From Candidatus Firestonebacteria bacterium RIFOXYD2_FULL_39_29 (GTDB lineage Bacteria; Oederibacteriota; D2-FULL-39-29): DNA of 57,757 nucleotides. Both the position numbers and the translations under genes were made by a program. This document shows, piece by piece, positions 1 to 57,757 of the stretch; position 1 is the stretch's first letter, and each line of letters begins with the position of its first letter. Under the pieces are notes generated by a model that was given only the letters and a program-made list of their open reading frames with translations, did not search any database and was not told where the DNA came from. Where the stretch lies: assembly GCA_001778375.1 (NCBI GenBank), contig MFGV01000034.1, positions 1 through 57,757 on the forward strand, given 5' to 3'.

Positions 1-20
1 CTGTCACCAGTGCGATACAT
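1..20 (-). CDS. 5' end of a leftward CDS cut by the window edge
   Basis: Only the first codons (Met-Tyr-Arg-Thr-Gly-Asp) are inside the window. The case for a real gene is the initiation region: an ATG at 20-18 preceded after six bases by AAAGGAG (33-27), and a TATAAT-like -10 hexamer on the minus strand at 55-50. No recognisable -35 was found. The product cannot be named from six residues. Its position beside two gene fragments would suit a mobile-element gene, but that is a guess. Confidence 0.45.
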
Positions 21-228
21 GGCTTGCTCCTTTGGAGTGAATATGCCATATTATATCATGTTAGTAATTTAATTGCGACACAGTCTGAATTACTAATTCT
101 GATTCTTAATAGCTAATAATATAATCTATCTTAACAGTATTACACGTTGGCAATGTGAGGAACATGCTTTTCCTATACAGGAGGAGAACACGCAACTTTC
201 TCTTCTTTTGTGTATAATACATTATTAT

Positions 229-369
229 ATGGCAAAAATAAACCTTAAAAAGATATCGCTTGCTTTTGCAAAAGGGAAGTCTATCATTGATGATTTAAGC
301 CTGGAGGTTAAGAACGGGAAGATCTTACCTGCCAATAGCAATGAAAAACTGAAGAATGCAAGCACCTAA
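229..369 (+). pseudogene. Stub of a sugar ABC-transporter ATP-binding protein (MalK/UgpC-like N-terminus)
   Basis: A 46-codon ORF beginning ATG GCA AAA ATA. Its first ~33 residues read like the start of MalK/UgpC-family ATPases: a short beta strand, Lys-Lys-Ile-Ser, then a stretch ending in Ser-Leu-Glu-Val-Lys-Asn-Gly-Lys-Ile. The reading leaves the family just before the Walker A region and stops after 13 unrelated residues, so the nucleotide-binding site and everything after it are missing. A TATAAT sequence lies at 213-218, but I see no good -35 and no clear Shine-Dalgarno. It is the only rightward coding remnant in the first 35 kb. It is most likely a deletion or recombination scar rather than a working peptide gene. 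Confidence 0.5.
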
Positions 370-462
370 ACAAGTTAAGCTGTCCTTAAAAAACTATTTA
401 AGTACTGCGAAAGCAGCTTCTGCCGAAGTAAACATTTTTCCGGCATGCTTTTTGATTTTCAC

Positions 463-1800
463 CTATTTCCTTGCTCTATATCCCCCGGTTTTTTTACTTC
501 CCTGCCGTTCAATAAATTTCTTTTCAGTAAGCGTTTTTATTTGACGTTCCAGCGTCTTTATTGGTCTTTCCTTGAGCAAAGCACTAAGTTGTTTTGCTTT
601 AATTCCGGGGTTTGCTATTATTTCAGAGTAAAGTGACTTTAATCCCTCATTTAATCCCTCACTAATATTGCTCATTACTCTGCCGCTACTAACCGGTCTG
701 GAAAACACCGTTGTAAAGAACATGCTCGATTCAAATTTTACTTTTAAACCTTTTGCTTTTATCCAGCTTTTAATTTTCATAATGCCTCTTCCAAGTTTTT
801 CGCCTTTATTCATCCTGGAAAACAAATCGGCCAATATCTCATTTCTACGTACTGAGAGTTTACCAAAGTTTATTTTACTCATACCTTCGGGTAAACTTCC
901 GGGATTACTGATTTCAACCCTATCAGGGTAAACGGCTACGGTAATTTGAGTGCCTGATATTGAATAATCCCTGTGTATAATCGCATTTGTAAGTGCTTCT
1001 CTTATTGCTTCAAGAGGTATTTCATAAGAATCATACCTGTTTACACCCTTGATAATACTCCCTTTGTTTAAATGCTTCTTGAGAAATATGACAGCTTCAT
1101 TGTATTGTGTCCACAAATCGTCTCTAATGTCTTGTCTGTCATAAACATCAATCCCTTCAAGGTCTTTATACGCAACCAGAGTAATCTGGCATTGAAGAAT
1201 CATAGAGGATACTTCTTTTCCAAACAGCATTATTCCGGCGTTTGTTATTTTATTCTTGCCTGTCAGATTCAAGCTTTTTAATACTTCAAAAATATTCTTT
1301 CTTGTTATTTTTATCGAATAATTTGCTTCCCTTATAAAAGCTCTCACTTTTTCAAAAGAGATAGCTTGTACTTCAAAATCTATTCCTAAAATGTTCTCAT
1401 ACGAAACATCTAAATTATTTCTAAACATAGATTTAACTTCGGAGGGCAGCATTTTTTGCGTCACAGCATCATATCTTTTGAAATAACCGGAGGAGCACTG
1501 ATAAGGTTTACTCTCACCTTCCGGAACTTCGACAACTATAACAGCTTCCACTTGTTTGAACAATATCTTTATTGAATCATGACAATTCCGCGCTAAACTC
1601 AACAATTCTGCTTTTAACCCGCCGGTGAGACTTTCACCGGTAATTTTTCCATTATCCGAAACTCCCAGCAAGATCTTTCCGCCTTTTGAGTTTGCAAAAG
1701 CAACAATATCTTCAGCAATCTTTGGAGTATATTTTTCCTTAAATTCTACGGTAAGACCTTCGCCTTCTTTTATAAGAATTTCCAACTCTTCAAAAGTCAT
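463..1800 (-). CDS. AlbA_2/Schlafen-type ATP-binding transcriptional regulator
   Basis: A 445-residue cytoplasmic protein. Residues ~1-120 form the AlbA_2 (Schlafen AAA_4) domain: an N-terminal glutamate-rich segment with EFK, then FANSKGG followed by LLGVSDNG, the usual signature. Residues ~250-370 match the HATPase_c_4-type domain common in these proteins (REALTNAIIHRDY, then YPDRVEISNPGSLP). Residues ~385-445 are a winged-helix-like tail with a basic end. Proteins of this build are usually annotated as RecG-like helicases or ATP-dependent transcriptional regulators, but no helicase motifs are present here. The target is unknown. The gene stands alone between two gene fragments, has an AAGGGGG ribosome site, and has its own promoter-like sequence at 1834-1862. 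Confidence 0.8.
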   Translation of the reverse strand: MTFEELEILIKEGEGLTVEFKEKYTPKIAEDIVAFANSKGGKILLGVSDNGKITGESLTGGLKAELLSLARNCHDSIKILFKQVEAVIVVEVPEGESKPYQCSSGYFKRYDAVTQKMLPSEVKSMFRNNLDVSYENILGIDFEVQAISFEKVRAFIREANYSIKITRKNIFEVLKSLNLTGKNKITNAGIMLFGKEVSSMILQCQITLVAYKDLEGIDVYDRQDIRDDLWTQYNEAVIFLKKHLNKGSIIKGVNRYDSYEIPLEAIREALTNAIIHRDYSISGTQITVAVYPDRVEISNPGSLPEGMSKINFGKLSVRRNEILADLFSRMNKGEKLGRGIMKIKSWIKAKGLKVKFESSMFFTTVFSRPVSSGRVMSNISEGLNEGLKSLYSEIIANPGIKAKQLSALLKERPIKTLERQIKTLTEKKFIERQGSKKTGGYRARK

Positions 1801-1833
1801 ATAATTCCCCCTTGAGAATTAAATTATGAAGAT

Positions 1834-1862
1834 ATTATAACAAAAAGATGACCGGAGGGCAA
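1834..1862 (-). promoter_or_regulatory. Putative sigma70-type promoter of the AlbA_2 gene
   Basis: On the minus strand TTGCCC (1862-1857) and TATAAT (1839-1834) are separated by 17 bp. The predicted start point lies about 25 bases before the ATG at 1800. The -10 is a consensus match; the -35 matches four of six positions. Confidence 0.5.
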
Positions 1863-1918
1863 TGATTGAGGATTACAAGATTGAGATTTTAGGAACAATT
1901 TATTTCCGACTTTCTAGT

Positions 1919-2169
1919 TTAGTTGCGTTTTACTCTCGCAAAACACTTTTTTAAATTTATAACAATTACCTGAGGGCGGGCTAAGAATCTTACAGCGGGT
2001 CTTATCAAACCTACACCATTTGAGACTATAAGCGTGGTTTTCTTTTTTTTGATAACTCCAGTCCTGTACTTCTGACCATAATTTGAAGGAATAAGAGGTG
2101 CATAGCCGAGGAACGACATCTGCCCTCCGTGAGTATGTCCTGAAAGCATTAACCCGTGAGCAACATGAA
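1919..2169 (-). pseudogene. 3' fragment of a metallophosphoesterase gene (YaeI/YkuE-like)
   Basis: The reading frame carries the last metal-binding box of calcineurin-like phosphoesterases ([11 protein letters not shown]) and a normal C-terminal part ending near residue 76. Upstream the homology continues only four or five residues (VAHG) to a stop at about 2171-2173. The N-terminal boxes that bind the other metal ligands (DxH, GD, GNHE) are absent. An ATG at 2149 lies within the conserved box, so it is not a natural start. The remainder up to copA (2170-2290) shows no coding sign and contains an 8-bp inverted repeat. This is a 5'-truncated gene. Confidence 0.75.
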
Positions 2170-2214
2170 TTTAACTTTCTTTCACTTTACAAACCTTACA
2201 AACTTTATCTCGCT

Positions 2215-2234
2215 CTGTCAATTGGTATTGACAG
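2215..2234. repeat. Inverted repeat in the remnant region downstream of copA
   Basis: CTGTCAAT (2215-2222) and ATTGACAG (2227-2234) form a perfect 8-bp stem with a four-base loop. There is no following T-run in either direction, so it is not a typical intrinsic terminator. It may be a junction sequence near where the phosphoesterase gene was broken. Confidence 0.5.
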
Positions 2235-2290
2235 ATATATATTTATTCCTATCGAGAAAAGCTTTGCTTATGAACCTTATTAACTTATTA

Positions 2291-4492
2291 TTATTTTCCC
2301 CTTATCCTCAGCGAATTTGTCACCACAGATACCGAGCTCATCGCCATAAAAAGCGAAGCAAGCATTGGATTTAAAGTGTAATGAGGATATAATACTCCGG
2401 CGGCTATGGGGATGCCGATGATGTTATATATGAAAGCCCAGAAGAGATTTTGGCGGATTATACTCATTGTTCGCTTGGATAGTTTTATAAGGTCTAAGAA
2501 TTTTGAAAGGTCTCCCTTTACTAATACTGCATCGGAGGATTCCATGGCAATATCTGTTCCGGTACTTAGTGAAACACCCAGGTCAGACTGCATAAGAGCG
2601 GGAGCGTCATTTATGCCGTCGCCCACCATTGCTACTTTATTTCCTTCTTTTTGCAGCTTCTTGATAATCATAAGCTTTCCTGAGGGAAGCACTTTGGATT
2701 TATACTCTTCTATACCGACAGCTCCGGCAACCTGTTTTGCAGTTTCTTCGTTATCACCTGTAGCAAGGAGCGGACGGATATTCATCTGCTTTATTTGCGT
2801 AATAACTGCTTTTACATTTTCCTTAACGGTATCAGAAAGAGTAATCACTCCGAGGATTGTTTTCTTATCGGCGATACAAACAACTGCTTTTCCTTCTTTT
2901 TCATATTGTTCTATAAGTAATTTTATTCTGAAGGAGTTTTCTTTTTTCTTCACAAATTCATATTTGCCGGCAAGATATTCTTTTTTTGCAATCTCTCCTT
3001 TAATACCAAATCCGGAAAGCGCTTTAAATTTATGTGTTTCGAAAAGAATTATCCCTTCATGTTTTGCTTTTTCTATGATACCCGCGGCTATCGGGTGTTC
3101 GCTCTTTTTTTCCAACGAGGCGGCCAGGGTAAGGAGTCTCTCCGGCGTAACACCTATTACCGGAGTTATATCAGTTACTTCAAACACACCTTCGGTCAAA
3201 GTTGCAGTTTTGTCAAATACCACAACGTTTATTTTCTCGCATCGTTCCAGACTGTCCGCATTTTTTATAAGGATCCCTTTTCTTGCGGCACTCCCGACCC
3301 CGACAATAATACCGATCGGAGTAGCCAGACCAAGCGCGCAGGGACAAGCCACCAGAAGAACGGACATAAAGCCGACACCTGCCATCACTTTATTCCCTAA
3401 AATAAACCAAACAATAAAAGTAAGAACGGCGAGGATTATAACCACAGGGACAAAAACATTTGCTATTTTATCCACAAGGTTTTGAATATCTGCTTTTGAA
3501 CCGGCGGCATTTTCCACCAGGGTAACGATCTGAAAAAGCACCGTATCTTTACCGACTTTTGTTGCTTTCATTTTTATAAAACCGTTTTTATTTATGGTGC
3601 CGCCGATAAGACTGTCTCCTTTATTTTTATCTACAGGAAAGCTCTCTCCGGAAAGCATTGATTCATCCACAGAGGATCCTCCTGCCAGCACAACCCCGTC
3701 CACCGGAATTCTTTCACCCGGCTTGACCATCAGTGTATCTCCGGCCTTTACATACTCTATATTTACTGCGATTTCTTTCTTGCCTTTTAAAAGCAAGGCC
3801 TTCTTCGGCTGAAGGTTTAGAAGCCCTTTAAGACTTTCAAGAGCCCGTTTTTTTGATTTTGCTTCTAAGAGTTTCCCGGTAAGAACCAGTGTGATAATGA
3901 CGGCAGCGGTATCGTAGTAAACCACAGGTTCAAGCCCTGATTTTAGAAATAAACCCGGGAAAAAAGTAGCAATACTGCTGTAAAGAAAAGCACTTAGTGT
4001 TCCTACAGCCACAAGGGTATTCATATCAGCAAAACTCTTTGGAGGTTTAAAGGCTGAAAACGCTCCCGTAAAAAAACGACTTCCGGACCAAAGCAGGACA
4101 GGCAAGGTCAGAAAAAATAAAATAATATTAAGTGTATATTTATCTAAAGACAGGACTTCAGGAATAAAATCAAACATTGAAAAAAGAAATATTATAATAG
4201 AAAATATTGCTCCTATTACAAAGCGGTTACGGAGTTTTGAATACTCGACTTGCTCAATCTTCTCCATAGTTTCAGGAGAAGTCGTAACCCCAAAGCCCGC
4301 ACCCTCTACCGCTTTTCGCAGCCGGAGAAAAGAAACTTTTTCCGGATCATAATCCACGGCAGCATTATTCAGAGCAAGATTAACTTCCGCTCTTTTAACA
4401 CCTTCCAGCTTATAAAGCTCTTTCTCAACTCTTCCCACGCAGGAAGCGCAGTGAAGCCCTATTATATTAAATACAACTTTTCGATATGCCAT
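2291..4492 (-). CDS. copA: Copper-type P1B ATPase, CopA-like
   Basis: A 733-residue heavy-metal-transporting ATPase. One N-terminal HMA domain carries the metal site GLHCASC (~13-19). Membrane helices follow, then the actuator loop SGES, the CPC metal gate in helix 6 (ACPCALG), the phosphorylation loop, the SEHPIAAG motif, the hinge GDGINDAP, and the C-terminal SVSVVTNSLR typical of copper exporters. The likely role is ATP-driven export of Cu(I) across the inner membrane. One feature is odd: the phosphorylation motif reads DKTAT (D427 to T431) instead of DKTGT. The start is supported by GGAGGAAAT before ATG. pfkA lies 23 bases upstream on the same strand, so the two may be cotranscribed. No copper regulator or chaperone gene is nearby. 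Confidence 0.9.
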   Translation of the reverse strand: MAYRKVVFNIIGLHCASCVGRVEKELYKLEGVKRAEVNLALNNAAVDYDPEKVSFLRLRKAVEGAGFGVTTSPETMEKIEQVEYSKLRNRFVIGAIFSIIIFLFSMFDFIPEVLSLDKYTLNIILFFLTLPVLLWSGSRFFTGAFSAFKPPKSFADMNTLVAVGTLSAFLYSSIATFFPGLFLKSGLEPVVYYDTAAVIITLVLTGKLLEAKSKKRALESLKGLLNLQPKKALLLKGKKEIAVNIEYVKAGDTLMVKPGERIPVDGVVLAGGSSVDESMLSGESFPVDKNKGDSLIGGTINKNGFIKMKATKVGKDTVLFQIVTLVENAAGSKADIQNLVDKIANVFVPVVIILAVLTFIVWFILGNKVMAGVGFMSVLLVACPCALGLATPIGIIVGVGSAARKGILIKNADSLERCEKINVVVFDKTATLTEGVFEVTDITPVIGVTPERLLTLAASLEKKSEHPIAAGIIEKAKHEGIILFETHKFKALSGFGIKGEIAKKEYLAGKYEFVKKKENSFRIKLLIEQYEKEGKAVVCIADKKTILGVITLSDTVKENVKAVITQIKQMNIRPLLATGDNEETAKQVAGAVGIEEYKSKVLPSGKLMIIKKLQKEGNKVAMVGDGINDAPALMQSDLGVSLSTGTDIAMESSDAVLVKGDLSKFLDLIKLSKRTMSIIRQNLFWAFIYNIIGIPIAAGVLYPHYTLNPMLASLFMAMSSVSVVTNSLRIRGK

Positions 4493-4515
4493 ATTTCCTC
4501 CGGAGGAAGAAACTT

Positions 4516-5487
4516 TTACGAAGACAGTACCCCTACAAGCCGGTAATCAGAAATGTCTATAGTCTTTTTCGTTCTTAAAACTTTCTTAATATCCGTGGAA
4601 ACCACCTTATTGCCGATTACACCGACCATCTTGCCGTATTTTTCTTTAAGCAATAATTCTACAGCTTTTTGCCCGAGCCTTGCCGCTATAGCTCTTGAAA
4701 ATGCAGTCGGCGAGCCGCCTCTTTGCATATAACCGAGAACACTTACCCTGACTTCAAGACCTTTCGTCTTCTTCCTTATCTGTTTTGCTGCTTCGTACCC
4801 CGACATAACGCCCTCTGCAACAATTATAATACTGCTGTGCTTTCCCCTTTTATGACCCTTGTCAAGCAGTTGACAGACTTTATCGAGGTCGGGTTTTATC
4901 TCGGGAATGAGTACGGCTTCCGCACCTGATCCAAGAGCTACTTCCAGCGCGATAAGCCCGTTATCCCGACCCATGACTTCCACAACAAAGACCCGGTCAT
5001 GAGAGGTCGCGGTATCCCTTATTTTATCAATAGCTTCAAGTGCCGTATTGACGGCCGTATCAAAACCGACCGTATAGTCGGTATAACATAGATCATTATC
5101 TATGGACGCCGGAATGTTTACAACCGGAACTTTCCATCCGTAATATAGTGCCGCGCCGCCGGCGAGTGAACCGTTACCGCCAATTATCACAAGCCCGTCA
5201 ATACCGTAGCACTTTAAATTTTCCACAGCCTTCTTCTGATTTATTTTATTACGAAACTCCGGACAGCGGATAGTCTTAAGAATTGTGCCACCGCAATTAA
5301 TAATACCGGAAACAGAGGTAGCACCCATCTCTTCAATTTCGCCGTCTATTAAACCTTTGTACCCTCTTTTAATCCCGTAAACCTTTAGCCCGTTAAAAAT
5401 AGCCGTCCTGACAACAGCCCGGATAGCCGCATTCATCCCTGAAGCATCCCCGCCCGTTGTTAAGACACCGATCGTTTTTATGGTCAT
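4516..5487 (-). CDS. pfkA: 6-phosphofructokinase
   Basis: A 323-residue PfkA-family enzyme that phosphorylates fructose 6-phosphate in glycolysis. Visible family motifs are TTGGDASGMNAAIRA at the N-terminus, SIDND (catalytic Asp), MGRDNG, and QRGGSP near residue 260. The residue before SIDND is Ala, not the Lys of pyrophosphate-dependent enzymes, which fits an ATP-type enzyme. Two departures are visible. The GGDGS box is GGNGS (N105, equivalent to the Mg-ATP-binding Asp103 of E. coli PfkA). The His usually found in GHIQRGG is Tyr (GYMQRGG). Activity may therefore differ from the standard enzyme. The ribosome site is GGAGGAAT; copA follows 23 bases downstream. Confidence 0.88.
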   Translation of the reverse strand: MTIKTIGVLTTGGDASGMNAAIRAVVRTAIFNGLKVYGIKRGYKGLIDGEIEEMGATSVSGIINCGGTILKTIRCPEFRNKINQKKAVENLKCYGIDGLVIIGGNGSLAGGAALYYGWKVPVVNIPASIDNDLCYTDYTVGFDTAVNTALEAIDKIRDTATSHDRVFVVEVMGRDNGLIALEVALGSGAEAVLIPEIKPDLDKVCQLLDKGHKRGKHSSIIIVAEGVMSGYEAAKQIRKKTKGLEVRVSVLGYMQRGGSPTAFSRAIAARLGQKAVELLLKEKYGKMVGVIGNKVVSTDIKKVLRTKKTIDISDYRLVGVLSS

Positions 5488-5537
5488 AAAATATTCCTCC
5501 CTCAGATATATTTATCGTAGTCAGCTGTCCATAAAAG

Positions 5538-5575
5538 TGACAACGAAGTTGTCATCCCGTGCTCAGACACGGGAT
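5538..5575. repeat. Tandem hairpin element between pfkA and the IVP-like gene
   Basis: Two abutting perfect stem-loops: TGACAAC-GAA-GTTGTCA (5538-5554) and ATCCCGTG-ctcaga-CACGGGAT (5554-5575). The second hairpin has the form of the dispersed 'atcccg...cgggat' palindromes found in many bacterial genomes. It lies just upstream of pfkA on the minus strand, outside any gene. Confidence 0.65.
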
Positions 5576-5619
5576 CCAGCGTCTTTTAAATACGTCTATA
5601 AACGTAAAATCTTGAAATA

Positions 5620-5982
5620 TTATTTGACTCTTAAATATTTTATTAAATTACTTATCATGCTGTTTAGCTTTTCAGATTTATTTCGTATGCTTTTATACGG
5701 CGCATCCTTAACATAACCCTGATCCATAATAATATCCATTTGTGCTCTTAATTCTCCACAGGATCCTTTTGCAATAAATAAAAATTGCGAAAACTCTTTA
5801 TCTCCCTTTCTTTCAAAACCTTCAGCAATATTAGACATTATCGAAACTGCGGATCTTCTAATTTGACCAACCAGATAAAAGTCTTTTTCAAAACCAGGCA
5901 ATCTGGAAATCTCATAAATATCTTTTGCCAATACTCTCGCTTCCTTGTAAATATTTAAATCCTCAAATCTCTCTGCCTTCAT
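5620..5982 (-). CDS. Four-helix-bundle protein, 23S rRNA intervening-sequence family
   Basis: A 120-residue helical protein of the family first seen encoded inside 23S rRNA intervening sequences (avd-like four-helix bundle). Family signatures are FEDLNIYKEAR at the N-terminus, QIRRSAVSIMSNIAEGFERKG in the middle, and a basic C-terminal helix. The start is placed at 5982, not at the longer reading to 6024, because AGGGGAG and GAGGAG precede this ATG and homology begins at MKAERFEDL. Such genes are commonly solitary, as here. The biochemical role is not established. Confidence 0.85.
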   Translation of the reverse strand: MKAERFEDLNIYKEARVLAKDIYEISRLPGFEKDFYLVGQIRRSAVSIMSNIAEGFERKGDKEFSQFLFIAKGSCGELRAQMDIIMDQGYVKDAPYKSIRNKSEKLNSMISNLIKYLRVK

Positions 5983-6054
5983 ACTCCTCGTCTCCCCTTG
6001 TAAACGCAACCATAATCCAGACAATATTTACTTTAACTAACTTTTTAAATTTTC

Positions 6055-6112
6055 CACAAGATCTTACTTTTATAGACTTTTATGGACCTTTATAGACTAT
6101 TATAGACTTAGT
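6055..6112. repeat. Degenerate direct repeats of a 'tatagactttta' unit
   Basis: Four imperfect units related to TATAGACTTTTATGGAC occur in tandem downstream of pilT. A similar array (AGTCCATAATGTCTATAACG) lies at about 10095-10140 upstream of the cytochrome-like gene, so this is an interspersed low-complexity family. Confidence 0.5.
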
Positions 6113-6114
6113 AT

Positions 6115-7185
6115 TTATTTTTTTCCCAGATCATGAAGCAGGAGGCCTCTGAAATTATCCGGGTGATGCGCTTTTGTAAGAGCCGCCTCGTAGGTAATAG
6201 TTCCTGCATTTACAAGATCTTTCAACACATTATCCATTATTTGCATGCCTTCCGCTTTTCCGGTAAGCATGGAAGAAGGTACCTGCGCCAATTCATTTTC
6301 GCGTATCATGTTACGTATCGCATGATTTGAAAGCATTATCTCAAGAGCTACAGCCCTGCCCTTGTTATCTGCTTTAGGAAGAAGAACCTGGCAAATTATA
6401 GCTTCAAGAGTCAGGGAAAGCTGGCTTCTGATCTGCTGCTGTTGTTCAGGAGGAAAGACATCCACAATCCTGTCTATTGTTTGAGCTACAGAACCTGTAT
6501 GGAGGGTCGCAAAAACCAGATGGCCGGTTTCCGCCGCGGTTATCGCGGTTGCAATGGTTTCAAGATCCCTTATTTCTCCTATAAGAATTACATTAGGATC
6601 CTGCCTCAATACTCTTTTTAGAGCATTGGTAAAGGAGAGGGTGTCCCGCCCGACTTCACGCTGGTCCACCTTGGCGCTTTTATCTTTATGCAAAAATTCT
6701 ACAGGATCTTCAATTGTAACAATATGACATCGTCTTGTAGAATTAATGTAGTCTATCATCGCAGCTATAGTTGTGGATTTTCCTGAGCCGGTCGGTCCGG
6801 TAACCAGTACAAGGCCTCTTGTCTTTTCGGATATTTTTTTCAAAATCTGCGGCAAACCAAGTTCGTCAATAGTCATTACCCTGAGAGGGATTACTCTTAT
6901 TACACTTGCCAGGTTACCCGTCTGAAGATATACATTAACACGGAACCGGGCAAGATCCTCCACCGCATAGGCAAAATCCAGCTCTCTATCTTCATCAAAC
7001 TTCTGTCTTAACGTATCATCCGTCATCTGATTAATCAGATCACGCACGGCTTGAGAATTGAGGACAGGAAATTCAGAATCCACATACACGCCGTTTATTC
7101 TGTAAGTAGGAACACTTCCGGATTTTATATGCAAATCAGAAGCATTCTTATTGACCATTTCTTTTAATATATCGTTTATATGCAT
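6115..7185 (-). CDS. pilT: Type IV pilus retraction ATPase PilT
   Basis: A 356-residue hexameric motor ATPase that depolymerises type IV pili for twitching motility. Walker A is GPTGSGKST (130-138). The Asp box (ARF..VNVY), Walker B (VILIGEIRD) and His box (HLVFATLHTGS) follow in order. The C-terminal AIRNMIRE motif is characteristic of PilT rather than PilB. Length is normal for the family. It is the last gene of a minus-strand chain: the cyclic-nucleotide-binding-domain gene ends only 13 bases upstream. A pilin gene lies 38 kb away at 44777-45172. Confidence 0.95.
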   Translation of the reverse strand: MHINDILKEMVNKNASDLHIKSGSVPTYRINGVYVDSEFPVLNSQAVRDLINQMTDDTLRQKFDEDRELDFAYAVEDLARFRVNVYLQTGNLASVIRVIPLRVMTIDELGLPQILKKISEKTRGLVLVTGPTGSGKSTTIAAMIDYINSTRRCHIVTIEDPVEFLHKDKSAKVDQREVGRDTLSFTNALKRVLRQDPNVILIGEIRDLETIATAITAAETGHLVFATLHTGSVAQTIDRIVDVFPPEQQQQIRSQLSLTLEAIICQVLLPKADNKGRAVALEIMLSNHAIRNMIRENELAQVPSSMLTGKAEGMQIMDNVLKDLVNAGTITYEAALTKAHHPDNFRGLLLHDLGKK

Positions 7186-7198
7186 GTCTTCACCGCCT

Positions 7199-7681
7199 TT
7201 ACTTTTTTATCAATTTGGAAGTAGTGCTTCTTAAACGCAGACTAAGAAGCCTGAGTAACAGGTCCATTAATTTAATGGCAACCTTTGGAGATTCTTTTTT
7301 AAGAGTATTATAATGTTCTTTGGATAACTCCAGAAGTTCCGTATGCGCGATCGCTTTTACCGTCGCGGACCTGGGACTGCAGTCAATAACTGCCATCTCA
7401 CCCACAAACTCTCCGGGGTTCACCTGAGCGATTACTGTTTCTCCCAGAAACCCCATTTTTAATATTTTTATACCGCCTTTTTTCACTATATACATGGAAA
7501 GTCCGGGTTCACCTTCGGAAAACAGTATTTCACCTTCAGTAACAATTTTTTCCTTACAGCAGGCAATAAAAGTTTTCAGCTCTTCTTCCGAAAACTGCGT
7601 AAAATTAGGATGATCTATAAAGACATCCACAATCGGCGGCTGGCTGCTCAACATACCGCATGTTTTTCCTGTCTCTTCCAT
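7199..7681 (-). CDS. Cyclic-nucleotide-binding-domain protein
   Basis: A 160-residue protein made almost wholly of one cNMP-binding beta-roll. The phosphate-binding cassette reads GEFVGEMAVIDCSPRSATVKA (about 107-127), with the Glu and Arg that contact cyclic nucleotide in CRP and PKA. A helical C-terminal tail follows, with a leucine-rich stretch and a basic end. No helix-turn-helix is present, so it is not a CRP-type transcription factor. Lying 13 bases before pilT in the same chain, it could couple cAMP or another cyclic nucleotide to pilus retraction. That role is inferred from position only. Confidence 0.8.
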   Translation of the reverse strand: MEETGKTCGMLSSQPPIVDVFIDHPNFTQFSEEELKTFIACCKEKIVTEGEILFSEGEPGLSMYIVKKGGIKILKMGFLGETVIAQVNPGEFVGEMAVIDCSPRSATVKAIAHTELLELSKEHYNTLKKESPKVAIKLMDLLLRLLSLRLRSTTSKLIKK

Positions 7682-7719
7682 ATAGTACCCCCTGCAAAAC
7701 AGATTATTTCCCGCGTTAA

Positions 7720-8502
7720 TTAAGTTTTTATTATTTTTACTTTTTTTAAGATCATCTGCATTGAAACAAAAATAAACAATGTTCCGATAATACGCTGCAG
7801 GGTAACCTGATCAACCCTTTCAGCTGCCGAAGCTCCCAGTAAGACGCCTCCGAGCGAGCCTGCCGCAATAATCAAAGCCGCAGACCAGTTTGTATGCCCA
7901 TTCTTAAAATTCTTTACCGTTCCGCTTATTGAAGCCGGGATCATTACAGCAAGTGAAGTAGCTGTCACCACCTGCGCCTTCATCCCGAAGATATACAGCA
8001 TTATGGGTATCATAACAATCCCCCCTCCGATTCCCAGCAACCCGCTTAGAAAACCGGTAAAAGCGCCAAGCAATATAAAACTGGCAGCCCTGACAACACT
8101 TTCCTGTACTCCGCCTCCGTTATAATTATTACCGGTTGCAAAAAAAATCATTTTTATAGAAACCAGGAGCAGTACTATTCCAAGAATTATTTTTAGTTTT
8201 TCCTGAGGCACTTTGTGCATCAAATGCGCGCCAAAATAGGCAAACGGCACGGCACCGGCCGAAATAAGCAAAAACGCTCCCCAATCAGGAGTCATAGTTG
8301 ACGAAAATGCATTTCTTATGCTTCCAAAAAGCGCCGTCGGCATTATCACGGCAAGAGATGTAGCCGCCGCTGTATGCGCCGAAAGCCCGAAGATAAAAAT
8401 CATGGCAGGGATCATAATAACCCCGCCGCCGATACCGCAAAGACCGCTTAAAAACCCCGTAATTATTCCAAGAGCCAAATACCCGCCCCATTTATTTTTC
8501 AC
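7720..8502 (-). CDS. TauE/SafE-family membrane transporter
   Basis: A 260-residue protein with about eight hydrophobic segments. The two halves each carry the family repeat GLCGIGGGVIMIP / GLLGIGGGIVMIP. TauE/SafE proteins export sulfite, sulfoacetate or other sulfur-containing anions across the inner membrane. The start codon is GTG and overlaps the larE stop (GTGA), so translation is probably coupled to larE. The pairing with a sulfur-transfer enzyme suggests a sulfur compound as substrate, but the sequence does not define it. Confidence 0.85.
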   Translation of the reverse strand: MKNKWGGYLALGIITGFLSGLCGIGGGVIMIPAMIFIFGLSAHTAAATSLAVIMPTALFGSIRNAFSSTMTPDWGAFLLISAGAVPFAYFGAHLMHKVPQEKLKIILGIVLLLVSIKMIFFATGNNYNGGGVQESVVRAASFILLGAFTGFLSGLLGIGGGIVMIPIMLYIFGMKAQVVTATSLAVMIPASISGTVKNFKNGHTNWSAALIIAAGSLGGVLLGASAAERVDQVTLQRIIGTLFIFVSMQMILKKVKIIKT

Positions 8503-9308
8503 TTTCTACCCTTCAAAACAAGATTCATACTTCCGCTTCGAAAACCCTCAATGTCCAAGGTAATATAAGTATAACCGATTTTTTTAAGTTTTTCCGCAAT
8601 TTTTTCGGTTACACCGGGTTTTAAAAAGAGTTTAAAATCTTTTGGCATTACTTCTATTCTGGCCATATTACCGTGATGCCGGACTCTCACCTGTTTAAAA
8701 TATTCTTTCTTGAGATATTCCTCTGCCTTTCCTATCTGATCCAATATTTTATTATTAATTCTCATCCCGTAAGGGACCCTGGAAGCCAGACAAGCCATGG
8801 AAGGCTTATTCCAGGTAGGGAGTTTAAGTATTTTTGAGAGTTTTCTGATTTCTATTTTCGTAAACCCAGCCTCTTTTAAAGGGCTTTTAATTCCCAGCGC
8901 TCTTCCTGCCTTTGCCCCCGGCCTGAAATCCAGCCTATCATCATAATTTGCCCCGTCAAGAACAAATCTATACCCGTTTTTACGGGCAATTTTTTTAAGT
9001 TTTCCGAAGAGTTCAAGTTTACAGTAATAACATCTTTCTGCGGGGTTTTTCAAGAAACGCTGATCTTTAAGTTCTTCTGTTTTAATTACGGATAAATTTA
9101 CTTTTATTATTTTCGCTATTTTAACGGCAGAATCAATCTCTGAAGCAGGATAAGTCTCGGAAGCTGCAATTACGGCAAGAACATTCTTCTTCCCCAGAGT
9201 GTCCGCGGCTATTTTTAACAGCAAAGTGCTGTCCGCCCCTCCTGAATAAGCAATAAGAACCCTTTTCATGGTTTTCAGGATTATCTGAAGTTTTCCGAGT
9301 TTACTCAT
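8499..9308 (-). CDS. larE: LarE-like ATP-dependent sulfur transferase
   Basis: A 269-residue PP-loop enzyme of the LarE family, which activates a substrate carboxylate with ATP and transfers sulfur during synthesis of the nickel-pincer nucleotide cofactor. The PP-loop is SGGADS (22-27). The family block SMACLASRVPYG holds the conserved cysteine C173. A CYYC pair (C93, C96) is also present. Together with C173 this resembles LarE enzymes thought to use an iron-sulfur cluster instead of sacrificing a cysteine; I infer that, as no structure can be read here. No larA, larB or larC is in the window. tauE overlaps by four bases. Confidence 0.85.
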   Translation of the reverse strand: MSKLGKLQIILKTMKRVLIAYSGGADSTLLLKIAADTLGKKNVLAVIAASETYPASEIDSAVKIAKIIKVNLSVIKTEELKDQRFLKNPAERCYYCKLELFGKLKKIARKNGYRFVLDGANYDDRLDFRPGAKAGRALGIKSPLKEAGFTKIEIRKLSKILKLPTWNKPSMACLASRVPYGMRINNKILDQIGKAEEYLKKEYFKQVRVRHHGNMARIEVMPKDFKLFLKPGVTEKIAEKLKKIGYTYITLDIEGFRSGSMNLVLKGRK

Positions 9309-9330
9309 AATTTATTATACCTTTATTATT

Positions 9331-9470
9331 GACTAATGACTACTTACTAGTGACTATTTAATGAAAGCGGCAAACGAATGCCGCAATATTATTAAAAAAA
9401 CATGAGGCGAAATGTTTTTTCGCCAACAATAAATAGTCATTAGTCAATAGTACTCAGTCATTATTTGTTA
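9331..9470. repeat. Composite repeat: inverted 'AGTCATTAGTCA' arms enclosing two hairpins
   Basis: A ~32-bp arm of ACTAATGACTA-type units (9333-9364) is matched in opposite orientation by TAGTCATTAGTCAATAGTAC (about 9427-9446) and what follows. Between the arms are two hairpins, GCGGCA-TGCCGC and GGCGAA-TTCGCC. Related arms recur near 53571-53601 and, more degenerate, at 51886-51920 and 36812-36902. It occupies most of the 225-bp space between the cytochrome-like gene and larE, and no coding sign is seen. Confidence 0.65.
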
Positions 9471-9489
9471 TTGGCTAGTTGGTAAAAAT

Positions 9490-9527
9490 AAAACCCCTCC
9501 TTACACTTCCATGCAAAGAGGGGTTTT
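9490..9527 (-). terminator. Intrinsic terminator after the cytochrome-like gene
   Basis: AAAACCCCTC and GAGGGGTTTT form a 10-bp stem. On the minus strand it is followed by TTTTATTTTT. It lies 7 bases past the stop codon of the gene at 9534-10067. Confidence 0.85.
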
Positions 9528-9533
9528 CCTTTT

Positions 9534-10067
9534 TTACTTCTTTTTTGTTGTCTTTTTTGTGGCAGCTTTTTTTGTAACTGCTTTTTTCGGTTCTGCTTTT
9601 TTCTCCGGGGTTTTGACTTCTCCGGGTTTTGTATCCGCAGGTATTTTATTCGTGATCGGTGTCAGCGTCCGGAGATAGGAAACCAGACTTTTCAGGTCCT
9701 CGTCGGTTAAGCCTCTATAGTAATCATAACAAAGAGGTGCTTTTCCGTTTATGCCCTCATCTTTTATCATATTTATTACTTCTTCGTCGGTCATCATCCC
9801 TATACCGGTATCGTTATCCGGGGTAAGGTTCTTGGCATAAGAAACACCCCAGGCGCCTTTATAAGGGGTTTCACTGCCTGCCATAAATTTATTAAGATCC
9901 GGTTTACCGTCTTTACCCATCGGGGTATGATGGGCAAGAACACCGCATGCATTTACCAGATACTTTCCGCGTTCAATCATCTCATCTTTTGACAGCTTCT
10001 TCGCGCAGCCAAAAGAAAAGAACGCAACACAACAAACCACCGACAACATTACAGCTTTCTTTAACAT
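9534..10067 (-). CDS. Lipoprotein related to class I cytochrome c, heme motif degenerate
   Basis: A 177-residue exported protein. Residues 1-21 are a lipoprotein signal with lipobox FSFGC. The body follows the pattern of mono-heme cytochromes attached to oxidoreductases (GKYLVNACG..., WGVSYAKNLTPD.TGIG, LTDEDLKSLVSYLRTL). The C-terminal ~35 residues are Lys/Ala/Pro-rich. Where such proteins have CxxCH, this one reads C41-G-V-L-A-H46-H47. The covalent heme site is therefore missing, and the protein may bind no heme. The DNA there could be converted to CGVCHHTP by removing three bases in two places. The start at 10067 is chosen because of AAGGAGG eight bases upstream; a longer reading to 10100 lacks it. 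Confidence 0.7.
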   Translation of the reverse strand: MLKKAVMLSVVCCVAFFSFGCAKKLSKDEMIERGKYLVNACGVLAHHTPMGKDGKPDLNKFMAGSETPYKGAWGVSYAKNLTPDNDTGIGMMTDEEVINMIKDEGINGKAPLCYDYYRGLTDEDLKSLVSYLRTLTPITNKIPADTKPGEVKTPEKKAEPKKAVTKKAATKKTTKKK

Positions 10068-10094
10068 CTTTTTTTCCTCCTTGGAAAAAGTATA

Positions 10095-10140
10095 GTCCAT
10101 AACAGTCTGTAAAAGTCCATAATGTCTATAACGTCTTACA
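10095..10140. repeat. Degenerate 'gtctataacgtc / gtccata' repeat
   Basis: Several imperfect copies of an AGTCCATAATGTCTATAACG-like unit, related to the array at 6055-6112. The rest of the gap to 10262 shows no gene, only AT-rich sequence. Confidence 0.45.
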
Positions 10141-10262
10141 CTATGGAGTTATTATTTTAATCAAATACACATTAATACTTAATCTTTTTTATTACTTTAG
10201 TTCTTCTTTATATCGCATTGTCAATTATACTACGAGCTTTTACTTTTACAAACCTTTATGGA

Positions 10263-10922
10263 CTATCTCTTCGTTGTTACACCTATTCTACCACAATACC
10301 CGGCTATTTTACACCTGGTGCATTTGGGGGATACCGGATGACACAGGTTTTGTCCGTAAGTCACTAGCAGGTCATTTATAATTTTCCAGTGTTTTTTAGG
10401 AAGCTTTTTCCGCAGAGCAAATTCAGTCTTTTCCGGATTTTTCGTTTTTACATAGCCCCATCTGTTCGTAATCCTATGCACATGGATATCCACGCAGATG
10501 CCATACTTATTAAATCCTAGGATCATAACAAGATTGGAAGTCTTTCTTCCGACTCCACTTAGAGTAAGAAGTTCTTCCAGCGTATCCGGAACTTTTCCGC
10601 CGAAATTTTCAAGGAGCATTCCTGCAGTTTTCTTTATTGCTTTTGCTTTAACCCTGTAAAAACCCGCAGGATAAATGGCTTTTTCTATAGCCCTGTCTGT
10701 TAATTTTATCATTTCGGCAGGGCTTCCCGCCAGTAGAAAGAGTCTTTTTGAAGCCTCCGTGGTCACATCATCTTTTGTTCGAAGAGATATCATTGTAGAA
10801 ATCAGAACTTTAAAAGGGTCTTTAGTAGCTTTTGCGATTACTCCGACAATGGGTTCTTTATATTTCTTTATTTCTTTTTTCAGTATTTTTATAACAATAT
10901 CAATATTTTCGTTAGTTACCAT
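10263..10922 (-). CDS. nth: Endonuclease III (DNA glycosylase/AP lyase)
   Basis: A 219-residue base-excision-repair enzyme that removes oxidised pyrimidines and cleaves abasic sites. The helix-hairpin-helix reads LSGVGRKTSN with the catalytic Lys127. The catalytic Asp145 lies in VDIHVHR. A C-terminal [4Fe-4S] loop has C194, C201, C204 and C210 in the expected C-x6-C-x2-C-x5-C spacing. Length is standard. Its ATG overlaps the stop of the upstream potassium-channel gene (TAATG), so the two are translationally coupled. Confidence 0.95.
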   Translation of the reverse strand: MVTNENIDIVIKILKKEIKKYKEPIVGVIAKATKDPFKVLISTMISLRTKDDVTTEASKRLFLLAGSPAEMIKLTDRAIEKAIYPAGFYRVKAKAIKKTAGMLLENFGGKVPDTLEELLTLSGVGRKTSNLVMILGFNKYGICVDIHVHRITNRWGYVKTKNPEKTEFALRKKLPKKHWKIINDLLVTYGQNLCHPVSPKCTRCKIAGYCGRIGVTTKR

Positions 10923-11911
10923 TAAACCAGATCTGCCATTATCTTAATCTGCTCTACAGTACCTAAAACCACCAGGGTATCATTTTTATTTATTACGGTC
11001 GAACCTGTCGGATTATACAAAAAGTCAGACCCGACACTTTTTATAGCAACAACACTGGCACCGGTTTCCTGATGAATACCGGACTCTGCGATTGTTTTAC
11101 CCGCTATTTTAGAATTTTCTTTCACTGAGATCTCTTCAAACCGGACCCCTTTTTTATCGCGAAGCATCACATCCAAAAAGGAAGCCGCTGTAGGCCTTAT
11201 CATTTCGGAAGCCATGCGAAGCCCTCCTATTCTGTTTGTAGAGACTGTTTTATCCACACCCGCACGTTTAAATTTCTGTTCTGACAGGTCTTCCACGCAT
11301 TTTGTAACAATCCTTATATCTTTATTTAATTCTCTTGCGGTAAGAACTACAAATAAATTATCCTTATCAAAAGGCAGACAGCAGAATATTCCTTTTGCTT
11401 TCAAAATACCGGCCTCAATAAGGACTTTGTCATCTGCCGCATCTCCGACTATATATAGAAGGTCCTTTTTTTCGAATTTATTAATGTTAGATATTTCCTT
11501 ATCAACAACCACAAACTGCCTTTTTGTCTGCAAAAGTTCCCCGATAATATGTTCCCCCAGTTCACCGGACCCGCAGACAATGTAGTGCTCTTTTAATTTT
11601 ACTATTTCTTTATCCATACGACCCCTCCGCAGCAATCTCTGAAGTTCACCTTCCGCTATCATGGTAGTTATCGTTAAAAGTCCGTAAGAAAATACGCTGA
11701 TCCCGCCGATTATCAAAAAAATAGTAAAAACTCTTCCTGTATCCGAGAGCGGATGAGTTTCCCCGTATCCGATAGTAGCAAGGGTTATGGTCGTCATGTA
11801 AATCGAATCAAGGAAACCCCATCCTTCGATTAACTCATAACCAAGCGTCCCTAAAAGGAAAACGCCTATAACCACAATTATTAAAGTAAAGAACTGCCTT
11901 TTAATATCCAT
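10922..11911 (-). CDS. Potassium channel with RCK (TrkA-N/TrkA-C) domains
   Basis: A 329-residue two-helix K+ channel of the MthK/Kch type. Two membrane helices flank the selectivity filter TIGYGE (46-51; TVGYGD is usual). The cytoplasmic part has a Rossmann-type RCK domain with CGSGELGEH (~113-121) and a TrkA-C domain from ~245. RCK domains gate such channels with nucleotides or Ca2+. The next gene upstream, across a 306-bp spacer, is a CPA2 antiporter that also carries RCK domains, so the pair probably governs K+ or proton balance. nth overlaps the stop codon. Confidence 0.9.
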   Translation of the reverse strand: MDIKRQFFTLIIVVIGVFLLGTLGYELIEGWGFLDSIYMTTITLATIGYGETHPLSDTGRVFTIFLIIGGISVFSYGLLTITTMIAEGELQRLLRRGRMDKEIVKLKEHYIVCGSGELGEHIIGELLQTKRQFVVVDKEISNINKFEKKDLLYIVGDAADDKVLIEAGILKAKGIFCCLPFDKDNLFVVLTARELNKDIRIVTKCVEDLSEQKFKRAGVDKTVSTNRIGGLRMASEMIRPTAASFLDVMLRDKKGVRFEEISVKENSKIAGKTIAESGIHQETGASVVAIKSVGSDFLYNPTGSTVINKNDTLVVLGTVEQIKIMADLV

Positions 11912-11959
11912 TAATTAGTATTATCCAACAGGTAAGACCAAAAATCAAGGCCAATTTGG

Positions 11960-12217
11960 CCTGATGGCACAGATAAATGCGATGAGATGACACAGATAAA
12001 GCTAATAAATATGATACTTATATACATTCCCACCTTCTCTTCTTTTGCCAAGCTATTGCGCCTCTAAGCATCTTATCCTTTCCCTTTCTTGCTGCGCTTC
12101 CGCGCATCCGAGCCTCTGAGCATCTACTTTCCCTCTCTTGCCGTGCTTCCGAGCATCCGCTCATCTGCGCATCTATCATTTCTTGCTGCGCCTCCGAGCC
12201 TCTGAGCATCTGCGCAT
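11960..12217. repeat. Intergenic repeat block between the K+ channel and the antiporter
   Basis: No credible gene lies here; a 63-codon minus-strand frame is made only of repeats. The right part (about 12040-12217) is a degenerate tandem array of a GAGCATCTGCGCATCTATC unit mixed with TTGCTGCGCCTCCGAGCC. A related stretch is at 54610-54660. The left part has two copies of GATGACACAGATAAA and a GGCCAATTTGGCC palindrome. The first of these recurs inverted at about 47143-47160. Confidence 0.65.
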
Positions 12218-14362
12218 CTATACTCCTTCCATTCCTGCTATAAACTGCAGAGCTTTATCCAATTCGGCATGGCTGCCCAGTATTACCAGCACATCATTTT
12301 CGGCGAGGACAAATTCGCTTTTGGGATTTGTCACGGCTTCTCCGGCACGGACAACGGCTATTACAGTTGTGCCTGTTTCCGCCCTTAGATTTATTTCTAT
12401 CAAGGTTTTGCCGACGGCTTTTGAACCGCTTTTTATAAGAACGGTTTCAGTAAGGGTAAGGTTTAAAATATCATTTAAATCCATCAGTTTTACGGGAGGA
12501 AGCGAAGCAGTACGGGCCATACCAAAATTACCTTTTTTTATTATGTTAATTTCCTTTTCTATAAGTTTTTTTGGTACATGCAGCCCTGAGAGTACTCTGG
12601 AAAATATATCTATGGTAACATTCAGGATATCATTTATATTTGTGAGTTTAACCGGAAGAAGCGATGAAGAACGCAACATTCCGTAATTACCTTTTCTGAT
12701 AATACTCGTTTCCTGCTCTATTACATTCCTTGGTACATGGAATCTGGAAAGAACTCTGGAAAATATCTCTATGGAAGTTTCAAATTCTTCGGGAATTACC
12801 TCATCTGCTCCAAGTTTAGCGAGCTCTGCAACATCTTCATTTGATCTGGTACGGACTATCGTATAGACCGCAGGGTTTATCTCTTTGATAAGCCATATCC
12901 CGTGTTCAGTCGCTGCCGGATCTGATATTGCAACGACAGCAACCTTGGCCTCTTTGATTCCCGCGCTTTCCAATACTTCTTTTTTTGTAAAATCCCCAAA
13001 AACCACCGAGTCTCCGTCTGCTTTTGCTTCCGCTATTTTTTCCGCATCAAGATCAACAATTACGTGTTTTATTCCCGTTTCATGAAGCACCCGGGAAAGA
13101 TTTCTTCCGTTTAGTCCAAACCCGATAATTACGACATGGTTCTTGTAGGTATCTTTTTTTGCCGAATTCCCGTCTGCTTTTACCGGAAGCTTGAATATTT
13201 TTTGTAAAAATAAACCGGCAGACGGGGCGGCCATGATCAAGAACGGAGACATAATCATGCTGACCACTGCTACCGCAATAAAATATTCATAATCCTGCGT
13301 TGACATAATATTTAATTCATTGCCAAATTTTCCAAGAATGAAAGAGAACTCGCCTATCTGCGAAAGGCAAAGCCCTACAATAACCGCGATTCTAAGCGGA
13401 TACTTAAAGTAGAGAACAACAGGAATTATTACCGCTACTTTTAAGACTGTTATAAGAAGCGCCCCGCCAAAGATACCAAAAAGATTTCCAAGCAAGAATT
13501 GAGTACTGAGTAACATTCCGATTGAGACGAAAAAGACACTATTAAAACAATCCTTAAACGGAATTATATCTGAGATAACCTGATGGCTGTAATCCGATTT
13601 TGAAAGTATAAGACCTGCAATAAAAGCGCCTATAGAAAGAGAAAGCCCTCCCATGCTATAAGCAAGATAAGCCGTCCCCAGACAAACCGCTACTACGGTA
13701 AGAGTAAATAGTTCCCGGTTCTTCAACCTTACTATATAATGCATTATTCTATTCAGGACAAAGCTTCCTGCAAAATAGACGGCGGCTAGGCCGAGAACGG
13801 CAAAAAACAACGCCTTAACAAGAAGCAACGGTTGAAAATTTTCCATGTCTTTTAAAAAGGGAACTGCCACCATAAGAGGTATAACAAAGAGATCCTGGAA
13901 TAATAGAATACCGAGGGAAATGTTTCCATAGGGCGAGTCCTCTTCATTTCTGTCGGCAAAACTCTTCAGAACTATTGCGGTACTGCTTAAAGAAACAAGA
14001 AATCCGGAAAGGAGCGCCAGGGAAAGATTTCCTGTAAAAAAGTAAACTACTGTTCCGACTACTCCTGCAGTTAAAAATACCTGAAGCGTGCCCCCCACTA
14101 ATAGAAGCTTCCCGATAGAAACAAGCTTGGAAAGGGAAAATTCCAGACCAATGGAAAATAAAAGGAGGATAACCCCTATCTCGGCCAGCATATTAACGCT
14201 TCCGATATCAGAGATTAATTTAAATCCTCCGGGCCCGATAAGAACTCCTGCAATAATAAAGCCGACAATTGACGGAAATTTTATTTTTTGAAAGATAAAA
14301 GCCACCGGAATCGAAACGGCAAGAATAATTACGAACTCTTTAAGTATCTGAAGATTCTCCAT
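12218..14362 (-). CDS. CPA2 cation:proton antiporter with TrkA-N and TrkA-C domains (KefB/YbaL type)
   Basis: A 714-residue protein. Residues ~1-385 form the 12-helix Na+/H+-exchanger-type antiporter, with the GFIIAGVLIGP and LLLFSIGLEF motifs of the CPA2 family. Residues ~410-530 form an RCK N-domain (VIIGFGLNGRNL). A TrkA-C domain follows after residue 640. The family exchanges K+ or Na+ for H+, often gated by NAD(H) or glutathione adducts. The linker between RCK-N and RCK-C is longer than usual because a 53-residue segment is tandemly duplicated (532-584 and 585-637). The gene is first in a loose chain with the K+ channel and nth. Confidence 0.88.
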   Translation of the reverse strand: MENLQILKEFVIILAVSIPVAFIFQKIKFPSIVGFIIAGVLIGPGGFKLISDIGSVNMLAEIGVILLLFSIGLEFSLSKLVSIGKLLLVGGTLQVFLTAGVVGTVVYFFTGNLSLALLSGFLVSLSSTAIVLKSFADRNEEDSPYGNISLGILLFQDLFVIPLMVAVPFLKDMENFQPLLLVKALFFAVLGLAAVYFAGSFVLNRIMHYIVRLKNRELFTLTVVAVCLGTAYLAYSMGGLSLSIGAFIAGLILSKSDYSHQVISDIIPFKDCFNSVFFVSIGMLLSTQFLLGNLFGIFGGALLITVLKVAVIIPVVLYFKYPLRIAVIVGLCLSQIGEFSFILGKFGNELNIMSTQDYEYFIAVAVVSMIMSPFLIMAAPSAGLFLQKIFKLPVKADGNSAKKDTYKNHVVIIGFGLNGRNLSRVLHETGIKHVIVDLDAEKIAEAKADGDSVVFGDFTKKEVLESAGIKEAKVAVVAISDPAATEHGIWLIKEINPAVYTIVRTRSNEDVAELAKLGADEVIPEEFETSIEIFSRVLSRFHVPRNVIEQETSIIRKGNYGMLRSSSLLPVKLTNINDILNVTIDIFSRVLSGLHVPKKLIEKEINIIKKGNFGMARTASLPPVKLMDLNDILNLTLTETVLIKSGSKAVGKTLIEINLRAETGTTVIAVVRAGEAVTNPKSEFVLAENDVLVILGSHAELDKALQFIAGMEGV
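12452..12769 (-). repeat. In-frame tandem duplication of 159 bp inside the antiporter gene
   Basis: Two adjacent 159-bp units (12611-12769 and 12452-12610) encode 53-residue segments with 33 identical positions. Both start (E/D)IFSRVLS, contain HVP..-I-E-E, and end NDILN(V/L)T(I/L). The duplicated part is the helical linker after the RCK-N domain that usually occurs once. The divergence at DNA level shows it is old and maintained in frame. Confidence 0.85.
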
Positions 14363-14539
14363 TTAGAGCCTTTTTTTTCAACAGTAAAAAGACTGACCTT
14401 TATTGTTAACCTGAAAACATATTACAGTAAAAGCATTTAAAATACAATAAGAATAGACAATGTTTTTTACAGGAAGACAAGCCTAAATGAGAACTATGAT
14501 AAAAAACAGAAATTCCTCATGAAGGGAAAAGTGCGTGAT

Positions 14540-14612
14540 TTTTCTTGTAGTTGCTCAATTTATTGAGCGTTTTTAAGGCGCCCGATGAATCTGGCAACTA
14601 CAAAATCAAAAA
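14540..14612. repeat. Palindromic element with TTGTAGTTGC ends
   Basis: The gap 14363-14714 (352 bp) holds no gene. It contains TTGTAGTTGCTCAATTTATT, with GCAACTACAA closing an outer stem about 50 bases later and TGCTCAA-TTGAGC as an inner stem. The GTAGTTGCTC end is shared with the element inside the PorV gene at 32421-32517. The remainder is the antiporter leader and an intrinsic terminator. Confidence 0.55.
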
Positions 14613-14636
14613 AATAACCGTCATAAAATTTCCGGA

Positions 14637-14671
14637 TAAAAAAGGCTGCCAACAACTCTATTGGCAGCCCC
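14637..14671 (-). terminator. Intrinsic terminator after the lyase-like gene
   Basis: GGCTGCCAA (14644-14652) pairs with TTGGCAGCC (14661-14669). On the minus strand the stem is followed by TTTTTTATCC. It sits 44 bases past the stop at 14715. Confidence 0.88.
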
Positions 14672-14714
14672 TTACAAATAGATTCAGAGTTTTCAAATTT
14701 TTACTTTAAATTAT

Positions 14715-17700
14715 TCACCAAATAAATTTGCGAATATATAATGCTCCTGAACTTACATCCACACGGATAAAACCAACTCCTATTGATTTTGATGCGTCAC
14801 CGTTACTAACAGAGAAAGTAACATTATTTTTCATGGAGTTAAGATCATATCCTATGTTTCTTATCCGCATAATTGTCTTTTCAGGCAGGCCTTCAGACCT
14901 GAATACTTCCTTTCCTTCCACAATTATTGAAACCGGCCCGGTTGTTCCTTTAAGAGCACAGACCCCCAGATCTATCCAAACGCGATTATAATAGCTGGGA
15001 ACTTTTTTAGCATCAACATCAATAGAAATCTCTCTTTTGGAATTTGGAGGAATTTCCGCAAGGTCAGTTTCTATAGTCGGAAGCTGACCCGAAGCAATCA
15101 CCGGTATTTTCAGAAGCTTTACAGATTCTTTCCAAAGTTTCAGACCGGGACTGAAAGGTTTTGGAAGTTTTCCATCCACCCCCGGAGCTATCCTTGCCAA
15201 TGTAAAATCGGATTTAATGTCTATCATTTCCGAGTCAAATTTAATCTCCTCCAAGGGTTTGTCATTTTGCACCAGACAAAGGTAGGCAACATGAGTTGTT
15301 CCTTCCCCTTTTCCCCCTACCTCCATCTTAAATTCACCGCCTTTTACCTCAACGGGTATATCAACGAAACTTACAGTTGTATTTTTTTCCAAAGTCAAAT
15401 CAATCTTTTTCTTGCCGCCTTCAAACTCCAAATGCTGGTTTCCGCTTTCCCCCCAGACATGACCGACTCCGAGAGAAACCCTGTACAGACCGTCAGAAGT
15501 TTTGATCTTGAAAGCATTTCTTGTTTTATTAGGAACTGCAACGGTGTTATTATCAAGCGGCCTCATATAACCGGAGCCCCTTGTAACCGTAACCTTATTT
15601 TCCCAGCCAAAGCCGGCTGTTTCGCTATACACTTCATTGGAAACAATATATCCCAAAGGGGATTCGACATTGGCAGGCGCGAAATTAAATTTAAAAACCC
15701 CTCCGGGATTAACCGTTATTTGTATTTTTTCCGCGGCCTCAATACCATTACTATCCTTTATTCGAAGCATTACAGAATGCAAGCCTTCCTTAAATTGTAT
15801 GGTATCCGCTGCTTTATTCGATAATACTTTTACTTTACCCTTTTCTTCTTCCGTCCATTCATACTCAACAATATTTGCGCCGGTTACCGTTGATTTTGTC
15901 CCGTCAAGCTTCACACCGGCATAATCTTTTCCGCTCATTACGCTCACAACCACATCTTTTCCTGCAACAGCTGTCGGATATCTTTTACCGGTCAGATATC
16001 CGTGCATTGCAAACCTGATCGGTTTCAGCGCGGTAATTACCAGACCCATATTATTAGTATCCGGAACAAAAAGCCCGTACCTCACCCCGCCCATAGTATC
16101 TATCAGACTTTGGACCGTATAACTTTCTTTTGGAATACCTTTAAATTTTGCAAATTTATTAAAACGATACTGTTCTAAAGAATTATAAAACGCGCGGTCT
16201 CCTGTTAGTCCATAAACATAATCAAGAAACCAGTCGGCAGTGTCATAATATTGCCTAAAATCAAGCGCATTTGCATTTTTCAAGACATATGCCGTTTTTA
16301 AAAGAGCTCTGACTACATCTTTATCTCCTGTAAGATTAGCGTATTCGATAAGAGGACAATACGCATCGTAAGTTAAGAAATAACTTGTAGGAAGACCTCC
16401 CTCTCCATATTTAGAAATATTCAGTTTGCCGTCAGTACCGATATCAACCGATCCCGCTCCATAATTCACTCCGATCCCGGCATCCAGAAGTTCTTCCAGA
16501 GCTTTTGCAAAAGGCTTGACAAACCATATATACTTTGGATCTCCCGTTGTTTCCCACATTAAAAACGCCGGCCAATTCATGGGTCCGCATTTACAGCTTA
16601 TATTTATTTTGCTCTTATCTAAAATGGCGGATCTTCCATAAGCAGGCTTGTTTATCCAATCAATTGCCATTTTAAGTCCGTCCCCAATCACAAGATCACC
16701 CGTCGCCCAATAATAATAGATTATATCCGTAATAGGCGCTTGTCTGGGTTCTCCGCCGCCTCTCCAGTGAACCTGATTATGCCTTGTAAAAACACCATAA
16801 TCAGTTTGTTCTATTTTCCCTCCGCCAATGTGTTCAAAATCAATATCAACTTTATGCTGAAGAAAAGTACTGGCAAAATCAAAATATTTTCTCGTATTGG
16901 TCATGAAAGCATGAGACAAGAATGCCTGACCGTAATGATTACCGCTGCACCAGCCGACACCTCCTGAAAATATATGAGGCAGTGTATCACCCTCCGGCTT
17001 ATTAGCGGATGCGTTAATATCACCAAAATCAATGAATCCGTACCATCTGTTAACATCCCGGGTAACAAATGCCCAGTCAAAAACAACACTTGCCGCATTT
17101 TTAATATTTTGGAACTCAGGAGCCGCTTCATATGAAGGAAATATTCCGTAAACTCCGGTTGAGGCGAAGTATTCCGGATCGCAAAATATTAAAGGCATTT
17201 TATCCGTTGCCTTTCCAAATGTACCGGTATCAGGAGAACCTTCTTTGGTAACATCAAAATTATAAATCACTGTATGGGTTTTTTGAATACCCCTGGCATC
17301 ACAGGACCCGTCACCGTCATAATTACCGGTTAATTTACTCACAAAATATCCCGGGGCTCCCTTTGTACACGGTCGAAGAGCCGATAATTCAGCGGATATA
17401 TCACCCGTTCTATATCTTAAGTCCAAAAACGCTCCCTCTTCCGGTCCAAATAAAGCCGTTTTTAACCTTAAGTCATTATTTGCGCCGGCAACACTGAATG
17501 CAACCGGGTATGTTTTCCAAAGATCTTTAACCGCAGCTGCAACATTTCCTGTTTTAGCCCAGCCCTCAGATCTTCCTGCTGCAGGTTTTGAATCAAGGAT
17601 ATAATTTTGATCGTCTTTTTGGACAAAAGAAATTCCTTCAACCGGTTTGCCGTCTTCCATACCAAAAGACATTTTTGATTTTCCTTCGGAACCTGCCAAA

Positions 17701-18611
17701 GGAAGATCGAGCCCGTAACTTCTTATATGATCTTTTATTGAATATCCCGCATAAATCAGAGAATGATTTATTTTCACTAACGGAGAATCCGCATAAGCCG
17801 TAATAAACATTTTAACCGGATGTATTACCGTTTTTGTTTTGAAATTACCTTCCACTGCAACTGTTACCTGAATAGTATTTTTTTCTACAACTTTAACCGA
17901 ATCCACCGAGAAATCAGCGCCCAGTATTTCTTTTGACGGCTCGCTTTCACTCAGCAAAACATTCATCCTTGTATCTGCTGACATTGCTTCAGGAGATACT
18001 ACCGAAGATAGCGAATAATTCAAGAAACATCCCAGGCCTTTCCCTTTTGGCGTAACAGCAGTCGCACCCTTCTTTATATCCGACAGAAATTCCGCTTTCT
18101 TGCCAACTGAAAACGAAATAGCCCCTGTTGACACCGATATACTGTCTTTACCCTCTTCAACTTTAAGATTACTGCTTTTCAAGGGTTTAACATCCGTTCC
18201 GTAAGTTAATACGTAACCCGCCTGCCCTGATTCCGGAATATTGGATAGGAACTCAAGAAGGAGCCACTTTACTTCCCCTTCAGGCCAGTAACAGGTTGGT
18301 TTCCCGCATACAGAGACCGGCTTGCCTTCGGCCGTTTTTAATGAAATATTTTCTGCACTTTTTAGTTCTCCTCTTGGTATAGGCACGGCAAATCTTACCG
18401 GCCAGTTTTTTCTCACACCGCCGATATTTCCCCCGTCCACCGTTAATTTCAGCTCTTTTGATTTTACCGGAGAGTGTCTTTCTATAACAGGGATTTTAAT
18501 CTTATTAACATCCGGAATCGTTCCCGGAACCGGACATTTAGCCTCAACACAGGCAACTCCAACACATACCAAAAATGAAATCATACATCTTAACGAAAAA
18601 CTTTTATACAT
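14715..18611 (-). CDS. Secreted RIFT-barrel / exo-rhamnogalacturonan-lyase-like protein (PcRGLX/YetA type)
   Basis: A ~1298-residue exported protein with a signal peptide ending near ACVEA. The N-terminal ~100 residues after it resemble the RIFT-barrel domain of PcRGLX/YetA proteins (VDGG..GG..KNWPVRFAVPIPRGEL, then GEVKWLLLEF). A long central part rich in Trp, Gly and Tyr looks like an alpha/alpha-barrel carbohydrate-active module. Near residue 890-990 a PKD-like segment follows (VVSVMSGKDYAGVKLDGT...EYEW). After it comes a galactose-binding-like beta domain starting VFKFNFAP, of the sort attached to pectin-degrading enzymes. It probably degrades a plant or algal polysaccharide outside the cell. 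Start at 18611 follows GGAGG; the reading extends to 18647. Confidence 0.6.
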   Translation of the reverse strand: MYKSFSLRCMISFLVCVGVACVEAKCPVPGTIPDVNKIKIPVIERHSPVKSKELKLTVDGGNIGGVRKNWPVRFAVPIPRGELKSAENISLKTAEGKPVSVCGKPTCYWPEGEVKWLLLEFLSNIPESGQAGYVLTYGTDVKPLKSSNLKVEEGKDSISVSTGAISFSVGKKAEFLSDIKKGATAVTPKGKGLGCFLNYSLSSVVSPEAMSADTRMNVLLSESEPSKEILGADFSVDSVKVVEKNTIQVTVAVEGNFKTKTVIHPVKMFITAYADSPLVKINHSLIYAGYSIKDHIRSYGLDLPLAGSEGKSKMSFGMEDGKPVEGISFVQKDDQNYILDSKPAAGRSEGWAKTGNVAAAVKDLWKTYPVAFSVAGANNDLRLKTALFGPEEGAFLDLRYRTGDISAELSALRPCTKGAPGYFVSKLTGNYDGDGSCDARGIQKTHTVIYNFDVTKEGSPDTGTFGKATDKMPLIFCDPEYFASTGVYGIFPSYEAAPEFQNIKNAASVVFDWAFVTRDVNRWYGFIDFGDINASANKPEGDTLPHIFSGGVGWCSGNHYGQAFLSHAFMTNTRKYFDFASTFLQHKVDIDFEHIGGGKIEQTDYGVFTRHNQVHWRGGGEPRQAPITDIIYYYWATGDLVIGDGLKMAIDWINKPAYGRSAILDKSKINISCKCGPMNWPAFLMWETTGDPKYIWFVKPFAKALEELLDAGIGVNYGAGSVDIGTDGKLNISKYGEGGLPTSYFLTYDAYCPLIEYANLTGDKDVVRALLKTAYVLKNANALDFRQYYDTADWFLDYVYGLTGDRAFYNSLEQYRFNKFAKFKGIPKESYTVQSLIDTMGGVRYGLFVPDTNNMGLVITALKPIRFAMHGYLTGKRYPTAVAGKDVVVSVMSGKDYAGVKLDGTKSTVTGANIVEYEWTEEEKGKVKVLSNKAADTIQFKEGLHSVMLRIKDSNGIEAAEKIQITVNPGGVFKFNFAPANVESPLGYIVSNEVYSETAGFGWENKVTVTRGSGYMRPLDNNTVAVPNKTRNAFKIKTSDGLYRVSLGVGHVWGESGNQHLEFEGGKKKIDLTLEKNTTVSFVDIPVEVKGGEFKMEVGGKGEGTTHVAYLCLVQNDKPLEEIKFDSEMIDIKSDFTLARIAPGVDGKLPKPFSPGLKLWKESVKLLKIPVIASGQLPTIETDLAEIPPNSKREISIDVDAKKVPSYYNRVWIDLGVCALKGTTGPVSIIVEGKEVFRSEGLPEKTIMRIRNIGYDLNSMKNNVTFSVSNGDASKSIGVGFIRVDVSSGALYIRKFIW

Positions 18612-18735
18612 AATAACCTCCGGCGAATTTTTTATGTAGTTTAGCATCTATTATATTTGATAAACACAATGGCTTAACCTTATATTCCATGCCTACTATT
18701 ATACACGATATTGGAATTTTATCCATCCCTCGAGC

Positions 18736-18825
18736 TCACGCTCGTTGAATTTCAAGTGATTGTCTATAAATATCACAGAAAATGACAAACCCAACAAAAA
18801 TCATGATTTTTATTGCTTTTATCAT
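18736..18825 (-). CDS. 29-residue hydrophobic small protein or leader ORF
   Basis: A small reading frame, ATG ATA AAA GCA to TGA. It is preceded by AGAGGAG at a spacing of about seven and by a good sigma70-type promoter (18846-18873). The peptide begins with Met-Ile-Lys-Ala-Ile-Lys, has one hydrophobic stretch (IMIFVGFVIFC), and ends in a polar tail. It lies between the giant gene and the lyase-like gene in the same direction, 125 bases before the latter's start. It could be a membrane microprotein or a leader influencing the next gene. No homologue is recognised. Confidence 0.45.
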   Translation of the reverse strand: MIKAIKIMIFVGFVIFCDIYRQSLEIQRA

Positions 18826-18845
18826 TTTCTTGCTCCTCTTGCTAA

Positions 18846-18873
18846 AGTATAACACATTATAATATTCTGTCAA
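18846..18873 (-). promoter_or_regulatory. Sigma70-type promoter upstream of the small ORF and lyase-like gene
   Basis: TTGACA (18873-18868) and TATACT (18851-18846) with a 16-bp spacer on the minus strand. This is the best promoter in the 304-bp gap between the giant gene and the lyase-like gene, and suggests the latter is not simply cotranscribed with the former. Confidence 0.7.
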
Positions 18874-18951
18874 TCCGACCAGACCGCTATTCATATGATT
18901 ATATTGCTATTTATTGGTTTATATTTCCTTTATTTAATAGAGTGTATGATT

Positions 18952-21900
18952 TTATGGTTTTATCAAACCTACCTTACCTATTTTTTTTGAACCATCCGGC
19001 GCAATAACCACATACAAATATACACCCCTGCCTACCGGTTCATTACTTTCATTTTTTCCGTCCCAATCCATCCAACCCAAGTTTCCTTCGTCTGATTCTT
19101 TTATCTCCTTTATCTTCTCTCCGGCTATATTATATATTGTCGCAGTACAATCTATGGGCAGGTTGATTAACTTTAATTTACCGTCAGCTCCGCCATTAGG
19201 GCTATACGGATTCGGATAAGCTATCACATTGTTTAAATTACTGCTGACATATGTCCCAAGTACTCTATAAGTGCTAAAATGATTTACCTGCGCGGTTACT
19301 TTCCCGCCCTTTACCTCCTGCTTACCTTCTACCAATATATATTTGCCGGTTGTTTCATTATAATAAAACATTCTCAAGTTATTTTCGTTTATATCGCCTA
19401 TTTCAGCCGATGTGTAGGGTATTGACACAGGTACTGCACACTCAAAGATCATAGGCTTAAAGGTCCACGGATTAGTGCTTGTATCGAGTTCTCCAAAATC
19501 CCTGCTTATCGGCTTTACTGTATCCCTGTATTTATAACTCGTTCCCGCGCTTGGAGGATTTTCGGTAATTGTAAACCCCACATTTTTACTTCCGCTAAAT
19601 GCTCCTCCCGGTATTTCCACTCTTGTTCCGTCAGCATTAGTTATTATTGTCCCGCTTGTTCCATCAACGCTCGCCGCCTGATATACTTTCACCGTTACCT
19701 CGCCGGTAATATCGCCAAAATCTTTATCAATGACCCTAAAGCCCTGCCTTCCTATAGTACCAAGTGAAACGTTTATTGTAACTTTTCCTGAATCTGTTTC
19801 GGTAAACTGATAATCATTTATCGCGCTTGAAGCTGTATCTGTTGAGACAAATTTAATCTTATCCAAATATCCCGTCACCGGCGTACTATCGGTATAGGCA
19901 GCAATACTTATATTGATCGTTGTTCCGACTATAGCCTCGCTTTCTGCCTGTACAACAAGTCTGTTAACTGTTACAAGTTTAATTGTCTGTACACACGTAC
20001 TTGTATTTCCTACATTATCGAAATATCTGACATTTATTAATTTATTCTCATTTTGACTATTCAGGGTTATTACTTTGCTTCCGGCAGCATACGCCTCCAG
20101 ACCGGACCAGACAGTGCCGCCTTCACTATACTGCATTTGATTCATTCCGCTCAAAGCATCTGTCGCCGAAATATCCAATGTTACAACCGCACTTCTTGTA
20201 TGTGAAGCTCCGCCGTTTATAATTAAACTTCCCTCAGGTCCTGTTGAATCATATGTTATAGTATCCGTTATATCCATGCTGTTCCCCGCATTATCCGTAT
20301 ATCTTACATATACTGTTTGCTCTCCGTCTCCGGATGACAAAGGCCAGGATTTATTTGAGCTAAGACTCTCCGCGGAAGACCAGTCTCCGGCCGATCCCGT
20401 ATTACTAAACTGCATATTCGCTAATCCGCTCCCGGTTCCATCATCAGCTGTTAATGTTAAATTTACCACCGGCACTGAGGTATAAGAATCTCCTCCATTT
20501 ATTATTATTGTCCCTGACGGCGCAATCGTATCCAAGGTTATTACATTTGTTACTGAAGTCGTTGTCCAGTTGCCTGCATTATTGCTGAACCTTGCATACA
20601 CCGTTTTACTTCCCTCTGTTACTCCGTTTAAGCTCCAAGCTTTACTTGTATCATATGCATACACGCTCCAAGTGCTATCATCATTACTTATCTTCATACT
20701 TGCAAGACCGCTTCCTGTAGCTGTTGCCGCCAATGTTAATGTCACTGCCGTACTTTTCACATACTGCGCCCCTCCGTTTATACTTACACTGCAGCTTGTA
20801 GGCAATGCTGTATCTAGTGTTATACTATCCGTCGCAGTCGAACTCCAATTTCCTGCGTTATCTTTAAATCTTACAGAAACAGTCTTACTTCCGTCTCCCG
20901 CTATTAACGTCCATGTCTGGCTTGTCGCATACGCATAATCAGTCCAGCTGCTTCCGTTATTGCTTATCTGCATGCTTACCAACCCGCTTCCGGTCCCGTC
21001 TGATGCCGACAACGTTAATGTCACGCTTGTACTTGTTGTATAGGAATCTCCGGAGTTAACATTTATACTGCAGCTTGTCGGCGCGGTTCCATCCAATATT
21101 ATCGTATCCGTTACCGCTGTTGACCAGTTCCCTGCGTTATCACTAAACTTTGCATAGACTGTCTTACTACCGTCCACAGTTGCCAGCGTCCACACTTTTA
21201 TTGCTCCATATACTTCAGGTGTTGACCAGCTTCCGGCCAATCCGGTATTACTAAACTGCATCTGTCCCATTCCTGATCCGCTGTCTGTTCCAGACAATGT
21301 CAGGGTTACATTTGTGCTGTTTGTATATACTGCATTTCCATTCACTACAATACTACAGCCGGTAGGCGCAGTTACATCCACTATCGTTACTGTTCCGGCT
21401 ACCACATTGCCGCTTACTATTGCATTTCCTGCAAGATCCTGTACTCCCGTTACTGTTACCGCAAATGTATTCCCTTGCGTATATGAAACTCCGGTTATTG
21501 TCGCTACATTATTCGCATACGTTAATGTCGCGCTCGTCAGGTCTGTAGCGGCTCCTCCCGTGGGTGACGCTACTTTGTAATTCCCTTTTATTGTTGCCGT
21601 CGATAACGACACGTCCTCGCTGAATGTTATATTTACTGCGGCGGTATTTACCACTGCCGTTACGATTGTAGGCGCTGTGGTATCTGCCAATGCAACATAT
21701 TTTATTGCACTGGTTGTATTTGTTCCTCCGTCTGTTGTGACTCTTACATCATATGTTCCCGCTGTTATTCCTGCATTTATTACCGCATTCTGTATCTCCG
21801 TATCGCTTACCACGCTGTACGCGTTTGTTATTGTTACCGTTGACGCTCCCGTCATCTGAAGCATTGTTACCTTGTTTGATCCTAACCCGCCAAAGAATCC

Positions 21901-24900
21901 GCTGCCATATATTCCTATTGTGTTTGTCAGATGCCTGTATCCGCTGTTTGAAACCACAGTTGTTACTACAGGGGCAGGCGGATTTACTACAAAATCTACT
22001 CCGCTTCCTTCTCCCATACTGCTTGTTACTTTCATCTGATACGTTCCGGCGTTTATTGTATTCGGGATTACAATACTGTTTATCGCTGTATCGCTTAGTA
22101 CGCTATATCCTGTTATTGTTGTAGTCGTAGGGCTGGTATACAGTTTAATTGCCGTCACATCCGATGAGGATTTCCCTCCGTAGAAACTGCTTCCGGTTAT
22201 TGTCACAGTTACACTCTGACTATATCCTGTAGTGTTTGGAGTTATCGTTGCTATTACAGGCGCTGTTACTCCTACTAATGTATATTTGCTATTCGCACTT
22301 GTTAAACTTATTCCGGCTAAAGTCGTTACTTTTACATCATACGTCCCGCCTGCGAAACCTGACGGAATAATTGAATTTTGTATCTCCGTATCACTTATTA
22401 CGCTGTATGTATTCGTTATTGTTAATGTTGAAGTTCCTGTTAACTGGATCATAGTTACGCAATTACTTCCGGCTCCGCCGAAGAATCCGCTTCCTGTTAT
22501 CTTTATTGTATTATTTACATTATTATTTCCTGTATTTGTAGTAATAGTTGATACTACAGGCAAAGGAGCTGTTACTATATATGGAACACCTGCGCTGTTT
22601 CCTCCTCCGGTTGCTGCTACAACATTATATGTTCCGGCTAACAATGTGCCCGGTATTATTACTCCGGTTATACTTGTATCTGAAGCTACACTATATGCGG
22701 TTGTTATAGTTGTTGTTTCTGCCTTTATACTACTCACATCAGAGCTGTTTGTCCCGCCAAAGAATCCGGAACCGGCTATCGATAATGTTACGCTCTGGCT
22801 ATATGTCCCTGTGTTCGGGGTTATTGTTGTTATAGCCGGCGCTGTTGTTGTTAATATTAACTTCCCTGTTGAATTTGTATTGCTTCCCTGGGTTGAGGCA
22901 ACTATCACATCATACGTTCCGGCTTTCGTTTTTAACGGAACTACCGCGCTGTTTATTACGCTGTCAGAAATACATGTCCAGCCGGATAAGCCGGTGTCTG
23001 TCCCCAATCTGATTTTTACTGCAGTGACACAGGAACTGGAAGTACCGGCGTAGAAGTTTTGCCCCGTTATTGTTATTGTATTTATTTGAAGGTTTGTTGC
23101 GGGGGACGGGGTTATAATTGTGACAATGGGCATGCTGTTTGCCATATTTATGACACCCGATGTTCCCAGCTTATTATTACCATCTATTACTCTTATTGCC
23201 ACAGGATTTTCCACCTTGCTGTACGTATTGGTAAATGTCATTGTACCATCTATTATTCTTACATTTATTATCCCCAGTGTGCCTGTTCCTGTAATTACAG
23301 TCAGCCCAACCGTAGGTGAGCATTGCACTGTATTTCCACTGCTATCCCTCGCTCTTATGTATAATGAAAACCCTCCAATGTCAGCTATAGCAGGGGCGGT
23401 TACTTCATAAGACGCAATACCGCTTGCTGATGTAGTTGTTAAAATTGTGGTCGCAGCTATTGCGCTTGATGCCGCTGAAACTACAGTTGTTGTTACACTG
23501 CTTGGAGATGTCAATAATGCGCTGAATTTACCGTCAGAATCACTTGTGCAATTCAAAATATTCAATGTTCCTGCCGTTGATGTTAAAGTTACGTTGTTGT
23601 TATAAACACCCCGGCCCCCGGCATCCTTTACTATTCCTTCCACAACAACCATCTGACCCGCCAGGCATGATTTCGGAAGAGTTGTAAGCGTCATGCTTGA
23701 TGCCGACAGGGTAAATGAGATTTTACCGCTTAAGCTATTCTTTCCGGCTCCGCTGATTTTTATTTTAATATTTTCCGCCGCAGTGTATGTTATTGATATC
23801 GTTACCGAGCTGTCCGCGTTATTTGTTATAACTGCCGTTGTCTGACTTAAACTCCCGCTCCCCGGAGTTACTTCATCACCGGCTAATACCGCGCTCAATG
23901 TTACCGGAACCGAGCCGGATAATACCGCGGGCGCCCCGTTTATATCCAACGCTTTTATTTTCACGACAAACGGCTGATTTATCAAAGATGAAGATGCTGT
24001 CTCCAGCATAAAACTTTCCACAGTAGATTTTCCCGTCGGCACCGTTAACTGGGAATATACTGAAGCGTTTAAATTGTCCGTGCTATTTGCATTAACAACA
24101 TAATTTATATCAGCACTGTTAAAAGAGTATAAAACAACTCTTGCCTCTCCATTAATATCCGTTGTTGCCAATGTCGACGATAAAGAACCTGCTCCGCCCA
24201 GACTGAAGTTAACCGGTTTATCCTTAACAGCAACCGAACCCGAGGTCAGCTTCGCGGTTATTATACTGCTGCTGTTTAATTTTACACTGGAAGGATCTGA
24301 AGCTAATTGAAGTATATAAGGGCTCGTTGAAGTTCCCAGAATATTTACAGTACCTGAAATCAATCCTCCGGAGACGGCTGTAATTGTATTCTGCCCTATT
24401 ACAGGATAAAAATAAAGATACGTAGCCCCGGCACCGGTAAAATCCGCTTTTCCCAAAACATCCGTTGCCGAAGTTATCGTTGTAACGGATGACCAGGTCG
24501 AGGAGGCGTATTTTTTAAAACTGGTTCCGGAACCCGCAATAAACGTTACCGGAGTAGTTGCCACGCCTATCGCGGCACCGGTTCCGTCCGTTACCCGGGC
24601 GTATATATCTTTTTCCAGAATGTTAAGCGAAGTAGAAGTTGTTGTTTGCAGAGATGAAGGCGCAACTAATTTTAATTTTGCCCCTGCAGGCAGGGAACTT
24701 ATACTCTGTATTGTAATATCTTTAGTTACGGAAGAACAAGCTGCCCTGATTGTATTATTTCCCGAAGCGGTAACACTTTGATACCTTGTTGTTACAACTC
24801 CAAATGCATCTGATATACCTGATGCAGAACTAAAACTGCCTGTCCCGCTTACTACGCTAAATGAAACTGTGCCTCCTTTAACAGGATACCCGCTGCTGTC

Positions 24901-27900
24901 TCTCAAAATTGCGGTAATATCCGAACTTCCGGAATTATTCAACAATATTACCGGATATGCGCTTAATTCAAGGCTTCCCGCGCTGACTACATTTAAACCG
25001 GCAGTTCCCGTAACTCCCGCGGCTGACGCGCTTAAAGCTACTGCTCCCGGAGTTCCTCCCGCGGTATATTGAATCGTTGCTTCTCCCGTTGAAGTTGTCG
25101 CCGCGTTACTCGCGCTTAAAGAACCTCCCCCGGACACTTTTGAAAAGTTAATCGTAAAACCTGAAAAAAGTACAGGGTTTCCTAAAAGATCAAATATCTT
25201 TGCTTTTAAAACAGCTGCTGTATTCGGCATTATCGAATCATCACAGGTAAGCGTAATATTTCCTATTTTTACTCCTGTTAAAAATACAGAAGTAACAATT
25301 CCCTGAAATTCCGCATTTACTATATTGGATCCTTCATTAGCTCCTAATGTTAAATTCACCGTTACAGTTCCGGAACTATCAGTTACGGCACTGGAGTTGT
25401 CTAAACCTCCTCCGCCGCCGGCTACCGTAAAATTAACAGTCTGCCCGTTTACACCCTGACCTGAAGAATTTGTTACTCTCGCACTTAACTGTAAACTTTG
25501 ACCGCATAAACCCGCGGGCTGCGCTGTTGTGTTAACCAAACTATACCCTAATCTTGTAATTGTTAAGATATGTGTTATAGTGCCGGAACCGGCAGACAAT
25601 GAAACCACAGTTGTTGATCCATAGCTCATATCGGAAAGTCCAAGATGCAACTTCCCATTGTTATCAGTAATATATGATGATAAAGTTGTTGTAGAAGTCG
25701 AAGTCTTATTTAATGGAGCCGGATTATAAGTTGCTATGGTTCCCGTACCGCTTAGTTTAGTATAATTAACTGTTCCATAAGAGATGGGATTGCCGGAACC
25801 GTCTTTTAACTGCGGATAAAACTCATTGGTAGAACTGCTCAGGTTTGTTATTACCGGGTTAGATGGCTCTGTAATCTGCGCGGGAGCCAATCCGGTTATT
25901 GAGACGGTACTGCTGCACACTCCGCTGCTTAATGTTATATTTCCGGTTCCCGCTGCGCTTGTATAAGTATTTCTGGCTAATCCCATGCTGTCTGTTGTCA
26001 ATACCGTGCTTGAAAGTGTACCGATATTTTTAGTGTATGTCACATTAGTGCTGCCCACCGGATTCCCGCTCGCGTCCTTTAAAAATGACATTAATTCTAA
26101 AGATGCTCCAGTCGCGATACTTGTCGAACAGTCTTTCAATATTATATTCGCAGTCCCGAATGTCCAGGGTTTTCTGAATACTGTTTCAATCGTTGAAACA
26201 GTTCCGGCTCTCACATCCGCGGTATCGCTGTAACTTATAACATTATTATTGTCAGTTACGCGTATTTTTATTTTCTCCGCTTTATTATAAGTTTCATTCG
26301 TAATTGTTATCGTTCCGGATGACAATGTTCCCGAAACAACACTTAATGATCCTGCAGCCGGTGAAGATACGGAATCATACATGACAGGAGCTATATTAAT
26401 ACTGCTGTTCGCGGCCGAAGTATTTTCATATCTGTCTTTTGCCGTAATTGCAGCCGTGAAATTCGTATTAATATTTACCGGTGAAGGAACACTGACAGTA
26501 TAATGATCTGTGTCTCCGGCTATTGTTGTTATATCAGTTTGCGCAAACACAAGAGTATCTGTTGTTTCCACTTTGATTGTATTTAACACCAAAACCGTAT
26601 TACCAACATAACTAACGCTTGCTTTTCCTGTTTCATCGGTCACCACAAAATCCAATCCTAAATTTCCTCCTCCGGCTGTGATTTTTACATTTAATTTCAG
26701 ACCCGCCACAGGATTATTACTTCCGTCTTTCGGCTCAATTAAAATATTGCATCTTGTTCCCGCTTTTAAACTTATCGTTTCAGGTGTTAAGCCTATGCTG
26801 GAAATGGTATTTGCTCTTACAATAACATTACTCTTTATTAAACTACCGCTGCTAACCTGAACAGAATTTACTTCGTTCGCGTTTATGGTAAGTGTAACAG
26901 CTGCTTCCCCGTTTGTATTCGTTACCGCCGTACTCAAACTTAAAGTTCCGGTTCCTTGTGTAACTGCAAAAGTTATTACCGTCCCGCTTGTTTTTATTTG
27001 GTTACCATATATATCAAGCACCTTCCCTCTTATTGTAACTACCTCCCCCGCGGCGGCCTGTTCCTTGGAAGGCGTACCTTCTACTTTTGAAGGTTTTGTA
27101 TCATCCGCTATTACAGTTATTACATCGCTTAATCCTGTTTTTCCTTTTATATCCACCGCTTTAATTCTGATCCCCGCGGTCTCGACTTTTGTATATCCGA
27201 AAAGATCTGTCATTGTTCCGTTACTGAGCCCTATACTCGGGCTGAGTAATTCCGCACCGGCGGGATTTGTCGGAACATCCCCCATCATTGCTTTTAAACC
27301 TATTTTTATATTAGTGCTCACTACGGGCAATATTACCGTCTCAGCAACATCACTGTACGCGGTAATTGTAATATTTGCCATCGCGCCCGCTTTTACGGTC
27401 AAAGGCGTTACAAATTTATAATGGTCAGGAACAGCAGCCGTTACATTTACTAAACATGTAAGTTTTGTTCCTGATGTTTTTATGACTCTTATTGTATTTA
27501 CTCCTTCATTTGGTCCTGTTATTAATTGCGTGAAATATGAATTTGTCGTAGATGAAGGATCTACTGCTCCGCCGCCGGCAGTCACCTCGTAAGTCATAAC
27601 CGAATTCCAGGGAAATGATGTTCTTTTTCCTGTACCATCCAGTCCGTATATTGTAATTTTGCTTATATCTCCCGGAAATACACAAGACGGGCTGGTATCT
27701 CCCTCCATTCCTACAGCGGTAGTTGAATTCCCGGCTGTTGTAAAATATAAAAACGGATACTTCTTGCTTCCATAACTATTTACATATCCGGACGCGTCTT
27801 TTGAGATTACACGGTACCCGTATTTCGTTGAAAGATTTAATCCGGTTAAGGTCACCAAATGGGTAGTTACCGGAGTACTGTACTCCGGAGATACAAACAG

Positions 27901-30900
27901 ATCCGACCATCTTGATACATCTCCATAAGTATTATTAACTGAATAGTAACCTGTCGGGCAATAAACAGCGTATTCCACCTGGCTTGTACTTGCTATATTT
28001 GTTGTCCAGGATATTACGGCTGTATTTGTTGTAGTCACCGCGGAAGTACCTGAAATAGCAGGACCTCCCATTGTTGCTTCATATTCATCGGTATATTGAC
28101 TCATTGTGCCTAATGCATCGGCTAAGGCCATTCTATACCTGTAGGTTGTACCTGATACCGCTGTCGTATCCTTCCAAGTACAATTGTTTGTTCCTACATA
28201 TACTGACTGCCAATCTCCTAAAGGCAGTGTTTTACGCTCCACATAAACAGTTTTAATATAAGCCGAATAATAATCCACTTGTTCATTTACTACAGCTTCT
28301 CCCATAACAGAAATTCCCGTCCCGCCGGAAGGATATGTGCAATATTTCATATATGGTGTCGGTGTTTCTGTTTTTATCCTGATAATATTACCTATTTCAG
28401 GAGATATAATCTTTCCCGCTGACAGTACATCCGTTTTGGCATCCCCGTCTATGTATTCTTTCCCGTTATCTTTTACAACATCATAATATCCCCTGTAAAC
28501 CAGCCCTGTACTATCAAGCTTCTCTGTATCTCCGGCAAGAAAATCCATGCTTCCTTTCTGATTTATTTTAAACGAAGGCCAGATACCATCCGCTGTAAAT
28601 ATCCTTAAATACGTTCTTCCGGCTTTGACATACTCGCGCATAGGAGTATCCGAAAGACTCTCAACAGAATACATGGATAATTCATTCTTTAATGTAATAT
28701 CACTGCAATACACGACTGTAGAAGTTCCGGAAATTCCGGCATTTACGAACATTATATATGGGTTCGACCAATCTACTCCTTTATCCGAAGAATATTTAAC
28801 AGAAACATTATAATATCCGTCACCCCTGTTTATTATACTTAATATCTCCCCGGGATGCGTTATATATGACCCTGAAACCGGCAGCACAAAATCTAATCTG
28901 CAATTATTTAAAATATCCACAGTATGATTTAAAAACTTCGCGGTCTTTGCCTTCGCTTCTCCTTCAGGAGAAGATGTCCCGTCATACAAAGGCGATAAAA
29001 TACTTTCCACTACAGGCTTGTATGCGCCAAAATAATATAAGTAATTTAAATTATACGACGGCATTCTGTTATTGGAAACCTTAATAATTCTAAGATATCC
29101 GCTATTTGTATTTCCGGATATCTGGCATGAGCTTGTTGTTTTTAAATAAATTGTCGGGGTAACACCTGTACTCGTATTGGCATTAGCGGCAAAACTTAAC
29201 GCGGCATTTACGCCTAAATTATCACATATCACCGGTATCTGATTATTATCATCCCTGTTGTAAAATATTCCTTTGAAACTATATCCGCCTTGCAGTTCAC
29301 TATTCACAAAGTCCATCTGTTTACTTCCAATTTTTCCGCTATCGTCAGTTGTATCAACACCGACATACTTATGATCACCGTAGCTGAAACTAAAATACCT
29401 CGCACCTATGCTGCTTTCCCATAATTTATGACTGTTTGAATCAGCAGGACCGGAACAATCCGTATCTCCAGGCACCATATACACAGGCACATTATATTTT
29501 CTTAATGTTTCAGTCAAATACTGAAAGTTACTCTCACTGCTTGATCCTAAAATATTTCCTGTTATTATTACAAACTCAGGATTAATCAGCTTTATGTTGT
29601 CAAGCATTGTATTTAAATCACTTTTTCCCATTCCGTGCGTCGGCGCAGATATATGTATAAAATAATAGTCGCTTTTTATCTCTTTTATAACCTTGACGGA
29701 ATTTACCGAAGTATCATTACCGCCGGAATAACTCACATATAAATCGTACATATCTTCATACGCGCTTCCCGGAACAGCTGCCGTTATATTCCATAATGCC
29801 TTGCTCGTATCATAACTTGCGGTTACAGTAAGATTAACCGTGGTGTTTAATTTTTTTAAACCGGCCGTCCATCCGGATACTGAAGGCGATGCTTTGCATT
29901 TTATATTAAAACTTTCTCCTCTTTTAACAATGGTTGGCAATGTTACTTTTGGCGACTGTATTAAACCGGCATTTATACTCGCCTCTTCAAAAATATATAC
30001 ATATCCGTATTTTCCGGTAACTATTAATTTATTATTCGCAATTATGACAGGCCCAAAATCTACATTATCGGGATTATAGAATCTCCAGACTATCTCTCCG
30101 GTATCTTTATTGCACGCATACAGCACTCCTTTGTTCCAGGTAGTAAAATATACGGTATTTCCGGAAATACACGAGGTCTGAACATAACTAAATTTCCCTT
30201 CCGTTCTCGTTTTCCATTTCAACTCTCCCGTAGCTGCATTTACTGCAAAAAAGTACCCGTCTTTACTGCCAAAATACACTACGCCGTCAGCTACTATAGG
30301 CTGTGATGACACCGAATGTACAAGATTGATGGCCGGATATACACAATTAACAAAAGGAATACTATAGTCATATAACTTCAATCCTTCTGCGTAGTTATAA
30401 CGCCATATTTCATTACCTGTTTTTGCGTCCAAACAATACAATATACCCTGATAATTTATACTGCCTCTGTAAGTATTTCCACCTTCTGTTCCTGTGCAAT
30501 AAATCTTTCCGTTCTCATAACAAAACGAAGGCATAAATTGATCGGGTTTGCCAACTTCAAATTTGCTGTTTCCGGTCTCTCTGTCAACCGCGTGAAGATG
30601 TCCGTACCATGAGTAATATACGGTATCCTCGGCAACACAAGGAATACAAATATACGCATTCGGAACATTAAAATAACCGGAAAAAGGAGCCTCCAATTTA
30701 AACGGTTGTGTACTGTAGGCCTCCTGTGCAGCGTCCCTTATCCATTTATAAAGTCCCTGAGAAGTGGAATAATCTTCAACCGGATAAGGAGCCCCGCAGG
30801 TGATAGCTTGAGAATTCCCGTCATCAAGACCGTATATGCCGTAAAAAAATCCGTTATAGAAAACACTGCTGCCTCTGTGAACAGGCATATGCTGCCAGCT

Positions 30901-31362
30901 TCTTGCAAGACCTCCTGTCTGAATATCCCATTGATACCATCCCCCGTGACCTAAGCCGGCAAATACATACTGATTGTTTTCCCCGCCTATGCACGGATAA
31001 GTATCGGATCCCCACGTCCCGTCTGGGTTATACCAGAGCCTTCTCATTGTATTTAATTCATAACCGCAGATTCCGTTGCCCCATCCCCACATTATTGAAA
31101 GATTATTACCTTTACATACAGGGTAGCCAAAACCGGTTATCGTAACAATTGATCCACAGTAATTATTTGTTGTTACTGTCTCTCTGTATTTAATCTTTAA
31201 ATCAAACGGTGGAACTATTATATCCGAGCTTTTCCCGGTGTGAGTTACATCGTGAAGCGGGTTTAACCAATCATCCGAGTAACAAAGCAAAGGAAGCAAG
31301 AATAGGAAAAGAAGAGAAGGCAATCTTGTTGATTTAAAAAGTTGTTCTATTTTTTTAAGCAT
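18952..31362 (-). CDS. Giant secreted multidomain surface protein (4136 residues)
   Basis: Domain order from the N-terminus: signal peptide (~1-28); PQQ-like beta-propeller (~35-460, repeated VYFGSKDGYFFAVNAATGELKW-type blades); Ig-like segment; metallophosphoesterase-like domain (~565-790) without its metal ligands; fibronectin III-like (~1100-1190); a long array of Big_1/invasin-type Ig domains (~1330-2650); five IPT/TIG domains (~2740-3225); one SbsA-type Ig domain (~3230-3330); five ~85-residue Ig-like repeats with SGxxxMxxSN and DNAGNWS (~3330-3790); a ZU5-like part (VEIPGGAFSGS); and a FlgD-like C-terminal sorting domain (YPNPYSP...WDGKNESNEPVGRGVYLY). Probably an adhesin or matrix protein secreted by a type IX-like route. 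It follows the PorV gene by 97 bases and shares its riboswitch-controlled promoter. AAAGGA precedes the ATG. Confidence 0.88.
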   Translation of the reverse strand: MLKKIEQLFKSTRLPSLLFLFLLPLLCYSDDWLNPLHDVTHTGKSSDIIVPPFDLKIKYRETVTTNNYCGSIVTITGFGYPVCKGNNLSIMWGWGNGICGYELNTMRRLWYNPDGTWGSDTYPCIGGENNQYVFAGLGHGGWYQWDIQTGGLARSWQHMPVHRGSSVFYNGFFYGIYGLDDGNSQAITCGAPYPVEDYSTSQGLYKWIRDAAQEAYSTQPFKLEAPFSGYFNVPNAYICIPCVAEDTVYYSWYGHLHAVDRETGNSKFEVGKPDQFMPSFCYENGKIYCTGTEGGNTYRGSINYQGILYCLDAKTGNEIWRYNYAEGLKLYDYSIPFVNCVYPAINLVHSVSSQPIVADGVVYFGSKDGYFFAVNAATGELKWKTRTEGKFSYVQTSCISGNTVYFTTWNKGVLYACNKDTGEIVWRFYNPDNVDFGPVIIANNKLIVTGKYGYVYIFEEASINAGLIQSPKVTLPTIVKRGESFNIKCKASPSVSGWTAGLKKLNTTVNLTVTASYDTSKALWNITAAVPGSAYEDMYDLYVSYSGGNDTSVNSVKVIKEIKSDYYFIHISAPTHGMGKSDLNTMLDNIKLINPEFVIITGNILGSSSESNFQYLTETLRKYNVPVYMVPGDTDCSGPADSNSHKLWESSIGARYFSFSYGDHKYVGVDTTDDSGKIGSKQMDFVNSELQGGYSFKGIFYNRDDNNQIPVICDNLGVNAALSFAANANTSTGVTPTIYLKTTSSCQISGNTNSGYLRIIKVSNNRMPSYNLNYLYYFGAYKPVVESILSPLYDGTSSPEGEAKAKTAKFLNHTVDILNNCRLDFVLPVSGSYITHPGEILSIINRGDGYYNVSVKYSSDKGVDWSNPYIMFVNAGISGTSTVVYCSDITLKNELSMYSVESLSDTPMREYVKAGRTYLRIFTADGIWPSFKINQKGSMDFLAGDTEKLDSTGLVYRGYYDVVKDNGKEYIDGDAKTDVLSAGKIISPEIGNIIRIKTETPTPYMKYCTYPSGGTGISVMGEAVVNEQVDYYSAYIKTVYVERKTLPLGDWQSVYVGTNNCTWKDTTAVSGTTYRYRMALADALGTMSQYTDEYEATMGGPAISGTSAVTTTNTAVISWTTNIASTSQVEYAVYCPTGYYSVNNTYGDVSRWSDLFVSPEYSTPVTTHLVTLTGLNLSTKYGYRVISKDASGYVNSYGSKKYPFLYFTTAGNSTTAVGMEGDTSPSCVFPGDISKITIYGLDGTGKRTSFPWNSVMTYEVTAGGGAVDPSSTTNSYFTQLITGPNEGVNTIRVIKTSGTKLTCLVNVTAAVPDHYKFVTPLTVKAGAMANITITAYSDVAETVILPVVSTNIKIGLKAMMGDVPTNPAGAELLSPSIGLSNGTMTDLFGYTKVETAGIRIKAVDIKGKTGLSDVITVIADDTKPSKVEGTPSKEQAAAGEVVTIRGKVLDIYGNQIKTSGTVITFAVTQGTGTLSLSTAVTNTNGEAAVTLTINANEVNSVQVSSGSLIKSNVIVRANTISSIGLTPETISLKAGTRCNILIEPKDGSNNPVAGLKLNVKITAGGGNLGLDFVVTDETGKASVSYVGNTVLVLNTIKVETTDTLVFAQTDITTIAGDTDHYTVSVPSPVNINTNFTAAITAKDRYENTSAANSSINIAPVMYDSVSSPAAGSLSVVSGTLSSGTITITNETYNKAEKIKIRVTDNNNVISYSDTADVRAGTVSTIETVFRKPWTFGTANIILKDCSTSIATGASLELMSFLKDASGNPVGSTNVTYTKNIGTLSSTVLTTDSMGLARNTYTSAAGTGNITLSSGVCSSTVSITGLAPAQITEPSNPVITNLSSSTNEFYPQLKDGSGNPISYGTVNYTKLSGTGTIATYNPAPLNKTSTSTTTLSSYITDNNGKLHLGLSDMSYGSTTVVSLSAGSGTITHILTITRLGYSLVNTTAQPAGLCGQSLQLSARVTNSSGQGVNGQTVNFTVAGGGGGLDNSSAVTDSSGTVTVNLTLGANEGSNIVNAEFQGIVTSVFLTGVKIGNITLTCDDSIMPNTAAVLKAKIFDLLGNPVLFSGFTINFSKVSGGGSLSASNAATTSTGEATIQYTAGGTPGAVALSASAAGVTGTAGLNVVSAGSLELSAYPVILLNNSGSSDITAILRDSSGYPVKGGTVSFSVVSGTGSFSSASGISDAFGVVTTRYQSVTASGNNTIRAACSSVTKDITIQSISSLPAGAKLKLVAPSSLQTTTSTSLNILEKDIYARVTDGTGAAIGVATTPVTFIAGSGTSFKKYASSTWSSVTTITSATDVLGKADFTGAGATYLYFYPVIGQNTITAVSGGLISGTVNILGTSTSPYILQLASDPSSVKLNSSSIITAKLTSGSVAVKDKPVNFSLGGAGSLSSTLATTDINGEARVVLYSFNSADINYVVNANSTDNLNASVYSQLTVPTGKSTVESFMLETASSSLINQPFVVKIKALDINGAPAVLSGSVPVTLSAVLAGDEVTPGSGSLSQTTAVITNNADSSVTISITYTAAENIKIKISGAGKNSLSGKISFTLSASSMTLTTLPKSCLAGQMVVVEGIVKDAGGRGVYNNNVTLTSTAGTLNILNCTSDSDGKFSALLTSPSSVTTTVVSAASSAIAATTILTTTSASGIASYEVTAPAIADIGGFSLYIRARDSSGNTVQCSPTVGLTVITGTGTLGIINVRIIDGTMTFTNTYSKVENPVAIRVIDGNNKLGTSGVINMANSMPIVTIITPSPATNLQINTITITGQNFYAGTSSSCVTAVKIRLGTDTGLSGWTCISDSVINSAVVPLKTKAGTYDVIVASTQGSNTNSTGKLILTTTAPAITTITPNTGTYSQSVTLSIAGSGFFGGTNSSDVSSIKAETTTITTAYSVASDTSITGVIIPGTLLAGTYNVVAATGGGNSAGVPYIVTAPLPVVSTITTNTGNNNVNNTIKITGSGFFGGAGSNCVTMIQLTGTSTLTITNTYSVISDTEIQNSIIPSGFAGGTYDVKVTTLAGISLTSANSKYTLVGVTAPVIATITPNTTGYSQSVTVTITGSSFYGGKSSSDVTAIKLYTSPTTTTITGYSVLSDTAINSIVIPNTINAGTYQMKVTSSMGEGSGVDFVVNPPAPVVTTVVSNSGYRHLTNTIGIYGSGFFGGLGSNKVTMLQMTGASTVTITNAYSVVSDTEIQNAVINAGITAGTYDVRVTTDGGTNTTSAIKYVALADTTAPTIVTAVVNTAAVNITFSEDVSLSTATIKGNYKVASPTGGAATDLTSATLTYANNVATITGVSYTQGNTFAVTVTGVQDLAGNAIVSGNVVAGTVTIVDVTAPTGCSIVVNGNAVYTNSTNVTLTLSGTDSGSGMGQMQFSNTGLAGSWSTPEVYGAIKVWTLATVDGSKTVYAKFSDNAGNWSTAVTDTIILDGTAPTSCSINVNSGDSYTTSTSVTLTLSASDGTGSGLVSMQISNNGSSWTDYAYATSQTWTLIAGDGSKTVSVRFKDNAGNWSSTATDSITLDTALPTSCSVSINGGAQYVKSTAVTLTLAATATGSGLASMKISNDDSTWSVYAYDTSKAWSLNGVTEGSKTVYARFSNNAGNWTTTSVTNVITLDTIAPSGTIIINGGDSYTSVPVVNLTLTADDGTGSGLANMQFSNTGSAGDWSSAESLSSNKSWPLSSGDGEQTVYVRYTDNAGNSMDITDTITYDSTGPEGSLIINGGASHTRSAVVTLDISATDALSGMNQMQYSEGGTVWSGLEAYAAGSKVITLNSQNENKLINVRYFDNVGNTSTCVQTIKLVTVNRLVVQAESEAIVGTTINISIAAYTDSTPVTGYLDKIKFVSTDTASSAINDYQFTETDSGKVTINVSLGTIGRQGFRVIDKDFGDITGEVTVKVYQAASVDGTSGTIITNADGTRVEIPGGAFSGSKNVGFTITENPPSAGTSYKYRDTVKPISRDFGELDTSTNPWTFKPMIFECAVPVSIPYTSAEIGDINENNLRMFYYNETTGKYILVEGKQEVKGGKVTAQVNHFSTYRVLGTYVSSNLNNVIAYPNPYSPNGGADGKLKLINLPIDCTATIYNIAGEKIKEIKESDEGNLGWMDWDGKNESNEPVGRGVYLYVVIAPDGSKKIGKVGLIKP
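19985..21380 (-). repeat. Five tandem ~85-residue Ig-like repeats in the giant protein
   Basis: Each unit opens APxGxxxINGG-like, has SG(M/L)xxMQxSN in the middle, and closes with DGSKTVYxxFxDNAGNWS. The units remain alike at DNA level, so recombination could change their number. Confidence 0.75.
21690..23140 (-). repeat. Five tandem IPT/TIG domains in the giant protein
   Basis: Units of ~95 residues open with (I/V)TTITPNTG or a variant, then TITGSGFFGG, and close with AGTYDVxVTT. Units 2 and 4 resemble each other (TPNTxxYSQSVT) and units 3 and 5 resemble each other (NTIxIxGSGFFGGxGSN). The array therefore grew by duplicating a two-domain block. Confidence 0.75.
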
Positions 31363-31459
31363 ACTCTTTTCCTTTTTTTGTTTATCTATTGTGTTTCCGC
31401 CCTAAAGCATGGCAGATTTTGCACCGACCAAACTACCGGTCGTTGCTCAAGCTTTCTCT

Positions 31460-32569
31460 TTATTTCCTGTACTTACTGCTTTTGCTTCTTCTGCTTCCAC
31501 TGCTTTTCTTGCTTTGTTTCGTTTCTTCTCCGAACTTCACTGCCACTGACACTCTATGCGCACTTCCCAAATCTCCGAATAAACTGAAGTTGTAATCAAG
31601 ACTGCAGATCATTCCGTCCAGGTTTTGTTTTACTCCGGCTCCTACGTTTACATTATTTACGTCATAGCCAATCCCATAGCTTCCGCGGACGCTTACAAAA
31701 TTATCATAGCAATACTCAGCGCCGAAACTTTCTACTGTTTTTGAACTTGCTAATATATAACTTCCGCCTAAGGCTACTGTCAGGTCATCATCGCTCATTA
31801 TTGAAAGTTTCGCGGACAATCCTAATCTTGCCAGCATCGGAGAGACATCTGATCCGACGTTTCCTCCGATATTGCTTAGTGATGCTCCGATACCTACTCC
31901 CTCTATTCTATATAATATTCCGACATCTCCCATTATCCCGTTTACACTGCTTCCGTCGATATCCTCTGAAGCATATTTCAAACCGGCTCCAACATTTAAA
32001 CTTTCTCCTAATTTATATCCAATCGAAAGACCGCCTGCTATATTATTCGGGTTAAAAGCTCCAGCTGTTCCGGAATATACTCCCGAAGTATCTTCAGTTG
32101 TTTTGGTTATACTCCCATAGTTAAGATAAATCACATAAGCTCCAAGTGTCATATTTTTTCCGGCAGGGATCACGCCTGCAGCGTACTCGTAGCCGGTTTC
32201 ACCTATGTATGCCAAATGCATGAGGGATATTTCCGGAGTTGTTAATCTGGCCAGACCTGCGGGGTTATAAAACGAAGCATTAGAATCATCAGCTAATCCT
32301 GCATACCCGTCTCCAATACTTGCTACTCTAGCTGAAGGTTTTATTTTTAGGAATTGTAAGCTTTCTGTTCCGGTGCCGGAAAGAAGTGGGGTTGATAGGA
32401 AAAAAACAAGAAAAATAACAGTAGTTGCTCGATTCTTGAGCCCGCCAATCTCTATGGAGGGAATCGAGCCATCCTGATGTCTTGCCCGCCAGTTCTTGGA
32501 GGAAATCAGGCAGCTACAAGATCTCGAGTTATTTTTATTTAGCTTGCGTTTACAGCACCAAGCACGCAT
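31460..32569 (-). CDS. PorV/PorQ-family outer-membrane protein
   Basis: About 369 residues. After the signal region the family opening is clear: LQFLKIKPSARVASIGDGYAGLADDSNASFYNPAGLA, followed by Gly- and aromatic-rich beta strands. PorV is an outer-membrane barrel that hands cargo to the type IX secretion machinery. The start at 32569 follows GGAGGAACG; the frame extends upstream to a TTG at 32611 inside the riboswitch leader. A ~99-bp palindromic element (32421-32517) is read in frame between the first residues and the hydrophobic core of the signal peptide (VIFLVFFLSTPLL). A basic Ser/Lys/Arg tail follows the last strand, which is odd for a barrel. First gene of the PorV-giant protein operon. 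Confidence 0.82.
   Translation of the reverse strand: MRAWCCKRKLNKNNSRSCSCLISSKNWRARHQDGSIPSIEIGGLKNRATTVIFLVFFLSTPLLSGTGTESLQFLKIKPSARVASIGDGYAGLADDSNASFYNPAGLARLTTPEISLMHLAYIGETGYEYAAGVIPAGKNMTLGAYVIYLNYGSITKTTEDTSGVYSGTAGAFNPNNIAGGLSIGYKLGESLNVGAGLKYASEDIDGSSVNGIMGDVGILYRIEGVGIGASLSNIGGNVGSDVSPMLARLGLSAKLSIMSDDDLTVALGGSYILASSKTVESFGAEYCYDNFVSVRGSYGIGYDVNNVNVGAGVKQNLDGMICSLDYNFSLFGDLGSAHRVSVAVKFGEETKQSKKSSGSRRSKSSKYRK
32421..32517. repeat. Palindromic repeat inserted in frame in the PorV signal-peptide region
   Basis: Outer ends GTAGTTGC and GCAGCTAC pair (7 of 8). Inside are two similar hairpins: GCTCGATTC/GAATCGAGC (9 bp) and CCTGAT/ATCAGG. Both have loops built on CCGCCA-n-GGAGG. The core CCGCCAATCTCTA recurs in the intergenic hairpin at 47207-47227, and the GTAGTTGCTC end recurs at 14540. 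The length is a multiple of three and leaves the frame open. Confidence 0.75.
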
Positions 32570-32623
32570 CGTTCCTCCTTGCTTCTTTCTAAAAGAGGCC
32601 CGTTCAGGCAATTAATCACTCCT

Positions 32624-32797
32624 AAGCGAGTCGGCAACCCGGCTATCCGTCACATGATTTACTTAAGTTTTTCTGCTATAAGTGTGAACTTTTCTACCCA
32701 ATCTCGTTAGCCTTACTTTCAGCATTCTCTTAAAGCATGTGCCGGACCTTTGGTTTTGCGCCCCCACCTTACGATGGGTTTACCCTTTCGGTTTCAT
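32624..32797 (-). promoter_or_regulatory. Cyclic-di-GMP-I (GEMM) riboswitch
   Basis: The minus-strand RNA reads AAAGGGTAAACCCATCGTAA, then GGTGGGGGCGCAAAACC, matching the GEMM-I core GGGCAAACC - P2 - GACGCAAAGCC. P2 is CCCATC/GGTGGG capped by the GNRA tetraloop GTAA. The 3' side, GGATAGCCGGGTTGCCGA, matches the family GGTAGC.GGGTTACCGA. The base equivalent to the guanine-recognising G20 is G, which fits c-di-GMP rather than cGAMP. P3 is unusually long: GTCCGGCACATG pairs with CATGTGACGGAT and encloses about 80 extra bases. It lies between a good promoter and the PorV ribosome site. A small stem, GCC-GGGC, followed by CTCTTTT may be part of the expression platform. Confidence 0.87.
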
Positions 32798-32810
32798 AAT
32801 TATTATGATA

Positions 32811-32839
32811 AGTATATTCAAATTTCGTATTTTAGGCAA
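32811..32839 (-). promoter_or_regulatory. Sigma70-type promoter for the riboswitch/PorV/giant-protein operon
   Basis: TTGCCT (32839-32834) and TATACT (32816-32811) are 17 bp apart on the minus strand. The expected transcription start, near 32804, is just before the riboswitch. It lies beyond the stop of the upstream regulator gene (32899), so the operon has its own transcript. Confidence 0.75.
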
Positions 32840-32898
32840 TAGGAGAAAACACTATTATAATAGTCATATTTGTTATATATTAGTTATTTTTCTGACTA

Positions 32899-35097
32899 TT
32901 AATATAATCTATATTCGGAAGGGGTTTTGTCTGTATGCTTTTTGAATAATTTACCAAAATATGTAATATCGGGATATCCGACCTTTACAGCCACTTCACC
33001 AATATTGTATCTTACATCCTTTAACAAGTCTTTTGCTTTTTCAATCCTTTTTTTGACTATATATTCTATTACTGTCATTCCGGTCTCATACTTGAATATT
33101 TTTTCTATATAATTAACACTCAATTTCATGTTTTTAGATATATCATTTAATGTTAAATCCTTATTAAAATTCCAATCGACATACTGCATAATATTTTCTG
33201 TTATTTTTTCATATACTTTATGTTTTTTGATTTTTTTCAGATCTTTTTCCAGTAAATTTAACGCGTCCTTGGGTGTTTTTTTCATCCTCATAACCGGAAA
33301 TATTCTGTTTTTTACAAGCAGAGATACTAATTCCACATTTTCTATTTCAAGCGGAAGACATTTCACATCTCTCAATATATTTGCTGCTTCACTGTAATAG
33401 GGTTTTTGCCGCAATATTTTACTGTCTGACCAGAATTCAACTATTGAAGGAAACGGATATCCGCCTTTGATTTCAAATTGGTGTGCTGTTTTTTTATCTG
33501 CAATAAACTTTAAAACTTTTTGCGCGGAAACCGGGTACTTTGCATTTTTACGGACAACAAATACCCTGCCGGATAATGAGCCTGCTCCACTTTTTGATTC
33601 ACTCATAGAAGGAACACCGGCAATCCATATTTTATTTTTTAAAACAATATCACGGAAAAGACTCGCCTGCCCTATCATAAATATTGATTTTCCTTCCCTG
33701 AAGGCCGTGTTTACTTTCCCCCGGCCAAGCAACGGTAGCTCTTTATTTACTATTTCATGCTTCCATATTAAATCCTGCATAAATGTTAATGCCTCTATGA
33801 TTTTTTCGTTCGAGACCGATATTTTTCCATTTTTATCATATATATTGCCGCCATTAGCCCAGACAAATATCATGAATGATTCAAAAAGAGATTTTGAATC
33901 ATCAGCATAGAACAATAAACCTTTAAGTGCCGGATCATTTTCTTTCCCCATGATATACTTTGAAGTTTCAACAACCTCTTTCCAGCAACGAGGAACTTCA
34001 CATTGATATTTTTGCAGCAGGTCTTTTCTGTAAAACAGGCAAGTAGAGGAAATGTCATCCGGAACACCGTACAATACGTCCTTATAACTGCAGGCTTCAA
34101 CTGCTTTATCAAAATAAATAGATTTGTTTGCTAGTCCTTCCAAAGGCATAAGCAGATCTTTTTTAACGTATTTTTGCACCTGATTTATACCAATGGTTAC
34201 AATATCCACATCAGCTTTTTCATTAAAAATATCATTTTCGGATTTTTCCAGATCAATAAAAGGAGTTGTTAGTATCTTCACATCCGAATAAACATCATTA
34301 AATTCTTTTATTGCCTCTTTAAAAATATTCATGAGCGACATTGAAACTGTAACTTTCGATAACTTTGATTCACGCAAAATTATATTTTTATTATTATTTA
34401 TTCTGGTTTTTATTTTTATGCCCGACTCATTAATATTCAATTCTCTTGCCCTGGGATCATACAGCATTCCTTTTGCCTTTAACACTCTGATCATTCTTAT
34501 GGAATTATCTTCGGCTTTATCCTGCTCCACCAGAACAACGATATCCGAAAGAGGAGGCAAAAAAAGATTGCTGATACCATAATCCTTTTGATCGTAATGA
34601 ATATTTGAAGTTAATACGGATGATATATTAAATTTTTTGATTTCATTGATTATAAGTTCTGCACAAACTTTAATTTTATTATTCCTGCAAGTATCAGGTA
34701 TCTCAGGAAAGCCGTCTATTACAAGCCTGCAATTATCATTTTTCCTAAAAATTTTGTTTAATTCCCTTAAGAGCCCGCTTATTTTTGAAATATGAGACCG
34801 TATCAAGATCAACTTTTTATTCTCTATGTATTTATTCCAGTTAATATCAAGATCTTTGAAATATTTAAGCGTGCGGAAAGGGTCTTCCGTCAAGGAGACA
34901 TAAATACATTTTTCATTCTCTTCCAACCCTGCCTTTAAAAATTGAAGCCCAAACAATGTCTTTCCGGTCCCGGATTGTCCTGCCAATAGTATAATACTGC
35001 CTTTTACCAGGTTTTTATTGAACATTTTATCAAAACCGGGCACTCCGGATCTTAAATTACTTTTTGCTTGCACTTTTTTCATCATATTTGTATTCAT
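32899..35097 (-). CDS. KaiC-like ATPase / solute-binding-protein / AraC fusion regulator
   Basis: A 732-residue protein with three fused parts and no signal peptide or membrane segment. Residues ~12-232: RecA/KaiC-type ATPase with Walker A GQSGTGKT (40-47), the acidic YVSLTEDP motif, and Walker B LVIDGF (125-130). Residues ~246-620: a family-1 extracellular-solute-binding-protein fold (ADVDIVTIGINQV, LYGVPDDISSTCLFYRKDLL, FVWANGGNIYDKNG, AFREGKSIFMIG). Residues ~630-732: AraC/XylS DNA-binding domain with both helix-turn-helices (LTLNDISKNMKLSVNYIEK; IGEVAVKVGYPDITYFGKLF). Likely a one-component cytoplasmic regulator sensing a sugar or oligosaccharide with ATP. It is divergent from the FecR gene. 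No clear Shine-Dalgarno precedes the ATG; Met5 and Met6 are alternative starts. Confidence 0.85.
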   Translation of the reverse strand: MNTNMMKKVQAKSNLRSGVPGFDKMFNKNLVKGSIILLAGQSGTGKTLFGLQFLKAGLEENEKCIYVSLTEDPFRTLKYFKDLDINWNKYIENKKLILIRSHISKISGLLRELNKIFRKNDNCRLVIDGFPEIPDTCRNNKIKVCAELIINEIKKFNISSVLTSNIHYDQKDYGISNLFLPPLSDIVVLVEQDKAEDNSIRMIRVLKAKGMLYDPRARELNINESGIKIKTRINNNKNIILRESKLSKVTVSMSLMNIFKEAIKEFNDVYSDVKILTTPFIDLEKSENDIFNEKADVDIVTIGINQVQKYVKKDLLMPLEGLANKSIYFDKAVEACSYKDVLYGVPDDISSTCLFYRKDLLQKYQCEVPRCWKEVVETSKYIMGKENDPALKGLLFYADDSKSLFESFMIFVWANGGNIYDKNGKISVSNEKIIEALTFMQDLIWKHEIVNKELPLLGRGKVNTAFREGKSIFMIGQASLFRDIVLKNKIWIAGVPSMSESKSGAGSLSGRVFVVRKNAKYPVSAQKVLKFIADKKTAHQFEIKGGYPFPSIVEFWSDSKILRQKPYYSEAANILRDVKCLPLEIENVELVSLLVKNRIFPVMRMKKTPKDALNLLEKDLKKIKKHKVYEKITENIMQYVDWNFNKDLTLNDISKNMKLSVNYIEKIFKYETGMTVIEYIVKKRIEKAKDLLKDVRYNIGEVAVKVGYPDITYFGKLFKKHTDKTPSEYRLY

Positions 35098-35121
35098 AGT
35101 ATAACAAAATTACAGACACGG

Positions 35122-35150
35122 TGTATACTTGGAATTTCCAATATATGCAA
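35122..35150 (-). promoter_or_regulatory. Promoter of the fusion regulator with operator-like palindromes
   Basis: TTGCAT (35150-35145) and TATACA (35127-35122) with a 17-bp spacer on the minus strand. The spacer contains the palindrome TTGGAA-A-TTCCAA (35129-35141). A second symmetric pair, CCAATA/TATTGG, spans 35138-35158. Such symmetry over the core promoter suggests a repressor site, possibly for autoregulation. Confidence 0.55.
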
Positions 35151-35199
35151 TGTATTGGATTTTACACTATTTTTGTGCGGTTATTCACCCAATTTGAAG

Positions 35200-35227
35200 T
35201 TGAAAAACCTGTATTTTATGTTATAAT
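35200..35227 (+). promoter_or_regulatory. Promoter of the FecR-domain gene
   Basis: TTGAAA (35200-35205) and a consensus TATAAT (35222-35227), 16 bp apart. The transcript would start about 29 bases before the ATG at 35263. Confidence 0.7.
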
Positions 35228-35262
35228 TCGTTATGAATATTATTAGTTTATACGGAGGCACT

Positions 35263-36783
35263 ATGAAGAAACTAACAACGGTATTTTCAATTCTTTTTGT
35301 TTTTCTCGGTTCACTTTCCGCAGATTCGATGCTTAAGATATCTGCGCTTTCGGGTGAAGTGGATTGTTCTATTTCCGGCGCTGATTGGAAAGCCGCCGCC
35401 CTAAACCAGGAGCTTAACACAAGCGATAAGATAAGGACGAAGAACGGTAAAGTCGAACTCCTTTTTGCGGAGGGGACAACTATAAGGATTAAAGAGAACT
35501 CTCTCCTGGATCTTTTTAGGATTCAATGCACCGTGCAAAAACAGAACTCCTCGCTCAAGCTGCTTTTCGGCGGAGTCAAAGCTAAAGTTACAAAATTAAA
35601 CGAAGGCGGCTCTTTTGATGTTGCTTCTCCAAAGATCATTGCCGCCGTTAAGGGAACCGAATTTATAATGGGAACAACCGCAGAAGCTACCGAACTTCAG
35701 GTTCTGGAAGGTATCGTAGCGATCTCCGAACTGCTTAACGAAAAACAAATATTTGTCAGAGAAAATGAAAGAGCAGCTTTCAGAGACGGGTTAATGGAAA
35801 ATCCGAGACAGATGGACCCTGCCGAAATTTTGGGCGCGAGAGAGAATTTCGAAGTTTCCCAAAGAGGGGCTCCGGCCCTCGGCGCGCCGGCGGCAAACCT
35901 TGCCGGTGTAGATATAGAAAAAGAAACAAAAGAAATGAAGGAATTAAGGAGCGACCTTGCGGATTTAAAAGACAGGTCCAATCTGGAAGATAAACAGGAC
36001 CTCTTAGAAAGAATTTCTGATATTCAGCTGGGCAAGACCGCAGTAGACATGCACGGTTTTAGAGTCAGGACCGATAACTATGTACTTCGTCCATTGCCAA
36101 ACATGCTCCAGCTGCTTAATATTACAAAAAGAGAAGGCGGACCGGATGCGGGTATTTCTTCTTTTGAGATAAATGATACCTTTAACAAAGATCTTCCTGA
36201 AAAATACATGGATGTTAAAACTGCGATAAGAGACAGTGTTAATGGGATAACCCTGAAAAACAACACTCCTGATTACTGGTTGAGAACAGAAACTGCGGCT
36301 ATAAGAAATCCCCACGGAGATGTGATTCTAAACGAAGTGGGCCTTTCTGATCCGAGCTGGAACAGCGCCAGTTCAGCGTTTGAACAGCCGTTTAATGAGA
36401 CTTTTAAAATAAACAATAATCAGAAATGGTCGCATGATTATTCCGCCGGTTTTGTGGAAACCTATACCGATAATAATCCTTTGGGCGCCGTTACTACAAC
36501 GGTTACGTCAACGGATCCGGCATTGCCCTACACGGTAACGCCGAGCATTACTTCGGACAATGCTTTCCTGATCAAAACAACCTTTGCAGATAATACTTTT
36601 CTTGAAACCTACCGGTATTATGTAGATGATGCCGGCATCGTACAGCCTCTGACTCTTGACAAATATGCGGAAACTTTAAGCAAGCCCAATCTTAACTGGG
36701 AGATTATCTACAAAGCTACGGAATTTAACACGCGCTCTATTGATCTTTTAATAATTCCTGAAATATTCAGCCACCTATTTTAA
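35263..36783 (+). CDS. Secreted FecR-domain protein
   Basis: A 506-residue exported protein. A signal peptide ends near SLSA. A FecR domain follows (~25-150), recognisable by ALSGEVDCSISGADWKAA, LNTSDKIRTKNGKVELLFAEGT, and AAVKGTEFIMGT. Then comes a charged, coiled-coil-like stretch (EKETKEMKELRSDLADLKD) and a ~280-residue C-terminal region of unknown fold. There is no transmembrane helix or sigma-factor partner, so it is not a classic FecR signal transducer; free-standing secreted FecR domains are known in many diderms. The start at 35263 has GGAGG upstream; the frame opens earlier at 35233. It is divergent from the fusion regulator and precedes the barrel protein. Confidence 0.8.
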   Translation: MKKLTTVFSILFVFLGSLSADSMLKISALSGEVDCSISGADWKAAALNQELNTSDKIRTKNGKVELLFAEGTTIRIKENSLLDLFRIQCTVQKQNSSLKLLFGGVKAKVTKLNEGGSFDVASPKIIAAVKGTEFIMGTTAEATELQVLEGIVAISELLNEKQIFVRENERAAFRDGLMENPRQMDPAEILGARENFEVSQRGAPALGAPAANLAGVDIEKETKEMKELRSDLADLKDRSNLEDKQDLLERISDIQLGKTAVDMHGFRVRTDNYVLRPLPNMLQLLNITKREGGPDAGISSFEINDTFNKDLPEKYMDVKTAIRDSVNGITLKNNTPDYWLRTETAAIRNPHGDVILNEVGLSDPSWNSASSAFEQPFNETFKINNNQKWSHDYSAGFVETYTDNNPLGAVTTTVTSTDPALPYTVTPSITSDNAFLIKTTFADNTFLETYRYYVDDAGIVQPLTLDKYAETLSKPNLNWEIIYKATEFNTRSIDLLIIPEIFSHLF

Positions 36784-36811
36784 TACAAAGTAAATTGTAA
36801 GTTGGCATAGA

Positions 36812-36902
36812 AATAAGAAGTACAAATCACGAATTACAATATTAGGAAGTTTACATATAACACCTTATATTGTAATTTGTCATTTGTAGTTTGTAATTTA
36901 TT
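36812..36902. repeat. Inverted pair of 'ttgtaatttgtcatttgta' repeats
   Basis: AAGTACAAATCACGAATTAC (about 36818-36837) is answered in the opposite sense by ATTGTAATTTGTCATTTGTA (about 36870-36889). AATTACAATAT and ATATTGTAATT give an 11-bp stem. The unit is related to the AGTCATTAGTCA family at 9331 and 53571. It fills the gap between the FecR and barrel genes. Confidence 0.5.
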
Positions 36903-36920
36903 TTTTACCGGAGGATTTCA

Positions 36921-38099
36921 ATGAAAAAGTTATCTGCTGTTTTAGCTGTATTGCTCCTGGTTTCCACCGCCAAAGCGGAGTTCAAGCTCATCCCTCTCTT
37001 CGACGCCGATATCCGGATGGCTTATTCTTCGGTCTTAGAAAGCAGCGGCGGATATGCCGGTTCAGGCTGGATTTTTTTTATGCCTGCAATGAAACTTTCC
37101 GAAACCGACTATATCCTCCCCGTCTTCAATATAAATGTTTCCCTGAGCGAAAGGGTTATTGAAGAAGAAACACTTTTTTTAAAGAGAATGAACAACCTCG
37201 GGTCAGTTGCTTACAAACACAAATTCAGCAAAGAACTGGAAGGTAAGGTGTCCTTTGACACCAAATACAATTTTAATATGGAGACGAAGGACGAGCCGTT
37301 CGGAAAAGGACTCTACGATCTGTATGACATTGGAGTTTCCGGCTCGGTATCTTACAACTTTTTCTTTAACGACAAACCCCTCCCTTTAATGTTCGGGGCA
37401 AAATACTATCAAAGAAAATATCCTAACTACACTTCGCTGGGCGCTGCAAGTGTAACCATCACCGATGGCAAAGAATTTAAACCGAAGGATTTTAATGCGG
37501 TGGCTTTTACGGTTGACTATAAGACCGTAATTGCTCCTGTTTTTGCCGAGTTGACTTACAATCTGGTCTGCAAGAATTATCTGGATGCTTATACCAGAAC
37601 CTCGAACGGCGAGATTTCTGACACTATCCGGCTTGATACCGCGCATTATGTCACTCTTTCGGCGCAAATGCCTGTTTCGCAGGGAACTATGGCGGGATTG
37701 GACATTGATTATTCTCTCTACGCCTCAAACGGCAGTATTTATGACAGTACTAACCTGGTATTCACCGGCGAATACTATGCTTTTGGAAGTCTGGCTTTTA
37801 AACCTTATTATTCATTTAATCTTATCGGTGACTTAAACGCTGCCCTTTTCTACCAGATACTTTTCAGGAACTATAAACTGAGAAAAGCAAGAGACAGCAG
37901 CGGAGCTTATACCTCGGATAATCAAAGTGATCTGGAAAATGCAATAGGAATCTCCCTAAAGTATCCGATAGACAAGAATTTTAATTTAGTTGCGGGCCTA
38001 TCTTATATGGCGGCGGATTCCAATATGAAATACCAGGATTACGTAAAATATAACTTTAAGATATTCGGCGCCTCAGCCGGCGTTTCTATGAGTTTTTAA
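36921..38099 (+). CDS. Predicted outer-membrane beta-barrel protein
   Basis: A 392-residue protein with a cleavable signal peptide (MKKLSAVLAVLLLVSTAKA). The rest consists of alternating polar/aromatic strands with short turns (for example GSVSYNFFFNDKPLPLMFGAKYYQRKYP). It ends in Val-Ser-Met-Ser-Phe; a C-terminal Phe is typical of BAM-inserted barrels. I do not recognise a specific family. It follows the FecR gene by 137 bases in the same direction and has GGAGG before the start. A strong terminator comes directly after it, so the two probably form one transcription unit linked to the surface locus. Confidence 0.7.
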   Translation: MKKLSAVLAVLLLVSTAKAEFKLIPLFDADIRMAYSSVLESSGGYAGSGWIFFMPAMKLSETDYILPVFNINVSLSERVIEEETLFLKRMNNLGSVAYKHKFSKELEGKVSFDTKYNFNMETKDEPFGKGLYDLYDIGVSGSVSYNFFFNDKPLPLMFGAKYYQRKYPNYTSLGAASVTITDGKEFKPKDFNAVAFTVDYKTVIAPVFAELTYNLVCKNYLDAYTRTSNGEISDTIRLDTAHYVTLSAQMPVSQGTMAGLDIDYSLYASNGSIYDSTNLVFTGEYYAFGSLAFKPYYSFNLIGDLNAALFYQILFRNYKLRKARDSSGAYTSDNQSDLENAIGISLKYPIDKNFNLVAGLSYMAADSNMKYQDYVKYNFKIFGASAGVSMSF

Positions 38100-38128
38100 C
38101 CCGAAATTTAAAAAGGAATTTCGGGTTT
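38100..38128 (+). terminator. Intrinsic terminator after the barrel gene
   Basis: CCCGAAATT (38100-38108) pairs with AATTTCGGG (38117-38125), followed by TTT. It overlaps the stop-codon end of the gene and separates it from the convergent mfd operon. Confidence 0.8.
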
Positions 38129-38138
38129 CGATTCCATT

Positions 38139-38160
38139 TCCGCCAGTGATATAGGGCGGA
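38139..38160. repeat. TCCGCC-n-GGCGGA intergenic hairpin
   Basis: TCCGCC (38139-38144) and GGCGGA (38155-38160) with the flank GATCTTT. The unit and flanks match 44591-44612 closely. It belongs to a hairpin family seen in at least eight gaps of this window. Confidence 0.65.
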
Positions 38161-38190
38161 TCTTTCGAAGAGATTAAATCGTTGTAGGTT

Positions 38191-41100
38191 TTACTTGAGG
38201 GATCTGATATCAGCAAACTTTGTAAAGTAATTTAACGCATCGTTCAGTTTATCGGAGGGTGAGGTTTTAAAAGAACCTCGCCCGTCTTTTTTCATCTCAA
38301 AATGAATACTATTGCCTTCCTCCCTGATAGAGGTTATATCCAATATTTTTGCCGCTATCCTTATTTTAACTATCTTAAGCAAATTTTCTGTCTCAAGCGG
38401 AAGTTTTCCGAACCTGTCGAGCAGTTCTTCTTTTATTTTTTCCGTCTCTTCCGGAGTCTCCGCGCCCATCATATCTTTATAGATATTTATTTTAAGGAAC
38501 GAGTCCTTTACATAATACTCCGGCAGATAGGCGTTGATCTTTATATCTATCTCTATATTTTCTTCTGCCATTATTTCCGGAAGCCCCTTTGCCGAGTTAA
38601 CCGCTTCCTTTAAGAGTTTCATGTATAATTCCAGTCCCACCTTACCTATCTGCCCGTGCTGTTCTCTCCCTAAAATATTTCCGGCCCCGCGTATCTCAAG
38701 ATCCTTCATGGCGATAGAATAACCCATGGACAGTTCATCGCACTCTTCTATTGCATTAAGCCTTTTCATAGCTGTCTCGGAAAGAGCTCTTTTTACAGGA
38801 TAGGTAAAATAGGCGTAGGCCTGTACTCTGCTTCTCCCCACCCTTCCCCTGAGCTGATAAAGCTGGGACAACCCGAGATCATCCGCATTTTCTATTATTA
38901 TAGTATTTGCGGAAGGATTATCCAATCCGGCTTCAATTATAGTAGAGCAGACCAGCACATTATATTTTTTCTTGTAGAAATCCCTCATTATTTTTTCAAG
39001 TTCCGGCCCGGGAAGCTGTCCGTGAGCCACGGCTATTTTTGCCTCAGGTACCAGCCTCGCCAGCCTGGCAGCCGCCCGTTTTATAGTTTTAACCTGGTTG
39101 TAGACATAGTAAACTTCTCCGCCCCGTTTTAGCTCCTTTAATATCGCTCCCTTAATAAGTTTTTCGTTATATTCAATAATATAGGTCTGTATAGGCATTC
39201 TGCCCGCCGGAGGGGTATTAATATTACTTATTTCTCTTATCCCGGAAAGCGAAAGATAAAGAGTCCGCGGGATCGGAGTTGCAGACAGACTAAGACAATA
39301 AACGCTTTGTTTTATTTTTTTTAACTTTTCTTTCTGCGCCACCCCAAATTTTTGTTCGTCATCCAGTATTATCATTCCAAGGTCCTTAAAACAAATATCA
39401 TCCTGCAGCAGCCGGTGCGTCCCGATTACTATATCCACTCCGCCTGTTTTTAATTTAGCTATTGTCTTTGTATGTTCTTTCTTACTGCCAAACCTTGAAA
39501 GCATTCCGATACTCACTGGGTAATCCGCCATTCTTTCTTTAAAAGTATTGTAATGCTGCTCGGCAAGAATAGTTGTAGGACAGACAAACGCCGTTTGTTT
39601 CCCGTCCATAGCGCATTTAAAAGCAGCTCGAAGCGCTACTTCAGTCTTGCCGAAACCGACATCTCCGCAGACCAGCCTGTCTATCGGCCTTCCTTTTTCC
39701 ATGTCATCTTTTACTTCCTTAACGGAACGAAGCTGATCTTTTGTTTCCTCATACATGAAGGAACCTTCGAATTCCTTCTGCCATTCTGTATCCCTGGAAA
39801 AACTGTAACCTTTTAAAGTTTCTCTTACCGCGTAAAGCTCCAGAAGATCCGTTGCCATCTTTTTTACATCTTCCTTTGCTTTTTCTTTAGCCTTTTCCCA
39901 TTGAGAAGTTCCCAGATTGGAAAGCACGGGTTTCTCTTCAAAACCCACGTACTTTTGGATTTTATTTATATCTTCGACCGGCACATAGAGTTTGTCATTG
40001 TTTAAATATTCCAGTGTTACAAAATCTTTTTTTGCGCCGGCTACATTTATACTGTGCAGTCCCAAGAACTTCGCAATACCGTAATTTTCATGTACAACTA
40101 TTTCACCGGTGTTAATTTCAAATACACTTTTAACCGGGGTTCCGTCCTTAAAAAAGCGTTTTCTCCTTCTGGCCGCCGGTCTTACGTTTGCATACCGGCC
40201 AAAGATTTCATTATCGGTGATAAAGCAAACCCCGGCATCGGTAAAATTGAAACCTGTCTGCAAGGAACCGTCAAGATATACTCCGGTAAAAGAGCTCTTG
40301 CTGTCTAAAAGTATCTCGGCAAATCTTTCTTTTTCTCCCAAGCTGTTAAATAACAGGAACACCTCCGTCCCGTTTTCTTTTAGTTTTTCCAGCCCGGAAA
40401 TTGCAAGACTTACGTCACCGTTTGAGGAAGGATTACTTTTTACATTAAAAACTATATCTGCCTTGTTGAAATGAACATTGAAAATGCATGAAAACCCCTT
40501 CACCCGTGGTATTTTTGTATCTTCGAAGATCTGCTCTTCCATGTAAATAATTGAATCCGGAGGGAGATATTTGAGTAACTCGCCTTCCGGAAAACCACTT
40601 TCACCGGCAGGGTATATTATTACTTTCTCCTGTTCCTTTATGGATTTTTGCGTTACAAGATCAAAGATCTTTATTGTCTCTATTGTATCTCCCAAGAAAT
40701 CTACTCTTACCGGATGTTCTTCTGTGAACGGAAAAACATCAAGGATTCCGCCTCGAACCGACACTTCACCTTTTTTTTCAACAAAAGCCTCCATGGTGAA
40801 ACCTGACCTGATAAGGTTTTCTACCAGTTCCACCAGCTTTATTTCTTCACCTTTCCCTAATTTAAATATTGACCCCTCAAATGCTTTTCTTTCGGGTACG
40901 GACTGTAAAAACGAGGCTCCGGTAAAAACTGCAGCTTTAAACTTCCCATGAAGCAGTTCTTTTATTCCTGTTATTCTCTGCTCTGTAATTTCATTCGATG
41001 CCGGAAGCCTTACACCCTCCAGCTCTTCCACCGCGGGAAAAATAAACACCCCCTCTTCTATAAAAGTCTGCAAGTCATAATAAACCCGAAGCGCAGAATC

Positions 41101-41283
41101 ATTATCAGGAAGGACCAGAATGACAGGGCGGGAAGTATCTTTATTTAATGAGTACGTAAAAAAAGCATCAGCGGAACTTTTTATTCCGCTGATTTTTGTA
41201 AGGTCATTTTCCGTTATTTTTTTTAGAAGCTCAAGATATGCTTCGCTCTTTAGAAGCAAACCTTTTAGCTTGTTGTCATCCAT
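38191..41283 (-). CDS. mfd: Transcription-repair coupling factor Mfd
   Basis: A 1030-residue translocase that removes stalled RNA polymerase from damaged DNA and recruits UvrA. The N-terminal UvrB-like part is followed by the RNA-polymerase-interacting domain (GEIVVHENYGIAKFLGL...FVTLEYLNNDKLYVPV). Superfamily-2 motifs come next: RLVCGDVGFGKTEVALRAAF (motif I), TTILAEQH (Ia), SATPIPRTLYLSLSGIR (III), and the QLRGRVGRS block (VI). The C-terminal TRCF domain is present. Motif II reads L-D641-D642-E-Q-K-F-G where DEEQRFG is usual, so the catalytic Glu is Asp. The ATG directly follows the lemA stop, making it the last gene of the FecR-htpX-TPM-lemA-mfd run. Confidence 0.95.
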   Translation of the reverse strand: MDDNKLKGLLLKSEAYLELLKKITENDLTKISGIKSSADAFFTYSLNKDTSRPVILVLPDNDSALRVYYDLQTFIEEGVFIFPAVEELEGVRLPASNEITEQRITGIKELLHGKFKAAVFTGASFLQSVPERKAFEGSIFKLGKGEEIKLVELVENLIRSGFTMEAFVEKKGEVSVRGGILDVFPFTEEHPVRVDFLGDTIETIKIFDLVTQKSIKEQEKVIIYPAGESGFPEGELLKYLPPDSIIYMEEQIFEDTKIPRVKGFSCIFNVHFNKADIVFNVKSNPSSNGDVSLAISGLEKLKENGTEVFLLFNSLGEKERFAEILLDSKSSFTGVYLDGSLQTGFNFTDAGVCFITDNEIFGRYANVRPAARRRKRFFKDGTPVKSVFEINTGEIVVHENYGIAKFLGLHSINVAGAKKDFVTLEYLNNDKLYVPVEDINKIQKYVGFEEKPVLSNLGTSQWEKAKEKAKEDVKKMATDLLELYAVRETLKGYSFSRDTEWQKEFEGSFMYEETKDQLRSVKEVKDDMEKGRPIDRLVCGDVGFGKTEVALRAAFKCAMDGKQTAFVCPTTILAEQHYNTFKERMADYPVSIGMLSRFGSKKEHTKTIAKLKTGGVDIVIGTHRLLQDDICFKDLGMIILDDEQKFGVAQKEKLKKIKQSVYCLSLSATPIPRTLYLSLSGIREISNINTPPAGRMPIQTYIIEYNEKLIKGAILKELKRGGEVYYVYNQVKTIKRAAARLARLVPEAKIAVAHGQLPGPELEKIMRDFYKKKYNVLVCSTIIEAGLDNPSANTIIIENADDLGLSQLYQLRGRVGRSRVQAYAYFTYPVKRALSETAMKRLNAIEECDELSMGYSIAMKDLEIRGAGNILGREQHGQIGKVGLELYMKLLKEAVNSAKGLPEIMAEENIEIDIKINAYLPEYYVKDSFLKINIYKDMMGAETPEETEKIKEELLDRFGKLPLETENLLKIVKIRIAAKILDITSIREEGNSIHFEMKKDGRGSFKTSPSDKLNDALNYFTKFADIRSLK

Positions 41284-41832
41284 TTAGAATTTAACTTTTA
41301 CCGGTTCCTTCTCTGTTTCCGCGATCTGGAAATATTCCTTTGTTTTAAAATTAAACATACCGGCTATAATATTAGTGGGAAACATCTGCATGGCGTTTAA
41401 GTAACTCATGACAGTATCATTATAAAACTGACGGGCATAGGCAATTTTGCTTTCAATTCCGTCAAGCTGTTCCTGAAGCATTATAAACTGGGAATCAGCT
41501 TTAAGCTGCGGATAGGCTTCCACTACCGCAAATAAACTTTTTAGCGCGGAAGTCAGACCATTTTGCGCGGTTTGCATATCAGCCACTGAACCGGCATTCA
41601 TAATTGAAGCTCTTGCTTTGGTTACGGCCTCAAAGACGCCTTTTTCATGCGCAGCATATCCTTTGACTGTTTCCACCAGATTCGGGACCAAATCGGCTCT
41701 TTTTTTAAGTTGAACATCCACCTGCGCCCATCCGTTCTCACACCTGTTTCTTAAGACTACCAGCCGGTTATACACCGAAGCAAACACAAGACCTGCAATT
41801 ACCAAGACAACCAGCAAAACTATTATAATCAT
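41284..41832 (-). CDS. lemA: LemA-family membrane protein
   Basis: A 182-residue protein with one N-terminal membrane helix ([22 protein letters not shown]). The LemA helical bundle follows ([31 protein letters not shown]; the C-terminal [24 protein letters not shown]). Start 41832 is chosen because GGGAGG lies seven bases upstream and the preceding gene ends at 41835; a frame extension to 41847 overlaps it. LemA, TPM-domain and HtpX proteins often occur together, probably in envelope protein quality control. mfd begins on the next base. Confidence 0.9.
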
Positions 41833-41834
41833 AT

Positions 41835-42653
41835 TTAATCCTCCCATCCGAAAAATTTAAACGTAAAATTTCTTATTTCGTCCTTAAAAATTGCAGTGCA
41901 AATAGCCACAAACGGCATAAACAGCACAAGAACAGCAGAAATAGTTCCAATAAGCCTGTTATAATCCAGCAATACTCTGGTAATTATAACACAAAAGGTT
42001 GCAAATAAAAATACCTTCCAAACTTTTGAGCCCTGCTCTGCCGCAGTTTCGCCAAACAGAATTTCAACAGCTTTGACAAAAATAAACCAGGATATAACCG
42101 GAAATATTGAAATAAAGAGAAATATATTATAATAAAAAGCTTTTACCGCAAAGCTGAATGGAGGGGCAGCGGTTATGCGATAGAGGAATGAATTAACGGG
42201 CTTAACGTATATACCTTCTAAACTTTTCAAATGTATATTCTTTTTTTCGGAAACAAGAGAAGCAAAAACAGCTGCCAGGGAATCCATTCTTTCATTAAAA
42301 AACAACGGATTCGTTCCGCTTATTTCATTTTCAATAATGTATTTTAATTTATCCGGGCTAATTATACCGGAAGTGTTCTTTCCTTGATACTTGTATAATT
42401 TGTTTTTTTTCACATCTACAAATATAATGATATCGTTGTCCGGGTTTCCCGTTTTTAACGCTTCTTTAAAATACCCGGGAGAAAATTCTATATTTTTATC
42501 TATTATAAACCGTATTCTTATTCCTGTTTTTGCTTCAAGTTCCCCTGTTATTCTCCCGGTTAACGGAGGGAGAATTATTCCCTCGGTATTTTGCCTGTAT
42601 TCAATCCCCGAGAGCGTTAAAGCAGCAGCAAGAAAGACAGCGGTTAAACTCAT
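41835..42653 (-). CDS. TPM (YgcG-like) domain membrane protein
   Basis: A 272-residue protein. A short N-terminal signal-like segment is followed by a TPM domain (~28-125: [43 protein letters not shown]). The second half has three to four membrane helices, and there is a cytoplasmic end (FKFFGWED). TPM domains occur in thylakoid and envelope proteins linked to photosystem II repair or protein turnover. Here the domain is divergent, lacking the usual DxA start. The ATG overlaps the htpX stop (TAATG), and lemA begins two bases after it ends, so the three are translated as a unit. Confidence 0.7.
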
Positions 42654-43546
42654 TACATTGCCTTCAGGATTTTTATTCTTTCTTCAATAGGCGGGTGAGT
42701 ATCAAAAAGCTTACTTGTCATACCGCCTATATTTTTAAAAGGGTTGGCAATAAAAAGATGGGCGGTGGCTTTGTTGGCAACTTCCAGCGGTTCGGTATCT
42801 TTGGATATTTTTTCGAGGGCGCTCGCCAGCCCCGGAGGATACCTGGTTAAAAGCGCCGCAGAAGCATCCGCCTGAAATTCACGCCTTCTGGAAATTGCAA
42901 AATGCATTAATTGAGCAATGAAAGGGGATAAAATAGCCAGAATAATAGATGCTAAAAGCAGAGCAAGACCGAGATATCCGCCGGATCCCCGCCCTCTTCC
43001 TCCAAGCTTTGACCACCTGACATTGCGAAGCATCCAATCCGAAAGTAAAGTCACCGTTCCGACCATCACCACGGAAACGGTGGATATAAGTATGTCATAG
43101 TTTTTCACATGCGACAATTCATGAGCTATAACACCTTCCAACTCCTGCCGGTTCAGTTTTTCTATTATTCCCGTCGTAAAAACCACCGCGGCATGAGAAG
43201 GATCCCTTCCTGTGGCAAAAGCGTTCGGGGCGGTATCATATATTACGTAGACTTTAGGCCTCGGAAGCCCTGCCGCAAGACAAAGACCTTCTACAGTATT
43301 AATTAAATAAGCGTGGTCCTTTGGATCCGCGGGAACAGCGTGAGATATCGAAAGCACTATTTGATCACTATAATAATAGCTTCCCCAGGCCATAATAAAC
43401 GAAATCATTGCGGCAAGTAAAAACCCAAAATGACCAAATCCGGAAACCTCGCCAAAAACATAACCAAGAAACAGTACTAAAATTACAAAAAGTATTACTA
43501 GAAATGCCGTTTTGTATTTATTGGAGGATATTTCTTCATAAAGCAT
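42653..43546 (-). CDS. htpX: HtpX-type M48 membrane metalloprotease
   Basis: A 297-residue zinc protease of the inner membrane that degrades misfolded membrane proteins. The active site HELSH lies at 142-146, with the third zinc ligand in RREFQADASAA (~215-225). Two N-terminal and two central membrane segments match HtpX topology. Its stop overlaps the TPM gene start, and it begins 10 bases after the FecR-domain gene, so it belongs to the FecR-htpX-TPM-lemA-mfd chain. Confidence 0.93.
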   Translation of the reverse strand: MLYEEISSNKYKTAFLVILFVILVLFLGYVFGEVSGFGHFGFLLAAMISFIMAWGSYYYSDQIVLSISHAVPADPKDHAYLINTVEGLCLAAGLPRPKVYVIYDTAPNAFATGRDPSHAAVVFTTGIIEKLNRQELEGVIAHELSHVKNYDILISTVSVVMVGTVTLLSDWMLRNVRWSKLGGRGRGSGGYLGLALLLASIILAILSPFIAQLMHFAISRRREFQADASAALLTRYPPGLASALEKISKDTEPLEVANKATAHLFIANPFKNIGGMTSKLFDTHPPIEERIKILKAM

Positions 43547-43556
43547 CTGTCTTTCT

Positions 43557-44561
43557 CTACTTTTTTAAAGGACGGGATTGGGGTCTGTGCTGCTTTTGCA
43601 TTCTCTGTCTTTTCTCCAGAAAATCTTTTGAAAGACCTCTTTCCTTCAAATCCCCAATTTTTCGAAAGTTTTCCATTTGTATACGTCTGTATTTTTCAAT
43701 AAGGAACGGATATCTCTTAATGGTTTCCTTAAGGCTCTGAATGTTCTCGGAGGATTTCTCGCTCTTTAACATAAAATTAATCCTGGCAAGCTGTTCCGGA
43801 GACAGATTTTTTCTCCATTCAGGATTTTTTCTCATGTATTCTTTTGCTCCGGCAAGCATCATTACTCTTCTTGCTGCTTTTATCTTTTCAAAATCCCCGC
43901 TTTTCTTTAATTTTGCGTAAAGAGAACCATTGGCAAGGGATCTCCTGTGAATATCTCCAAACACTTTTTGCATTCTGCTTTTTATTTTTTCTTGCTTATA
44001 ATTCCGTTGATTCAGAGAAATACGGCATTCATTATTCTCTGTTACATTAGCCTTCTCCAAAAGCACGCCGGAGGCATCAACTCCGCTCACAACCACTTCT
44101 CCTTCAAAAACACCAAAGTTACTTTCTTTTTCGAAAGCTTCTACGCCAAACTGAGTACCTTTTACCGCCGCAACCGCATTTGGTGTTTTCACTTCAAAAC
44201 TTTTTTTTACACCTTCAGCTTTATTTATTATATTTACAATCCCGCCTGCAATCAATTCTAGAAAAGTATTTTGTTCTTTCGAAGTGCTTTCCATTTTTGC
44301 AAGGACAAGCTGGGTATTTTCCAGCAGAGTGATCATGGAATTGCTTTCGTCAAATATAATCTCCGCCTTCCCGTCCTTTTTTGTAATAATAATGTCACCG
44401 TCATTAAGCTCCATATCAACATCAGCGACCGTAAGCTCTGCATTTTTTACTTTTTTAACGAAAACATCTCCCTCCATATCACTAATCACCGCTCTGGTTT
44501 CCGCAAAAGAAAAAGCACAAAGTACCGCTATAAAAACAAAACTTTTTGACATTTTTTTCAT
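43557..44561 (-). CDS. Secreted FecR-domain protein (second copy)
   Basis: A 334-residue exported protein. A signal peptide ends near SFAE. The FecR domain (~20-165) has VISDMEGDVFVKKVKNAELTVAD, LNDGDIIITKKDGKAEIIFDE, and NAVAAVKGTQFGVEAFE. The C-terminal half is helical and very rich in Lys and Arg (RRSLANGSLYAKLKKSGDFEKIKAARR), ending in Pro-Leu-Lys-Lys. It shares only the FecR part with the protein at 35263-36783. No sigma factor is nearby. The AGGGGGGAAC ribosome site is strong. It heads the htpX-TPM-lemA-mfd chain, so it may act in the cell envelope; function unknown. Confidence 0.78.
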   Translation of the reverse strand: MKKMSKSFVFIAVLCAFSFAETRAVISDMEGDVFVKKVKNAELTVADVDMELNDGDIIITKKDGKAEIIFDESNSMITLLENTQLVLAKMESTSKEQNTFLELIAGGIVNIINKAEGVKKSFEVKTPNAVAAVKGTQFGVEAFEKESNFGVFEGEVVVSGVDASGVLLEKANVTENNECRISLNQRNYKQEKIKSRMQKVFGDIHRRSLANGSLYAKLKKSGDFEKIKAARRVMMLAGAKEYMRKNPEWRKNLSPEQLARINFMLKSEKSSENIQSLKETIKRYPFLIEKYRRIQMENFRKIGDLKERGLSKDFLEKRQRMQKQHRPQSRPLKK

Positions 44562-44590
44562 TTTTTGTTCCCCCCTAAAATGATTCCTCT

Positions 44591-44720
44591 TCCGCCAGCT
44601 ATATAAGGCGGATCTTTTGTTGAGATTACAACTCTTTCGGATTCTCCGCCCTTGGCCCGCCTATTGGCGAGGTTTCGCACAGCATTGTAGCGGACGACCA
44701 CAGGTGGACACTGATACAAG
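44591..44720. repeat. Two intergenic repeat elements between the pilin and FecR genes
   Basis: First, TCCGCC-n10-GGCGGA with flanking GATCTTT (44591-44618), matching 38139-38160. Second, 44640-44720: CCGCCTATTGGCGAGGTTTC, GCACAGCATTGTAGCGGACGA and GGTGGACACTGATACAAG. This second element is almost identical to 50310-50395, with shorter relatives at 51931 and 57637. The gap 44562-44776 has no gene. Confidence 0.75.
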
Positions 44721-44776
44721 AATTTATTTTCTCACTTTTCTTACTGTATTTGCTTTACTTGCTTTTTTTGCTGTCT

Positions 44777-45172
44777 TTAATAACTTGTAAAAGAAGTACC
44801 CTTAACATCTGTAGCTATGCTATTTCCCCACAGTAACCCGCCGTTTTGCAAATAAGCCCAACCTATTCCGGGAGACGCGGGAGATGTGCTTACAATCGAT
44901 ACCACAGCGCTGTCTCCAAGAGGTTTTGCTCTTGCCGGAGGAATAACAGCCATGTAACTTGTAAAGTTATTCAAATCCACCGGCCAGACTCCTTCTTTTT
45001 CCGAATAGTAAATACTGACCGACGAGCGAAGAGCGCTCAGGTTACCTTTTGTGGCCCCTTCCCGGCTTACTTCTACCATCTGCGCAAATCTAGGAACGGC
45101 AACAGCCGCAAGTATCCCAATAATGGCAACAACAATCATTAATTCAATCAACGTAAACCCTTTTTGTTTCAT
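44777..45172 (-). CDS. Type IV pilin / pseudopilin
   Basis: A 131-residue prepilin. The leader MKQKG is followed by [24 protein letters not shown], with the conserved Glu at +5 after the peptidase cut (G-F). This is the class III prepilin signal read by PilD. The globular part is short and has a GSP-G-like pattern ([23 protein letters not shown]). No Shine-Dalgarno is evident; the -10 hexamer sits six bases before the ATG, so the mRNA may be nearly leaderless. It could be the major pilin for the PilT system at 6115, or a pseudopilin; sequence alone does not decide. Confidence 0.9.
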
Positions 45173-45177
45173 AGTAA

Positions 45178-45205
45178 ATTATATCCTATATAGAATAAAA
45201 GTCAA
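45178..45205 (-). promoter_or_regulatory. Promoter of the pilin gene
   Basis: TTGACT (45205-45200) and TATAAT (45183-45178) with a 16-bp spacer. The -10 ends six bases before the start codon at 45172, which predicts a leaderless or very short-leader transcript. Confidence 0.65.
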
Positions 45206-45218
45206 TCAATAAAAAGTT

Positions 45219-45259
45219 CAAACGTTACACGTTAAAAGGTTGCTAACGTTCCACATTAT
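45219..45259. repeat. CACGTT-type repeat array
   Basis: AACGTTACACGTTAAAAGG, then TTGCTAACGTTCCACATT. It contains units of ACGTT spaced seven to nine bases, the same family as at 50404-50448, 51797-51842 and 54521-54562. The remainder of the gap 45173-45401 has only AT-rich sequence. Confidence 0.65.
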
Positions 45260-45401
45260 TGAGTTATTATTTATATACCCCTGATAATGTGATAACCTTT
45301 ATTATAGCTATATTCCAAAAATCGATTATTGATCTAGTTCTTCCAATAAATATGATTTCTTTGATTTTGTTTAGAATTTCGAATTTAGTTCTTAGTGCTT
45401 G

Positions 45402-46160
45402 CTACAATTTCATTCTCTTAAATGCCCAGGTGCCTACAAACATCATTAAAACATCAAAACCCAACACAACCAACAGATTAGGAAGATACGCCATAGTGGA
45501 TTTTCCCAGGATTACGGCTCTTAAACCGTCTACTGCGTAGGTTGCAGGATCCAGCCGCGTCAGTATTTGCATCCAGCCGGGTAAATTATCTAAAGGATAT
45601 AGCGCGCCGGAAAGAAGGAAAATAGGGTAAATTACAAAGCTTGAAATCAAGCCATAACCTTCCGGGCTTTCCATAAAAGAACCGATGATTAACCCCAAAC
45701 TGATAAGTCCGTTAGCAAACACAAAAAGCATTATCATGGAAAGAATAACACTTGAAGCCGTAAACGGAACTCCCAGAAATAGAACTCCTACAAGCAGCAG
45801 AAAATAGGACTGAATAAGCGCATCCGTCATGCTTCCCATTGCTTTGCCAAAAAATACCGTAGTCCTTGAAAGCGGGGTTATCAGAACTTCCTTTAAAAAA
45901 TCTATTTTTTTATCCCAGACAATATAGGCTCCGGCAAATAGACCGGTAAAGATTATCGTCATTGCCAAAAAGCCCGGAAAAATAAAATGCTGATAATCAG
46001 CGACATTGGTCGTCATTGAACCTACGCCGCTTCCAAAAATAAAGTACCAGAAGAGAGGGAGTGCTACAGAAGAAAAAACCCTGCTTTTCTCCCGGGTAAA
46101 AACACGAAACTCCCGAAACCAGAGCGCATACAGACCTTTTAATGTTTTTCTAATATCCAT
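45402..46160 (-). CDS. ABC-2 type transporter permease
   Basis: A 252-residue inner-membrane protein with six hydrophobic segments. It carries the ABC-2 family pattern (FREFRVFTREKSRVFSSVALPLFWYFIFGSG at the N-terminus; a C-terminal GALYPLDNLPGWMQILTRLDPATYAVDGLR). It is the channel half of an exporter with the ATPase encoded just upstream; stop and start overlap (TGATG). Such pairs export drugs, lipids or polysaccharide precursors; the substrate cannot be read. Confidence 0.9.
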   Translation of the reverse strand: MDIRKTLKGLYALWFREFRVFTREKSRVFSSVALPLFWYFIFGSGVGSMTTNVADYQHFIFPGFLAMTIIFTGLFAGAYIVWDKKIDFLKEVLITPLSRTTVFFGKAMGSMTDALIQSYFLLLVGVLFLGVPFTASSVILSMIMLFVFANGLISLGLIIGSFMESPEGYGLISSFVIYPIFLLSGALYPLDNLPGWMQILTRLDPATYAVDGLRAVILGKSTMAYLPNLLVVLGFDVLMMFVGTWAFKRMKL

Positions 46161-47119
46161 CAGGATGTCCTCATCGCATCTTGCATAAAGCTTACTTCCT
46201 CTCCTGCTTCCCGCATTTCTCTTCCGGTATAAAATAAAAAGACATCGTTTAAGTCCGGAGAGTGTACTTCTACAAATTCAACTTCGCCCGAAAGAGAAAG
46301 TAACTGCTGCAAATTCTTTCCCGCATTTTCCACGGAAATTAAATATTTCCCTTCTACATTTTTTATACCTTTAACAAAAGGAAGTTTTTCAATCTCTTTC
46401 AGATTCAGGTTCTTGCCTTTCAGGTTAACCATATCCCCGCCGGTCGAGCGTATAAGATTTACCGGAGAATCCAGCGCCACTATCTTCCCGTGATCCACTA
46501 TACCTATCCTGCTGCAAAGTTTCTCAGCTTCCTCCATGTAATGCGTCGTAACAATTATAGTCATCTTTATTTTTTTCGCCAGTGCCCTAATATACTCCCA
46601 GATATGCTGTCTGGTCTGCGGATCCAGCCCAAGGGTAGGTTCATCCAGAAAAAATATCTTTGGTTCGTGAAGCAGTCCTCTTGCTATCTCCAGTCGTCTT
46701 CTCATTCCCCCGGAATACTTTTTCACTATATCATATTTCCTTTTCTGCAGATCAACAAGTTCCAATACGCTTTCTATTTTTTTATCAATAGCTTTCCAGG
46801 GAAGATTATACATAAGCGCATGGAGTTTTAAATTCTCGTATCCCGTAAGCAGAGTATCCGAACTGGGATCCTGAAAAACCATCCCTATTGACTCCCTGAC
46901 TTCATCCGGATGCGTTACAACATTATATCCATTAACAATAGCCAGACCCGAAGTAGGCTTTAAAAGCGTTGACAGCATCATTAAAGTAGTAGTCTTCCCC
47001 GCCCCGTTAGGCCCGAGAAGCCCGAAGATCTCCCCTTCATCAATGGTAAGATTAATCCCATTAACCGCAGTCACCTTATCATATTTTTTTACAAGTTCCG
47101 TTATCTTAATACTTTCCAT
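46160..47119 (-). CDS. ABC transporter ATP-binding protein (DrrA-like)
   Basis: About 319 residues. Walker A is GPNGAGKTT, the signature YSGGMRRRLEIARG, and Walker B KIFFLDEPTLGLDP. A C-terminal extension of ~80 residues is typical of the DrrA/CcmA drug-export family. The start is set at 47119 (MESIKITELVKKYDKVTAVNG), where homology begins. The frame continues to 47185, but those 22 residues are translated from an intergenic GATGACACAGATAAA-type repeat. It forms a pair with the overlapping ABC-2 permease. Confidence 0.92.
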   Translation of the reverse strand: MESIKITELVKKYDKVTAVNGINLTIDEGEIFGLLGPNGAGKTTTLMMLSTLLKPTSGLAIVNGYNVVTHPDEVRESIGMVFQDPSSDTLLTGYENLKLHALMYNLPWKAIDKKIESVLELVDLQKRKYDIVKKYSGGMRRRLEIARGLLHEPKIFFLDEPTLGLDPQTRQHIWEYIRALAKKIKMTIIVTTHYMEEAEKLCSRIGIVDHGKIVALDSPVNLIRSTGGDMVNLKGKNLNLKEIEKLPFVKGIKNVEGKYLISVENAGKNLQQLLSLSGEVEFVEVHSPDLNDVFLFYTGREMREAGEEVSFMQDAMRTS

Positions 47120-47142
47120 ATATACCCCACTACAAAATCCTT

Positions 47143-47227
47143 TATCTGTGTCATCGCCTTTCTTATCCGTGTATCTGCCTTCCATAGTGTTTATTATATT
47201 TCGGCATCCGCCAATCTCTAAGGCGGA
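47143..47227. repeat. Two short repeats upstream of the ABC exporter
   Basis: TTTATCTGTGTCATCGCC (about 47143-47160) is the inverse of GCGATGA..GACACAGATAAA found near 11970-12000. TCCGCCAATCTCTAAGGCGGA (47207-47227) is a hairpin whose CCGCCAATCTCTA core also occurs within the PorV insertion at 32421-32517. Confidence 0.6.
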
Positions 47228-47313
47228 AGATCGAATTTAGTTCTTCAACTTTCGAGTCTATTATATCAATTTCCCAGCCAAAACCCCTATGATAATAATC
47301 ATCTTACGTTTTT

Positions 47314-48036
47314 TCAGGATTTTTCAAGTACCGCCACATAAGAATAATCCCTGGTAGGAAATATCTTTCCAACTTTCCAACCCGTCCCCTTGACTATCTT
47401 CTTTAACTCCAGCGGAGAAACTCTAATATATTCGAACCAGTCCGATTCATAACGACCGTAGAAAAGCTTGACTCGAAACGCTCCCGGATGCCTCCCCTTT
47501 TTTCTGTTAAAAGCACGGTAATCCCTGAAGAAGGCAGTATTTGAATCATAACTCTCCGTTATTATTTTAGCTCTCGGAGGAGTTATATTATGGAACTTCT
47601 TAAGAAGTCTTTTGGCTTTCTTCTCCGTCCCAAACAACCCAAAATTATTACACATAAGAAGCATTACATTAAAAACCCCTGTCTTTTTGGATATTTCCTC
47701 TATTGCTGTTACCTTCGCTCTTTTCACTCCGCGGAGTTTACAGACCTTAACAGCCAAAGGCGAGTTATCAATACCCGTTACATCAATACCTTTACTCTGA
47801 AGATATAAAGCATGTCTTCCTGCCCCGCACCCGATATCCAGAACTTTATCCGTTTTTTTTATCAGTTTCAGCGCCCTCTTTTCCCTTACAGGCCATTTCG
47901 CATAAGTATCAAAATAAACCTTAACCCCGCCGGCATCAGATACAAACCCGTCATCCCTGCCCGCCAATAAGAAATTAATCCTCTTTGTATAATACGCATA
48001 AAGCGCCCTTCCAAACGCATCTTTGTTTTTTTGCAT
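47314..48036 (-). CDS. Class I SAM-dependent methyltransferase
   Basis: A 240-residue soluble enzyme. SAM-binding motif I is LDIGCGAGRHALYLQSKG (about 87-104), motif II VTGIDNSPLAV, and a motif-III-like MLLMCNNFGLFG follows. An N-terminal extension of ~70 residues precedes the Rossmann fold. The substrate cannot be assigned: the acceptor-binding C-terminal half is not family-specific. It is followed by the YwqK-like gene's end-to-start gap and preceded by the ABC exporter; no operon overlap on either side. Confidence 0.82.
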   Translation of the reverse strand: MQKNKDAFGRALYAYYTKRINFLLAGRDDGFVSDAGGVKVYFDTYAKWPVREKRALKLIKKTDKVLDIGCGAGRHALYLQSKGIDVTGIDNSPLAVKVCKLRGVKRAKVTAIEEISKKTGVFNVMLLMCNNFGLFGTEKKAKRLLKKFHNITPPRAKIITESYDSNTAFFRDYRAFNRKKGRHPGAFRVKLFYGRYESDWFEYIRVSPLELKKIVKGTGWKVGKIFPTRDYSYVAVLEKS

Positions 48037-48097
48037 TATAATTAGATTTGCTCCCCATACTGGATGATTTTCACTACTTGCAATCGTAAGAACCAGC

Positions 48098-48682
48098 TTA
48101 TTTTCTACTTTCCGGTGTAGCTGGTTTTTCTTTATAAGAATATTTCTGGCTTGAAATCTCCTTACCGGAATTGTCGTATGATCTCGATTTTGTTATTTTC
48201 CCATTTTTGAAAGTTATTAATGACTCTATTCCGCCATTTTCCCAATACACTGTAGATAACCTTAACTTACCATCTTCAAAATCAGATTGCACCTTAAGTT
48301 TTCCATCTTTTCTATATTCTTTCTGGAAATCTAACTTATCGTCTATAAAATTTGTTTCCAGCAAAAGTTTTCCATCATCATAATACATCTTAAACAAACC
48401 ATTCATTTTGCCCTTTTTTTTAGTAAATTCCGACATAACTATTCCATTTTCATAATATATTCTTATAACACCGTCCGGCACGTTGCCAACTTTTTTTACA
48501 ATTTCCCCGTTCTCGTTATATATGTTTCTTGCTATCTCTTTATTACCTTCATATAAAATAACCTCTTTTATCTGTCCATTTGGGTATTTTTGTATTATTT
48601 TTCCAGTTAAATCTTTTTTCCCAGTATTGCTGGAACAAGAGACCATCGATAAAAGCAATAATATAATAATTGCAATTTTCAT
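48098..48682 (-). CDS. YwqK-like/MORN-type repeat lipoprotein
   Basis: A 194-residue lipoprotein with signal and lipobox MVSCSS. The body is six to seven ~23-residue repeats of the pattern (Y/F)-x-(N/D)-G-(x)-(I/L/K)-x-x-E...F-x-(D/N)-G-K, for example YYENGIVMSEFTKKKGKMNG and YYDDGKLLLETNFIDDK. This is the repeat of YwqK antitoxin-like and MORN_2 proteins. Such repeats form an extended beta solenoid; the role in the envelope is unknown. No toxin gene is adjacent, so the antitoxin label common in databases is not supported here. Confidence 0.8.
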   Translation of the reverse strand: MKIAIIILLLLSMVSCSSNTGKKDLTGKIIQKYPNGQIKEVILYEGNKEIARNIYNENGEIVKKVGNVPDGVIRIYYENGIVMSEFTKKKGKMNGLFKMYYDDGKLLLETNFIDDKLDFQKEYRKDGKLKVQSDFEDGKLRLSTVYWENGGIESLITFKNGKITKSRSYDNSGKEISSQKYSYKEKPATPESRK

Positions 48683-48869
48683 TTTTTACCTTTCAAAATT
48701 TATATTAATATTTAAGCGCATATTAACACTTTAAAAAACCACAGATTGCTTTGCATAGCCTGCCTCTCTAATTTACTGTTAATAAATAATATTATTTTGA
48801 GTAATAGAAAATAAAGAATTGACCGCAATTGTTTTATCGATTTTCTTTTCTCCATTGTTCAATTGCTCT

Positions 48870-48898
48870 GCAAAAATATTGCTTTTCAATATTTTTGC
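48870..48898. repeat. 12-bp inverted repeat abutting the tRNA 3' end
   Basis: GCAAAAATATTG (48870-48881) and CAATATTTTTGC (48887-48898) are perfectly complementary with a five-base loop. The stem begins at the discriminator base of tRNA-Gln. It may serve in 3' processing or termination, though no long U-run follows. Confidence 0.6.
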
Positions 48899-48968
48899 TC
48901 CGGGGCGTGGACTCGAACCACGAAGGGCGACGTCAAAGGCCGCTGTGTTACCATTACACTACCCCGGA
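48898..48968 (-). tRNA. tRNA-Gln (UUG)
   Basis: A 71-nt cloverleaf on the minus strand. The acceptor stem TCCGGGG/CCCCGGA has discriminator G. The D-arm contains GTAATGGTAAC. The anticodon stem GCGGC/GTCGC holds loop CTTTGAC with anticodon TTG. The T-arm is CGTGGTTCGAGTCCACG. CCA is not encoded (the following bases are CAA), so it must be added by the CCA enzyme. Confidence 0.95.
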
Positions 48969-49062
48969 ATTTTAAGATGAGGCAGAACATAGGTATTATA
49001 GCAAAATATTACACGTTTCTAAATAGCAAACTGAACTTCAATCGTCACTACTTGATAGAAAC

Positions 49063-49101
49063 AAAAAAGGCGGAGCCTTTTTTCTGCTCCGCCTTTTTTT
49101 T
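49063..49101 (-). terminator. Intrinsic terminator after ald
   Basis: GGCGGAGC (49069-49076) pairs with GCTCCGCC (49086-49093), and both outer sides are A/T tracts. It can act in both directions, but serves ald, whose stop is at 49109. Confidence 0.88.
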
Positions 49102-49108
49102 ATTCTCT

Positions 49109-50221
49109 CTAATTTAGCGCGTTTTCTACCGGAACGTAGGGCATCTTGAACGTGTCCGCAACGGCTTTGTAGGTTATCTTTCCTTTGTACATATTCAAGC
49201 CTTTTGCAAGTCCGGGCATTTTCTTTATGGATTCTTCGGCACCGAGGTTTGCAATTTTCAGAGCATACGGGAAGGTTGCATTGGTTAACGCGAATGTTGA
49301 GGTTCTTCCCACAGCACCGGGCATATTCGTCACGCAATAATGGACAACTCCGCCGTAGATAAAAGTCGGATGGGCGTGTGATGTCGGACGCACTGTTTCA
49401 ATACAGCCGCCCTGATCAATAGCCACATCCACCACAACTGCGCCGTGCTTCATTGCTTTGATAGTTTCTTTCGATACCAGAGTCGGGGCTTTTGCACCTT
49501 TCACAAGAACTGCGCCGATTAAAAGATCCGCTTTTTTTGCCTGTTCTCTTATGTTGTAGCCGTTTGACATAAGGAAGGTTACATTCTTTGGCATTATATC
49601 ATCAAGATATCTCAGCCTGTCCAAATTAACATCAAGAAGAGTTACTTTCGCGCCAAGTCCCGCCGCCATCTTAGCTGCATTTGTCCCGACTATACCGCCG
49701 CCGATCACAACGACTTCACAAGGAGCGACACCGGGCACGCCGCCAAGCAGTACACCGCGTCCCATCATCGGTTTTTCCAGATATTTTGCGCCTTCCTGCA
49801 CCGCCATTCTTCCGGCAATCTCACTCATAGGAGTCAAAAGAGGAAGCGTTCCGCCTTCTTCAACAGTCTCGTAAGCTATTGCAATACATTTGCTCTTTAC
49901 AACTGCTTTGGTAAGAACCAAATCCGCTGCAAAATGAAAATATGTGAACACAATCTGATTTTCTCGAAGTAAGGAATATTCCATGCGGATCGGTTCTTTC
50001 ACTTTAACGATCATATCCGCCTGCTTGTAAACTTCTTTATTTGTACCTTTTATTTGCGCTCCCGCTTTTTTGTATTCAGCATCCAGTATGCCGCTTCCAA
50101 ATCCGGCGTTTTTCTCAACAATTACTTTATGTCCCGCTCTGACAAGAGCTTCCACTCCGGAGGGAACCATTCCCACCCTAAACTCATTTTCTTTTACCTC
50201 TTTTGGCACTCCTACGATCAT
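49109..50221 (-). CDS. ald: Alanine dehydrogenase
   Basis: A 370-residue NAD-dependent enzyme interconverting alanine with pyruvate and ammonia. Substrate and catalytic residues of the family are present: R15 (NEFRVGMVP), K75 (IVKVKEP), H96 (TYFHFAAD) and D269 (DVAIDQGG). The nucleotide site is VVIGGGIVGTNAA (about 171-183). Length and start are standard. It is solitary, with a terminator directly after it and a repeat-filled 317-bp gap before it. Confidence 0.95.
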   Translation of the reverse strand: MIVGVPKEVKENEFRVGMVPSGVEALVRAGHKVIVEKNAGFGSGILDAEYKKAGAQIKGTNKEVYKQADMIVKVKEPIRMEYSLLRENQIVFTYFHFAADLVLTKAVVKSKCIAIAYETVEEGGTLPLLTPMSEIAGRMAVQEGAKYLEKPMMGRGVLLGGVPGVAPCEVVVIGGGIVGTNAAKMAAGLGAKVTLLDVNLDRLRYLDDIMPKNVTFLMSNGYNIREQAKKADLLIGAVLVKGAKAPTLVSKETIKAMKHGAVVVDVAIDQGGCIETVRPTSHAHPTFIYGGVVHYCVTNMPGAVGRTSTFALTNATFPYALKIANLGAEESIKKMPGLAKGLNMYKGKITYKAVADTFKMPYVPVENALN

Positions 50222-50266
50222 AATATTTCCTCCTTTTCAAACAACTTTAATTTAAATATATGTTTG

Positions 50267-50448
50267 TCCGCCGATCTTTTTGGCGGAGAGCATGCAAAAC
50301 TTCTACAGGATTCTCCGTCCTTGGCCCTCCTATTGGCGAGGTCTCGCACAGCATTGTAGCGGACGAGATCTCACCGTAGGTGGACACTGATACAAGTAAT
50401 TCCGTTAAAACGTTACACGTTAGCACGTTGCTCACGTTCTACATTAAG
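50267..50448. repeat. Repeat-filled gap between the M20 peptidase and ald
   Basis: Three elements are visible in 50222-50538, and no gene. TCCGCC-GATCTTTTT-GGCGGA is at 50267-50287. An ~86-bp element at 50310-50395 is near identical to 44640-44720 (CCGTCCTTGGCCCTCC, CGCACAGCATTGTAGCGGAC, GGTGGACACTGATACAAG). A CACGTT array is at 50404-50448 (AACGTTACACGTTAGCACG, TTGCTCACGTTCTACATT). The rest is pyrimidine-rich with no signal seen. Confidence 0.75.
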
Positions 50449-50538
50449 GTAGTGCTCTTACTCCTTAGATGCTCAACTTTCTGTTCTTACTTCACCTACT
50501 TCACTTTCTTCCATTACTGTTCTTGCTTAGCTCTGACT

Positions 50539-51774
50539 TCAATATCCTTTACACATTAATCGGGCGTATATAGCCGCCGCCGTAATAATATCTTTTCCCG
50601 TCGTGTACTCATCATCCGCATGATAGTTTGTTCCGTTTACCCCGAAAGCCAGAGTCGGTTTTTTCAGCACTTGAGAAAAAAACGCGGAATCAAGTCTTCC
50701 TCCGGTAATGAGCATCAGAGGTTTTCTTCCGTAATATTCTTCCAGAATACTTCCGAGCAATTTACATATTGGAGCATCTTTTTCTATGCTTGAATGCGTT
50801 GCTTCTGAAACCTCTATTTTAACTTTAAAAGTACCGTCTTTTTTCACAACAGAATTTATAAGGTCGACTATCTCTTTTCTTGCCTTCTTCATGCTTTCTT
50901 CGGGTATTACTCTTCTGTCTATGGTAAACGTAAATTTGTCAGGTACCGAATTACTCTTTAGTCCGCCGCTGGAAAGACCGCCGATCATCATCGTTGCAAT
51001 TTTAGATATAGGAGCTTTAGCATAATATTTTGACTTTCTTTTTTCTATTTTATTTCTAAAAATTTCCAGTTCATTAACTATCTTTACAGCTTTAAGAAAA
51101 GCATTAACTCCTTTAGTATGCAACGCCGCATGCACTGCTTTACCGATAACGGTCACACGAAAGCCCACAATACCTCTGTGAGCTACGGTTAAACTATTGC
51201 CTCCGCCGCCATCACCTTCGATAACTACATCCGCCTTGGGTATTTTCTTATGGCAGATATAGCCGGACCCGCAGTAACCGCCTATCTCTTCATCCGGAAC
51301 AAAAGAGAATTCAAGATTCCACGCCGGTTTAATTTTAAGTATTTTCAAAGCTCGTACAGCGGAAAGCATCGCAACTATTCCTGACTTCATATCAGCAGCG
51401 CCGCGAGCTATTATCTTATCACCTTTTATATTAAGTTTAAACGGATTTTTTGAGAAACCCAGCGATGCAGGAACCACATCATAATGCCCGTTAAAATGCA
51501 GAGTTTTCTTAGCCCCCGTATTCCAATAGGCCATCAGTATATATCTGGGGTTCTTCCTGCACTCCTCTTTTAAGCTGTTGATAAATTTCTTATCCGTAAC
51601 CTTAATGATCTTTGTTTTTAAACCTATTTTTTTGCACTCTTTTTCCAGTACCTTAACAAACCGCCCATAATTCACCCCCGGCTCGGATATAGTAGGAATC
51701 TCCACGAGCTTGCCGAGTAAAGTTATGAGATACGGTCTGTCATTTATGACTGCTTGATTAATGGTTTTTAACAT
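50539..51774 (-). CDS. M20-family metallopeptidase (ArgE/DapE-like)
   Basis: A 411-residue two-zinc amidohydrolase or peptidase. Metal ligands of the family are visible: H97 and D99 in NGHYDVVP, the bridging Asp in RGAADMKSG, and the catalytic Glu pair in VPDEEIGG. A dimerisation domain lies between ~190 and 310 (HRGIVGFRVTVIGKAVHAALHTKG). The C-terminal ligand His is in YHADDEYT. M20 enzymes of this kind deacylate N-acetyl- or N-succinyl-amino acids or cleave dipeptides; the exact substrate is unclear. It stands alone between repeat-filled gaps. Confidence 0.87.
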   Translation of the reverse strand: MLKTINQAVINDRPYLITLLGKLVEIPTISEPGVNYGRFVKVLEKECKKIGLKTKIIKVTDKKFINSLKEECRKNPRYILMAYWNTGAKKTLHFNGHYDVVPASLGFSKNPFKLNIKGDKIIARGAADMKSGIVAMLSAVRALKILKIKPAWNLEFSFVPDEEIGGYCGSGYICHKKIPKADVVIEGDGGGGNSLTVAHRGIVGFRVTVIGKAVHAALHTKGVNAFLKAVKIVNELEIFRNKIEKRKSKYYAKAPISKIATMMIGGLSSGGLKSNSVPDKFTFTIDRRVIPEESMKKARKEIVDLINSVVKKDGTFKVKIEVSEATHSSIEKDAPICKLLGSILEEYYGRKPLMLITGGRLDSAFFSQVLKKPTLAFGVNGTNYHADDEYTTGKDIITAAAIYARLMCKGY

Positions 51775-51796
51775 GGATTCTCCTTTACTACAACAA

Positions 51797-51972
51797 TTCC
51801 GTTAGAACGTTCCACGTTACTCACATTCTAAATTAATGTGGCATTTAATTTAATCTTGGCGGAGTGTTTCTTTCCGCCCACATTAAATTGTCATTTGTCG
51901 TTAGTCATTTGTACTTTTCCTGCCGCCCTTCCGCCTAGGCGGATTTCGCAAAGCATTATGGTCCGTTTATTT
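51797..51972. repeat. Repeat-filled gap between radA and the M20 gene
   Basis: No gene lies in 51775-52069. From left to right: a CACGTT array (51797-51842: AGAACGTTCCACGTTACTC, then TTAATGTGG); the hairpin GGCGGA-TCCGCC (51858-51878); a degenerate AGTCATTTGTAC stretch (51886-51920); and TCCGCCTAGGCGGATTTCGC, then AAAGCATTATGGTCCG (51930-51965). Pyrimidine-rich sequence resembling 54640-54660 follows. Confidence 0.7.
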
Positions 51973-52069
51973 AGACTTTGCTCAACTGCCTTCTGTCCTC
52001 CGGCTTCCGTCTTCCGTTTTTGCCAACCCTCTAACCTTCTAATCGTCAAACCCTCAGAGACGTCAACTT

Positions 52070-53428
52070 CTAAAATATGGTATTCAAAACGTCTCTAATG
52101 TATCTCGCCCCCTGCACCTGTATCTTGTCTTTTATAACAAGCCCGTTCATATTGGACTGGGGTACAATACATTTAGTAAATCCGAGACGGGCTGCTTCTT
52201 TTATTCTTTCCGTCACCTGGGATACTGCGCGAATTTCACCTCCGAGGCCTACTTCCCCGAAACATACTGTTTTTGCATCGGTAGGAATATCTCTGATGCT
52301 TGAAGCTATGGCAACAACTACTCCCAAATCCGCCGCGGGTTCATCTACTGAAACTCCTCCCGCTACATTTACAAAAATATCCTGATTTGCCAGATTAAAT
52401 CCGCCCCGTTTCTCCAAAACCGCCGCCAAAAGGGTGAACCTGTTATAATCCACGCCGCTTGCTCTTCTTTGAGGCATCCCAAAATATGAAGGAGATACAA
52501 GCGCCTGAATTTCTACCAGAAACGGTCTGGTACCTTCCATTGCAGAAATTATAACAGATCCTGAAGCATCAGCGGTGCGTTCCGCCAGAAATAATGCAGA
52601 AGGATTTTCAACTTCTTTAAGTCCGCCTTCTGCCATTTCAAAGACAGCTATCTCATTAGCAGGCCCAAATCTATTTTTATAAGAACGGAGAATTCTAAAA
52701 TTATGGTTTTTATCTCCCTCAAAATATAGTACTGTATCCACAAGATGTTCGAGAACTCTCGGTCCGGCGATTGAACCGTCCTTGGTAACGTGACCGACCA
52801 GAAAAATAGAAACTCCGCTGCCTTTACTGATATACATCAACTTTGTGGCATTTTCCCGGACCTGAGAAACACTCCCCGGCGCAGAAGGAATATCTTCATT
52901 AAATATTGTCTGGATCGAGTCAATTATTACAACTTTAGGTTTTGCCTCATATATATGTTTTTCGATAACTTTAATATTTGTTTCCGAGACCAGAAAAATA
53001 TCTTTGGATACCGCTTTCAAGCGGTTTGCCCTCATCTTAATCTGAGAAATTGACTCTTCCCCGGAAATATAAAGCACCGACCCGTACTTTTTGCTTAACT
53101 CATTACACATTTGAAGTACCAAAGTGGACTTTCCGATACCCGGCTCTCCCCCGATAAGAACCAGAGAGCCGATCACCAGCCCGCCGCCCAGAACTTTATT
53201 TAATTCATTAATCCCTGTATTATACCTGTCTTCTTCGCGCCCTTCTATATCCGTTATAGCTGATACTTTACTGGTCTTTCCCGCTTCAAACGTATACTTT
53301 TGACTTTTCTCCGTAACAGTCTTCTCTTCCACAAAAGAGTTCCAGCTGTTACACTCCGAACACTTCCCCAGCCACCTGGCCGACTCATACCCGCAATTCT
53401 GACAAACGAACTTCACTTTAGCTTTCAT
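52070..53428 (-). CDS. radA: DNA repair protein RadA
   Basis: A 452-residue RecA-like ATPase that promotes branch migration in recombinational repair. An N-terminal zinc finger has C9, C12, C23 and C26. Walker A is GGEPGIGKST (about 93-102). The RadA signature KNRFGP is present, and the C-terminal Lon-like domain has the expected VDEPAADLGVVVAIASS and GEVGLGGEIRAV blocks. Length is standard. It lies between repeat-containing gaps of 295 and 179 bases and is probably transcribed alone. Confidence 0.96.
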   Translation of the reverse strand: MKAKVKFVCQNCGYESARWLGKCSECNSWNSFVEEKTVTEKSQKYTFEAGKTSKVSAITDIEGREEDRYNTGINELNKVLGGGLVIGSLVLIGGEPGIGKSTLVLQMCNELSKKYGSVLYISGEESISQIKMRANRLKAVSKDIFLVSETNIKVIEKHIYEAKPKVVIIDSIQTIFNEDIPSAPGSVSQVRENATKLMYISKGSGVSIFLVGHVTKDGSIAGPRVLEHLVDTVLYFEGDKNHNFRILRSYKNRFGPANEIAVFEMAEGGLKEVENPSALFLAERTADASGSVIISAMEGTRPFLVEIQALVSPSYFGMPQRRASGVDYNRFTLLAAVLEKRGGFNLANQDIFVNVAGGVSVDEPAADLGVVVAIASSIRDIPTDAKTVCFGEVGLGGEIRAVSQVTERIKEAARLGFTKCIVPQSNMNGLVIKDKIQVQGARYIRDVLNTIF

Positions 53429-53541
53429 ACTCTTCCTTAGACATAAGAATTATCTTTCCTGCCTACGTTTACCTTCATTCCCGGCAGTTGATATCGCTGA
53501 TTCAAAAGCTGATTCCGCTGATAAATATTTGTTTTCAATTC

Positions 53542-53601
53542 GGCGGAACGCTTCATTCCGCCTTCCTTAAATAGTCATTAGTCACTAGTACTTAGTCATT
53601 G
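53542..53601. repeat. Hairpin plus AGTCATTAGTCA repeat
   Basis: GGCGGAA-cgcttca-TTCCGCC (53542-53562) is followed by TAGTCATTAGTCACTAGTAC and TTAGTCATT (about 53572-53600). These are the same two families seen at 51858 and 9331, side by side in the mlaD-radA gap. Confidence 0.7.
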
Positions 53602-53607
53602 CCTTTC

Positions 53608-54510
53608 TTATTTTTTCCACAATATCTTCCAGGGGTTATCTTTAACATCCTTTATGAAACCTTTAAGGTCTTCTGCCATTTTTTTGTCATTTATGAGAAC
53701 TGAAAGCGTTCCGTCGCCTTTATCTATCTTTTTTGCGGCAGAATCCAAATTGGAAACCGTCTCATCAAGTTTGAGCGAGACTTTATTTAGATTGTCCATG
53801 GTCTTGGGCAGATCTCCTTTATTAATATCTTTTATTAATATATTTAACTGCCCGGTAAGTTCCTGTAAATTTTTTGTGGCAAGAGCCAGTTCTTGCGAGG
53901 TTTTTTCAAAATTTTCCACTGATCTTGTTATTGCAGGTCCGCTCTTTTCCACAATACTTTTTGTCACTCTGGTAAGATCATTTACGTTCTGCAAAGACCC
54001 GACAAGAGAACTTTGAACCCCTCCTACGATTTTATTTAAAGCTCCGAGAACATCTTTTAATTCTGCCGAGGCCTGCGACATACTTTCGAGCGCCGCATCA
54101 ATACCATAGGAACTCCGGCCCGAAAGGACATCACCCGGAACAACAAGAGCCGACGCTTTTGATCCGCCGGAGACATTTATAAATTTTTCGCCCATCACTC
54201 CGGTTGAAGAGACGGAGATATAACAGTCCTTCCGGAATTTAAAACCTTTAGTATTTTTAAAAATAAAGAGTTCTACATTTATTTTACCGTCATTGGTTAA
54301 GGAAAGGTTATTAACCCGGCCGATGTTAACTCCTCCGCCATATTTCACTTTGGAGCGGGCTTTCAAGTCCGGAGCCGAATCGAAAACGACATTGACCTTA
54401 TACCCCTTCTCAAAAATCGTGAACCCGCCGATGAAAACCGTACCGGCAAGAAGTATCGCTGCCGCAACGACAGTAAATATTCCCACCTTTACTTCATTTG
54501 ATAATGACAT
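53608..54510 (-). CDS. mlaD: MlaD-family MCE-domain protein
   Basis: A 300-residue periplasmic lipid-binding subunit anchored by one N-terminal helix (KVGIFTVVAAAILLAGTVFIGG). The MCE domain covers ~38-115 (YKVNVVFDSAPDLKARSKVKYGGGVNIGRV...STGVMGEKFINVS). A long helical C-terminal part with coiled-coil character follows, as in longer MlaD/Mce proteins. With MlaE and MlaF, encoded directly upstream, it forms the inner-membrane complex that moves phospholipid between membranes. GGAGG precedes the ATG. mlaB and mlaC are not seen. Confidence 0.92.
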   Translation of the reverse strand: MSLSNEVKVGIFTVVAAAILLAGTVFIGGFTIFEKGYKVNVVFDSAPDLKARSKVKYGGGVNIGRVNNLSLTNDGKINVELFIFKNTKGFKFRKDCYISVSSTGVMGEKFINVSGGSKASALVVPGDVLSGRSSYGIDAALESMSQASAELKDVLGALNKIVGGVQSSLVGSLQNVNDLTRVTKSIVEKSGPAITRSVENFEKTSQELALATKNLQELTGQLNILIKDINKGDLPKTMDNLNKVSLKLDETVSNLDSAAKKIDKGDGTLSVLINDKKMAEDLKGFIKDVKDNPWKILWKK

Positions 54511-54520
54511 AGACTAACCT

Positions 54521-54660
54521 CCGTTAAAACGTTCCACGTTATCACGTTCTACCTTAATGTGGTATTTAATATATCAAAAGCTCCTTGGTGTAAAACTTCG
54601 TACTTTGTACATCGTGCTTGCTCTTGCCGCGCCTCTGCGCATCTGAGCCTCCAACCTTCC
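54521..54660. repeat. CACGTT array and CATCTG-type repeats between mlaF and mlaD
   Basis: CCGTTAAAACGTTCCACG, then TTATCACGTTCTACC with a trailing TTAATGTGG (54521-54562), matches the arrays at 50404 and 51797. Further left, TTGCCGCGCCTCTGCGCATC and TGAGCCTCC (about 54625-54653) match the block at 12040-12217. No gene is in this 155-bp gap. Confidence 0.65.
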
Positions 54661-54665
54661 GGTTG

Positions 54666-55415
54666 TCAGCCTAAAACTTCTATCGGTCCGACCGAACTCC
54701 CCTTAATAAACTGTTTAACTACCGCGTTTTTTGTGTGCTGGATCTCTTTCGGGGTACCCACCTCTATTATTTTACCTTCATACATCATGGCTATTTTATC
54801 CCCTATATTATATGCACTCTTCATATCATGCGTAACGACCACACTCGTCATCTTAAGTTTTTTCTGGAGATCCACTATAAGTTCATTAATAATATCAGAC
54901 ATAATAGGATCAAGCCCTGTCGTTGGTTCATCATAAAGCATGATTTCCGGATCCATTGCAATAGCTCTGGCAAGCCCTACCCTTTTTTTCATACCCCCGG
55001 AAAGTTCAGCAGGCTTTTTATCTTCTACATTTTCAAGTCCTACAAGCGCCAATTTTTCCTTTACCAGTTTTCTTATCTCCGAAGAGCTTTTTTTGGAGAA
55101 GCGGGTAAGAGAAAAGCCGACATTTTCGGCAACCGTAAGCGAGTCAAAGAGAGCCGAACTCTGAAAAAGCATCCCGTAATCTTTCCTGATATCATCCAGT
55201 TCTTTGTTATCCATTTTAGCAATATCCCTGCCTTTGACAAGGATCTTTCCCGAATCCGGTTTAAGGAGTCCGATCATATGTTTAAGCAGCACGCTCTTCC
55301 CGCAGCCGCTTCTACCGATAATAACAATAGTTTTTTTATCCGGAATATCCAGAGAAAGTCCGTTCATGACCATTTGCGCGCCGAAATATTTTGTAACATT
55401 ACTTATCTTTATCAT
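54666..55415 (-). CDS. mlaF: MlaF-type phospholipid ABC transporter ATPase
   Basis: A 249-residue ATPase. Walker A is GRSGCGKSVLLKHMIGLL, the signature LSGGMKKRVGLARAIAMDP, and Walker B EIMLYDEPTTGLDP. The family-specific Ser-Val-Leu-Leu-Lys-His after Walker A and the C-terminal tail ending in VLG fit MlaF. It starts six bases after the end of mlaE. The next gene, mlaD, follows after a 155-bp repeat-containing gap. Confidence 0.94.
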   Translation of the reverse strand: MIKISNVTKYFGAQMVMNGLSLDIPDKKTIVIIGRSGCGKSVLLKHMIGLLKPDSGKILVKGRDIAKMDNKELDDIRKDYGMLFQSSALFDSLTVAENVGFSLTRFSKKSSSEIRKLVKEKLALVGLENVEDKKPAELSGGMKKRVGLARAIAMDPEIMLYDEPTTGLDPIMSDIINELIVDLQKKLKMTSVVVTHDMKSAYNIGDKIAMMYEGKIIEVGTPKEIQHTKNAVVKQFIKGSSVGPIEVLG

Positions 55416-55420
55416 TTTTT

Positions 55421-56200
55421 CTACCAGAGGAATGCGGTCAATATATAGTCAGTGACCAGTATCAGCATTGAAGAAATAACAACGGAGGAAGTTGTAGACT
55501 TACCCACACCTTCGGCTCCGCCTTCTGTTTCAAAACCCCTTTGACAGCCAACCACCGCGATAATACCGCCAAAGAACACCGTTTTAAATAAACCTTTAAA
55601 AACATCATCAAGACGCATATACATATTCAAGCTTTCAAAATAGCCGCCGGTCGTTCCGTCAAAAATATTTAAACTTATAAAAAGCCCGCCGAGTGTTCCC
55701 AGTAAGTCAGCATATATAGTAAGAAGCGGCAGCATAAAAAGCGCAGCAAGGAACCGCGGGACAGCCAGATATTTTACAGGATTGGTGGCCATGGTTTTTA
55801 AAGCATCAATCTGTTCAGTCACATTCATAGTGCCTATCTCTGCCGCTATGGCCGAGCCGATCTTTCCTGCCATAACAAGGCCGATAAGGACCGGCGCCAG
55901 TTCTCTGGTAAGCGCGAGCGAAACAATGCCCCCGAGCATATTTGCCGCTCCGGAGATCTTTCTTTCAATGGCGGTTCCTGTCTGAAGCGCCAGTATCATC
56001 CCCGTAGAAAGAGAGGTAATGGTCACAACAGCCAGGGACTTATTACCGATGATCACCATCTGTTCAAATATACTTTTTATTTCAGAAGGTTTCTTAAAAG
56101 TCCAAAATAATACCTGTCCGAAAAGCCGGGTTATCTTCCCTGCTTCGGAAAGAAACGCCATAACTCTGGATCCTATGTATTCAAAAATATTCCTTATCAA
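55421..56200 (-). CDS. mlaE: MlaE-type permease
   Basis: A 259-residue inner-membrane protein of the MlaE/YrbE family with five to six hydrophobic segments. It has the conserved RELAPVLIGLVMAGKIGSAIAAEIGTM and EQIDALKTMATNPVKYLAVPR blocks. The start is TTG, overlapping the yraN stop (TTGA), with AAAGGG at a good distance; the first internal ATG (residue 14) would remove a normal N-terminal helix. It forms the transport complex with mlaF and mlaD. Confidence 0.93.
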   Translation of the reverse strand: MIRNIFEYIGSRVMAFLSEAGKITRLFGQVLFWTFKKPSEIKSIFEQMVIIGNKSLAVVTITSLSTGMILALQTGTAIERKISGAANMLGGIVSLALTRELAPVLIGLVMAGKIGSAIAAEIGTMNVTEQIDALKTMATNPVKYLAVPRFLAALFMLPLLTIYADLLGTLGGLFISLNIFDGTTGGYFESLNMYMRLDDVFKGLFKTVFFGGIIAVVGCQRGFETEGGAEGVGKSTTSSVVISSMLILVTDYILTAFLW

Positions 56201-56550
56201 AATATACCCTTTACCAGCTCTATGTCATAATTTCCGGAACCAACACGGATGCCGACCGCATCAAATCTGATCTTTTCATTTCCCAGTTTGTTCTCCGCCA
56301 CATACTGCGCCGCGGAATTTTCGATATGTTCCATCTTTTTCTTGCCTATTGTGTCAAAGGGCGATTCTGCCACGGGTTTTGCTATCGCTTTTACCTCTAT
56401 AAAACACCAGATGTCTTTTTCTTTTGCGATGATATCTATCTCGCCGTAACAGCATTTATAGTTACGGGCTATTATCTTATAGCCGTTTTTTTGTAAATAT
56501 ATCGCGGCTAAAGTTTCGCCGCTGTCTCCTAAAAGTTTTTTCCAAAACAT
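56197..56550 (-). CDS. yraN: YraN/UPF0102 family endonuclease-like protein
   Basis: About 117 residues. The fold is a small restriction-endonuclease-like domain with the family motifs GDSGETLAAIYLQKNGYKII (N-terminus), GEIDIIA and FIEVKA (acidic and Lys residues at the active-site positions). The C-terminus reads IRFDAVGI. The cellular role is not settled; it is often found next to rnhB, as here. The start at 56550 (MFWKKLLGDSGE) is preferred; an ATG at 56568 lies inside rnhB and would lengthen the overlap. Its stop overlaps the mlaE start. Confidence 0.88.
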   Translation of the reverse strand: MFWKKLLGDSGETLAAIYLQKNGYKIIARNYKCCYGEIDIIAKEKDIWCFIEVKAIAKPVAESPFDTIGKKKMEHIENSAAQYVAENKLGNEKIRFDAVGIRVGSGNYDIELVKGIF

Positions 56551-57164
56551 TGTCTGTGTATCCTGCATCTTCCGTATTTTCTTATCGCGGCAATATGTTC
56601 AGCCGTTCCATACCCCTTGTGTCTGGCAAACCCGTACATAGGGAATTCCTTGTCGTATTGTACCATTATAGCATCTCTTTTGACTTTTGCAATAATGGAA
56701 GCGGCGGCAATTACAAAAGATTTTGCGTCCCCGCCTATTATTGCTTTTTGCGGGAGCTTTGATTTTATCTCATACGGTCCGTCAATTAAAAGTATTTCGG
56801 GAAGTATTTTCAAGGAAGCTGCGGCCATTTCCATGGCTTTTAAGGAAGCGCGCAAAATATTAATCTTATCAATTTCTTTTTCATCCACAATTCCAAAAGC
56901 ATAGCTGTCTGCTTTGGACATTATGATATCGGAAAGCTTTTCCCTTAAGGCTGGTTTTACTTTTTTTGAATCATTTACACCGGCAAATATTGAAAGATCT
57001 GCCAGTCTTTCCCGGCTAAAAGATACCGCAGCGGCTATTACGGGACCGGACAGCGGCCCCCTGCCTACTTCATCAACTCCCGCCAGAATCCGAATTCCCG
57101 ATTCAAAGAGGGAGTTTTCAATTTTTAGTAATTGTTTTAAACGATCCTGTTCACTTTGGAGCAT
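56529..57164 (-). CDS. rnhB: Ribonuclease HII
   Basis: About 211 residues. It removes ribonucleotides and RNA primers from RNA/DNA hybrids. Catalytic acidic residues are in GVDEVGRGPLSGP, and the second conserved Asp in ILLIDGPY. The block GDAKSFVIAAASIIAKVKRD and the terminal YGFARHKGYGT complete the family pattern. The ATG at 57164 lies within the end of rplS, 14 bases before its stop codon ends; the frame opens further up at a TTG. It also overlaps yraN at its 3' end, so rplS-rnhB-yraN-mlaE form a coupled series. Confidence 0.94.
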   Translation of the reverse strand: MLQSEQDRLKQLLKIENSLFESGIRILAGVDEVGRGPLSGPVIAAAVSFSRERLADLSIFAGVNDSKKVKPALREKLSDIIMSKADSYAFGIVDEKEIDKINILRASLKAMEMAAASLKILPEILLIDGPYEIKSKLPQKAIIGGDAKSFVIAAASIIAKVKRDAIMVQYDKEFPMYGFARHKGYGTAEHIAAIRKYGRCRIHRQCFGKNF

Positions 57165-57579
57165 CTGCAGTCGCAGCAACTTCAGAAGGCACTGCCGCAG
57201 CAGGAACAGGAGCAGCTGCCTTAGGTTCTTCCGCAGGAAGCGCCGTCAGAGTAAGATCTTCTTTAAGTCTTGAACCCTTACCTACTTTCTCCCTGAGATA
57301 AAAAAGCTTTGCCCTTCTGGTTCTGCCGCTCTTTAATACTTTTACGGTTGCAACCGCATGCGAGTGAAATAAGAAGGTCCTTTCAACGCCGAAACCGCCG
57401 GATATCTTTCTCACTTTAAAAGTTTTATTAAGCCCTTCTCCTCTGATACTGAGGACTAAACCTTCAAAGGACTGTATTCTTTCCTTGTCGCCTTCTTTAA
57501 TGCGTACACCAAGTTTTATCTCGTCACCGACCCTGAATTCCAGATGATCTTTTCTTTTATATTTTTCCTGCCAATTCAT
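57151..57579 (-). CDS. rplS: 50S ribosomal protein L19
   Basis: A 142-residue protein. The first ~115 residues are standard L19 (FRVGDEIKLGVRIKEGDKERIQSFEGLVLSIRG; RTFLFHSHAVATVKVLKSGRTRRAKLFYLR). The C-terminal ~30 residues form an Ala/Pro-rich extension (EEPKAAAPVPAAAVPSEV) not present in typical L19. It heads the rnhB-yraN-mlaEF series. No rpsP, rimM or trmD is visible before the window ends; the ~180 bases upstream contain repeats instead. Confidence 0.95.
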   Translation of the reverse strand: MNWQEKYKRKDHLEFRVGDEIKLGVRIKEGDKERIQSFEGLVLSIRGEGLNKTFKVRKISGGFGVERTFLFHSHAVATVKVLKSGRTRRAKLFYLREKVGKGSRLKEDLTLTALPAEEPKAAAPVPAAAVPSEVAATADAPK

Positions 57580-57635
57580 TTTACACTTCCCCCTTCAAAT
57601 ATTTTTCTTAGCTCTGAGTAAATCCGGTCTTTTTT

Positions 57636-57757
57636 TCCGCCTAGGCGGATTTCGCAAAGGGCTTACGGACAGATATACTGTCCTTTGTTAAAATATTTTC
57701 CTAAAATGCTTTATTTTTCAGCATTTTGTAGAAAAGTTTGTTAAAATACCTCTTAGA
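57636..57757. repeat. Hairpin-rich leader or gap upstream of rplS
   Basis: The right edge has no gene. TCCGCCTAGGCGGATTTCGC, then AAAGGGCTTACGGAC (57636-57664), belongs to the family at 44656, 50326 and 51931. GGACAGATATACTGTCC (57662-57678) is a palindrome. AAAATGC-n-GCATTTT (about 57701-57727) is an AT-rich stem. These may form the rplS leader structure or simply be intergenic repeats. Confidence 0.55.

Follow-up and report, generated by a model that had tools for sequence, protein, structure and literature searches.

KaiC-SBP-AraC fusion proteins, a family of one-component regulators in Candidatus Firestonebacteria and their predicted target operons

What might a single protein do that joins a KaiC-like ATPase, a solute-binding-protein (SBP) domain and an AraC-type DNA-binding domain, and which genes might it control? 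The question is raised by a gene of Candidatus Firestonebacteria bacterium RIFOXYD2_FULL_39_29, lying in a stretch of 57,757 nucleotides that we refer to as the window. The first-pass annotation had described one cytoplasmic protein of 732 residues at 32899-35097, and we find an open frame at exactly those positions on the minus strand (Table 1). The three domains and the boundaries drawn for them are borne out by Pfam matches that all lie above the curated cut-offs [PF06745 KaiC, residues 16-230, E 1.7e-32; SBP_bac_8, residues 262-547, E 1.4e-21; SBP_bac_1, residues 258-536, E 1.9e-21; HTH_18, residues 654-730, E 1.5e-17], with an additional HTH_AraC match (E 8e-15) and with agreement from the NCBIfam search. 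Sequence matches in the PDB run in the same order from the N- to the C-terminus, namely KaiC, then MalE3 and the trehalose/maltose-binding protein, then AraC-type DNA-binding domains. The proposal that the protein is a regulator is supported. The proposed cytoplasmic location is supported as well, as the protein shows no hydrophobic stretch suggestive of a signal peptide or membrane span (top 19-residue hydropathy 1.19); the SBP domain is internal, between KaiC and AraC, and is free of an export signal or lipobox, and the immediate neighbours of the gene include no ABC permease gene. The start of the frame is provisional: paralogues begin near a 'LKRIKSGIPGLD' motif, and the first ATG has no clear ribosome-binding site ahead of it.

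Table 1. Positions in the window of the fusion gene, its domains and the features downstream of it
Feature	Position	Strand	Evidence
KaiC-SBP-AraC fusion regulator, 732 aa	32899..35097	minus	one uninterrupted ATG-to-stop frame
KaiC/RecA-type ATPase domain, residues 13-232	34402..35061	minus	PF06745; motif alignment
Walker A GQSGTGKT	34957-34980	minus	motif alignment
Family-1 (SBP_bac_1/8) solute-binding-protein domain, residues 245-625	33223..34365	minus	Pfam, AlphaFold2, Foldseek
Predicted single helix from SBP C-terminus to AraC domain, residues 609-643	33169..33273	minus	AlphaFold2 full-length model
AraC-type double helix-turn-helix DNA-binding domain, residues 650-731	32905..33150	minus	HTH_18, HTH_AraC
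Candidate operator half-site 1, AACTAATATATAAC (tentative, AT-rich)	32872..32885	minus	direct repeat, offset 20, 11/14 in best 14-base window
Candidate operator half-site 2, GACTATTATAATAG, 12 bp upstream of -35 (tentative)	32852..32865	minus	direct repeat, offset 20
Sigma-70-like promoter TTGCCT-17-TATACT, between regulator stop and riboswitch	32811..32839	minus	9/12 consensus match
c-di-GMP-I riboswitch	32630..32794	minus	RF01051, 44.5 bits against a cut-off of 35
PorV/PorQ-family outer-membrane protein; likely start MRAWCCK ATG, 32569	31460..32611	minus	NF033709, E 1e-40; leader comparison
Secreted/surface protein, 4136 aa	18952..31362	minus	PQQ-type propeller, Ig-like and OmpL47-type repeats, weak C-terminal CHU_C match
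PcRGLX-like secreted protein, 1310 aa, with galactose-binding-like domain	14715..18647	minus	PF21346, E 2.5e-13; PF21345, E 9e-11

Distribution and common inheritance of the three domains

A search for the same domain order, which the first-pass annotation had called for, returned eight full-length copies in the source genome (3.0 Mb, 96% complete) and more in other genomes. The seven other copies in the source genome are 32-38% identical to the window copy, and one of them (C57, L026:7648-10518), with 956 aa and two tandem KaiC domains, lies upstream of an operon for PorV and a large protein in which no riboswitch was detected. A genome of the same genus, matching Candidatus Firestonebacteria RIFOXYA2_FULL_40_8, has at least seven full-length copies. 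More distant full-length members are found in genomes of the same order (G005, G008 and G006, the last interrupted by an internal stop codon) and in a genome from a different family of the phylum (G017). A search of 384 relatives shows triple fusions also in a phylum of two genomes (G465, G602) and in G497, whose KaiC part has diverged beyond recognition by Pfam. These counts are lower bounds, and they place the family in at least two further lineages outside the source phylum. Because the same three-domain order recurs in eight local copies and several other genomes, the fusion is not a frame-merging or assembly artefact.

The trees of the separate KaiC, SBP and HTH segments give identical sister pairs, and for the one unsaturated pair (L025/L027) dN/dS is about 0.21-0.23 in each of the three domains, as under purifying selection. 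This implies that the three domains have been inherited and maintained together. We regard the KaiC-SBP-AraC proteins as an apparently new family of one-component regulators, unusual in their architecture, which recurs.

In the G006 copy (L035/L063 near 2216-2218) an in-frame TAA separates KaiC and the N-terminal part of the SBP from its C-terminal part and AraC, reflecting either a pseudogene or a sequencing error. Another genome of the phylum carries SBP-AraC fusions without KaiC (L054:7020-8639, L055:6903-8429), a simpler relative of the design. Several candidate members were set aside: in Paenibacillus (L070) what resembled an SBP-AraC fusion by coverage is two successive genes, for an AraC response regulator and then for an SBP, in Onishia (L136) the genes are likewise separate, the SBP matches of 698 and 808 aa in G004 carry no HTH fusion and begin like exported proteins, and an AraC fragment beside a riboswitch (G001:C200) lies on a cut contig and has no SBP match in its upstream part. 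A single-sequence scan of the genome contigs gave no match, and the scan of a viral collection gave only KaiC/RecA/DnaB-like matches.

A related arrangement, a KaiC-KaiC-SBP protein of about 880 aa without AraC, occurs once each in 23 of 291 Armatimonadota genomes. We examined 14 of its neighbourhoods, and in at least 11 of them a small conserved gene (about 130 aa) lies directly 5' of it, usually overlapping it; the product of the small gene has a winged-helix-like sequence pattern by eye and no Pfam match, and shows profile similarity (probability 88.6%) to the product of a small gene ahead of a stand-alone KaiC gene in Firestonebacteria. The pairing of an AraC-less protein with a winged-helix-like gene fits a design whose output is DNA binding. 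The stand-alone KaiC and its preceding small gene are kept between two Firestonebacteria (L029:4973-6149, L059:1132-2365). The Armatimonadota pairs (L201-L214) often adjoin GH2, DUF1559-type pilin and Gfo/Idh/MocA genes, and at one locus (L202:9270-15266) the KaiC-KaiC-SBP gene is followed by genes for a receiver, a CheA-like kinase and another KaiC, a set that suggests a phosphorelay variant.

The binding-protein and ATPase domains

A two-lobed binding-protein fold of the middle segment had been named in advance as the feature on which the annotation would stand or fall, and AlphaFold2, given an alignment of 43 sequences, predicts that fold for residues 238-632 with a mean pLDDT of 89.8. The best Foldseek matches in the PDB are MalE3 with maltose (6dtq, TM 0.83/0.84), the trehalose/maltose-binding protein (1eu8) and SmoF (7nbz), with TM values of 0.83-0.86 across the three. 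The residues that contact the glycoside in the Thermus alpha-glycoside-binding protein are replaced (D118 by S350, W287 by R511, and R356 by a residue other than Arg), and two positions past the D118 site most genus-level paralogues have Arg or Lys and the window copy has Thr. Given these replacements, a plain maltose-type sugar is an unlikely ligand, and the actual one may carry a charge. The carbohydrate-type ligand of the first-pass annotation is left with the fold and the gene context to support it, and it is from these that we infer it.

The replaced Asp, Trp and Arg, together with the move of the domain out of the compartment in which such proteins normally work, could also mean that the SBP domain is a degenerate module for dimerisation or docking and that the regulator answers to the ATP level, a partner protein or another cue. 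We think this improbable, since the complete two-lobed fold is predicted at high confidence, a YRKDLL core is retained, the domain is under purifying selection, the gene context is repeatedly one of carbohydrate genes, and the diversification of the paralogues suggests that their ligands differ.

The KaiC domain of the window copy keeps the Walker A motif, the Walker B Asp D128 (LVIDGF) and K207, and has T70-E71 in place of the KaiC catalytic EE pair and Lys at the arginine-finger position. With Thr in place of the first Glu, ATP binding is likely the better supported activity, ahead of hydrolysis. One paralogue (C39) has a damaged P-loop, GHFGTDKK; judged from these motifs, hydrolysis may be slow or lost in some copies, and some members of the family may do without ATP. 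The Armatimonadota KaiC domains retain the EE pair. KaiC homology might invite comparison with a timing or clock protein, a reading that is hardly credible here: the window copy has one KaiC domain, not two as in the KaiC clock proteins, it lacks both the phosphorylation-site Ser/Thr pair (S431/T432-type) and the first catalytic Glu, and KaiB is absent from the source genome.

A more serious alternative is a conventional AraC-type regulator in which KaiC is a constitutive oligomerisation scaffold, ATP carries no signal and the SBP domain is the sole sensor. The loss of the first catalytic Glu in genus-level copies, the broken P-loop of one paralogue, the usual Lys at the arginine-finger position and the occurrence of KaiC-less SBP-AraC proteins in one genome (G014) all agree with it. 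Nevertheless, Walker A and the Walker B Asp are retained in nearly all genus-level copies, the KaiC domain is under purifying selection, and KaiC stays with the SBP in several lineages and is doubled in C57 and in the Armatimonadota, where EE is intact. On balance we consider this alternative the less likely, and in our reading, as in the first-pass annotation, the KaiC part would mediate oligomerisation and sense the state of ATP.

The adjoining operon and its predicted control

The regulator had been placed between a c-di-GMP-controlled surface operon and a FecR gene, and both neighbours are confirmed, the former by its RF01051 riboswitch and the latter by PF04773 (E 4e-14). On the strand of the regulator and 3' of it follow a promoter-like site, the riboswitch, and the genes for PorV, the 4136-aa protein and the PcRGLX-like protein. 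The last of these has all three PcRGLX domains and matches PDB 5xq3 (E 1.1e-18), PcRGLX itself, a fungal rhamnogalacturonan exolyase. Its only other close homologue in the genome, 64% identical, is on contig C20 and starts about 250 bp past the stop codon of another family copy.

Seven c-di-GMP-I riboswitch matches are found in the source genome, three of which, including that on C81, are below the gathering score. Three of the seven lie 3' of a family copy on the same strand, at distances of about 105 bp in the window (C34), 210 bp on C38 and 290 bp on C81, compared with a chance expectation of about 0.003 (for 7 matches, 8 genes and a reach of 300 bp on both strands of 3.0 Mb), although the leader sequence is itself repeated and the adjacencies may therefore not be independent. 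The remaining riboswitches lie ahead of a PilB-type operon, a response-regulator gene, a further PorV cassette and one unassigned gene. The leader, GGAGGAACGATGCGTGCTTGGTGCTGTAAATGCAAGC (MRAWCCK..., window 32540-32580, minus strand), is nearly identical after c-di-GMP-I riboswitches at many loci of two genomes (L023, L026, L230, L231, L233, L235 and L236 besides the window). It is also seen where no riboswitch was detected (C57) and before a gene other than PorV (C78, with a stop soon after), and it is possibly a conserved expression platform or a leader peptide.

Elsewhere, the copies and their relatives neighbour genes for GH28, GH123, GH42-like, polysaccharide deacetylase, enolase-superfamily, GH57, GDE_C, sulfatase/phosphodiesterase-like, beta-helix, GH2 and Gfo/Idh/MocA proteins. 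The carbohydrate gene setting is consistent across the unrelated lineages that carry the family. Paralogues C86, C25 and C39 have no obvious carbohydrate gene alongside. Several contigs end near family genes, so that downstream operons are visible only in part.

Two regions, 35098-35262 and 32800-32900, had been proposed as DNA-binding targets and are plausible; we favour as a candidate the promoter immediately 3' of the gene, which falls within the second region. Promoter-like matches of its grade are common by chance (18 found in the region against 12.8 expected), and sites placed similarly follow the C20, C57, C81 and C38 copies. We scanned the sequence upstream of the best promoter-like site of each family gene for direct repeats, in 14- and 18-base windows. 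Of the offsets from 11 to 40, 20 and 21 (and also 11) are the most enriched (z about 2.4-3.2), with a maximum barely above the 95% limit of shuffled sequence and so marginal after multiple testing; clear individual repeats are those of C57 (12/14), C34 (11/14) and C20 (11/14). The sites of AraC/XylS regulators are direct repeats spaced by about 21 bp and adjoining the -35 element. The resemblance of the present repeats to such sites is suggestive, and we regard them as candidate operators in AT-rich DNA.

The full-length AlphaFold2 model (pLDDT 88.4) has a pTM of 0.68, and the relative placement of its three domains is therefore unreliable. Locally, the AraC region is a helical bundle, and the helix that joins it to the end of the SBP domain has block pLDDT values of 85-97.

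The genes adjoining the regulator (riboswitch, PorV, giant surface protein and lyase-like protein, with a lyase homologue beside the C20 copy) indicate its likely role. Our preferred reading, to which we give a probability of roughly 0.58, is that the protein would sense a ligand in the cytoplasm and activate polysaccharide and surface operons, with ATP-dependent assembly provided by its KaiC domain; the ligand, the role of ATP, the target and activation itself are the presumptive parts of it. Under this reading, a small molecule from polysaccharide breakdown, here perhaps a pectin or rhamnogalacturonan product, would bind in the cleft of the SBP domain, and closure of the cleft would be passed on through the helix that the AraC domain shares with the end of the SBP domain. 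Subunits would be assembled by the KaiC domain, with ATP bound, so that several AraC domains could engage direct-repeat sites upstream of the -35 element of the promoter that follows the regulator's own gene. From there the operon for PorV, the giant surface protein and the rhamnogalacturonan-lyase-like protein would be transcribed, with its leader gated by c-di-GMP. More generally, the family probably switches on adjacent genes for plant-polysaccharide breakdown.

A wider and tentative proposal is that the KaiC-SBP-AraC proteins and the Armatimonadota pairs of KaiC-KaiC-SBP and winged-helix proteins form an unrecognised class of bacterial signal integrators, in which a KaiC ring would read ATP, the cytoplasmic SBP domain would read products of polysaccharide breakdown, assembly on DNA would switch polysaccharide and surface operons, and c-di-GMP would be a second gate in Firestonebacteria. 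If these readings hold, KaiC-type ATPases, familiar from clocks and from signalling in archaea, serve in bacteria to assemble sugar-responsive transcription factors as well, and binding proteins of the periplasmic type have moved into the cytoplasm in company with an ATPase. Nutrient sensing and c-di-GMP appear to meet on one operon in an AND-type arrangement. For candidate phyla whose record is largely metagenomic, the family offers regulators and targets of polysaccharide use that can be tested.

Comparison with known systems

KaiC-like ATPases have been described as signalling hubs fused to REC, PAS and HalOD1 domains in narrow, lineage-specific fusions (PMC5847659, citing Makarova 2017, in the part available); that part concerns archaea and mentions no fusion to an SBP or AraC domain. 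In the CuaD-CuaS-CuaR three-component system a sugar SBP regulates cellulose use via a kinase (PMC10384115), but there the SBP is extracellular, the histidine kinase is in the membrane and the response regulator is separate, whereas the fusion is one soluble protein. MalE3 (6dtq), TMBP (1eu8) and SmoF (7nbz) share fold and sequence family with the middle domain of the fusion; unlike it, they are exported and linked to transporters, and their glycoside-contact residues are conserved. The first-pass annotation knew of no regulator combining KaiC, SBP and AraC, and our literature search, with most subscription papers outside its reach, likewise turned up neither a KaiC-SBP fusion nor the triple fusion. 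Cytoplasmic sensors of the binding-protein type and KaiC-like signalling ATPases are known separately, and their combination is apparently undescribed.

SgrR and Btr/YbbB are cytoplasmic regulators in which a sensor with a binding-protein fold is fused to a DNA-binding domain, of the AraC type in Btr, and the Btr family (NF049932) appeared in our NCBIfam search. They differ from the fusion in that their HTH is N-terminal, their binding domain belongs to another cluster, and they have no KaiC ATPase. There is a functional analogy with MalT, a STAND-class activator dependent on ATP and maltotriose, in which ligand and ATP drive assembly on repeated promoter sites, as is proposed for the fusion. 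Both designs unite an NTPase, a sugar-sensing domain (presumptive in the fusion) and an HTH in one cytoplasmic protein. The STAND NTPase, TPR-type sensor and LuxR-type HTH of MalT have no homology to parts of the fusion, and no STAND family is among the Pfam matches of the 732-aa protein. The best explanation of this likeness would be convergence, with the MalT-like logic having arisen again from unrelated parts.
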